Shown piece by piece: positions 1 through 35,353 of a stretch of 35,353 nt of DNA (its first letter is position 1; each line of letters begins with the position of its first letter). This DNA comes from Candidatus Aenigmatarchaeota archaeon (GTDB lineage: Archaea > Aenigmatarchaeota > Aenigmatarchaeia > CG10238-14). The stretch spans positions 1-35,353 of the forward strand of contig JAFCCM010000013.1 of NCBI GenBank assembly GCA_017610225.1. Reading direction: 5' to 3'. The position numbers were made by a program, and so were the translations under genes. The notes under the pieces were generated by a model. The model searched no databases. It worked only from the letters and a program-made list of their open reading frames with translations, and had not been told where the DNA came from.

Positions 1-2308
1 TTTCTTTTACACCTTTTCCTTTTATCCATTTCCACATCTTAATTAAACTAAAACCACCAATACCAAGTCCTAAACTTTTACTTGCAAAATCAGAAGCCCA
101 ATCAGAAGTCATTGTAGCTAATGTATTGATTGAGTCTTTTACAAGATTACCAACAAACATTAATCCATTCATTAAAATAGGAATTAACCATCTTCTAAAA
201 CCTGTCATATATCCTGTTAATTTTTTACTAAGTTTTGATTGTTTAATATTTTCTTTTAAAGATTTCATATTTATTTTTCTAATAGATTTAAAAATATTAT
301 AAGTAGTTTCTTTGCCTGTTTTATCTTTTTTAGTTTTAATATTTTCTCTTCTTTGTTTTTTATAATCTTCATACTCTTTTTTTCTTTTATTAAAAGCATC
401 AGAAGCTCTAATAACTTTTGCTTTTTCACCAAGTGTTTGAGATTTTCTATGTATTTCTTTTTGTTTTTCCACATACTCTTTATAATTATTAATCTTTATT
501 TTTAATTTTTCTTTTTGTTCATTCACCCATATAGCTCTATCTTCTTGATTTATTTTTTTAGCTTCAGCGGCCATTTCTTTTTCAAAATCACGCCTTTTAT
601 CATAAAATTTTTGTTCATTTAAATTTTTTATATTCCACCATTCTTTACCTCTACTAAGAAGACTATCTCTTTTTTCTCCGACAGAATCTTTAAATTCGTT
701 AGCTTTTCTATGTAAAAAACCTTTTGTTTTATCTTTAACATCAGAATATTTTGCTTTAGCTTTACCAACTATATCTACTTTTTTATCCCATTCTGCTTGG
801 GTCATTTTAGAACCAATAGTCCACTTACCTATTTTACTTGCAACCCCAAGACCTTTTTTCCCTACTTTTCCTACCAATCTAGCAGCAGCTCCAGCAATTG
901 TGTAACCACTTTGTTTAGGTGCTTTTGTAAGGCCATCTGCTTTTCCGTCATTAGCTTTGGCTGCCGCAGAAGCTGAGATATAAGTATTACCAATTATACC
1001 ATCCATCTTTTCCATAAGACCAGTATAAGTCTGGGTCATAGCATCTAATAATCTTTCAAATACTGTTCCTCTAGTAGTTAATCTATTAGCATATATCCCA
1101 CGTTTTTTAAATAACATTCTTACTGGCATTGTCGCATATTTTATAGTTGCTTTTGATGATGCATAGATAGCATGAAATACTGGATGCTCATACAACATTT
1201 TATTCCAAGCAGCTTCTCTTACTTTATTTTCTCCAGAAATAGTTTTCTTTAACTCAATAGTTGCCTGAACTTGTCTTTCCATTAATGGTAGTTCTTCTTG
1301 TTTAGCTTCTTCTGAATAAGCTGTTATGAAACTCTTAATTAAACCTTGTTGTTCAGTTTTATCTCTTCTCATAATTTGACGTTCAAGATCTAAATTGCTT
1401 CTAGTATAAATTTCAAAAGCATTACGAATGCTAGAACCAACTTTTTCAAAACCAAAAAAGTCTTTTGATTTTTTTCCTTTACTACTCTCAAATATTGTAC
1501 CTTTTAAAAAATTCTTGCTTTTCTTTTCTTTGGCATCCATTCTTTTATTTACTTGATCAACAATAGTTTCAACTATTTTTCCTACAGGCTGGACTACCTC
1601 AGCAGCATGGACTTTAGCCAAACCTTCTTTTTTAACATAACCACCTTTAGCCATATGTGGTACTTGAGATTCTAATGATTTTTTAGTTCCTGCTTTACCA
1701 GTTGCATTCTTTTTAGCATTTTTAACTTGGACATTAATAGAACCACGTTTTTTAGAAGTCTTATCTCGTAAAGAATTCCAAAACTCTTTTGATTTCTCCC
1801 AACCAGCAGATGCAAGTTTTTTAAATCTAGATGAAACTGATTCTAATGCTCTATTTAAGCCAGACTTCATTTTCTCTACCATATTTCTAAAGATACTAGT
1901 CTCAAATAATTTAGCAATAGCATATCCAATAAAAGGAGTTATTTTAGCTGTTAAAGCAACCATCATACCTTCTCTTTTCATATGTATATCTTCACCTAAT
2001 GCTTTTGTATATTCACCAACAACACTTGCTCCTGTTTGTGTTATATTTTTAACACCTCTAGCAGTCTCAACAGTTATTAATTTGACACCCATTGCTAATG
2101 CTTGCGTAGACTTGGTTAAACTTTTTAAAGCTCTATCTACAGAAGATACAGCTTGTTTATTTCCTTTTATTGTTCCATATTGTTTTTCTACTTCAAGAAT
2201 TTTTGATCTCTTTATAGTAGTTTGTGCAATACTGCTAATACCTTTAATTCTTTTATCAGCTGCTGCATATTGACGTGCAGCTTCTTCCTTACTTATTCTT
2301 TCAACCAT
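1..2308 (-). CDS. Tape-measure-like virion protein, N-terminal part (runs off window)
   Basis: An uninterrupted reading frame of 769 codons starts at ATG 2308 (GAGG ribosome site 8 bases upstream) and continues past base 1, so only the N-terminal part is seen. The product is very rich in Lys, Glu and Ala with long predicted helices. Around residues 222-239 it reads GGYVKKEGLAKVHAAEVV, resembling the Gly-Gly ... VHxxEVV/P motif common in tail tape-measure proteins. A hydrophobic, glycine-containing stretch lies near residues 695-760 (from about base 225 down to base 1), also typical of tape measures. It follows a metallopeptidase and TerL in the same direction. By inference it sets tail length or is injected with DNA; a large structural or internal virion protein without tape-measure function is the alternative. 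Confidence 0.6.
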   Translation of the reverse strand, partial: MVERISKEEAARQYAAADKRIKGISSIAQTTIKRSKILEVEKQYGTIKGNKQAVSSVDRALKSLTKSTQALAMGVKLITVETARGVKNITQTGASVVGEYTKALGEDIHMKREGMMVALTAKITPFIGYAIAKLFETSIFRNMVEKMKSGLNRALESVSSRFKKLASAGWEKSKEFWNSLRDKTSKKRGSINVQVKNAKKNATGKAGTKKSLESQVPHMAKGGYVKKEGLAKVHAAEVVQPVGKIVETIVDQVNKRMDAKEKKSKNFLKGTIFESSKGKKSKDFFGFEKVGSSIRNAFEIYTRSNLDLERQIMRRDKTEQQGLIKSFITAYSEEAKQEELPLMERQVQATIELKKTISGENKVREAAWNKMLYEHPVFHAIYASSKATIKYATMPVRMLFKKRGIYANRLTTRGTVFERLLDAMTQTYTGLMEKMDGIIGNTYISASAAAKANDGKADGLTKAPKQSGYTIAGAAARLVGKVGKKGLGVASKIGKWTIGSKMTQAEWDKKVDIVGKAKAKYSDVKDKTKGFLHRKANEFKDSVGEKRDSLLSRGKEWWNIKNLNEQKFYDKRRDFEKEMAAEAKKINQEDRAIWVNEQKEKLKIKINNYKEYVEKQKEIHRKSQTLGEKAKVIRASDAFNKRKKEYEDYKKQRRENIKTKKDKTGKETTYNIFKSIRKINMKSLKENIKQSKLSKKLTGYMTGFRRWLIPILMNGLMFVGNLVKDSINTLATMTSDWASDFASKSLGLGIGGFSLIKMWKWIKGKGVKE

Positions 2309-2317
2309 GAATTACCT

Positions 2318-3262
2318 CTATAATTTTTTTATGATAGAAAAAAGTTTTGTTTGAGGTCCTTTATATAACTCTATAAACATTGCAGTTACCTCTGAAGGAT
2401 AAAAAAGTTCCTGGCTGCAAAATGATAAATTATTTGTAACACCTAACCCAGCTTCATATCCTTTTGTTAATCCAGCATATATATGTTTAAATTTCTTCAA
2501 TTGATTAAATAAAGAATTTAAATCTGAAAAGTATAATTTTATAAAATGATAAAAATCTGATAATACAGAATTAAATTCATCTTCTGTTAAAGTAGATTTT
2601 TTTCTTAAATTTCTACTTATTAAATCTAAATATTTTTTTATTGTGCCTGACGAATGTTTTTTATATTCAAAATTTTTAAATAAAAATCTTACAAACATTT
2701 TAGTTTCATTATTAATATCAAAACCATGCGTTTTAAATATTTCTTCAAACATAATTTTATAATAACTAAGAAATTCACCCCAAAATATTCTAATAAAACT
2801 ATTTTTAAATTTATCAGATGCCATATGCATTAACTCATGCAACATTAAATTTGATAGCCACTTATCTTTAGCAAAACCCCATTTTATATTATTGTCCATT
2901 AATATAAAAATTTGTTTTGTTTTAGGCGAAAAAAATCCAGCTATACCTTGAGATGAATATCCAGCAAAAATTTTAAAGACAGCTAATCTAAAAATTCCTT
3001 TATTAACCCAGCATGGAACTATTTTTTCATTGTTTATTAATCTTTCAATATCTTTAGCAATTGGTTTTATTTTAGAAATATTATACATAGAATTTATATA
3101 TTTCTTTTTTAAACTTTTAGAAGAATATAAATTCATTCCTTGTAAAGATGCAACTTTTTTTGGAGCAATTGGAAGTGCAAAAAGTTCCTGCTGAATGGTT
3201 GCATTATACTCTTGTATGAATTGAGTATCAATATTTACGTCATCTAAAATAATTTTTATCAT
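2318..3262 (-). CDS. Putative zinc metallopeptidase (HELMH motif)
   Basis: The 314-residue protein has LMLHELMHMAS near residues 140-150, which matches the HExxH zinc-binding and catalytic motif of metallopeptidases. The sequence just before it is hydrophobic, as in the active-site helix of that class. No signal peptide or membrane segment is evident, so it should act in the cytoplasm or in the virion. It starts 3 bases after terL stops and ends 10 bases before the tape-measure-like gene, so all three are probably co-transcribed. By position it could be a head or tail maturation protease, or a virion-borne enzyme. The third zinc ligand cannot be assigned by eye, and the substrate is unknown. 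Confidence 0.55.
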   Translation of the reverse strand: MIKIILDDVNIDTQFIQEYNATIQQELFALPIAPKKVASLQGMNLYSSKSLKKKYINSMYNISKIKPIAKDIERLINNEKIVPCWVNKGIFRLAVFKIFAGYSSQGIAGFFSPKTKQIFILMDNNIKWGFAKDKWLSNLMLHELMHMASDKFKNSFIRIFWGEFLSYYKIMFEEIFKTHGFDINNETKMFVRFLFKNFEYKKHSSGTIKKYLDLISRNLRKKSTLTEDEFNSVLSDFYHFIKLYFSDLNSLFNQLKKFKHIYAGLTKGYEAGLGVTNNLSFCSQELFYPSEVTAMFIELYKGPQTKLFSIIKKL

Positions 3263-3265
3263 ATT

Positions 3266-4903
3266 TTATCCTTTGTCTGTTCCAAAAAAGAATTCCATAG
3301 TATTTACCATACCTTGATTTTCTGCTATATTATCTTTAACATATTTCATTATAGTTGCATCATTGATATTTATAGGTCCGTAATCATTTAATCCCATAAC
3401 CTCAGTAAATAAGTTACTAGTAACAGTATTATTTTGTAACATTAACACTGGATCATATTTATGAACATAGAAACATAAACCTGCAGATAAAGCAATATCA
3501 TCATGACATCCAATATCAGCTTCTACTCTTCCACTTGGTTTACTAATTAAGCCTATTAATTCTAATATTAATCTTTGTGATTTTATAATTTCTGGAAACT
3601 CTGTTATAATAGAATATAAAGCATCAATAATCAATGGTCTTGTTTTAGCAGTTGTTTGTAGACCAGGAACTAGTGTATTACCTCTTTTTTCTTTATACAT
3701 CATTTGAGAAAATTCACTCTTCATCATTTCCTCAACAACATGATTTCCATATGAATTTGACTCTACTACTATTGTACCAGGATATTGAGAAGCTGCAACT
3801 TTAACAACCTTAATAAAATCACCAACCCTACATTTGCCTTGATATTCAAATACTTGATCTAAATGTTGATAATCCCATACAGTTATAGCTGATTTATCTT
3901 CACCATGTTCAGGTGCTGTATCAACTCCAATTATATAATGAGTGTTTGGCATAGCAGGTTTATATCTCCATGCTTCACCATTAAATAATTTTATACGTTC
4001 TATAGGTTCTGTATTGATATCTTGTAATACTTGTGTTATATGATCACTAAAAAATGAACCAGTTGTAGCAAGGAATTTGAGTTCTAACTCCTGTTGAATT
4101 TTATTTGGATCATTTTCAAATAGTTGACATTGCGTATCATACCACCCTGGATCTTCTGATAATTCTTTTACATCTCTCCAATGTATTGTAAATTGTGTAA
4201 ATATATCATCCCCACCCACTGCTCTTTGATATTTTTCATAGAACCATTTACCAGGGCCAACTGTTTTATTTGGTGTAGATAATACTATTGTACCATAAGG
4301 AACATTAGCTTTTTTAGCATGCATCTGATTAGTTGATAGAGCTGGAATCATAGAAGTCCAAGCGGTATCAAGAAACTTAATAAAGGCCGCCTCATCTATT
4401 ACCAGGAAGGTTATAGCCTTACCACGAAGAGTTTTCTCTGGTGCATTCGGGTTTACTGGAGAAACGTATACCTTAGCCCCATTAGTTAAAATAAATGATT
4501 GTTCCGTCTTTTTATCAAATATAGCGCCCATCCATTTAGGTAATTTTTCAATCATTCCTCTAATGAATCTTGCAAAGTCAGTTGCTTCCTTACCATCTTT
4601 TGAAACAATACCTATAACAACATTATCAAAGAATGTTGCCAACCAAGCAGAATAAGCTTGAATAATAGTTGATATTCCAATCTGTCTTGATTTTAATACT
4701 AATATATAATGTTTTAGATTAATAGCTTTAATTAGTTCTGACTGTGGTTTATATGGTACAAGAGGTATATCTCCACCTGGCATCTCAATCAATATATATC
4801 TTGAACAAAAATAATCAAATGAATTTTTACAATTTATCCATTCTTGTACATATTTTTGAGCCTGATTCTGTACTTTCTTTTGTTTTGTGACTATAGCATT
4901 CAT
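3266..4903 (-). CDS. terL: Terminase large subunit (DNA-packaging ATPase/nuclease)
   Basis: This protein translocates DNA into the procapsid and cuts the concatemer. In the 545-residue form chosen here, the ATPase domain has a Walker A-like SRQIGIST near residues 72-79 and a Walker B FLVIDEAAF near 166-174. The C-terminal RNase H-like nuclease domain has IIGVDTAPEHGEDKSA (acidic D near 328), VVESNSYGN (E near 381) and GCHDDIALSAGL near the end as the third acidic cluster. I chose ATG 4903 because GGGAG lies 7 bases upstream; an in-frame TTG two codons earlier is less likely. The length is ordinary for TerL. A 370-base non-coding gap lies upstream of it. No small terminase subunit is visible. 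Confidence 0.95.
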   Translation of the reverse strand: MNAIVTKQKKVQNQAQKYVQEWINCKNSFDYFCSRYILIEMPGGDIPLVPYKPQSELIKAINLKHYILVLKSRQIGISTIIQAYSAWLATFFDNVVIGIVSKDGKEATDFARFIRGMIEKLPKWMGAIFDKKTEQSFILTNGAKVYVSPVNPNAPEKTLRGKAITFLVIDEAAFIKFLDTAWTSMIPALSTNQMHAKKANVPYGTIVLSTPNKTVGPGKWFYEKYQRAVGGDDIFTQFTIHWRDVKELSEDPGWYDTQCQLFENDPNKIQQELELKFLATTGSFFSDHITQVLQDINTEPIERIKLFNGEAWRYKPAMPNTHYIIGVDTAPEHGEDKSAITVWDYQHLDQVFEYQGKCRVGDFIKVVKVAASQYPGTIVVESNSYGNHVVEEMMKSEFSQMMYKEKRGNTLVPGLQTTAKTRPLIIDALYSIITEFPEIIKSQRLILELIGLISKPSGRVEADIGCHDDIALSAGLCFYVHKYDPVLMLQNNTVTSNLFTEVMGLNDYGPININDATIMKYVKDNIAENQGMVNTMEFFFGTDKG

Positions 4904-5002
4904 ATACAAACTCCCTTTTTTATTTGTTCTAAATGCTTATCATAGATAGAATCCTAAATTATATATATTAATAACTATATATAAGAAATTTTTATATATT
5001 TT

Positions 5003-5268
5003 AGGTTAATTTAATTGGACATTCGATAATGGTAAGTTCCATCGGTAAAATAAAATACACAGAATTACAGATTTCTTATGGTATGGACTATAGGTGATGG
5101 TTAAGAACCCCGTTGAAAATGTACTAAAACATATTGGAGATTAATGTTATGGAGTTTATAGAATATTGTATATTTAGTTTTAGATTTAGTTCAAGATTTA
5201 ACCAAATTTCACATTTTACATTATAGAATTTACATAGAAGAGAATCTTCCTTTTATAGGAAGATTTTT
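5003..5268 (+). ncRNA. Candidate plus-strand RNA in the gap upstream of terL
   Basis: The gap 4910-5278 is the only long stretch without a gene and is on the opposite strand from every gene in the window. Bases 5020-5160 are richer in G and C than the flanks and contain short potential hairpins, for example GGTT-AAG-AACC at 5099-5109 and AACAT...ATGTT at 5128-5148. The stretch ends in a plus-oriented hairpin with a T run at 5243-5268. Upstream, 4958-5002 is an extremely AT-rich TATATA block that could hold a promoter. No plus-strand reading frame above about 22 codons follows a good ribosome site. The 5' boundary is arbitrary. It could also be an antisense regulator, or merely a leader/terminator region. 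Confidence 0.3.
5243..5268 (+). terminator. Rho-independent terminator, plus orientation
   Basis: AATCTTCCT (5243-5251) pairs with AGGAAGATT (5257-5265) around a 5-base loop and runs into TTTG on the plus strand. On the minus strand the stem is followed by CTCTTCT rather than a T run, so the plus orientation fits better. It may still help to stop minus-strand transcripts from the gene ending at 5279. Confidence 0.6.
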
Positions 5269-5278
5269 GTTGTATATT

Positions 5279-6547
5279 TTAATTGATTGTTTTATTAGTT
5301 CTAATTAACTCAATTTTACCTACAGTCAACCAATCAGTAGTTTTACTCCAAACTATATCACTAGAAAATAATATATAATTTCCTTGAATATCAGTATGCT
5401 CTACTGTCTTTGTTTTTAATTTAACAACACATCCAATTTGCAATAATTTTTCTATTTGAAGATTTCTTTCAATATGAAAACTTAACCTAGAAATATCTGA
5501 TATCGCTTTAGATATTTTTGAAATTGCAAATGTTTCAGATAAATCTAATCCATTATTTCCTATATAATATTTAGTTCTATTAGCAACAGAAGTATTTACA
5601 AATGCTGCTTCTCCTTTTGTTGGACTAACTAATCCATAATTTTCACATATATCAGATAAATCATGATTTATTATATGATATAGTTTATCTGAAGGTAGTA
5701 CTATGTGTTTTATTGTTTTACCTAATACTCCAAACTTGGAATTACCCACGTAATTTGTATATAAACTATCATGAGTAAAAAAATAATTCTTTTTAGATTT
5801 AGAAATTTCAACATCTTCATCTTTATAAGATGTTGTTAATTGTTCTATATGCAATAAAAAATTCTTTTTTATTCTAGCAGATAAATTCATTACTTGTATA
5901 GTATTATCATATTGACAAAATATTACTGGAGCACCATTATAAATTCCAAAGTTTTCATCTAAATATTTAAAAGATTGATATAATGTAGTTGGTGGAATAC
6001 AACATTGCAATATTTTATCTGTATTTGCATCATCATCATCGTATTCTAATGTTGCTTGTGGAGTATATTCACTAACAATTGTTTCTATTATCTCTTTAAT
6101 TGTTTTTGGTCCTGTCCAAACTGTTTTTGGTCCTTCATTTAATCCTACAACTGGATTTATCATAGTAGTCATAATTTCAAATGGTTGTCTAACTACAGTT
6201 ACTAATTCATAAGCAGTTCTATCTCTTTGATAATCATTTACCATTATTTCAGAAACTGGAATTTCAAATTCTGAATTTACAATCATTAAATCAAAATCCA
6301 TACTCTCTACTACAAATTCTCCATGATCTTGTAAAGAAATATTTAATAATATTTTATCCTGTCCATATAATTTGTTTAATAATATAGTCTGTGGAGTAAC
6401 ATTTATTGTTAATGTAACTATTTGATATCCTGTCGCTAAAGAGGATGATATTCTTACATGACTAAGATCATTAGAATATTCTTCACCTTTAATCTTTAAA
6501 GTCATTATATAAGTTCTAGATGGAGCTAATATTTTTTTCTCACCCAC
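5279..6547 (-). CDS. Probable virion (baseplate/tail-like) protein
   Basis: The 422-residue protein starts at GTG 6547, with AGGAG 9 bases upstream. It has no signal peptide or transmembrane helix. The sequence is beta-rich with alternating hydrophobic residues, and the middle (around residues 180-220) has a region like those in tail-hub or late-control-type proteins (YLDENFGIYNGAPVIF). I could not recognise a definite family. Its place between a terminator and terL, in the same direction as TerL and the tape-measure-like gene, suggests the virion morphogenesis module. An alternative is an unrelated cytoplasmic protein. It is preceded on the minus strand by the strong terminator at 6597-6642, so it probably has its own promoter in 6548-6596. 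Confidence 0.5.
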   Translation of the reverse strand: MGEKKILAPSRTYIMTLKIKGEEYSNDLSHVRISSSLATGYQIVTLTINVTPQTILLNKLYGQDKILLNISLQDHGEFVVESMDFDLMIVNSEFEIPVSEIMVNDYQRDRTAYELVTVVRQPFEIMTTMINPVVGLNEGPKTVWTGPKTIKEIIETIVSEYTPQATLEYDDDDANTDKILQCCIPPTTLYQSFKYLDENFGIYNGAPVIFCQYDNTIQVMNLSARIKKNFLLHIEQLTTSYKDEDVEISKSKKNYFFTHDSLYTNYVGNSKFGVLGKTIKHIVLPSDKLYHIINHDLSDICENYGLVSPTKGEAAFVNTSVANRTKYYIGNNGLDLSETFAISKISKAISDISRLSFHIERNLQIEKLLQIGCVVKLKTKTVEHTDIQGNYILFSSDIVWSKTTDWLTVGKIELIRTNKTIN

Positions 6548-6596
6548 AATAAATCTCCTTTTATTAATTTATAATTTGTTCCAAAAAATTGACAAC

Positions 6597-6642
6597 AAAA
6601 AAAAACTCCAACTAATATTATAAAATACAAATTGGAGTTTTT
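6597..6642 (-). terminator. Strong rho-independent terminator
   Basis: On the minus strand AAAAACTCCAA and TTGGAGTTTTT form a stem with an AT-rich loop, followed by an uninterrupted T run of about nine. It lies about 27 bases after the stop of the gene ending at 6669 and closes the SPFH operon. The stem is A/T-flanked on both sides, so it could act in both directions. Confidence 0.85.
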
Positions 6643-6668
6643 CCAGTGTAGACAACACTATAAACTAA

Positions 6669-7769
6669 TTAACCATTAATAACACTTAAAGCATTTATCA
6701 TTTGCTCAGGAACAACCAATACTCTTTCAGCAATGTTTTCCATAATCTTCTTTGAATTAAGATTGGTTTCAACGCTGGTAAATCTAGTAAGAGTAAGAAA
6801 CAGTTGCCAGCTAGTCATATTCCAAGGAGTTGGAGTAGCTGGTGTTTCTGCATCCGGATCAGTAGCAAGGAGTTCATTTGAAATCATTTCCCTTCTTTTC
6901 TTGCCTGCTTTGGTTTCAATAATATCCAAAACTTTCATCATATCAGATTCTGTAATCTGATTATTGAAATTCTCAGTAATCATATCAACAATGTTAGCAC
7001 CAAAGATTGTAACATACTCGCCAAATGCTGCTTCAAGTTCAGTTGAGGAACCTGTTAAATGTATCTGTTTAATCTTACCAAACTTTTCAGTACAAAAGGA
7101 ACTTGAAAGAACATCTGACTCAGCAATATACATACCAAATACAATTGTTGAAGCACCAGTACCATCATAAGAATTGGTAATATTCATCATGGGTGATACA
7201 GTTCCAACGCCAGGAACAACACTGGGATTATTAATAACAATTTCATGTCTGATCTTTGTAAGGTTCGGAGCAATGAAATTTCTTTCAATAAGTTCAGCAT
7301 TGCCTACTGAAGTAATGGATTCTTTAATCTGATCAATCAGGGTTGCATTACCAAGAAATTTGTATGAGTTAGAAATAAAGTTTTGATATTTCCACTCTGC
7401 ATCATCTTCAAGACTTTTGGTAAAGATTGCAAGATGAGAAATTTCTTCATCATCAATAATACCAGAATCACCAAGAGTTTTGAGATTCTTATAAACAATT
7501 TCACTAAATTGATCTCTGTAATAATAAGAGCCTGGAGCAAGAATAGCAAGACCCATTTCAATAGCACGATCACCAAAAGTAGGTTTTAAAGGTTCTTCCT
7601 CATTAATTGTTTCAGTTGTCTCAGTTGTTGTTTCTTCATCGGTATCAGCAATATTATTAAAACCGTCTAAATTACCGTTTGCTTCAACATTTGCTTCAAC
7701 ATTTGCTTCAACAGATCCTTCAATTTCACTTGTATCTTCTTTAATAATTTCATTTAAATTATCGTTCAT
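6669..7769 (-). CDS. Acidic 366-residue protein of unknown function, likely abundant
   Basis: No family was recognised. The first ~60 residues are strongly acidic and low-complexity, with three VEAN repeats (residues about 20-31) and a Thr/Glu-rich run. From about residue 65 a mixed alpha/beta region follows, with no membrane segment. Codon use is distinctly less AT-rich than in most neighbours, as is true of the SPFH gene upstream, which suggests strong expression. It is the last gene of the unit 9521-6669 and is followed by the strongest terminator in the window. Its first residues MNDNLNEII resemble MNDNLAQII of the protein at 21413-22186. It may be a virion or host-takeover protein; this is inference. 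Confidence 0.75.
   Translation of the reverse strand: MNDNLNEIIKEDTSEIEGSVEANVEANVEANGNLDGFNNIADTDEETTTETTETINEEEPLKPTFGDRAIEMGLAILAPGSYYYRDQFSEIVYKNLKTLGDSGIIDDEEISHLAIFTKSLEDDAEWKYQNFISNSYKFLGNATLIDQIKESITSVGNAELIERNFIAPNLTKIRHEIVINNPSVVPGVGTVSPMMNITNSYDGTGASTIVFGMYIAESDVLSSSFCTEKFGKIKQIHLTGSSTELEAAFGEYVTIFGANIVDMITENFNNQITESDMMKVLDIIETKAGKKRREMISNELLATDPDAETPATPTPWNMTSWQLFLTLTRFTSVETNLNSKKIMENIAERVLVVPEQMINALSVING
7681..7712 (-). repeat. 12-base in-frame tandem repeat
   Basis: The 12-mer gcttcaacattt (plus strand) occurs at 7681-7692 and 7693-7704, with a third partial copy at 7705-7712. It encodes the VEAN repeats in the acidic N-terminal region of the 366-residue protein. Being in frame, it can gain or lose copies without breaking the gene. 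Confidence 0.9.
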
Positions 7770-7801
7770 AATAATTAATCCTTTCTTTTATTAAATTCAG
7801 A

Positions 7802-8089
7802 TTATCTATTCTGAATTTTTTTATTGATTTCTTTTAATTCTTCTTCTTTTTCATCACGTTGTTTTTGAAGTTCCAGTAATATTTTACTTGCTTTTAATTC
7901 ATCATCAGAATCTTTGAGTTCTTTCGCTTCTCTGTCAAGAGCCTCAATCTTTCTTTTTAATGAATCACGCTTTTCTTCATCAAAAACTTTCTCACCAACA
8001 AGTTTAGAACTATAGCCTTTTCCCCAAATCTTCCAAGCCCATCTAACAAATAAGAATAAGACTACGAAAGTTATAAGTGCTTGAACCAT
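7802..8089 (-). CDS. Small membrane protein with coiled-coil tail
   Basis: The 95-residue protein has one hydrophobic segment at residues 3-20 rich in Trp, Phe and Val, then a highly charged Lys/Glu heptad-like region from about 37 to 95 that should form a coiled coil. It is co-directional with the SPFH gene just upstream (58-base gap) and the acidic 366-residue gene just downstream. By context it could be a membrane partner of the SPFH protein. It does not look like NfeD, the usual bacterial SPFH partner. The topology (N-terminal anchor, cytoplasmic tail) is inferred. Confidence 0.75.
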   Translation of the reverse strand: MVQALITFVVLFLFVRWAWKIWGKGYSSKLVGEKVFDEEKRDSLKRKIEALDREAKELKDSDDELKASKILLELQKQRDEKEEELKEINKKIQNR

Positions 8090-8116
8090 ATGTCACCTTT
8101 TTAGTTAAATGGTGTG

Positions 8117-8136
8117 TCCTTATATCTCTATAAGAA
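8117..8136 (-). promoter_or_regulatory. Imperfect inverted repeat between SPFH and small membrane gene
   Basis: On the minus strand TTCTTATA and TATAAGGA flank GAGA, forming an 8-base near-perfect inverted repeat. It could be a weak hairpin, a processing site or part of a promoter for the two downstream genes. No T run follows, so it is not a classical terminator. Confidence 0.25.
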
Positions 8137-8147
8137 CAACATGTAAA

Positions 8148-9521
8148 TTAATTAACTTCTGCTACTCTGTTCTTTTGTCCAATATTCATGTCAAGGTCAA
8201 GAGCAAGATCTTTAGCTGCTTTAGCGCTTAAGAGATCCATAAATTGACTTACAGCATTACCGCCAGAAATATTACCTTCAGAACTACCCATCTGAATATT
8301 TGGTACCCATTTTTGTTTACCAAATTCTTTGGCGTATACCTCCTGAGCTGCTAACCAATATTTAGCTTTAAGTTCCAGAGCGCCATCAGCTGCCATAACA
8401 ACTTTCTTTCTATGAGCTTCACCATCTCCCCTAAGGATATTAGCTTTCTTTTCCTGAGCAGCAGCTTCAGCATCAAGAGTAGCTATATCACGAAACTTTT
8501 CAGCTTTAATGATTGCTTCTTGTTTAGCAATAAGCTCCATTTCTTTCTTTTTCTCTGCATTAATAACGGCAACCTCTTTATCTCTATTAGCTTTAACAAC
8601 AGCAACTATTTTTAACTGGAGCTCAGCATATTCAGCTTTTGCAACCTTTGCTTTGCCCTCAGCCTCAATAGTAAGCTTATCCTGCTCGGCTTCTTGAGCT
8701 TTTGCTTTAGCAGTTGCTACAGCCATTCTTGCTTTCTGCTGTTCACCAATCTGTTTCTTAACCTTATCTTCATAACGAAATGTTTTGACTTCAAAGTTCT
8801 TAATGCCGATTCCGCTACCTGCAAGGGGATTGAATTGATATACGGGCATGCCATCAACTTCTTTGATAATGGTAACTTCTTTCCAGATCATTTCACCAGA
8901 AACCAAATCTTTAACCTGTTTGGTTGTGGTAGTTGTTGCATATAAACCATTAGCAATCTGGTCACGAGTCCATCTAATAAACTGACTACGTCTAGTCATA
9001 TAAGATTCAGTTGCACTCATGAGGTTAGCAGTATGACGTAAGACGTTTCTGATCGTAGGTTTAATAAGTTTACTTTCAAGATCAGAATATGTTTTATGTC
9101 CACGTTCAGTAACTAAATTAATTGCTTCTTCTGAAGATGTAGGCATAAGAATACGTGCAGTTCCAGAAATATTACAAATAGAGCCATCATTAAATCTTAC
9201 CTCAATAGATGTATCTGTATTAATATCACTTTTAACATCTTTACCATATGTAAAGAAAAAGGTTTGTGCTTTCGGCCATACATCAATATCACCAAAAAGC
9301 TGAGTCCAAATACCAGGTGTCATTTTAGCACTCATTGTACCAGAAATAGCCGCTTGTTTAATCTGATAAGTACCTTTATCAACAGTCTCAATAAGTGACT
9401 GAGAAAAGATAAGGCCAACGATTATAATAAATACAAACACACCAATTGCGCTCACTTTTTTCATAGACAATCCAAATAAAGTATTACTTGAACTTTTTTC
9501 TTCCTCATCCCAATTACTCAT
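8148..9521 (-). CDS. SPFH/flotillin/prohibitin-like membrane protein
   Basis: The protein has a transmembrane helix near residues 22-40, then an SPFH-like domain (about 45-260), then a long Ala/Glu/Lys-rich helix (about 260-370) with the repeated AKAKAQEAEQ-type pattern of flotillins. Such proteins oligomerise on membranes as large rings or microdomain scaffolds. I chose ATG 9521, which has GGAG 9 bases upstream, giving 457 residues; an in-frame ATG 16 codons earlier (9569) lacks a good ribosome site and would add a non-conserved tail. Codon use is unlike the more AT-rich neighbours, which hints at high expression or a different origin. By inference it may remodel or protect the infected-cell membrane; which flotillin subgroup it belongs to is not clear. 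Confidence 0.85.
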   Translation of the reverse strand: MSNWDEEEKSSSNTLFGLSMKKVSAIGVFVFIIIVGLIFSQSLIETVDKGTYQIKQAAISGTMSAKMTPGIWTQLFGDIDVWPKAQTFFFTYGKDVKSDINTDTSIEVRFNDGSICNISGTARILMPTSSEEAINLVTERGHKTYSDLESKLIKPTIRNVLRHTANLMSATESYMTRRSQFIRWTRDQIANGLYATTTTTKQVKDLVSGEMIWKEVTIIKEVDGMPVYQFNPLAGSGIGIKNFEVKTFRYEDKVKKQIGEQQKARMAVATAKAKAQEAEQDKLTIEAEGKAKVAKAEYAELQLKIVAVVKANRDKEVAVINAEKKKEMELIAKQEAIIKAEKFRDIATLDAEAAAQEKKANILRGDGEAHRKKVVMAADGALELKAKYWLAAQEVYAKEFGKQKWVPNIQMGSSEGNISGGNAVSQFMDLLSAKAAKDLALDLDMNIGQKNRVAEVN

Positions 9522-9594
9522 AGTAATTTCTCCATTTCTAAAATTTAAATTATTTTTACAGTAATACAAGTTTTATACTTACATTAATGTTTCA

Positions 9595-9960
9595 CTAGTA
9601 ACCTCCTTGTCCCATGATGACTTTAACCCCATCAGGTAATTTTAAATCATTTAATCCTTGGCGACATAATAAAGTTTCTAAAGGATCATCATAATCTTCG
9701 TCAGAACAATATAAAAAGTATACTATATTTCCTTCTTTAATTAATTTCTGGCATTCTATGTATTGTTCATCTTCTTCATCATCATATCTGTCTTCAACCC
9801 AGAATTTTTTCAACTCTTCTAATGTTAAAATTTTCTTTTCAATATACTTATTTAAGTCAACTTCAATTGTCATAGGAACTTTTAATAAACCTTCTTTAAA
9901 AGCTGTTATAATAAAAGAAGTGCTCGAACTATTAGTAATAAAATCAAGTTTTTTCTTCAT
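9595..9960 (-). CDS. Tagged small protein 1 (MKKKLDFITNSSSTSF N-terminus)
   Basis: The 121-residue acidic protein has unknown function. Residues 1-16 match the tag consensus MKxKxDF[IV]TNSSSx[SAG][FY] shared by six proteins here; the rest does not visibly resemble the others. The body is very acidic (runs of Asp/Glu at about 60-70) and ends in a Gly-rich GQGGY. There is no hydrophobic signal segment, so the tag is not a Sec signal. The stop is TAG followed at once by TGA. It is separated from the other tagged genes by a methyltransferase and a small membrane protein. Confidence 0.75.
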   Translation of the reverse strand: MKKKLDFITNSSSTSFIITAFKEGLLKVPMTIEVDLNKYIEKKILTLEELKKFWVEDRYDDEEDEQYIECQKLIKEGNIVYFLYCSDEDYDDPLETLLCRQGLNDLKLPDGVKVIMGQGGY

Positions 9961-10029
9961 AATAAATCCTTACAAATTCTAATATTATGTATATTAATAT
10001 ATATATAATATAACATTTTTTAAATGTAT
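9961..10029 (-). promoter_or_regulatory. AT-only spacer, possible promoter for the 9960 gene
   Basis: The 69-base spacer between the methyltransferase stop and the ribosome site of the first tagged gene is almost all A and T, including TATATTATATATATATTAAT on the minus strand. Such blocks could serve the phage RNA polymerase, but I see no matching element that proves it. Confidence 0.25.
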
Positions 10030-10635
10030 TTATTTTAATCTTTCAAGTATTGCTCGAATATAAATATCTCTTCCATCAAATGCATAATCTGAATCCATTG
10101 AAACAACTTTAAATCTTTCTTCCAATCCAAAGAAATATTTAAGTCTTTGCGGAGTCCATACAGAAGCATGAGGCATTGATGGTTCATTAAGAAGTTCATA
10201 AGTCAAAAGAGTATCATGTTTTTCCCATTCAGAATGTTCTATTGTTTCATCAATTTTTTCATTTAAAATTATATCAGCAAGAGTTTCATAATTAGGAACA
10301 ATTATATCAAGAGTTCCACCAACTTTCATTGCTGTTGATAATAGATAAATAAATCCTTGAACATCTGGTTTAGTTATATGTTCAAGAAATCTATAACATG
10401 ATATGAAATCAAATTGATATTTATAATTTCCCAAAAATTCAAATACATCAATATTGGTATATACAATTTCTTGACTTGGTAATTCTTTTGCCCATTTTTC
10501 ATGATTCTGTTCAATTGCTTCAGGTGGATTTACTAACCAATACATTTTATCCAATTGTACCAATAGATTTTTTTTATCTTCTTCATAATCAATTGGAAGT
10601 ATTTTACCTGCTGCTATATTCAAATAACTTTTCAT
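10030..10635 (-). CDS. Putative SAM-dependent methyltransferase (class I)
   Basis: The 201-residue protein has a motif I-like YLNIAAGKILPI at the N-terminus, FDFISCYRFLEHI (motif IV-like, with the LEH signature of small-molecule and lipid/glycan methyltransferases) near residues 76-88, and GGTLDIIVPNYETL near 106-119. These fit the Rossmann fold of a class I methyltransferase. The usual GxGxG is degraded to AAGK, so cofactor binding should be confirmed. The substrate is unknown. It sits between tagged protein genes, so a role in modifying their products is possible but unproven. Confidence 0.65.
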   Translation of the reverse strand: MKSYLNIAAGKILPIDYEEDKKNLLVQLDKMYWLVNPPEAIEQNHEKWAKELPSQEIVYTNIDVFEFLGNYKYQFDFISCYRFLEHITKPDVQGFIYLLSTAMKVGGTLDIIVPNYETLADIILNEKIDETIEHSEWEKHDTLLTYELLNEPSMPHASVWTPQRLKYFFGLEERFKVVSMDSDYAFDGRDIYIRAILERLK

Positions 10636-10638
10636 TTA

Positions 10639-10806
10639 TTAATCCTTTTTATTAAATTTATCATAAATTTCTTTTGGCCAAGATGCTGAATCTCTAATTA
10701 GTTTAATTGCTTTTTCTGCAACTTTACCAGTATCATCTTTAGCAATTTTTACTCCTAATCCTATAGTAAAATATATTGATACTAAGGTCACTAATCCTGT
10801 AAACAT
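10639..10806 (-). CDS. Small single-span membrane protein (55 residues)
   Basis: The ATG at 10806 is preceded by AGGAGA 7 bases upstream, and the frame closes with TAA at 10639. The N-terminal 20 residues (MFTGLVTLVSIYFTIGLGVK) are hydrophobic, and the remainder is charged. It sits snugly between the methyltransferase and tagged protein 2, leaving about 11 bases on the tagged-gene side and 3 on the other. Function unknown. Confidence 0.65.
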   Translation of the reverse strand: MFTGLVTLVSIYFTIGLGVKIAKDDTGKVAEKAIKLIRDSASWPKEIYDKFNKKD

Positions 10807-10817
10807 AACATTCTCCT

Positions 10818-11276
10818 TTAATTATCCATCCAACATTCTTCAATTCGAGAAAGTTCATCAGGATTAATATTCATACCTATTAATTTAAACTTATCACAAA
10901 TTTCTTGTTTAAATTCTTTTAATGTTTGATCTTCTTTTATACTAAAAGGAGATTTACCAATCATAACTACATCTTCATCAAGTATATTTTGGAGTTCCAA
11001 TCCATCTAAACAACCTTCAACTAACCATACAAAGTCATCATTAATAAATTCTTCATATTCTTTCTCTAATTTTTCTTTGCTATCTTTAGATGGTACTGTC
11101 ATAAAAGCACCTTGTCTCATAGCTTTTTTATGTTTCTTTTTATCTTCCTTTTGTTTATAAATTTTAAATATATTCTGCCCATACTTTTCTTTTAATGTAT
11201 CTGTATCAATACTGACCCCCCAAGCAACAAAACTACAACTGCTTGAGTTTGTAATAAAATCTAATTTTCTTTTCAT
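10818..11276 (-). CDS. Tagged small protein 2 (MKRKLDFITNSSSCSF N-terminus)
   Basis: The 152-residue protein carries the shared tag, with Cys at position 14, then a region unlike the other members: a Lys-rich patch (residues 40-55), an acidic central part, and a C-terminal stretch with EDVVMIGKSPFSIKED. No catalytic motif was recognised. It is co-directional and closely packed with its neighbours. It may be a tagged cargo, or it may be a nucleic-acid-binding or host-takeover factor. Confidence 0.75.
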   Translation of the reverse strand: MKRKLDFITNSSSCSFVAWGVSIDTDTLKEKYGQNIFKIYKQKEDKKKHKKAMRQGAFMTVPSKDSKEKLEKEYEEFINDDFVWLVEGCLDGLELQNILDEDVVMIGKSPFSIKEDQTLKEFKQEICDKFKLIGMNINPDELSRIEECWMDN

Positions 11277-11283
11277 AAATTAC

Positions 11284-11661
11284 CTATAATCTTATTTTTG
11301 ATTCAGCTAATTGCTTTTTACCATAATCACTAACATTAGCTGAATCTATTAATATTTCAATATAATCATTATCTAAAACAAAATCTGTTTCAAATAAGTG
11401 AGCAGTTATTTGTGGACAAAATATCATTCTACTTTTAATACCAGAAATCATAGCTGCATCTACACTTAATCCAACTGCTTTTACTGCTTCTTTTTTTGAA
11501 GTTTTAAAGAGTTTATTATTAACCATATTCATTGCTAAATCAGCACTTTCTCTTTCATTGGTTGTCCATCTATAAGTAAAATCTTTTTTAAGAACAGGTT
11601 TCATATCTTCACCTTGAGATAGCTCAACACCAAATAAAGTATAGTATTTAAACTCATCCAT
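11284..11661 (-). CDS. Unknown protein between tagged genes
   Basis: The 125-residue protein lacks the tag. It starts MDEFKYYTLFGVEL and contains an aromatic, mixed-charge N-terminal part and a C-terminal helix-rich part (ILIDSANVSDYGKKQL). No domain was recognised. It lies 7 bases downstream-side of tagged protein 2 and 30 bases from tagged protein 3, in the same operon-like run. Confidence 0.7.
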   Translation of the reverse strand: MDEFKYYTLFGVELSQGEDMKPVLKKDFTYRWTTNERESADLAMNMVNNKLFKTSKKEAVKAVGLSVDAAMISGIKSRMIFCPQITAHLFETDFVLDNDYIEILIDSANVSDYGKKQLAESKIRL

Positions 11662-11691
11662 TTATATGTTCCTCCATATCAAAATAAATTC

Positions 11692-12255
11692 TTAATGCTG
11701 GGTTTCAATCATAACCATAAAATCTTTTTGATTAAGATTGATACTTCTACCTGAATAGTCCATAGTCATTCCTATTCTACCACCTTGAATCATACCATCA
11801 TTGTCACCAAAAGAAACTTCAACATAATGATCAAGCTTATTATGTATTGCTTTCTTAATTTTAATGATTTTTTCTTTTGATTCTTTTATATATTCTTTTG
11901 TATACTCAGATGATTTCCAATGAATGTTTTCTTCCGAGTCTCCCTTTAATTCGTCTATAAGAGTTTTTTCAAATTCTTTTAATTCACCTTCATACCTTTC
12001 AAGAAGATCAGTTAGTTTGAGAGGTCCAGGTAAATACCATGGGTCTTCTCTAGTTGATGATAGAATGGGATCCAATTCTCTAATAATATCCCATACATCT
12101 ATATAATCTTCACCGCCACCATATTCATTATATAATTTAAATTTATCTTCATACTTAACCATCTGCCTAAAGAGATCAGTTCTTTTATCTCCTTTGAATA
12201 GAAAAACAAATCCTGTACTAGAACTATTAGTTACAAAATCGTGTTTAATTTTCAT
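11692..12255 (-). CDS. Tagged small protein 3 (MKIKHDFVTNSSSTGF N-terminus)
   Basis: The 187-residue protein is the longest of the six. After the tag it has an acidic, aromatic body with YGGGEDYIDVWDIIREL near residues 44-61 and a charged helical segment (about 95-140). The C-terminal part with GDNDGMIQGGRIGMTMDYSG is more compact. Its stop and the start of tagged protein 4 abut, with one base between, which suggests coupled translation. Function unknown. Confidence 0.75.
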   Translation of the reverse strand: MKIKHDFVTNSSSTGFVFLFKGDKRTDLFRQMVKYEDKFKLYNEYGGGEDYIDVWDIIRELDPILSSTREDPWYLPGPLKLTDLLERYEGELKEFEKTLIDELKGDSEENIHWKSSEYTKEYIKESKEKIIKIKKAIHNKLDHYVEVSFGDNDGMIQGGRIGMTMDYSGRSINLNQKDFMVMIETQH

Positions 12256-12630
12256 TTAACACATCCTTATGCTAGTAATAATTTTAATATTTTCCTTTTC
12301 AAACTCATTAAGAATTTTATCTTCAAACAACTCCTTAATAGAATTTTCAATAGGAAATTTATATGGATCAACCTGATCTATATCATGACTAATACCAATA
12401 TAAATATGATCTGATTTAAGACCCTGTTCTTCTAAATCTCCATATTGTATATCTAATACTTGATCTCCAATATCCTCCATTATTTCAATTGGACTATCAC
12501 CCACTTGGGTATTAATATTATATAGATTAGCAATTCTCATTGCATTTTCTACTGTCTGTTCTAATTTCCAACCAATAAATACAAATGCACATGAGCTGGA
12601 ATTAGTTACAAAATCTAATTTTCTTTTCAT
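12256..12630 (-). CDS. Tagged small protein 4 (MKRKLDFVTNSSSCAF N-terminus)
   Basis: The 124-residue acidic protein starts with the tag (Cys at position 14) and then has no recognised domain. It contains a pattern of Ile/Val strands and Asp/Glu turns (VDPYKFPIENSIKELF). It directly adjoins tagged protein 3 and lies about 10 bases from tagged protein 5. Confidence 0.75.
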   Translation of the reverse strand: MKRKLDFVTNSSSCAFVFIGWKLEQTVENAMRIANLYNINTQVGDSPIEIMEDIGDQVLDIQYGDLEEQGLKSDHIYIGISHDIDQVDPYKFPIENSIKELFEDKILNEFEKENIKIITSIRMC

Positions 12631-12639
12631 CTTCTCCTC

Positions 12640-12993
12640 CTAATAATCATCATCAACCTTAAATGAAGAAACCACAAACCCCCAATCAGGATCTTTAATA
12701 TATGAATTAGACATTAATTCTTTCATATAATCCGGAACATCTTCTTCTCCATTATGCATACTAACCCATTCATTTACTGTAAATAGATTTGGACCAACAT
12801 CCACTTGAACTTCATCAATATTAGTTCCATCCCAATAACGTAAACCATTTGGATTTCTTTCTTTATAACTAATCATGAATTTATTAAATAATTCAGTAAA
12901 CTCATCTAACCCCATAGTTCCATCATGTGGTCTTAATGTTAATATAAATGATGCTGATGAACTATTTGTTACAAAATCTCCCTTTACTTTCAT
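12640..12993 (-). CDS. Tagged small protein 5 (MKVKGDFVTNSSSASF N-terminus)
   Basis: The annotated start is ATG 12993: GAGG lies 9 bases upstream and the product then begins exactly with the family tag. An in-frame ATG at 13002 would abut the ribosome site. The 117-residue body is acidic with an N-terminal strand-rich region (FILTLRPHDGTMG) and an Asp-rich C-terminus. The stop is TAG. Its start lies inside the end of tagged protein 6 (32-base overlap), so translation is likely coupled. Confidence 0.75.
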   Translation of the reverse strand: MKVKGDFVTNSSSASFILTLRPHDGTMGLDEFTELFNKFMISYKERNPNGLRYWDGTNIDEVQVDVGPNLFTVNEWVSMHNGEEDVPDYMKELMSNSYIKDPDWGFVVSSFKVDDDY

Positions 12994-13375
12994 TATCATC
13001 ATCCTCTATTTTTTTAATTTTATTTTTGTATGATTGACAATTTATATTAATCATAAAACTGTCATCATTTTCTCCACCTTGTTCTATAAATTGTATCATA
13101 AAATCATTCTTACTATAAATATCTGAAAGTACTTCATATGGCTCAAATGGATATGCATTAGTTTCACCATGTTTAAGTAATGCAGAATGATTATATAATA
13201 TTTCATATATAAATTCATCTTTACTATATTCTTTAGCTATCCATTCTTTAGATAAGTGTTTATCTACCATATCTTGGTTTTCTTCAATAGCTTTTTTAAT
13301 ATCAAAATTATCTGGAATATAAACCAAATAACTACATGACGAACTATTTGTTATAAAATCTTTTTTAAGTTTCAT
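12962..13375 (-). CDS. Tagged small protein 6 (MKLKKDFITNSSSCSY N-terminus)
   Basis: The 137-residue acidic protein is the first tagged gene in transcription order. After the tag it has SYLVYIPDNFD, then charged helices and an acidic C-terminus. Its gene starts 2 bases after the C-terminal half of the split radical SAM enzyme stops, with AGGA upstream. This places the tag family immediately downstream of that enzyme in the same run. Confidence 0.75.
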   Translation of the reverse strand: MKLKKDFITNSSSCSYLVYIPDNFDIKKAIEENQDMVDKHLSKEWIAKEYSKDEFIYEILYNHSALLKHGETNAYPFEPYEVLSDIYSKNDFMIQFIEQGGENDDSFMININCQSYKNKIKKIEDDDNESKGRFCNK

Positions 13376-13376
13376 A

Positions 13377-14048
13377 TTAAAATCCTTGTACTGTATATGG
13401 ACAACAAGCTTTCTCTTTTGCTAAAATATATCTAAAATCATTAAAAGGTTTAGCTTTTTTCCACACTTCTTGAAGATTACCTTTTGAAATATCAGTACCA
13501 TATTTATCATGATTACCAAATGAACATGGAACTAATCTTTCATCAGGAGTTATATAACAAGACATTCTTCCACCCTCACAAGTATCAGCATACATTTCTT
13601 CTAATTTAGTTAACTCTCTTGTTTGAGCAACCTTATTAATTAAACAACTATCCATACCAATTTTAAATTTAGAATCAGGTCTCTTAATTAATTCAGCAAA
13701 GATTCTTAATTGATTTTTTGTTGGTGACCAATCTAAATCTTTTCCACGACCAGCAGGTTTAAATAATAGAAATACTACTGCATTTAATTTATTTAAATCA
13801 ACCATACCTTCCCAAATATCATCACCTTGTATTAACCTACATGCTAATTCAGCACTTAATTTAGAAAAGATAAAATGAATATTAGTTTTTATTTCTTTAC
13901 CCATTAGTCTGTTTAAAGCATTAAATGTAAATTTATTTTTAAAAATGGGTTTAGATTCATAATAGTTTTTATATTCATATTCATTAGTTTCTTTTTCATT
14001 TTCAGGAATTATTTCCCATTCTTCATTATTAATTTCAATAGTTTTCAT
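13377..14048 (-). CDS. Radical SAM enzyme, C-terminal piece with SPASM-like domain
   Basis: The 223-residue product continues a radical SAM fold: from about residue 39 it reads FTFNALNRLMGKEIKTNIHF, the typical later strand/helix of the barrel. Near residues 157-176 CEGGRMSCYITPDERLVPCS matches the SPASM pattern for an auxiliary iron-sulfur cluster, with further Cys at 135 and 215-216. The first ~35 residues look like added or junction sequence. The start codon overlaps the stop of the HNH gene (TAATG), so translation is probably re-initiated from it. The piece lacks its own SAM-binding CxxxCxxC, which is encoded by the N-terminal piece at 14773-15306. The two may assemble. Substrate unknown; SPASM enzymes often modify peptides. 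Confidence 0.7.
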   Translation of the reverse strand: MKTIEINNEEWEIIPENEKETNEYEYKNYYESKPIFKNKFTFNALNRLMGKEIKTNIHFIFSKLSAELACRLIQGDDIWEGMVDLNKLNAVVFLLFKPAGRGKDLDWSPTKNQLRIFAELIKRPDSKFKIGMDSCLINKVAQTRELTKLEEMYADTCEGGRMSCYITPDERLVPCSFGNHDKYGTDISKGNLQEVWKKAKPFNDFRYILAKEKACCPYTVQGF

Positions 14049-14767
14049 TATTTATTATCCTTTATAAATCTTTTTCTATAATTATCAATTTTACAATGAC
14101 ATTCTATACATAATGTAATACCAATATCTATTATATGTAAATCTAAATAAGTTTGAATAATTTCTTTAAAATTATCATTAGTCCATAAATCATAACTATC
14201 ATAATTTAGATTATTTTTAAAAACAGACTCATTAAATATTTCTCGATGTGGAGTTAAATGATGAACTTCTAATTTTTTATTAGAATTACATTTAGTACAT
14301 TTAAAACCATCTCTTTTTAATATTGGAAATTTCCAATGAGTATATAATAATCCAGATAATTGAAATTTAAATTCGTTCAGTGAAAGACCTCTTTCTTTAT
14401 TAATAGGTTTTCTATTTTTATAATTAGGCACACCTTTTTTAGATTTACTACATGAAATACCATTTTGTTTAACTCTTTCATCTATTTCTTTTGTTAAACC
14501 TTTATTCCAAGCAATATAATTATTATTTTGTTTAGTATGTTTCATAGTCAATGCATTTTGTTTAACTCTTTCATCTACTTCTTTATTCAAACCTTTATTC
14601 CAAGCAGATTTTCCTGTTGTTCTATTTTTAGGACATTGTTGATGATATTTACTACAACACCATTTACCATTTTTAAAAAGATAATGAGCAGGATTCCCAC
14701 AATAATAACATAAATTAGCTGTTTGTTCAATATAAATTCTATTTGTTAATACAGGATTTCTGCTCAT
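14048..14767 (-). CDS. HNH homing endonuclease inserted in a radical SAM gene
   Basis: The 239-residue protein has an N-terminal zinc-finger-like C-x2-C...C pattern (residues 19-45), two WNKGL...DERVKQN repeats like NUMOD3 DNA-binding motifs, and a C-terminal HNH domain: FKCTKCNSNKKLEVHHLTPH with a later LCIECHCKI providing the second Cys pair. It separates the two pieces of the radical SAM enzyme with only 5 bases on one side and a 3-base stop/start overlap (TAATG) on the other, so there is no room for a self-splicing intron. Phage HNH genes of this kind cut an unoccupied homologue and spread by repair. It resembles the HNH at 29779-30561 at its N-terminus. Confidence 0.85.
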   Translation of the reverse strand: MSRNPVLTNRIYIEQTANLCYYCGNPAHYLFKNGKWCCSKYHQQCPKNRTTGKSAWNKGLNKEVDERVKQNALTMKHTKQNNNYIAWNKGLTKEIDERVKQNGISCSKSKKGVPNYKNRKPINKERGLSLNEFKFQLSGLLYTHWKFPILKRDGFKCTKCNSNKKLEVHHLTPHREIFNESVFKNNLNYDSYDLWTNDNFKEIIQTYLDLHIIDIGITLCIECHCKIDNYRKRFIKDNK

Positions 14768-14772
14768 GATAA

Positions 14773-15306
14773 CTACCTTTTCTTTTTTCTAAGTTTTAAT
14801 TTTGTCTTTTGTTCTTGATAAGTTACTGATACAGCCACAGCTCCACAATATTTTTTTGATATTTCAATTGCTTCATCTGTTAATTTAATTCCACTAGTAG
14901 TATAGTTTGGAATAATATTATTATCAACAGCATATTTTAAGATTTCTTCAAAATACTCATGTTGATTTGGATCACCTCTTCCACCAAGAGCAATTTGATT
15001 AGAATAGTCTTTAGATTGGTCTACAATTAGTTTAAACCCTTCTAAGGACATGTTCTCTTCCCACTTATTACCTTGGTAACAAAATTTACAAGCGTTGTCA
15101 CAATGACCCATAATACCTACATCTAACATACTTGGATACTCAAGAGCAAATGGATCTTTATGTCCATTAATACCAGTTAAAACTTCTTCACCTGTTTTAG
15201 GATTAAATATAATTGCATACTTATCTGTTTCAACAAGTTTAACATTCTCAGGTCGATATTTAATAACATTTCCACAACTAGTTTTAATAACCTTTAATTT
15301 TTCCAT
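14773..15306 (-). CDS. Radical SAM enzyme, N-terminal piece
   Basis: The 177-residue product holds the cluster-binding motif C69xxxC73xxC76 in GHCDNACKFCYQGN, followed by the GGRGDPNQH SAM-contact motif near 103-111 and strands up to GAVAVSVTYQ, where the barrel is cut off. The last ~14 residues are Lys-rich and look like junction sequence. The remaining barrel strands and the SPASM domain are on the other side of the HNH gene at 13377-14048. A pre-existing single gene of about 400 codons was evidently interrupted. The gene starts inside the last codons of the membrane protein at 15294. It is not a QueE-type enzyme, whose motifs and size differ. Confidence 0.75.
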   Translation of the reverse strand: MEKLKVIKTSCGNVIKYRPENVKLVETDKYAIIFNPKTGEEVLTGINGHKDPFALEYPSMLDVGIMGHCDNACKFCYQGNKWEENMSLEGFKLIVDQSKDYSNQIALGGRGDPNQHEYFEEILKYAVDNNIIPNYTTSGIKLTDEAIEISKKYCGAVAVSVTYQEQKTKLKLRKKKR

Positions 15307-16019
15307 TCTGTTAATTTTTCTCCTATTTGAATTGCTTTACATTTAACTGAGATTTTGATCAAAAGTTCATAATCTCCCCATGTTAATAAACGTTCATCAA
15401 TTATTTGTTTATACATAAATATTGCTTCATCACATTTACGTATCTTATAAAAAATATCATCATACTTAGACTCTGGAATAATATCCTTCACATTGGATTT
15501 TTGTTGTTCATCAAAATCATTACTGATATATTTTAAGTCTTCTTCTTTTGGTATTGAAGATTTATCCTCAATAATTTTTTCTTCAGTTGGAATTAATTCT
15601 TGAGCTGTATAGTCTTTACCCCCTACAGATAGTGATAGCTTTCTATACCAATCTTCATCAAGTCTATCCCATCTGCATTTGATAGCTCTATTTTTATGAT
15701 CAGTATTCCAATTATTTTTATCTTCAATTGTTAAAGTAATATCATTATTAGTTTTAATAATATTAGCTATATCCATAAAAGGAGTAGAATTTTCTTTTGG
15801 AGCTATATCTCTTCTGCCTACAGCTTCTCTTATTGATATTAATTCTTTTTCATACCATTCTTTTTCAACAGCATCATACATAGTTTTTTCTTGTATTGTC
15901 ATTTTTTGAAACACTGCCGCTGTCGCTGCTTCACTTTCAATATATATAAGACCTCCAATTATAAAAGAAATTATTAGAACACAAATAGCTAAAATAAATG
16001 TTAGATGATAATTTTTCAT
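15294..16019 (-). CDS. Membrane-anchored protein of unknown function
   Basis: I chose ATG 16019, which has AGGA 6 bases upstream; an in-frame ATG at 16037 would lie within the previous gene. The 241-residue product has a hydrophobic segment of about residues 5-25 (LTFILAICVLIISFIIGGLI), which is an N-terminal anchor or signal, then a charged, mostly soluble region. Outside orientation is inferred. It overlaps the start of the radical SAM N-terminal piece by about 13 bases. No family was recognised. Confidence 0.7.
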   Translation of the reverse strand: MKNYHLTFILAICVLIISFIIGGLIYIESEAATAAVFQKMTIQEKTMYDAVEKEWYEKELISIREAVGRRDIAPKENSTPFMDIANIIKTNNDITLTIEDKNNWNTDHKNRAIKCRWDRLDEDWYRKLSLSVGGKDYTAQELIPTEEKIIEDKSSIPKEEDLKYISNDFDEQQKSNVKDIIPESKYDDIFYKIRKCDEAIFMYKQIIDERLLTWGDYELLIKISVKCKAIQIGEKLTEWKN

Positions 16020-16027
16020 TATTTTTC

Positions 16028-16336
16028 CTATATACATTTATTAATATCAAATATTGTTTTAATTCTTATGTTAGCACGATTTATCACTGGTGGTGCTATT
16101 TCTTCTACCCAAAGACTTCTGTATGTATCTATAGTATTATCAGATCTTTCTTTCGTATGCTCAGTGATAACAAAAGGAACTTTCTTTTTATAAAAATCTG
16201 CAGACCAACTCAAAAAGATTTTCCAATCCTTTACAGATCCAGTATTAATTGTTATAAAAGCCATAACTACTTTACCATCAAGGTTATCCTGTAAATTTTT
16301 ATCTTTAATGTTTTTATAATCCAATCCTATATTCAT
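16028..16336 (-). CDS. Unknown 102-residue protein
   Basis: The product starts MNIGLDYKNIKDKN and has an alternating-strand central part (KVVMAFITINTGSVKDW) and KERSDNTIDTYRSLWVEEI near the C-terminus. No motif was identified. The stop is TAG; the ribosome site of the next gene overlaps it. It lies 4 bases after rtcB stops, so it is probably in the same transcript. Confidence 0.65.
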   Translation of the reverse strand: MNIGLDYKNIKDKNLQDNLDGKVVMAFITINTGSVKDWKIFLSWSADFYKKKVPFVITEHTKERSDNTIDTYRSLWVEEIAPPVINRANIRIKTIFDINKCI

Positions 16337-16340
16337 ATTT

Positions 16341-18521
16341 TTATCCCTTTACATTAATAAATGGTTTAACATAATCAACCACATCAATCACAATTCCTTC
16401 TTGAGCTTTAATAACTTTTTTAAGATTCTTATATGCTCCATGAGACTCATCTATTGTTGACTTATCAACTTTAGCTATAATTCCTTCCATCCAATGTTTA
16501 TGATCACTAAGTTTAATCATTTTCTTTGCTTTTGTTCTACTCATTTTACGACCTGCTCCATGAGAAGCTGAGCAAAGAAATTCTTCATTACCAAGACCTT
16601 TAGTAATATATACTCCTGACTTCATTGTTCCAGGAATTACACCAAGAGTTCCTTTCTCTGCTGGAGTTGCTCCTTTTCTATGAAGGACTCCATCATCTCT
16701 AACAATTGCATGATTATGATTTTCATTAATAACACCATGAAGAAAATCTTCAATCTGTAATCCTTTATAACCAAGAACTTTAAGAACATCTGTCATCATA
16801 AACATTCTATTATATAAAGCATAATTCAAAGCAAAGTCTAAATCTTCTTTATATGCTTTACCCATATCACTATCTAATCTAAAGAATCCATTAGGTAAAT
16901 CCTTATCTTCTATTTTAGATTTATTCATATAATATTGTGCAATTGAATGTCCTATATTTCTTGAACCAGAATGAATAGTAGCAACTATAAATCCATCCTC
17001 ATTCTCACCAAGTTCAATAAAATGATTGCCTGATCCTAAACTAGATAATTGTATATATAATTTGGAATTAACCTTTTTATTTAAATCTTTATTACCAGAT
17101 GCAGATTTAAATTCATCATATGGTAATGGGTATTTTCTACCAATACCTAATCCAACAGGTACTACTTTATATATTTCATTAAATATTTTTTCTCTTTTTC
17201 TCCGATTAAATGTATTTGCTGGAGTATCAGTTACTACACAACACATACCGCAATTATGCACAAATATTCCAGCTGAAATAGCAAAATTATGATATGTATT
17301 GACAGTTAAACAATATACATCTTCAGTATAATCAAGTTCTATTATTTCTTTTATTTTATGATTACTACTAAATCGATCATCTTTTATATATTCATCAAAA
17401 TTATTATAACCTAATTCTTTAATAATCTTTAAAGATTTATTATATAAAGGATAATTATAAAATTGTTTTCTAGTAATTTCATAATTTTCTTTTGTTATTT
17501 TTTTAAAATTTTTAATACATTTGTTTAAAAGTTTATTAATTCTACCTAACTTTTGTTGAATAATTAATTGTTTGTTTGAATTATTTTTAGAAAAGAATTT
17601 ACCTCCTCTAATACCATTTTGAGTAACAATTTCTTTAAAATATTCTGGATTATTACTCATATATTCTTTAATATTTTTAATTGCTATATTTTTTTTTATT
17701 GGTTTAAATTTTGGATCAAAGAAATATCCTCTTTCTAAAATAGTTTTTCTTTTCTTTTCCTTAAAATCATCAGTTGCAAAATAATTTCTATCAAGTCCAT
17801 GTAATTTACAATGTTCTATTTTATCAATAAACTGTAGATTATAAGGAAAGTTGTTTAATTTATTTTTATCTTTATGATGAATTTGTATACTATTTTTAAA
17901 ATTAGGAATATCCCCCAATAAACCAGATTCAGCAACTATCCATGAAGTTGGTCTAATTTTACTTGTTCCATGTACTCCTAGATATTCATAACCGTCTCTA
18001 TCTAAATATCTATGAAATGGAAATATAGAATTTTTATTATTTAAATCATAAACTTTAGTATAAGATATAGCATTAATATTTAATAATTCATGGTCTGGAG
18101 TGCATATAAATTCTTTATCATTATCTAATATTACTTTAACTAGTTTTGCATTTTTTCTTGTAAGTTTAACTTCATCAGCAATTCCTATTTTATGATCGCC
18201 ATTTTCATCAATAGAATATACAGGAAAGTTTTTAATTTTTTTATCATATAATTCTTTTAATAAATAGTCTTTTCCATCAAGTAATGGTATTTTTGTTGAT
18301 CCTATGAAGCAACCAATATCATAACCAACATACTCAGGAGATATAACATTATCAAGTAGTGCAACTCCGCCAATTGGTAATGTATAACCCATATGAACAT
18401 CAGGCATAATAGCTAAAACTTTTAGAAAATCCAATTCTAAGTTAGCATATATTTGTGTCTGAGCTGACTGCTCAATTTCATGTATTGGAATTAAACTTTT
18501 TAATTTTTCTAAACTAGCCAT
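16341..18521 (-). CDS. rtcB: RNA ligase RtcB, interrupted by an intein
   Basis: RtcB joins RNA 2',3'-cyclic phosphate or 3'-phosphate ends to 5'-OH ends using GTP and Mn2+. The reading frame is 726 residues; removing the intein (residues 71-423) leaves a 373-residue ligase of near-normal size. Extein motifs include MPDVHMGYTLPIGG near 39-52, GYDIG joined to CGMCC (the metal-binding Cys), GSGNHFIELGENEDG, HSGSRNIGHS and SASHGAGRKMSR containing the histidine that carries GMP. A T4 Pnk-like kinase is encoded at 26244-26696; together they could counter tRNA-cleaving antiphage nucleases, which is inference. The stop lies 4 bases before the 102-residue gene; the start overlaps the stop of the zinc-finger gene upstream. 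Confidence 0.95.
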   Translation of the reverse strand: MASLEKLKSLIPIHEIEQSAQTQIYANLELDFLKVLAIMPDVHMGYTLPIGGVALLDNVISPEYVGYDIGCFIGSTKIPLLDGKDYLLKELYDKKIKNFPVYSIDENGDHKIGIADEVKLTRKNAKLVKVILDNDKEFICTPDHELLNINAISYTKVYDLNNKNSIFPFHRYLDRDGYEYLGVHGTSKIRPTSWIVAESGLLGDIPNFKNSIQIHHKDKNKLNNFPYNLQFIDKIEHCKLHGLDRNYFATDDFKEKKRKTILERGYFFDPKFKPIKKNIAIKNIKEYMSNNPEYFKEIVTQNGIRGGKFFSKNNSNKQLIIQQKLGRINKLLNKCIKNFKKITKENYEITRKQFYNYPLYNKSLKIIKELGYNNFDEYIKDDRFSSNHKIKEIIELDYTEDVYCLTVNTYHNFAISAGIFVHNCGMCCVVTDTPANTFNRRKREKIFNEIYKVVPVGLGIGRKYPLPYDEFKSASGNKDLNKKVNSKLYIQLSSLGSGNHFIELGENEDGFIVATIHSGSRNIGHSIAQYYMNKSKIEDKDLPNGFFRLDSDMGKAYKEDLDFALNYALYNRMFMMTDVLKVLGYKGLQIEDFLHGVINENHNHAIVRDDGVLHRKGATPAEKGTLGVIPGTMKSGVYITKGLGNEEFLCSASHGAGRKMSRTKAKKMIKLSDHKHWMEGIIAKVDKSTIDESHGAYKNLKKVIKAQEGIVIDVVDYVKPFINVKG
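17253..18311 (-). mobile_element. 353-residue HNH intein in rtcB
   Basis: The intein starts with Cys (CFIGSTKIPLLDG) directly after GYDIG and ends FAISAGIFVHN before CGMCC, giving first-residue Cys, penultimate His, terminal Asn and +1 Cys, the classical splicing residues. An HNH-like block (IHHKDKNKLNNFPYN) sits in the middle, so the element is a homing type. TPDHELLNI near residues 138-146 of the unspliced product fits the block B His motif. The insertion hits the RtcB metal-binding cysteine codon. Confidence 0.95.
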
Positions 18522-18841
18522 TATTTATTTCTCCCATGTCCTGGCAACATTCGTTCAAAAGTATAATGTTGCAATCCTTTAATATTATTGTTATGTTTAG
18601 AAATAATATCTTGGTTAATTTTAATGTTTTTCTTATGTTTGTCAATTATTTGAATACCCAGATCTACATCTGTATGACCATATCTTTCAGGAAATTCTGA
18701 TACAGCTTGTAAACATTCATCATGGTAAAATATTCTTTTTCCTATATCAGAATTATAAATACCATAACCATGAACTGAACTTAATATCCCTCCTTTATTT
18801 TTACAAAAGCAACATTTTAATTTTCCAATTATAAAAGCCAT
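18521..18841 (-). CDS. Small zinc-finger-like protein upstream of rtcB
   Basis: The 106-residue protein starts MAFIIGKLKCCFC and has a CCFCKNK pair (residues 10-13) with HDEC (about 40-43), a treble-clef-like or ribbon zinc-binding arrangement, then a charged helical C-terminus. The stop overlaps the rtcB start. The ribosome site AAAGGAG lies upstream of the ATG. It might be an RtcB partner or an RNA-binding protein. Confidence 0.65.
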   Translation of the reverse strand: MAFIIGKLKCCFCKNKGGILSSVHGYGIYNSDIGKRIFYHDECLQAVSEFPERYGHTDVDLGIQIIDKHKKNIKINQDIISKHNNNIKGLQHYTFERMLPGHGRNK

Positions 18842-18845
18842 TTTA

Positions 18846-19046
18846 TTACTCCTTTACTTTGACTAATTCATACCCTTCTGCATTAAATATTTTATTAAGT
18901 TTTGAAGTGCCCAGATCTTCTCATATTCGATAGATCATATTTTCTACCTGTTGTGGAGATGTCTCAATTTCCATTTTTAATGCAACGCTTGTTGTTGATT
19001 CACAACTTCCATATAATTTAAGAATCCGTTCTACTTCTATTTTCAT
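18846..19046 (-). pseudogene. HTH-like small gene cut by an in-frame TGA
   Basis: From ATG 19046 (sharing a TAATG overlap with the preceding stop) the frame runs 41 codons, hits TGA at 18921-18923, then stays open for another 24 codons to TAA at 18846-18848, four bases before the start of the next gene and including its ribosome site. The product (VERILKLYGSCESTTSVALKM) looks helical and helix-turn-helix-like, and the continuation (EDLGTSKLNKIFNAEGYEL) looks like its second half. The stop sits where a Trp codon (TGG) would fit. It may be a recent nonsense mutation, a short functional truncation or a suppressed stop. Confidence 0.45.
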
Positions 19047-19267
19047 TATACTTCCACTGGCGGTGTTAAAACTTCTTTTTTCTTTGGTGATTTACCCATT
19101 GCTTGTAATAAAGCATTTTCAAATGTTCTAAATGTTTTTTGATAAAAAGATTCTTTATCAAATATACACCAACCTTTATCATTTCCAAGCTGTTCAACCC
19201 ATTTTATATGAATAGAATCATCTAATATATAAAGATCAGGATTACTTCTTTCTATAGTATGTTTCAT
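19046..19267 (-). CDS. Unknown 73-residue protein
   Basis: The small protein has an aromatic core (LYILDDSIHIKWVEQL, GWCIFDKESFYQKTF) and a Pro/Val-rich C-terminus; it may form a small alpha/beta domain. It overlaps its neighbours on both sides (19267 start over the upstream stop; TAATG at 19046). No family was recognised. Confidence 0.6.
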   Translation of the reverse strand: MKHTIERSNPDLYILDDSIHIKWVEQLGNDKGWCIFDKESFYQKTFRTFENALLQAMGKSPKKKEVLTPPVEV

Positions 19268-19482
19268 TATTCTTCTTCCTTTTTTGGAATCTCTACTGGA
19301 AAATTTCCTACTATTGTTCCACAGTTTCGGCAGTAATCAAAATCTAAATAATCATTAGCACCAATGTTTATACCTTTTGGCACATATCCTTCATGATCAG
19401 TTCCATCAGGATACATAATATAACATAAATCATTACATTTACCACTCACTCTTATCACTTCTCGTTTTTCACAACATCTCAT
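19267..19482 (-). CDS. Small Cys-rich, probably zinc-binding protein
   Basis: The 71-residue protein has CCEKREVIRVSGKCNDLC at residues 3-20 and CRNCG near 53-57, giving two Cys pairs suited to a zinc ribbon. The C-terminus is acidic (KKEEE). Very short spacing to its neighbours suggests one transcript with them. Function unknown. Confidence 0.6.
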   Translation of the reverse strand: MRCCEKREVIRVSGKCNDLCYIMYPDGTDHEGYVPKGINIGANDYLDFDYCRNCGTIVGNFPVEIPKKEEE

Positions 19483-19496
19483 TTTTTTAATCCTTT

Positions 19497-19694
19497 CTAT
19501 TTTAAATGATATTTTCGTTCCTGTCGCATAAAATCTTTTTTAACTTCTTTCCAAACTCGTTCTTTAGATTCTGTTTTAGAAACAATTACACAACCACCCT
19601 TTTTATGTTTATAAATTTCATGTCTACTTTGTCGGTATAAAAACCAACCTCGTTCTTTAGCCTCTTTTATAACCTTTGCTTTTTCTTTTTGCAT
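19497..19694 (-). CDS. HicA-like small protein
   Basis: The 65-residue basic protein has the HicA toxin-type layout: an N-terminal helix (KVIKEAKERGWFLYRQS), the RHEIYKHKKGG block that corresponds to the conserved GSHHIYRHP histidine loop, then a strand VIVSK and a C-terminal helix. HicA proteins are dsRBD-fold mRNA interferases usually paired with HicB. No HicB-like gene adjoins, so this may be a solitary RNA-binding domain or a phage-adapted toxin. The usual Gly-Ser before the His is replaced by Ser-Arg, so activity is uncertain. Confidence 0.55.
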   Translation of the reverse strand: MQKEKAKVIKEAKERGWFLYRQSRHEIYKHKKGGCVIVSKTESKERVWKEVKKDFMRQERKYHLK

Positions 19695-19706
19695 TTTTTT
19701 ATCTTC

Positions 19707-20432
19707 TCATGCATGCTCTAATACAATTGATTGACAAAAGGGTTTTAAATACATATCAAAATAGATTTCTCTATCCACATCTTCAGCATCTAAAACCTTT
19801 ATCATGTTTTTTGAAATTTGTGTTTCTCCATAACCTTTAAAAAATATGCTAAATTGTTTCTTTCCTACTGGAATACAATACAACCTAACATTGGAACTAG
19901 TCATTATTTCATCTTTAATATCTTGCAATCCTTTGAATATTGCAATTTTATTAGCAAAATTTAAACTCAATAGCTTCTTAAACATATTATCCATCTCAGG
20001 ATATCTATGAGAAACTCCTTTAATGTCAGTCTTATCATATGTTTTTGCTAAATATTTTTGTCTATCAAATGCAATTAACATATACTCATAATATGCTTGC
20101 ATATCTATTGGGATATAAGCATCAGTCGTTTCTGTTAATCGTCTTGTCGTAATGATCCCATCATAAGCATTTAAAATCAATTCTTCTGGTTGAATATTAT
20201 TACGTTTGATATATTCATTTATGATTGAAATAGTGGAAGTTCTCAAAACTGTTGTTAATCTTGGATTTTCTTTCATCAACAAACCTATTTGAGTATTTCT
20301 TTTAAGTTTATCGTCCTTGTTAATCAATGACAAATCAAACCCAAGCTGATCTAAGATCGTGTAATGACAAGCTGATATATCATAGAGATATACATCTTTT
20401 AAAAATAGTTTACATGTTTTGTTGATATCCAT
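19707..20432 (-). CDS. Protein with polymerase palm-like features (tentative)
   Basis: The 241-residue protein contains YLYDISACHYTILDQLG near residues 15-31, recalling motif A (DxxxxYxxxL) of DNA polymerase palms, and ILNAYDGIITTRRL near 85-98, where a hydrophobic-Asp-Gly-hydrophobic turn could serve as motif C. Length is well below that of a full polymerase, and a convincing motif B is not visible. The C-terminal half (from ~150) is mixed alpha/beta. Alternatives are a degenerate polymerase domain or a non-polymerase protein with a chance resemblance. The stop is TGA. Confidence 0.55.
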   Translation of the reverse strand: MDINKTCKLFLKDVYLYDISACHYTILDQLGFDLSLINKDDKLKRNTQIGLLMKENPRLTTVLRTSTISIINEYIKRNNIQPEELILNAYDGIITTRRLTETTDAYIPIDMQAYYEYMLIAFDRQKYLAKTYDKTDIKGVSHRYPEMDNMFKKLLSLNFANKIAIFKGLQDIKDEIMTSSNVRLYCIPVGKKQFSIFFKGYGETQISKNMIKVLDAEDVDREIYFDMYLKPFCQSIVLEHA

Positions 20433-20449
20433 TGTTTATCCTTATAGAA

Positions 20450-20689
20450 TTAAATGTTTTTATTAATATAATTAAAACCACTTAAAACTCTAGATTTTGT
20501 TCCTTGTTCTTTTCCAACTATATTTTCAATCCAATCGAGTTTTCCATCTCCTTTACATTTACGACATGTATGATTCATATCGATTGTAATATATGTTCCT
20601 CCACTATCCCTAAATATTTTAGGTTTTTTAGCTAATCCATTACCTTCACATTTATCGCATTTAACTTCTCCTTTCTTTAATTTTTTCAT
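20450..20689 (-). CDS. DnaJ-type CxxCxGxG zinc-finger protein, copy A
   Basis: The 79-residue protein has CDKCEGNG (about residues 10-17) and CRKCKGDG (41-48) followed by LDWIENIVGK, the same layout as three neighbours. The CxxCxGxG pairs match half of the zinc-binding centre of DnaJ/Hsp40. There is no J domain, so it may be an RNA, protein or nucleic-acid-binding zinc knuckle. Its ATG overlaps the end of the read-through frame of copy B (ATGA). Confidence 0.7.
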   Translation of the reverse strand: MKKLKKGEVKCDKCEGNGLAKKPKIFRDSGGTYITIDMNHTCRKCKGDGKLDWIENIVGKEQGTKSRVLSGFNYINKNI

Positions 20690-20910
20690 GACGTATAATT
20701 TCCAATTATATTACCTAAATTGTGGTTTATCTTCATTCCATAATTCATTTTAAAATCAAATTTTACTTTCTTCTTACCAGTTATATTTTCAATCTAATCA
20801 AGTTTACCTGTTCCTTTACAATATGAACAATCCATATAAACTCTATAATCTGCTTGATTACCAGATCCTTTACATTTTGGACATAATAATTCACCTTTTT
20901 TTAATTCCAT
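20686..20910 (-). pseudogene. DnaJ-type zinc-finger copy B, interrupted by TAG
   Basis: From ATG 20910 the frame gives MELKKGELLCPKCKGSG and CSYCKGTGKLD, then TAG at 20794-20796 exactly where the paralogues have the Trp of LDWIEN; reading through continues IENITGKKK and ends with TGA at 20686-20688 overlapping the next ATG as ATGA. The conserved downstream sequence and intact overlap argue for a recent nonsense mutation or a suppressed stop. The truncated product still has both Cys pairs. Confidence 0.6.
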
Positions 20911-20912
20911 AA

Positions 20913-21143
20913 TCACCTCAACCTTGAAAATTCTAATAATTGATCATGTAGTAATTCATTTGGTTTTTTACCTACTACAGCTTCTATCCAATCAAGACCA
21001 CCCTTACCATGACACTTTAAACAAGTTCTTGAGTATCCCATTACATATGGAGTTCCAGAAGGATAGTTCATAGTAACTGAATATTCATCTTTTTGATAAC
21101 CTGAACCATTACATTTATCACATATCGTATCAGACTTCTTCAT
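20913..21143 (-). CDS. DnaJ-type CxxCxGxG zinc-finger protein, copy C
   Basis: The 76-residue paralogue has CDKCNGSG near residues 8-15, CLKCHGKG near 41-48 and GLDWIEAVVGK after it. TGA ends the gene, so TGA is a true stop here. It overlaps copy D by about 14 bases. Confidence 0.7.
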   Translation of the reverse strand: MKKSDTICDKCNGSGYQKDEYSVTMNYPSGTPYVMGYSRTCLKCHGKGGLDWIEAVVGKKPNELLHDQLLEFSRLR

Positions 21144-21363
21144 AAGGACCCCACTGTGTTGTTGGATGAGATTGTAATTTAAGTTGAAAATCCATTTGGT
21201 CTATTATCTTTTTACTAACAACATTTTCAATCCAATCTAATTCCCCTTCACCATGACATATCAAACACATTTTAGTTGTCATCCATATCATTCCATTGTC
21301 AACTGCTTTAAGTTCTACTCTTTTATCCACTACACCTTTGCCATTACAATTATCGCATATCAT
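21130..21363 (-). CDS. DnaJ-type CxxCxGxG zinc-finger protein, copy D
   Basis: The 77-residue paralogue has CDNCNGKG at residues 3-10, CLICHGEG near 33-40 and LDWIENVVSK. It is the first of the four in transcription order and has GGAGGG just upstream, next to a hairpin at 21373-21406. The four copies are similar enough to be tandem duplicates. Confidence 0.7.
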   Translation of the reverse strand: MICDNCNGKGVVDKRVELKAVDNGMIWMTTKMCLICHGEGELDWIENVVSKKIIDQMDFQLKLQSHPTTQWGPYEEV

Positions 21364-21372
21364 TTTCCCTCC

Positions 21373-21406
21373 AAATGGCTGCGATAAATTAATACCGCAG
21401 CCATTT
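21373..21406 (-). terminator. Hairpin between acidic gene and zinc-finger array
   Basis: AAATGGCTGCG (21373-21383) pairs with CGCAGCCATTT (21396-21406), an 11-base perfect stem with a 12-base loop and unusually GC-rich for the window. On the minus strand no T run follows, as the ribosome site GGAGGG comes next, so it may be a processing or stability hairpin; on the plus strand it is followed by TT. A partial terminator is plausible. Confidence 0.5.
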
Positions 21407-21412
21407 TTAGAT

Positions 21413-22186
21413 TTAAGCTATTAACCAAATCAAGATATCATCAATTTGTAATAGATGATTAATATCTCTTATGCTAGATTGTTTATCAAGCAACCATGTT
21501 ATAGCTGATTGTTTATCAGTAATTTGATCCAATTCTTTCTGAACCTGTTTATATTGAATTTGCAACCCTTCTAGATCTAATGAAGAAAGAATGTTAGAGG
21601 TAATGTATTGTCTATTTGGATAACCAATAGTAACATTAGTATCTCTTTTTTTAACTTTCATTCTTTTATATGGAATTAATTGACCATTAATAGGACAACA
21701 GAATATAATAATTAACCCTGTTTTAATTCCGTAGCATTTTAAAACTATATCTTCATTAAAAGAATACATAATTTGAAAACCATTTCCATAAATATCCATA
21801 TCATAACCAGGAATATCTAACACAGGAAACACATTAGCATCTTTAATTAACTCCAAGTGTCTTACTGGATGATTGTCTTCATCAATCTCTCCTTTAGGAT
21901 CAAGGACGGAACATACAAGACGTTCATCAGTTTTAACTCCTCTAACTTGGATTTTTAATCTATTAATTCTATCAAGATTTTCATTGTTTTCCTCAAACCA
22001 ATCAGACAACATAATAACATCAATTACTGCTTCATTCTCTGGAGTTGGTTCAAGAAATAATGTTTGTTCAATAGAGGGTGTTTCTTGAATATTATCATCT
22101 TCATTTTCATGAGATTCAAAATCAGTCGCAGGAGTTTTAGCCCCTACTTGCTCATTTTGAATTATTTGAGCTAGATTGTCATTCAT
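21413..22186 (-). CDS. Acidic N-terminus protein of unknown function
   Basis: The 257-residue product begins MNDNLAQIIQNEQ, resembling MNDNLNEII of the 366-residue protein at 6669-7769. The first 60 residues are acidic and low-complexity; the rest is a beta-rich middle (IYGNGFQIMYSFNEDIVLKCYG) and a C-terminal helical part rich in Gln. It is followed by a GC-rich hairpin. No domain was recognised. Confidence 0.7.
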   Translation of the reverse strand: MNDNLAQIIQNEQVGAKTPATDFESHENEDDNIQETPSIEQTLFLEPTPENEAVIDVIMLSDWFEENNENLDRINRLKIQVRGVKTDERLVCSVLDPKGEIDEDNHPVRHLELIKDANVFPVLDIPGYDMDIYGNGFQIMYSFNEDIVLKCYGIKTGLIIIFCCPINGQLIPYKRMKVKKRDTNVTIGYPNRQYITSNILSSLDLEGLQIQYKQVQKELDQITDKQSAITWLLDKQSSIRDINHLLQIDDILIWLIA

Positions 22187-22201
22187 AAAAATTACACCTC
22201 C

Positions 22202-22522
22202 TTAATATACTCCCTTATGTGGTTCACATGAGAATCTATGTTGTCCTTTATTAATATAAATTACTTTATATTCATGACCATGAAACATAAATTTTTCACC
22301 CATCTCAGGTAAAGGAATATCTTTTTTATTAACTTCTTTTTTAACTTCTGGAATATCATCAACAATAGAAACTTTTTCTTCATTCTCTATAGTTAAATCT
22401 CCAGTTGCCACTAATTCTGGTATTTCAATACCAATTTTATCAGCAGCATCTTTAATTGGTTTTAAATGATCTACTTTATCACTTTCTGCTATTACAGTTC
22501 CTTCATCTTTATTCTCTTCCAA
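22202..22522 (-). CDS. Small acidic unknown protein
   Basis: The 106-residue protein is acidic and probably disordered through residue 70, then has a compact C-terminal end (GEKFMFHGHEYKVIYINKGQHRF) like a small beta-barrel or SH3-like piece. It overlaps the next-upstream gene by about 14 bases. Function unknown. Confidence 0.65.
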   Translation of the reverse strand: MEENKDEGTVIAESDKVDHLKPIKDAADKIGIEIPELVATGDLTIENEEKVSIVDDIPEVKKEVNKKDIPLPEMGEKFMFHGHEYKVIYINKGQHRFSCEPHKGVY

Positions 22523-22895
22523 TATTATTTCCTCCTGTATTAATATTCCATTTATCTTTTATACCATCTTCTCTCCAATGATTAGGGTCAATATCAGTGA
22601 ATGCTTCTAATGCTGCACCTGAAAGAGCATGTACTTTAATTAATTCTTCATAAGCTCCAACAGGTACAGTTGATACTTTATGTCCATGATCATTTTCTTT
22701 AGCTGATATTAACCAATCTGGTAATTCATGACTCCATTTAGAAACATATGCTTTTTTAGCTTTCTCTAAATAGGTTTCAATTATGAGCATCAAACTAGCA
22801 ACATTCAAAGCTGGATCAATTGAATAATCTCCAAATATAGTTTCTTCATATTGTCTTTCTTTTTTATAAAGCTTCAAGATTGTTTCTCTATTCAT
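22509..22895 (-). CDS. Conserved-looking small phage protein, function unknown
   Basis: The 128-residue protein has a helix-rich N-terminal part (LMLIIETYLEKAKKAYVSKW), LPDWLIS, then VGAYEELIKVHALSGAALEAF and DPNHWREDG. It reads like a widespread small phage protein I recall only as uncharacterised, so no activity is claimed. The start codon lies within the end of the 48-residue gene upstream. Confidence 0.65.
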   Translation of the reverse strand: MNRETILKLYKKERQYEETIFGDYSIDPALNVASLMLIIETYLEKAKKAYVSKWSHELPDWLISAKENDHGHKVSTVPVGAYEELIKVHALSGAALEAFTDIDPNHWREDGIKDKWNINTGGNNIGRE

Positions 22896-23034
22896 TTTCC
22901 TCCTCCAAATCTATAATTGCTATTGGAGTAATACCAAGATTCAGTTCAGATTCATTCTCAATACCATGAAATTCAAGAAATGCACCTTTAGCATCCTCAC
23001 ATAAATCATCAAACCATATTTCAAAAGTTTTCAT
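22888..23034 (-). CDS. 48-residue acidic small protein
   Basis: From ATG 23034 (GGGAGG 4 bases upstream) the frame reads MKTFEIWFDDLCEDAKGAF and ends TAG at 22888. Its start overlaps the stop of the 383-residue gene as ATGA and its end overlaps the next gene's start, the packed arrangement of real phage genes. Function unknown. Confidence 0.65.
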   Translation of the reverse strand: MKTFEIWFDDLCEDAKGAFLEFHGIENESELNLGITPIAIIDLEEENE

Positions 23035-24182
23035 ATACCTCCCACGAAATCCTTAGCCATAATTTCAGCTTTAGTTTTTATTCTCTTTCTGATTGAAACT
23101 GAGAATTCTCCAACACCTGGTTGCATTAATTTAATTCTGTCCCATTTAATTTTCTTTTTTGGAAAATTGAAATCTCTTTCCCATGTAGTACCGCCTGATA
23201 ACCAAGCCGGCATCTTTTCTCCGCCTTCTTTTTTCTGTCCATACTTATAGAAAGCGTATTCAGTGATTCTAGTAGAAAATTTAAGATTTGGGATAATTGT
23301 ATTATTCCATTTTCTTCTTTGTTCGGTCAATGCAATTAAATTTTCTTGAGTGCTTTCAAGTTGAGCATACACAGTGCTATTATCTGGTACATCAATTTCA
23401 ACTTCCATAGCTTCAAACTTAACAGATTTACCTTCTGCCTTGGTTGATTTTGGCCAAACTTTCTTTATACCTTCTCCAGTTTCAGGATATTTAATCCCGT
23501 CAGCAAGTATCCTCTTTATTTGTTTGAAGTTATCAGCAGCTTGCTCAGTCAATCTATCAATCAAAGCTTTGGTAATAAAGTAATGTTGTCCATAAATACT
23601 AATCCATCTGTTTGGATGAACAAAATGTTTGAAAACAACTCTGTTATTTGTCCAAATTTCATTTTCAGAAAGAAACTTGTTCTCTTTAACAGAAGGATCC
23701 CAACCAATTGAATCCCAACCATCATACCAGTTTCCATCTGGAGTTGTCAAAGAGAAAGTTCTGAAATCACCAACCGACTCAGAAGTCATCACGTTCATAT
23801 CCATCATCTTCAGTCCGAAACTGAAAACATCTTTGTTTGCAACTAGATTAAGAATCTTTCCATGACGATTTTTTGAGGATGAGATTCTTTCTCCTTCTCT
23901 TATAGTCTTTGGCCGCATTGATTTATAACGAGGAATATTAAGAACTGCACCTCTCTCTGCTAATGCTGTAAGAAAACAAGCAAGATCCAAATCTGTTCCT
24001 TCAAACACTCCATCAATCAATGCAGGTCCAGGTTTACGGTTATACATATCGTATGTCCAATAATCTTGTACTACTTTAATTACATCATCTAAAGGTAATG
24101 TTCTATCCTGAATAAATTGCATAGTATGATTTTTAAGAATGTTTCTCAGGGTTTTTGCTACATGTTTCTTTTCTCTAGCCAT
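23031..24182 (-). CDS. 383-residue protein of unknown function
   Basis: The product is Trp-, Tyr- and Lys-rich with no signal peptide or membrane segment; it contains a central part around residues 150-210 with several Trp and Gly (DGNWYDGWDSIGWD) and a basic C-terminus (SIRKRIKTKAEIMAKD). Codon use is less AT-rich than in its neighbours, as in the SPFH operon, suggesting strong expression. It is followed by coupled small genes. It could be a virion or nucleic-acid-binding protein; nothing specific can be claimed. Confidence 0.7.
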   Translation of the reverse strand: MAREKKHVAKTLRNILKNHTMQFIQDRTLPLDDVIKVVQDYWTYDMYNRKPGPALIDGVFEGTDLDLACFLTALAERGAVLNIPRYKSMRPKTIREGERISSSKNRHGKILNLVANKDVFSFGLKMMDMNVMTSESVGDFRTFSLTTPDGNWYDGWDSIGWDPSVKENKFLSENEIWTNNRVVFKHFVHPNRWISIYGQHYFITKALIDRLTEQAADNFKQIKRILADGIKYPETGEGIKKVWPKSTKAEGKSVKFEAMEVEIDVPDNSTVYAQLESTQENLIALTEQRRKWNNTIIPNLKFSTRITEYAFYKYGQKKEGGEKMPAWLSGGTTWERDFNFPKKKIKWDRIKLMQPGVGEFSVSIRKRIKTKAEIMAKDFVGGI

Positions 24183-24193
24183 TTTTTTTCTCC

Positions 24194-24598
24194 TTAAATT
24201 TGTTTACTAAGATTGGATAAATTATGACAACATATATGTTGTAGGTGTCCTTTTAATTCACCGCTAGTTATTAAGACTACTGCATAATAGTCTTTAAATG
24301 TTCCATTCAACTTTTCTTTAATAATTCTATATCGTTCTAGAATTACTCCGTATTTTCCTCTTATTTTTTTTCTAAATGTACAACTATCAAATCTAATAAT
24401 ATCTCCTCTTCTTAATCTTAATCTGTCACTATCCACTTTTTGATAAGTTGCTTGATATTCATATTTATTATTTTCATATTTATTATTTTTACGATCAAAT
24501 TTATAATAATAATAAGGACATGAAGCAATCTTTTTTATAGTTTTACCTAGTGGGAGCCCATAATCCTTCTTCCGTAGAGATAATTTAACGTGCTTCAA
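24194..24598 (-). CDS. Basic small protein with beta-barrel-like C-terminus
   Basis: The 134-residue protein is basic and has a tandem NNKYE repeat (residues 38-47) and a strand-rich C-terminal part (RLRRGDIIRFDSCTFRKKI, AVVLITSGELKGHLQH) similar in pattern to SH3-like or KOW-type folds. A nucleic-acid-binding role is possible. It overlaps the next upstream gene by about 14 bases. Confidence 0.6.
   Translation of the reverse strand: MKHVKLSLRKKDYGLPLGKTIKKIASCPYYYYKFDRKNNKYENNKYEYQATYQKVDSDRLRLRRGDIIRFDSCTFRKKIRGKYGVILERYRIIKEKLNGTFKDYYAVVLITSGELKGHLQHICCHNLSNLSKQI
24458..24487 (-). repeat. 15-base tandem duplication
   Basis: The 15-mer ttcatatttattatt (plus strand) is repeated head to tail at 24458-24472 and 24473-24487. 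It is in frame and encodes the NNKYE duplication. Confidence 0.85.
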
Positions 24599-24839
24599 AA
24601 TTCATCCTTTTAAAATGTTTTAAATATAATTTTTCAAATTCTTGTTTAAATGCTTCATTAAAAAATTCTACTTCTGTTTCTTGATTGAATAAATTATATA
24701 ACATATTTAAACCATCATTAATACTTCTAATTCTATTATTTTCAAAACCATTTTTAATTAATTTTAGTTCACCTTCTTGATTCATCCCAAAAACAACATC
24801 ACATTCTGACAATGTTTGTAATGCATCATTTATGTTCAT
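24585..24839 (-). CDS. Unknown 84-residue protein
   Basis: The small acidic protein (MNINDALQTLSECDVVFGMN) has a helix-rich layout. It abuts the gene at 24839 and overlaps the next gene downstream by about 14 bases, so they are probably translated together. No family was recognised. Confidence 0.6.
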   Translation of the reverse strand: MNINDALQTLSECDVVFGMNQEGELKLIKNGFENNRIRSINDGLNMLYNLFNQETEVEFFNEAFKQEFEKLYLKHFKRMNFEAR

Positions 24840-25024
24840 TATACACCAACCTTAAAACTTTCAATTCTATCTAAAACAAAACCCTTTGTCATAATAGAAT
24901 TATCTGGCCAATCAAATTCTTTAACCAATTCTTTATAGTGGTCGAAATCTGTATGAATAAACCCAAAATCTAAATTATCTATTTCAAACTTAGTTCTCCC
25001 TGTTTTAGATAATTTTTTAACCAT
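24839..25024 (-). CDS. Unknown 61-residue protein
   Basis: The small protein (MVKKLSKTGRTKFEID) is basic at its start and acidic later. AAAGGAAA lies just upstream. It follows a possible terminator. Its stop and the next start share bases (TAATG). Confidence 0.55.
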   Translation of the reverse strand: MVKKLSKTGRTKFEIDNLDFGFIHTDFDHYKELVKEFDWPDNSIMTKGFVLDRIESFKVGV

Positions 25025-25039
25025 ATTATTTCCTTTCTA

Positions 25040-25070
25040 TATAAAGGACTATCCAATTAAGAATAGTCCC
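25040..25070 (-). terminator. Possible terminator after the 97-residue gene
   Basis: GGACTAT (25046-25052) pairs with ATAGTCC (25063-25069) and on the minus strand is followed by TTTATAT. The stem is short and the T run is weak, so it may only partly stop transcription. Confidence 0.45.
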
Positions 25071-25098
25071 CTAAATATATTAATTACTAAGCTTTGCT

Positions 25099-25392
25099 TT
25101 ACTTCATTATTCCATGGTTAACTAATACACCATACATAGCTTTTTCTAAATCTCTTTTAATAGGAATATTCATCATTGCTGATGGAGTTAATTCATATGT
25201 TAAATCAAGATTTAAATAAGATTGAACTAATAAACCTATAGCTGCTGGTAATGTACAATGATCTTTTGGAACTCCAAACCTATTTTTAATAACATTAATG
25301 CCATTATTTGAAACAGAAACCATTATATGTGCTTGATGCATTTTTTCTGTTATAGATAGTCTTTTAAATCTACCTGGATTTACTGGTGCCAC
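25099..25392 (-). CDS. Unknown 97-residue protein next to folE2
   Basis: The product contains RFGVPKDHCTLPAAIGLLVQSYLNLD in its middle and a helix-rich end. It lies 8 bases from folE2 and is probably co-transcribed with it. No family was recognised; it does not resemble a known tetrahydropterin enzyme. Confidence 0.6.
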   Translation of the reverse strand: MAPVNPGRFKRLSITEKMHQAHIMVSVSNNGINVIKNRFGVPKDHCTLPAAIGLLVQSYLNLDLTYELTPSAMMNIPIKRDLEKAMYGVLVNHGIMK

Positions 25393-25400
25393 AAATCCTC

Positions 25401-26243
25401 CTATAAGAAAAACTTATAATCAAATCCATTTTCAACACCTTTCCAATTAGAAGCAATAGCTTCTGAAGTATGAATTGATTCTTCATGTGTGCATTTAACT
25501 ATCCAATCAACAACTGGCATGATATCTAATTCAACACTTATTTGTCTAATTGCATCCTCAACAAATATTGGATTTTCTGCCGCAATACGAGCGATCTCTT
25601 GTTCATCTACCCGTTTGATAATAGGGTATACTGTTGTTTTAATTGCTCGTTCAACGGACTCTATAATGTCCTCCAACCAAATATAAGAGTCTTTCATACC
25701 TTCTATCATAATATTAGCATAAGATCTTTGAGCATGTGGAAAACCATTCATACCTTTTTCTCTTAGATCTTTTGATAACTCAGCGCTACATGGACAATAG
25801 CTAGCATATTGGATAGTTGCACCTTGAAAGAATTTAAAGTCATCTCCTCTCATCTGTCCTTCAAATCTACATTTATGATATATTGGAAATTCATTATCTG
25901 ATAATATTGATTTTTTAACTATTGGATAAAGAAAATCAAACCTCATATAACTTTCTGTGGATTCAACATTTTTCATTAAATCAATTAAAATTTGTTTTAT
26001 TAAAACCTTCTTTAAAGGAAGATCTAAATATTTTTTCAATGTTCTGATTAATCTGGACATTGAAATTCCTTTTACATTAGGTTCTAAATTCGTGCGCATA
26101 GAAACATTAGCAACCATTGATTTCATTCCGCCATACTTAGATTCTAAACTAAATGGAACTTGAACATTACCAACCCCAACCTCTCGGATAGGAATTTGAA
26201 TTTTTGGGAATGTGCCTTGTATATCAGGCAGTATATCTGTCAT
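25401..26243 (-). CDS. folE2: GTP cyclohydrolase IB (FolE2)
   Basis: FolE2 converts GTP to dihydroneopterin triphosphate, the first step toward folate or 7-deazaguanine compounds such as preQ0. The 280-residue protein has the FolE2 hallmarks: CPCS at residues 150-153, HAQRS at 170-174 and EESIH at 254-258, matching the metal-binding and catalytic residues of the type IB enzyme, plus the N-terminal strand VQVPFSLES. In phages such an enzyme often feeds 7-deazaguanine modification of DNA against restriction; the other needed genes (queD, queE, queC or a transglycosylase) are not in the window. The gene abuts that of the 5' kinase, stop to start. Confidence 0.9.
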   Translation of the reverse strand: MTDILPDIQGTFPKIQIPIREVGVGNVQVPFSLESKYGGMKSMVANVSMRTNLEPNVKGISMSRLIRTLKKYLDLPLKKVLIKQILIDLMKNVESTESYMRFDFLYPIVKKSILSDNEFPIYHKCRFEGQMRGDDFKFFQGATIQYASYCPCSAELSKDLREKGMNGFPHAQRSYANIMIEGMKDSYIWLEDIIESVERAIKTTVYPIIKRVDEQEIARIAAENPIFVEDAIRQISVELDIMPVVDWIVKCTHEESIHTSEAIASNWKGVENGFDYKFFL

Positions 26244-26696
26244 TTATTTATTTCCTTTGTCATTAATAGTTATAAATTTATCAAATAGTTTATCCTTAAC
26301 TACCAATAATTCTGCTAAATTATTATCCATATCTCGCATTTTATCAATTGGAATTTGATTTTCCCTTCTATTTTCACATATATTGAATGGAGTATTAATA
26401 TATACACCAACTATAGAGTATCCATATTCTTCAGCTAATTTTTTCCATTTCTCTACAATATATATTTGACAACACGTAGAATCAATAATTATTGGAAGAC
26501 CTCTTTCCATCAATGCTCTTGCTTGAACATCAACTACCATATATACAACTGGTTCAGTTTTTGGATTATAAGTACTACCAAGTGCTAGTCTTATATCATC
26601 AAGACATAGCACCTGATTTCTCTTTGCTAAATTTTTATTAACAAAAGTACTTTTTCCACAACCAGGAATACCTATCATTAAGGCTATCCGTTTCAT
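26244..26696 (-). CDS. T4 Pnk-like 5' polynucleotide kinase domain
   Basis: The 150-residue P-loop protein has GIPGCGKST at residues 9-17, DDIR near 33-36, an IDST near 71-74 and RRENQIPIDKMRDM near 110-123, close in layout to the T4 Pnk kinase domain (which has PID..R in the same place). It has no phosphatase domain, so it would phosphorylate 5'-OH ends of RNA or DNA only. The RtcB ligase at 16341-18521 uses 5'-OH ends, so the two may act in different repair steps, or the kinase may serve another ligase elsewhere. Confidence 0.8.
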   Translation of the reverse strand: MKRIALMIGIPGCGKSTFVNKNLAKRNQVLCLDDIRLALGSTYNPKTEPVVYMVVDVQARALMERGLPIIIDSTCCQIYIVEKWKKLAEEYGYSIVGVYINTPFNICENRRENQIPIDKMRDMDNNLAELLVVKDKLFDKFITINDKGNK

Positions 26697-26706
26697 TCAT
26701 ATCTCC

Positions 26707-29700
26707 TTATCTTTTAAGACCTAACGCAGTTAAATTAGCATTAAGAAGTTTAACTGATTCCGGCACTACAGAATCTTCTTCATCCTCAACTTTTCCTAAA
26801 TCTGAATCTAATGCATCTCTTATAAATTTATTTTTTAAATCAATACAGTCAGACTTAGTTGTTAAAAATTCTCTTAAATTTAAGTTAGCATCATGACCAA
26901 TTAAAGCAGCTGTTTCCATTTCTCCACATCTTTGACCACCCTTATTTTTACGACCAGCTAAAGGTTGTAAAGTCTTTCTAGCATATGAACCAATACCTCT
27001 TGCCGCTAACCTGGTCTCAGAGATATGAACCATCTTAAAAAAATATTCATATCCACATGCTATTTGTTGATTAATCATTTGATTAGATTGAGGATCAAAA
27101 ACATCATATTTAAATTTAGTTTCTGTATACTTTAATGCTTCTCTAATCTTAGCCATATTAACAGATTCAAATGGAGGTTGAATAATTGAAAGATCATCAA
27201 TCCATTTATCATCAATTACATCTGGCAAATCATTTACAAATTGTTCATAATACCAGCCTTCTTCAGTTTTATCAACTATAGCAATATATCCAGCAACATA
27301 ATCTTTAACTAAAGCTTGAATTTGAGTGTCATTAAAATCTTTTAAAGATGGAATATCTTTATTGATAATTCTTTTCATATATTGTTTAAGATCATATAAA
27401 GACATACTTAAATGTAATTCAAACAACTGACCAATATTCATCCTTGAAATAGTTCCTAAAGGATTAACAATAATATCAGCATGTCTTCCATCTGGTAACA
27501 TAGGCATTTTTTCATGCTCAATTATTGTAGAAATAACACCTTTATTTCCATGTCTATTTCCAACCTTATCCCCAATCTGTATTGGTCTAAAAAAGATTCC
27601 AATTAACTCTACTCTAATTCCTGGTATTTCTTCTCCTTTCATTTTAAATTTACCAACATTACTAAACAAGTCTAAATTATTTTGTTTAATAAAAGGTTTA
27701 ACTTGTTCTTTCTCAAGATTTTCTTCAATGATAATTTTAATTTTTAATTCATTATCTTCTTGAGATTTAATTATACTTTTAATCCATTCATCATACTCAG
27801 GGATACTACTGCTCCATTGATTAACATAAATATTAACTTCAGTTATAATAACATCTTGTTTGGAAATCTTTTCTTGTTCTTCTTTAAATATATCAAAGAA
27901 ATCCATTTGTTGACTTGGGAATTCTTTTAAAATTGCATATGGTTGTCCTTTAGCAATTCTATCTCCTACATTTGGTATTGGTTTATAATCACCAGAGTTA
28001 TCTAATGTTAACAACACTTTAGATATTGGAATATCATAAGACATATCTTCAAAATGCACAGAAGTAAATAATCCTTCTTTCTGCACTCTATCAGATATAA
28101 TAATTCCATCCTCATAGTTATAACCATAATAAACCATCACACAAGTTAAAAGGTTTTTGCCAATATTAATACTACCATCCTTACAAAAATTACTTTCAGC
28201 AAGGATATCTCCAGCATTAAATGTATCACCCTGTTTAACATATATATTAAATACATCAAGATTTGAAATATAGATTTTTCTGTATGCAACATTAAAGATT
28301 TCAATTGTTTTATCATCATACAGAGCGATTATATAATTATTATCAAGATGTATAACTTTTCCTGATTTTTTAGCAATTTTTACAAACTGTGTATATTTAG
28401 TATATAGATTTTCACAACCAGATTTAATCATTGGTTGATCAAAATTTTGTAACATAATTGCTTGTCTTGTCTGTGAAGACGCCATTTGCAACCTGGTTTG
28501 ATCATCATGTTCAAGAAATGGAACTAATGATACAGGTATTGAAATAGGCTGTTTTTTTAAATAATGTTCATTAAACCTTCCATTAGCATCTAAAGGAACA
28601 TTAGGTATAAGATTTTGAAGCACTCCACAGTTATCTCTATCTGGTGTGTCAACAGGACATAACCTCCCAAACATGGAAGGCATGATATCCCTTAAATGCT
28701 CAGGTACATTTTGTCTATTAAATCCACCAGGTCCAACCAAACTTGTTCTGCTTAATTTTGTTAATTCATCAATTGGATTAATAGCAAAGTCAAATTGAAC
28801 AATATCTGAAACATTACACTCAGATACTATTTGTGCTGAATTAACATTAAACTTTGGTTGTCTTGCTGTTCTATTTGACATACACATATCAAATATTGCT
28901 TTGGATACTTTTGCTAACACTACATATTCAAAACATCTAATTCTTTTATTTGTTAAGTCAGTATCATCAAGATCTCCACCATTCAACACATGAACAATTT
29001 CTTCAATGATACTATCCTTTTCAAAAAACTCAGCAGATATTGGATCAACTTTTAAAATTAAATCCAAAGAATATATAATATCTTCTCCTTTAACTTTTGC
29101 ATTAAATTTTGAATAATTTCTTCCAATTTCTTTAATGATATCATCTTGAGTTAAACCTCTTGATTCATCATAAAAACATTTTAAATCATATATTAATTTA
29201 TCATATAGAGTTGATTCAAGAGTCATAATAGGAGTATCAACCATATCTGATAAACCAAATCTATCATTGGTTTCATCAATTCCATAATATCCAAATATAA
29301 TTAAAAACAATGGAACTTTTCTTCCTAACAAACTAATGTAAATATATGGTGCTTCCTTCTGAGGAAATATCATCAAGGTTGCAACATTTGTTCTTATTTT
29401 AATACTTTTTCCTCTTGTAACAACAGGAATATCAAATAGCTGAAACAAAGGTATTTTTTGTCTCCCATTTATAACAATATAATTATCATTAACTAATGTG
29501 GGTATTTGCATTGTTAAGTCAATTTTAGATGTACCTTTCATAAATCTAATAATTAGATTTTTCTTTATGGTTTTATTTATTTCTCCATTAGAAAATCTAG
29601 GCTCCTTTAATCTATATTCAATTAGATCAAATCCTAATTCTTCTGCTGGGATCAGTATTTTCCTTATATTTTCCAAAAGAGCAGCATACTCTTGTTGTCT

Positions 29701-29760
29701 AATATTGAAAATATGATTATTAGTATCGCCAACCTTATATATTGGATTTTCTATAGTCAA
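26707..29760 (-). CDS. rpoB: RNA polymerase beta subunit (phage-encoded)
   Basis: The 1017-residue protein is a single-chain beta homologue, shorter than bacterial beta. Signatures in order: RTSLVGPGGFNRQ and MFGRLCPVDTPDRDN (residues ~338-377, matching the RRLSALGPGG and GRxCPIETPEG regions), MVYYGYNYEDGIIISDRV (~542-559, the GYNFEDSI motif), GDKVGNRHGNKGVI (~730-743), NPLGTISRMNIGQ (~766-778) and, near 930-960, LQPLAGRKNKGGQRCGEME (the QPLGGKAQFGGQRFGEME motif). With beta' it builds the active centre of a viral multisubunit RNA polymerase for phage promoters. It follows rpoC, the opposite of the bacterial order. No alpha, omega or sigma is seen. Confidence 0.95.
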   Translation of the reverse strand: MTIENPIYKVGDTNNHIFNIRQQEYAALLENIRKILIPAEELGFDLIEYRLKEPRFSNGEINKTIKKNLIIRFMKGTSKIDLTMQIPTLVNDNYIVINGRQKIPLFQLFDIPVVTRGKSIKIRTNVATLMIFPQKEAPYIYISLLGRKVPLFLIIFGYYGIDETNDRFGLSDMVDTPIMTLESTLYDKLIYDLKCFYDESRGLTQDDIIKEIGRNYSKFNAKVKGEDIIYSLDLILKVDPISAEFFEKDSIIEEIVHVLNGGDLDDTDLTNKRIRCFEYVVLAKVSKAIFDMCMSNRTARQPKFNVNSAQIVSECNVSDIVQFDFAINPIDELTKLSRTSLVGPGGFNRQNVPEHLRDIMPSMFGRLCPVDTPDRDNCGVLQNLIPNVPLDANGRFNEHYLKKQPISIPVSLVPFLEHDDQTRLQMASSQTRQAIMLQNFDQPMIKSGCENLYTKYTQFVKIAKKSGKVIHLDNNYIIALYDDKTIEIFNVAYRKIYISNLDVFNIYVKQGDTFNAGDILAESNFCKDGSINIGKNLLTCVMVYYGYNYEDGIIISDRVQKEGLFTSVHFEDMSYDIPISKVLLTLDNSGDYKPIPNVGDRIAKGQPYAILKEFPSQQMDFFDIFKEEQEKISKQDVIITEVNIYVNQWSSSIPEYDEWIKSIIKSQEDNELKIKIIIEENLEKEQVKPFIKQNNLDLFSNVGKFKMKGEEIPGIRVELIGIFFRPIQIGDKVGNRHGNKGVISTIIEHEKMPMLPDGRHADIIVNPLGTISRMNIGQLFELHLSMSLYDLKQYMKRIINKDIPSLKDFNDTQIQALVKDYVAGYIAIVDKTEEGWYYEQFVNDLPDVIDDKWIDDLSIIQPPFESVNMAKIREALKYTETKFKYDVFDPQSNQMINQQIACGYEYFFKMVHISETRLAARGIGSYARKTLQPLAGRKNKGGQRCGEMETAALIGHDANLNLREFLTTKSDCIDLKNKFIRDALDSDLGKVEDEEDSVVPESVKLLNANLTALGLKR

Positions 29761-29778
29761 AATGTTTTCTCCTTAAAA

Positions 29779-30561
29779 TTATATTTTATATCGTTGATAT
29801 AAAATAGCTTTATACCAAGATTTGTGCCACATTCTTTCATAATTAGCTATTACATTACATGAATTACATAATGTAATTAGATTATTTCTTTCACAATTTT
29901 CTTTGTTATAATCAATATGATGTATAACAATTATATTACTTTTTTTATTACAACATGGATTTAAACAACTATAATTATCTCTAAACTTAATAGATTCTTT
30001 AAAATCCATATTTGACCATAATTCACAATAAGGTAAATTTTGTATTCCGCCTTTCCAATTTGGATTGCCAGACCCACTTAAATTAATTGATTGTTGGATA
30101 TATTGACATTCTGGACATTCAGCACCAGCTGTAAATATATCCCATCTCATATTAAAAACATGTCCAAATATACATTGAAGTTTAATTTTACCAATGCAAG
30201 GTGAATATTCTTTAGTAAAACATTTATAACCTCTTTTTTTAGAAAATTGTTTAACCTTTTCAATATTCCAGTAAGTTATATTATTACACTCAGGGCAACT
30301 CCCTCCTGTATTTAAATTATTATAATTAGTAATATAATTATGTCCATTTTTACATTTTAAAATTAATTTAGATAATTCATTTTTATATTTACCGCTAATC
30401 CATTCATAACCTTTTGATTCTAAAAAAGTTTTAACATCTATATCACTTCTTCTATGATGTTGATTAGGGCATTTTTGTCTATTATACTCACATGTCCATT
30501 TTGGGTTTCCTTTCCTGGGTGGATATTTAGCTTCTTTACCACACCCATACTCACATTTCAT
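29779..30561 (-). CDS. HNH homing endonuclease between rpoC and rpoB
   Basis: The 260-residue protein begins with a zinc-finger-like block (MKCEYGCGKEAKYPPR) sharing C..CG.xAxY...KWxC..xxCP with the HNH at 14048-14767. It then has two more Cys-pair zinc ribbons (CKNGHNY, CPEC repeats), the SGSGNPNWKGG motif common in HNH homing enzymes, and a C-terminal HNH domain (YSCLNPCCNKKS, IVIHHIDYNKENC, NLITLCNSC). It starts directly after the beta' stop and ends 18 bases before beta; both neighbours are complete, so it inserted between genes. Confidence 0.9.
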   Translation of the reverse strand: MKCEYGCGKEAKYPPRKGNPKWTCEYNRQKCPNQHHRRSDIDVKTFLESKGYEWISGKYKNELSKLILKCKNGHNYITNYNNLNTGGSCPECNNITYWNIEKVKQFSKKRGYKCFTKEYSPCIGKIKLQCIFGHVFNMRWDIFTAGAECPECQYIQQSINLSGSGNPNWKGGIQNLPYCELWSNMDFKESIKFRDNYSCLNPCCNKKSNIIVIHHIDYNKENCERNNLITLCNSCNVIANYERMWHKSWYKAILYQRYKI

Positions 30562-33294
30562 TTATATTTCCTCACCGCATAAGATTTTATCCATAACACC
30601 ATGATATAATCCTGAGTCAAGAATACCTCTAATTATATGTTTCTTTGGATTTGAAAATGCTAAACCCATTAACCAACTTTCATTGCTAGGAACTGTCTGC
30701 ACGCTCAAATACTTTGGAACATTATTTTGTCTATTTTTAATTAATCTCCATTTTTTATTATTAAACCACATTAACTGAGATACAACACATTCAAAATGTA
30801 CATGATGTATTGTTCTACTAGTATTATAACAAGTATATAATTGAGAAACTAAGTTTTCTGGTGTAGTTCCTTTTGGAAATTTATGAAGAAGTTTAGATAC
30901 TGTTGATAAATCAGCTACAATATCTTGTTGTTTCATTTCTTTATCATCTGATCCATCCTCATTTTTATGAAGAACAGCAACACCAGATGTATGGAACGTG
31001 CGCAGAACTAATTGAGTATTACATTCACCCAAGCTTTGAGCTGCTATAACACCTACAAATTTACTATCCAACATTTTATGTAACTCACCATAACAAGTAG
31101 TACAAACTTTTGGATTCTTACAATATATTGGACTTCTAACATTAACTACTTCTCCTACATAACCAAGATAATTATACTCAGTCATTTTAATAAGAGAACC
31201 ATTTTCCATAAACCATTTGCCAATTAATAGTTTAGCTTTTTTCTCATTATCAACATATACTTGTAATAGATCAGTGGTACCACAATCTTCTACATCCTTA
31301 TCAATTTGAAGATTAGCGCAAGTAAATATTAATTTTCTAGATAGATATCCAGATGTTCCAGTATTTAAAGCAACATCAAGTAATCCTTTTCTACTACCAT
31401 AAGTTGAATTAAAAAATTCCTTTGGAGTAAGACCATTTATAAAACTATGTTTAATAGGTTCTTCAATAATTTGTCCTCTAAAGTTTGAAATAAAACCTCT
31501 AGTCAAAACTATTTGTCTAACCTGATCCCAACTGCCTCTAGCTCCAGATTCAACCATATAAGCATAATTAAAATTATTTCTAAGGTATTGAGTAGTTTCT
31601 TCCTTAGATACCATATCCAATTGCTCTCTGATATTATCACTTTCATATAAGGAATCTCTTTTTTCAAGACATCCATCAATAAAACATTCATCCAATGATA
31701 ATGTAGCTCCAAATAATGTTGAATATTTAAACCCTAAAAATTTAACTTTGTCCAATACTTCAGCAGTAATTTCATTTGAATATCTATTATTAACATCTGT
31801 CAGATAGTATTTAATTTCTTTACTACCAATTTCTTTGTCAATTACTGGGTAATCTTCTGGAAAACAATCATTTAGTAATTTACGATCTGCTTTAATTATC
31901 TTACCTTTACATTCAATATCATTTTGTAAATTATCAAATATTTTATGTGTAACAGCATATATTCCTAAAATAATATCTTGACTTGGAGTTGTTGATAAAC
32001 TACCATTAGAAGGATTAGTAAGATTTCTTATAACAAGCAATCTATCTAATATTTCTTGTTTAGTCTCTTCACTAATTGGAACATATACAGCCATTTGATC
32101 TCCATCAAAATCTGCATTAAATGGAGGGCAAGATAATGGATGAATCTTTATAACTTTGTCTAAATTAACTTTTGTTTTATATCCAAGAAGACTCAACCTA
32201 TGTAATGAAGGTTGTCTGTTTAATAAACACACTTCATCTTTAGCTATTTCTTCACAAGTATTAAATAAAACTGGATTATTAATTTCAATGCACTTATCAA
32301 TAAAATCAATAGCATTGTTAATCTTTTTAAATCTACCCAGCTCAATAATTTTCTTTGCTATTTTTAACTTAAATAACTCAAGAAACATTAGATAAGGAAG
32401 AGAACAATATTCCATACTCAATGTAGGATCTGGAACAATTACTGCTCTACCAGAGAAATCAATTCTTTTTCCTAAAATATTTCCACGAATTAACCCTTCT
32501 TTCTTAGACATTTTCTCAAGAATATATGCATATAATTCATTAACATCTTTTTGTAATTGTCTATAATAGTTATAAAATAAATTTCTATCAACTCTCGCAT
32601 CAACAATTGTTTCTCTCATTGCTTCTTTTTTAGTTAATATTTGAGTATAATATCTATTAATTTTATCAGATGATACTTGACCTTTTTTACTAATCTTTTT
32701 TGAAGCTGGTCTTAAATCAGGCGGAAGAACAATAACCTGATTTATTATTAATTGATCAATATTTTCTTTTATAATATCCCAAATTGTATCTCCAATTGAA
32801 ATTTGAGTATCAGCTAAATCTTCAACTAATACTCTAATAGCTTCAGTACCAACCAAAGAATTTCTATCTATATTTTCTGGATCTTGTTTTGTAACTTCCC
32901 ACCCTTCACTTCCATCTTCATATTCTTCATGAGTTAAAATACTATTTTCATCTTTCATTAATTTATCTATTGCTTCCTTAATCTTACGACCTCCCAAATC
33001 AACCAATAGATCATAAAATAAAGGATTAACAACTCCAATTGGAAGTAATATCTTAGCAAATCTTTTTCTTCTAACATTGCTATTAACAACATCAACTCCA
33101 CAAGTAACGCATGTACCACCAGAACCTGAAATTCCATAATAAGTTCCGCATTGACAAGTATAATTCTTTTCTGGTCCAAATATCTGCTCAGAAAACAACC
33201 CTTCCGGATGGGGTTGTTTTTTATTTAGATGTTTGGTTGTTGTGATTTCTTTTAAGTCCTCACAAAATTCTTCAAAATTTAATAATGTAGGCAT
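30562..33294 (-). CDS. rpoC: RNA polymerase beta' subunit (phage-encoded)
   Basis: The 910-residue single-chain protein has an N-terminal zinc ribbon (C47, C49, C62, C65), LLGKRIDFSGRAVIV-like ILGKRIDFSGRAVIVPDP (~273-290), the catalytic NADFDGDQMAVYVP (~393-406, metal-binding DFDGD), KNPKVCTTCYGEL (second zinc site) and the trigger-loop region AAQSLGECNTQLVLRTFHT (residues ~770-790). The C-terminus NPKKHIIRGILDSG matches the end of bacterial beta'. The whole chain is present, unlike the split subunits of phiKZ-type phages. It stops one base before the HNH gene start. Confidence 0.95.
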   Translation of the reverse strand: MPTLLNFEEFCEDLKEITTTKHLNKKQPHPEGLFSEQIFGPEKNYTCQCGTYYGISGSGGTCVTCGVDVVNSNVRRKRFAKILLPIGVVNPLFYDLLVDLGGRKIKEAIDKLMKDENSILTHEEYEDGSEGWEVTKQDPENIDRNSLVGTEAIRVLVEDLADTQISIGDTIWDIIKENIDQLIINQVIVLPPDLRPASKKISKKGQVSSDKINRYYTQILTKKEAMRETIVDARVDRNLFYNYYRQLQKDVNELYAYILEKMSKKEGLIRGNILGKRIDFSGRAVIVPDPTLSMEYCSLPYLMFLELFKLKIAKKIIELGRFKKINNAIDFIDKCIEINNPVLFNTCEEIAKDEVCLLNRQPSLHRLSLLGYKTKVNLDKVIKIHPLSCPPFNADFDGDQMAVYVPISEETKQEILDRLLVIRNLTNPSNGSLSTTPSQDIILGIYAVTHKIFDNLQNDIECKGKIIKADRKLLNDCFPEDYPVIDKEIGSKEIKYYLTDVNNRYSNEITAEVLDKVKFLGFKYSTLFGATLSLDECFIDGCLEKRDSLYESDNIREQLDMVSKEETTQYLRNNFNYAYMVESGARGSWDQVRQIVLTRGFISNFRGQIIEEPIKHSFINGLTPKEFFNSTYGSRKGLLDVALNTGTSGYLSRKLIFTCANLQIDKDVEDCGTTDLLQVYVDNEKKAKLLIGKWFMENGSLIKMTEYNYLGYVGEVVNVRSPIYCKNPKVCTTCYGELHKMLDSKFVGVIAAQSLGECNTQLVLRTFHTSGVAVLHKNEDGSDDKEMKQQDIVADLSTVSKLLHKFPKGTTPENLVSQLYTCYNTSRTIHHVHFECVVSQLMWFNNKKWRLIKNRQNNVPKYLSVQTVPSNESWLMGLAFSNPKKHIIRGILDSGLYHGVMDKILCGEEI

Positions 33295-33296
33295 TA

Positions 33297-33701
33297 TTAT
33301 TCCTTTTCTTTAAAGTTTTTAATTACAAATTCTGCTAAAGCAACTAAATGTTTCTTAATCTCCTTTGATATTTTTTTATTAAAATCTGGCATTAATTTTA
33401 ACATTATTTTACTAACCAAATCTTCTATTTCATTTTGTTGAACATAAGAACCATTATGTATAGATTCTACTTGCTGTTCGAGTTCACTCATATCAATATT
33501 ACTTTCTACAATATTTGCAAAATCATTCGCTATATCTTCAACCTCAACAAGTCTTTTATTGATTTGTTTTACATTTTTTTCAATACCAATCAATACATCT
33601 CTCTGAATATCAAACGCTTCAACGATTTTTGATTTGACTAGTTGTTTATCAATTAATTTTATAAATTCTTTTTTCACTTCTTCACTAAACATATCACTCA
33701 T
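33297..33701 (-). CDS. Coiled-coil protein of unknown function
   Basis: The 134-residue protein is rich in Glu, Lys, Val and Ile in a heptad-like pattern throughout (VEAFDIQRDVLIGIEKNV, ESIHNGSYVQQNEIEDL). It abuts both rpoC (2 bases) and the E1-like gene (touching start to stop), so it is translated with them. It may be an RNA polymerase accessory protein, or part of the ubiquitin-like cluster. Confidence 0.65.
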   Translation of the reverse strand: MSDMFSEEVKKEFIKLIDKQLVKSKIVEAFDIQRDVLIGIEKNVKQINKRLVEVEDIANDFANIVESNIDMSELEQQVESIHNGSYVQQNEIEDLVSKIMLKLMPDFNKKISKEIKKHLVALAEFVIKNFKEKE

Positions 33702-34586
33702 TTAAGCCCCTCCTGTTTCTGGTAACAATTCAATATAAACTTCATCATAGTTTAATTCATTTAATCTTAAAGTATATGATTCATAGTTTAAGTTTAAATT
33801 TCTGGTTATTTCACTAATCTTTGTTACTGCAGTATTAAAAGATGTAATTTCATATTTTTTAAATTTTTGAATAACTTGACCATCCTTATCCTGTCCAACT
33901 ATCAATATTAAATCTTTAGTTGTATTAGCTTTAACAATAGAAGGTAAACATTCATAGAAATTTTTAATCTTTTCATCCCCTTTACAATAATCAATTACCA
34001 TATCAGGTTTGCTATCAAATTCTTTAATAGATTTTAAAATTTCTTTGTTTGCAGAGTTAATTGGTATTTGGTGAGTTATTTGTTTCCTTATTAAATCTTT
34101 TATCTCATCACTGTAAATCATTTGTGTAGCAATTATAGAAGCAGCTGCTAAATCTATATTTCGTAAATTGTGTATATATCTTCCATTAGATTGCCTACTA
34201 ACTTTAATATTTTTCTTAGAATCAATAATTAACATATTAAAAGAAATATATAATCTAACATCAATGTTATTATTTCTAGAACATATAATATCACGACAAT
34301 CCACAACTAAATCTACATTTGGTGTTACTACTTTATTATCAATATATTCAATTGGGTGAGTTATTATATTTAATTCATCACTATTATGTTTGATAATATT
34401 TTTTAATGCCTCAACTTTAAATTTACCAATATCATTCTTTCTATAAATAGATCTACCTATATTTCTATCTTCTACTATATCAGGATCAATTAGTATCAAA
34501 GATTGTAAACCGTCCATTCTAGAAATATTCTCAGCGAAGAATCCTCCAAGGGATCCTAATCCAATTATTACAATACTTTTATACAT
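33702..34586 (-). CDS. ThiF/E1-like enzyme with possible C-terminal ubiquitin-like domain
   Basis: The 294-residue protein has the E1/MoeB/ThiF adenylation core: IIGLGSLGG (residues 7-15), LIDPDIVEDRNIGRSIY (32-48, the DxDxVexxNxxR region), NDIGKFKVEAL (51-61) and DLVVDCRD (92-99). E1 enzymes adenylate the C-terminal glycine of a ubiquitin-like protein. Residues ~225-294 look like a beta-grasp (strand, strand, helix, strand, strand) ending in ELLPETGGA. The Gly-Gly followed by one Ala resembles a ubiquitin precursor needing trimming. No zinc CxxC pairs are obvious, and the catalytic Cys is not assigned. A ubiquitin-like gene is at 35225-35353. Confidence 0.75.
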   Translation of the reverse strand: MYKSIVIIGLGSLGGFFAENISRMDGLQSLILIDPDIVEDRNIGRSIYRKNDIGKFKVEALKNIIKHNSDELNIITHPIEYIDNKVVTPNVDLVVDCRDIICSRNNNIDVRLYISFNMLIIDSKKNIKVSRQSNGRYIHNLRNIDLAAASIIATQMIYSDEIKDLIRKQITHQIPINSANKEILKSIKEFDSKPDMVIDYCKGDEKIKNFYECLPSIVKANTTKDLILIVGQDKDGQVIQKFKKYEITSFNTAVTKISEITRNLNLNYESYTLRLNELNYDEVYIELLPETGGA

Positions 34587-34628
34587 ATCATTTCTTAAAT
34601 CCTTTTATATATTAGTTTAAAACTTAAA

Positions 34629-35156
34629 TCAAGCGATTTTATATCCATAACCTATTATGGAAGATATTGCTGTTGAATAATCCATAGGAATAAATGGTTT
34701 TATAATTTTAAATTCTTTTAACTCTCCATTTTCAACCATTTGTTTTCCAATATCATCCATAGTATTTAATAAAGATTTAATTTCTTTCATAAATGTGTAA
34801 GCTTTACCATATATTTCAATATTAATATTTTTATATGGATGATGAAAAACATTTGATATGTGTTGATTACATATAGGAGAAATGATTTTATATAATTTAT
34901 CAATATAACACGTTACACGATTTGCTACTCTTTTATATTCATTAACATTTGGAATATGATTAATATATTCTATTAATACTTTTAATAATTCCTCAAAATT
35001 ATGTTTTGGAATATGTTTACTAATATGATAAATAGTATTCTTCCATCTTTCATCAATCTCATTTTTATCTATTTTAAATAATTTAACCACTTTACCATCA
35101 ACTTCTGCCATATAACTTTTATCATCTTCTGATATTATTTTTATAGTATCATTCAT
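34629..35156 (-). CDS. Unknown protein between ubiquitin-like and E1-like genes
   Basis: The 175-residue protein (MNDTIKIISEDDKSYMAEVD) has an N-terminal strand pair and a helix-rich body with Cys at about 86 (RVTCYIDKL) and a later IISPICNQH. It is helix-rich, without an obvious E2 or JAB motif (no HPN or JAMM). It lies between two ubiquitin-system-like genes, so it might be an E2-like or substrate protein, but nothing in the sequence proves it. Confidence 0.6.
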   Translation of the reverse strand: MNDTIKIISEDDKSYMAEVDGKVVKLFKIDKNEIDERWKNTIYHISKHIPKHNFEELLKVLIEYINHIPNVNEYKRVANRVTCYIDKLYKIISPICNQHISNVFHHPYKNINIEIYGKAYTFMKEIKSLLNTMDDIGKQMVENGELKEFKIIKPFIPMDYSTAISSIIGYGYKIA

Positions 35157-35172
35157 TATTTTATATCCTTTT

Positions 35173-35208
35173 AAATAAGGGGTAAGGACTAATCCCTACC
35201 CCTTATTT
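35173..35208 (-). terminator. Strong hairpin after the ubiquitin-like gene
   Basis: AAATAAGGGGT (35173-35183) pairs perfectly with ACCCCTTATTT (35198-35208) and the inner arm extends the stem to a small loop, one of the strongest hairpins in the window. The minus strand lacks a long T run after it but the arm ends TTATTT; it probably reduces read-through toward the 175-residue gene, whose ribosome site follows. Confidence 0.6.
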
Positions 35209-35224
35209 TAATCAAAAACTACGA

Positions 35225-35353
35225 CTATCCTTTAGACCCAGCAGGTTTGATAAACTCAAGAACATCTCCTTCTTTAAGAACATAAGAAGAATCAACACCT
35301 TTACAAGCAACCTGACCCTCGGCAAGACGATCAATATTCAGAACTTCTTTAAG
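35225..35353 (-). CDS. Ubiquitin-like (Prok_Ub-type) protein, C-terminal part
   Basis: Only the last 42 residues are in the window. They end VLKEGDVLEFIKPAGSKG, fitting the beta-grasp end (GDxLEF, then a short flexible tail) of the Prok_Ub/PRTRC protein C group, whose members end in a GxKG tail rather than GG. The stop is TAG. With the E1-like gene two genes downstream it suggests a phage ubiquitin-like conjugation or sulfur-transfer system. MoaD or ThiS is the alternative, but those normally end GG. Confidence 0.65.
   Translation of the reverse strand, partial: LKEVLNIDRLAEGQVACKGVDSSYVLKEGDVLEFIKPAGSKG

What the first reader, a model, noticed from the sequence alone, without database searches (positions are those of the whole stretch)
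9595..13375. Six different proteins share one N-terminal tag
Genes at 9595, 10818, 11692, 12256, 12640 and 12962 each begin MKxKxDF[IV]TNSSSx[SAG][FY] and then diverge completely, with no hydrophobic stretch. A conserved leader on unrelated acidic bodies looks like a recognition, targeting or processing tag. I recall similar N-termini in uncharacterised proteins of Firmicutes and large phages but cannot verify it.
Basis: partly seen in the sequence, partly recalled or inferred. Interest (0 to 1): 0.85.

Follow-up and report, generated by a model that had tools for sequence, protein, structure and literature searches.

The report
Protein tag read by radical enzyme
Many otherwise unrelated phage and bacterial proteins begin with the same short sequence, which is usually encoded together with one family of radical enzyme and changes in step with that enzyme, so it is most likely the address that tells the enzyme which proteins to modify.

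Summary
Six leftward ORFs share MKxKxDF[IV]TNSSSx[SAG][FY] on six unrelated bodies. Just upstream, not listed in the finding, lies a radical SAM/SPASM gene split by an HNH-like ORF. Tag and enzyme travel together. Loci chosen for the enzyme carry the tag in 75 of 80 bacterial cases (7 of them variant tags) and 56 of 80 viral cases. Of 113 viral contigs found through the tag, 94 hold the enzyme, including 27 of 28 of 100 kb or more. I collected 431 unique tagged proteins in about 97 body families. The tag follows the enzyme subfamily: Lys-4 with type A (130 of 133), Arg-4 with type B (162 of 162). In three body families seen with both types the residue follows the enzyme, with two exceptions. 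A sister enzyme family carries the tag on its own N-terminus. Coliphage RB16 has the enzyme and two tagged proteins, a ready test system. Best reading: a modular N-terminal substrate tag for a dedicated rSAM enzyme. Chemistry and role are unknown; nine literature searches found no description.

The parts
14773..15306 (-). Radical SAM/SPASM enzyme, N-terminal part (CxxxCxxC motif; enzyme type A)
   Evidence: Pfam Radical_SAM E 5.5e-8; phrog_7293 positions 10-166, E 2.3e-15; 75% identical over 166 aa to the intact gene in L208
14048..14767 (-). HNH-type ORF interrupting the radical SAM gene (mobile element by my reading; whether the RNA is spliced is unknown)
   Evidence: Sequence read; the HNH label is my reading, no family search was run on it; Rfam gave no intron match at E<=1; uninterrupted copies exist in L207 and L208
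13377..14048 (-). Radical SAM/SPASM enzyme, C-terminal part (SPASM-like, short form)
   Evidence: Pfam SPASM exactly at its cut-off; phrog_7293 positions 188-311, E 1.5e-9; 71% identical over 189 aa to L207
12962..13375 (-). Tagged protein 1, 137 aa, MKLKKDFITNSSSCSY; tag DNA 13328-13375; body family 22
12640..12993 (-). Tagged protein 2, 117 aa, MKVKGDFVTNSSSASF; tag DNA 12946-12993; body family 4; its start overlaps the end of protein 1
12256..12630 (-). Tagged protein 3, 124 aa, MKRKLDFVTNSSSCAF; tag DNA 12583-12630; body family 30
11692..12255 (-). Tagged protein 4, 187 aa, MKIKHDFVTNSSSTGF; tag DNA 12208-12255; body family 11
10818..11276 (-). Tagged protein 5, 152 aa, MKRKLDFITNSSSCSF; tag DNA 11229-11276; body family 1 (34 members); modelled
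9595..9960 (-). Tagged protein 6, 121 aa, MKKKLDFITNSSSTSF; tag DNA 9913-9960; body family 10
11284..11661 (-). Untagged ORF inside the cluster, syntenic in L207 and L208; not general
   Evidence: relatives in 4 of 80 viral rSAM loci
10030..10635 (-). Methyltransferase-like ORF inside the cluster; syntenic in close relatives but not part of the core system
   Evidence: Methyltransferase matches in Pfam, NCBIfam and PHROGs, all below curated cut-offs where these exist; 65.8% and 69.2% identical in L207 and L208; relatives in 5 of 80 viral rSAM loci

Best explanation
The shared N-terminus is a modular substrate tag for a dedicated radical SAM/SPASM enzyme encoded in the same genome, often next door. 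The enzyme recognises the first ~16 residues (basic residue at position 4, [DG]F[VI], [TS]NSS[ST]xSF). It most likely modifies a residue of the tag itself, probably in the N-S-S core, and leaves the unrelated folded body alone. Shown by computation: the tag, its constraint at protein level, its co-occurrence with the enzyme, its co-variation with enzyme subfamily, and its natural fusion to a sister enzyme family. Inferred: that the enzyme binds the tag (about 0.88), and that the modification falls on the tag rather than the body (about 0.65). The chemistry is a guess: hydrogen abstraction from a Ser or the Asn, for example oxidation of Ser as in anSME, or a backbone change (about 0.3 for Ser oxidation). 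The biological purpose is unknown.
For: (1) Enzyme-first loci, chosen without regard to the tag: 68 of 80 bacterial loci carry the strict tag (99 of 100 core matches are N-terminal; 5 reversed, scrambled or altered motifs gave 0), plus 7 with a variant tag; 56 of 80 viral loci. In the 68 bacterial loci the nearest tag is on the same strand in 65 and within 300 nt in 60. (2) Tag-first viral contigs: 94 of 113 hold the enzyme, 27 of 28 of those >=100 kb. (3) In five bacterial genomes that hold the enzyme the tag pattern matches only at the enzyme locus (places compared). In 150 genomes of one family the DF[VIM]TNSSS tag is in 2, both with the enzyme, and in none of the 147 without it. (4) Subfamily co-variation: A Lys 130/133, B Arg 162/162; position 2 is Lys in 126/133 and 161/162, and the body K:R ratio is alike; in three body families seen with both types the residue follows the enzyme with two exceptions; separate clades. 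(5) The tag is on the N-terminus of a sister rSAM family in 121 of 121 proteins read and in the 16 untruncated of 18 viral ORFs; profile comparison probability 100, E 6e-43. (6) Homologues of one tagged protein found by sequence, not by motif: 119 of 120 keep the tag, tag 98% and body 51% identical. (7) The nearest solved structures are peptide maturases SuiB and SkfB.
Against: No biochemistry. 24 of 80 viral enzyme loci show no tag; a search of their whole records with the T-type pattern found one match, a degenerate tag in L239. These records are up to 52 kb, probably fragments. 5 of 80 bacterial loci show none. 19 of 113 tag contigs showed no enzyme, one of them >=100 kb (L111), and one of the 94 rests on a 33-position match at a contig end (L085, E 9.8e-6). 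One Lachnospiraceae-family genome has a partial enzyme and no tag (G144). Six of 188 type A tags by occurrence, three of 133 by unique protein, carry Arg. The end of the tag begins the first strand in one model, and NSSS itself is not clearly disordered there (residues 11-20 mean pLDDT 76). The window's own enzyme gene is interrupted, so its activity here is unknown. No chemistry can be read from sequence.
Confidence: 0.78

Rival explanations
1. Leader only: the tag docks the enzyme as a RiPP leader does, and the modification is made in the body.
For: Nearest solved structures are RiPP maturases; leader logic of RiPPs is recalled.
Against: About 97 body families; in an alignment of 81 tagged proteins from different families no column after the tag reaches a majority residue. 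In the cis family the tag is followed by the enzyme's own domains.
Confidence: 0.18
2. Targeting signal: another factor reads the tag to place proteins (virion, membrane, phage compartment), and the enzyme is linked only indirectly.
Against: Residue 4 follows the enzyme subfamily inside the same body family; fusion to a sister enzyme; same tag in bacteria and phages.
Confidence: 0.06
3. Pseudosubstrate or adaptor: the tag enters the enzyme to regulate it or to bring it to targets, without being modified.
For: The cis fusion would fit an auto-regulatory segment.
Against: Up to seven different tagged genes lie in one cluster (L163; L042) and would then be redundant regulators.
Confidence: 0.06
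4. The tag is simply the first strand of one common fold, or a nucleic-acid element.
For: The tag's end runs into strand 13-24 in one model.
Against: Residues 1-10 mean pLDDT 45; bodies include LRR, propeller, BRCT, HIRAN; 47 synonymous and 0 non-synonymous differences at the core.
Confidence: 0.03

Closest known systems
RiPP radical SAM/SPASM maturases with precursor peptides (SkfB/SkfA, SuiB/SuiA, PqqE/PqqA)
   Same: Adjacent gene pair; rSAM core; closest solved structures; one enzyme with several precursors sharing a leader (recalled from RiPPs such as prochlorosins).
   Different: Substrates are proteins of up to 1,073 aa in about 97 families; no shared motif in the body; no neighbour family recurs in more than 10 of the 80 bacterial loci, an ABC-transporter-like one (my reading) in 4; no NCBIfam maturase model reaches its cut-off.
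Anaerobic sulfatase-maturating enzyme (anSME) acting on whole proteins
   Different: Motif here is N-terminal NSSS, not CxPxR/SxPxR (recalled); many unrelated targets instead of one enzyme class.
phrog_7293 (PHROGs, unknown function)
   Same: Both halves of the window's enzyme and L107, L057 and L032 (types A, B, D) match it.
   Different: The PHROG carries no function, and nothing in its listing links it to the tag.
Other one-to-few protein-modifying rSAM enzymes (QhpD, Mmp10, glycyl radical activases; recalled)
   Same: rSAM enzyme changing whole proteins.
   Different: Those act on one or a few targets; here one N-terminal tag marks many unrelated proteins.

Membership tests
Radical SAM/SPASM superfamily | CxxxCxxC (or variant) in a radical SAM domain | tested here: met
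   Pfam Radical_SAM E 5.5e-8 on the window's N part; C67 and C74 invariant in A1; in type B the middle Cys is displaced (C-x7-C-x6-C in L057, read)
Radical SAM/SPASM superfamily | SPASM auxiliary-cluster cysteines | tested here: met
   Window C part is exactly at the Pfam SPASM cut-off; type B L057 and type D L032 reach TIGR04085; C259, C281, C299, C340 are invariant in A1; the cis family has no invariant cysteine beyond CxxxCxxC
RiPP maturase plus precursor | Recognition sequence conserved across otherwise different precursors, gene beside the enzyme | tested here: met
   RB16 is an exception in distance, 20 kb
RiPP maturase plus precursor | Short peptide product cut from the leader and exported | not testable with these tools
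   Tagged ORFs of 46-1,073 aa; the neighbour list shows no widespread protease or exporter, which is no proof of absence
RiPP maturase plus precursor | Match to a curated maturase family | tested here: not met
   No listed NCBIfam equivalog reached its cut-off for L107, L057, L032 (25 of its 36 families shown), P0032 or P0101; only the generic SPASM domain model did
anSME | CxPxR or SxPxR substrate motif (recalled) | tested here: not met
   The tag core, [TS]NSS[ST]xSF, cannot hold this motif; bodies were not scanned for it
phrog_7293 | Profile match over most of its length | tested here: met
   L107 positions 17-350 of 384, E 1.1e-32; L032 7.7e-34; L057 1.2e-22
Sec/lipoprotein signal | Hydrophobic stretch after the N-terminus | tested here: not met
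   Only 3 of 431 tagged proteins pass the hydropathy screen, none in the window

The most novel reading that the evidence does not exclude
A general protein-modification code: phages and gut bacteria write the same N-terminal barcode on about a hundred unrelated protein families, and one clade of radical SAM enzymes reads it and installs an undescribed change in the NSS core. Each enzyme subfamily is tuned to its own version of the barcode, and a sister clade carries the barcode on itself.
Probability: 0.55. Interest if true: 0.95.

Novelty: new variant of a known kind. Interest (0 to 1): 0.88.

Why it matters
If true, one enzyme family marks many unrelated, mostly nameless proteins through an N-terminal tag. 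That gives hundreds of 'hypothetical' phage and bacterial proteins a first biochemical handle, points to an unknown radical chemistry on Ser or Asn, and offers a transferable tag for modifying chosen proteins. Coliphage RB16/RB43 makes it testable at once in E. coli. It also explains why unrelated ORFs in large phages share the same start.

Tried and rejected
Rejected: chance (0 of 100 shuffles); nucleic-acid element; one common fold; methyltransferase as a core partner (5 of 80); the first impression that T4-like phages have the enzyme without the tag: no tag within 5 kb in RB16, but two tagged genes 20 kb away. Led nowhere: enzyme N part as single query in viral contigs; Rfam intron search; Foldseek of the tagged body against PDB and BFVD, no hit at E<=0.001, which does not show a new fold; phrog_7293 in 18 tag records without a found enzyme, 0 of 18, but its control rang nowhere, so it shows nothing. 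Literature: nine searches. I saw search listings and abstract starts only and read no paper. Searches returned nothing; one search returned two papers that look unrelated; one paper each, not opened; some searches returned lists whose titles do not describe this. Subscription papers and bioRxiv are outside the library. Limits: families are single-linkage BLAST at 1e-4, so 97 may overcount remote relatives (57 are singletons). The 431 proteins were selected by the tag core, so part of the tag's high identity is by construction; the selection-free figures are and the cis family. Rows dropped: rSAM frames under 300 aa; also proteins whose first-seen locus holds no typed enzyme; bodies under 30 aa; one search aligned 78 of the 97 family representatives plus three others; one search used 86 of the 121 proteins at hand (P0001 and its 120 relatives).
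Full report
OBSERVATION. The window is one 35,353-base virus record. All six minus-strand ORFs begin as stated; for the fifth the tag starts at a later ATG (12993). The pattern of DF[IV]TNSSS occurs six times, against none in 100 shuffles. The core is held at protein level: 47 synonymous and 0 non-synonymous differences in 105 codon pairs, with serine written both AGY and TCN. The six bodies lie in six different BLAST families.

WHAT LIES BESIDE IT. Transcription runs leftward. Just upstream of the first tagged gene is a radical SAM/SPASM gene in two pieces, 14773-15306 and 13377-14048, around an ORF that I read as HNH. Uninterrupted copies, followed by relatives of the same tagged genes in the same order, are in L207 and L208. 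Whether the window's gene is spliced is unknown. Other window genes (terminase-like, RNA polymerase beta and beta', RtcB, a prohibitin-like protein) suggest a large phage; those names are my reading.

THE TAG IS COMMON. In the loci held by then I collected 431 unique tagged proteins, in 97 body families, 57 of them singletons (single linkage at 1e-4, so remote relatives may be split). Across 81 aligned proteins from different families no column after the tag reaches a majority residue. Within body families the tag is 86% identical and the body 39% (498 pairs), and between families the tag is 77% identical; because these proteins were selected by the tag core, part of that is by construction. 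A selection-free case: of 120 listed homologues of one bacterial tagged protein (306 found), 119 keep the tag, the exception being an 87-residue protein that lacks the N-terminus; tag 98% and body 51% identical in 600 pairs of those 119. Bodies elsewhere include LRR_5, BRCT, HIRAN and PQQ-type repeats, so no single fold explains the tag.

THE TAG AND ONE ENZYME FAMILY TRAVEL TOGETHER. I searched with an alignment of 19 viral enzymes (A1), blind to the tag, though those 19 came from tag-bearing loci. The best 80 of 201 bacterial loci and the best 80 of 245 viral loci were kept. The strict tag is present in 68 of 80 and 56 of 80. Of all core matches in these loci, 99 of 100 and 135 of 135 are N-terminal; five reversed, scrambled or altered motifs gave 0 in both sets. 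Seven more bacterial loci have a variant tag, giving 75 of 80; the looser search found nothing in the 24 viral loci. In the 68 bacterial loci the nearest tag is on the same strand in 65 and within 300 nt in 60. Starting from the tag, 94 of 113 contigs hold the enzyme, 27 of 28 of those of 100 kb or more; three of these large ones (and L055, 86 kb) hold only a divergent enzyme of 155-212 bits, and L085's match is 33 positions at a contig end. In five whole bacterial genomes the tag pattern matched only at the enzyme locus. In 150 genomes of one family the enzyme is in three: the seed, G172, and G144, which matches only model positions 7-200. The DF[VIM]TNSSS tag is in the first two and in none of the 147 without the enzyme; the six other pattern matches encode other residues.

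ENZYME AND TAG CO-VARY. Type A enzymes (CxxxCxxC, short SPASM; the window's type) go with Lys at tag position 4, and type B enzymes (displaced middle cysteine, full SPASM) with Arg. By occurrence this is 182 of 188 and 186 of 186; by unique protein 130 of 133 and 162 of 162. Position 2 is Lys in 126 of 133 and 161 of 162, and the Lys:Arg ratio of the bodies is alike (1361:671 and 2463:1237), so base composition does not explain it. Three body families occur with both enzyme types, and the residue follows the enzyme: 40 K with A and 9 R with B; 2 K and 10 R; 5 K and 1 R; with one type A Arg exception in each of the first two. Two further groups go with SNSSS tags (RB16 and D479: GFVSNSSSSSF; L032 and L079: DF[IV]SNSSST). 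A tree of 54 enzymes puts A, D and the cis family each on one side of a fully supported branch, and type B in one clade (98/93) with two unclassified rows; the tool warned that long branches meet, and the RB16 and D479 rows appear twice under two labels.

A SISTER FAMILY CARRIES THE TAG IN CIS. Salmonella phage Arash gp146c, annotated 'methyltransferase', begins MYLTQIRYGFATNSSSSHS and is itself a radical SAM protein. Of 726 homologues 120 were listed; these and the query, 121 of 121, carry NSSS in the first 70 residues, before a CxxxCxxC at residue 184-252 (the narrower pattern flagged 91). Sources name Methylobacterium, Thermoanaerobaculia and a Promethearchaeota MAG. In viral contigs 16 of 18 ORFs with this tag contain the enzyme motif; the other two are cut by the end of the stretch. 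Profile comparison of the trans and cis families gives probability 100, E 6e-43 over 285 columns, so I call them sister families. In 85 cis sequences N14, S15, S16, S17, H19 and S20 are invariant, yet residues 11-20 and 21-30 have mean pLDDT 54 and 47 in the model: conserved but weakly held by the fold, as a substrate segment might be.

A CULTIVATED TEST CASE. RB16, an E. coli phage, has the enzyme (p156) and two tagged genes (p106, p111) about 20 kb away. In 50,697 phage records 174 hold a p106 relative, 175 a p111 relative and 174 the RB16-type enzyme, with nearly the same counts by genus; I did not intersect the lists record by record, and they are largely one clade. Vibrio phage D479 has the enzyme and five tagged ORFs.

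MECHANISM. Shown by computation: a protein-level tag on unrelated bodies, its partner enzyme, co-variation, natural fusion. Inferred: the enzyme binds the tag through the basic residue and aromatic flanks and presents N-S-S to the radical SAM centre. I favour a change in the tag itself because nothing else is shared by all substrates. No cysteine is conserved in the tag, so a thioether inside it is unlikely; Ser oxidation, a backbone change, or a link between Ser and Asn are open. Some bacterial loci sit beside DrmB, DruE-like and NERD-helicase genes; this hints at conflict between phage and host but is not evidence of a role.

AGAINST. 24 of 80 viral enzyme loci lack the tag. Their whole records (up to 52 kb, probably fragments) hold one T-type pattern match, a degenerate tag with no proper open frame behind L239's enzyme. 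The seven of these loci that I inspected share neighbours (tail-like by my reading), so a phage group that lost or moved its tagged genes is possible. Five of 80 bacterial loci show no tag. 19 of 113 tag contigs show no enzyme, one of them (L111, 105 kb) with four SNSSS pattern matches. The window's enzyme gene is interrupted. Lys/Arg exceptions are given above.

NOVELTY. Nine searches of the open-access library gave no description (listings and abstract starts only). Apart from the generic SPASM domain model, no listed NCBIfam model reaches its cut-off, and phrog_7293 has no function. The logic, one recognition sequence with many different cargoes, is known from RiPPs (recalled); its use on unrelated proteins in phages and bacteria, with enzyme-specific versions and a cis form, is new to my knowledge. 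I rate it a new variant of a known kind until a modification is shown.

Noticed in passing
14048-14767: HNH-type ORF (my reading) splits the radical SAM gene; relatives L207 and L208 have it uninterrupted. No Rfam intron matched.
   Followed up: partly
16341-18521: RtcB-like gene (726 aa) looks intein-bearing; the relative in L207 has 377 aa.
   Followed up: partly
29779-30561: HNH-like ORF lies between RNA polymerase beta and beta' genes (names read by eye).
   Followed up: no
L072 3795-6131: A type B radical SAM gene is 778 aa long with an intein-like insert (my reading): this gene family is hit repeatedly by mobile elements.
   Followed up: no
L057 1019-2098 and other type B enzymes: Non-canonical spacing of the radical SAM cysteines (C-x7-C-x6-C in L057) instead of CxxxCxxC.
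   Followed up: partly
L127, L128, L129: Bacterial enzyme-tag loci beside DrmB, UvrD/GajB-like, DruE-like and NERD-helicase genes, possibly defence islands.
   Followed up: partly
L239 about 3215-3260: Degenerate tag without a proper open frame right behind the enzyme: a possible remnant of a lost tagged gene.
   Followed up: partly
L171, L184, L201: Tagged proteins whose tag runs into an Ala/Gly-rich or hydrophobic segment, in L201 with a nearby cysteine.
   Followed up: no
   Followed up: partly
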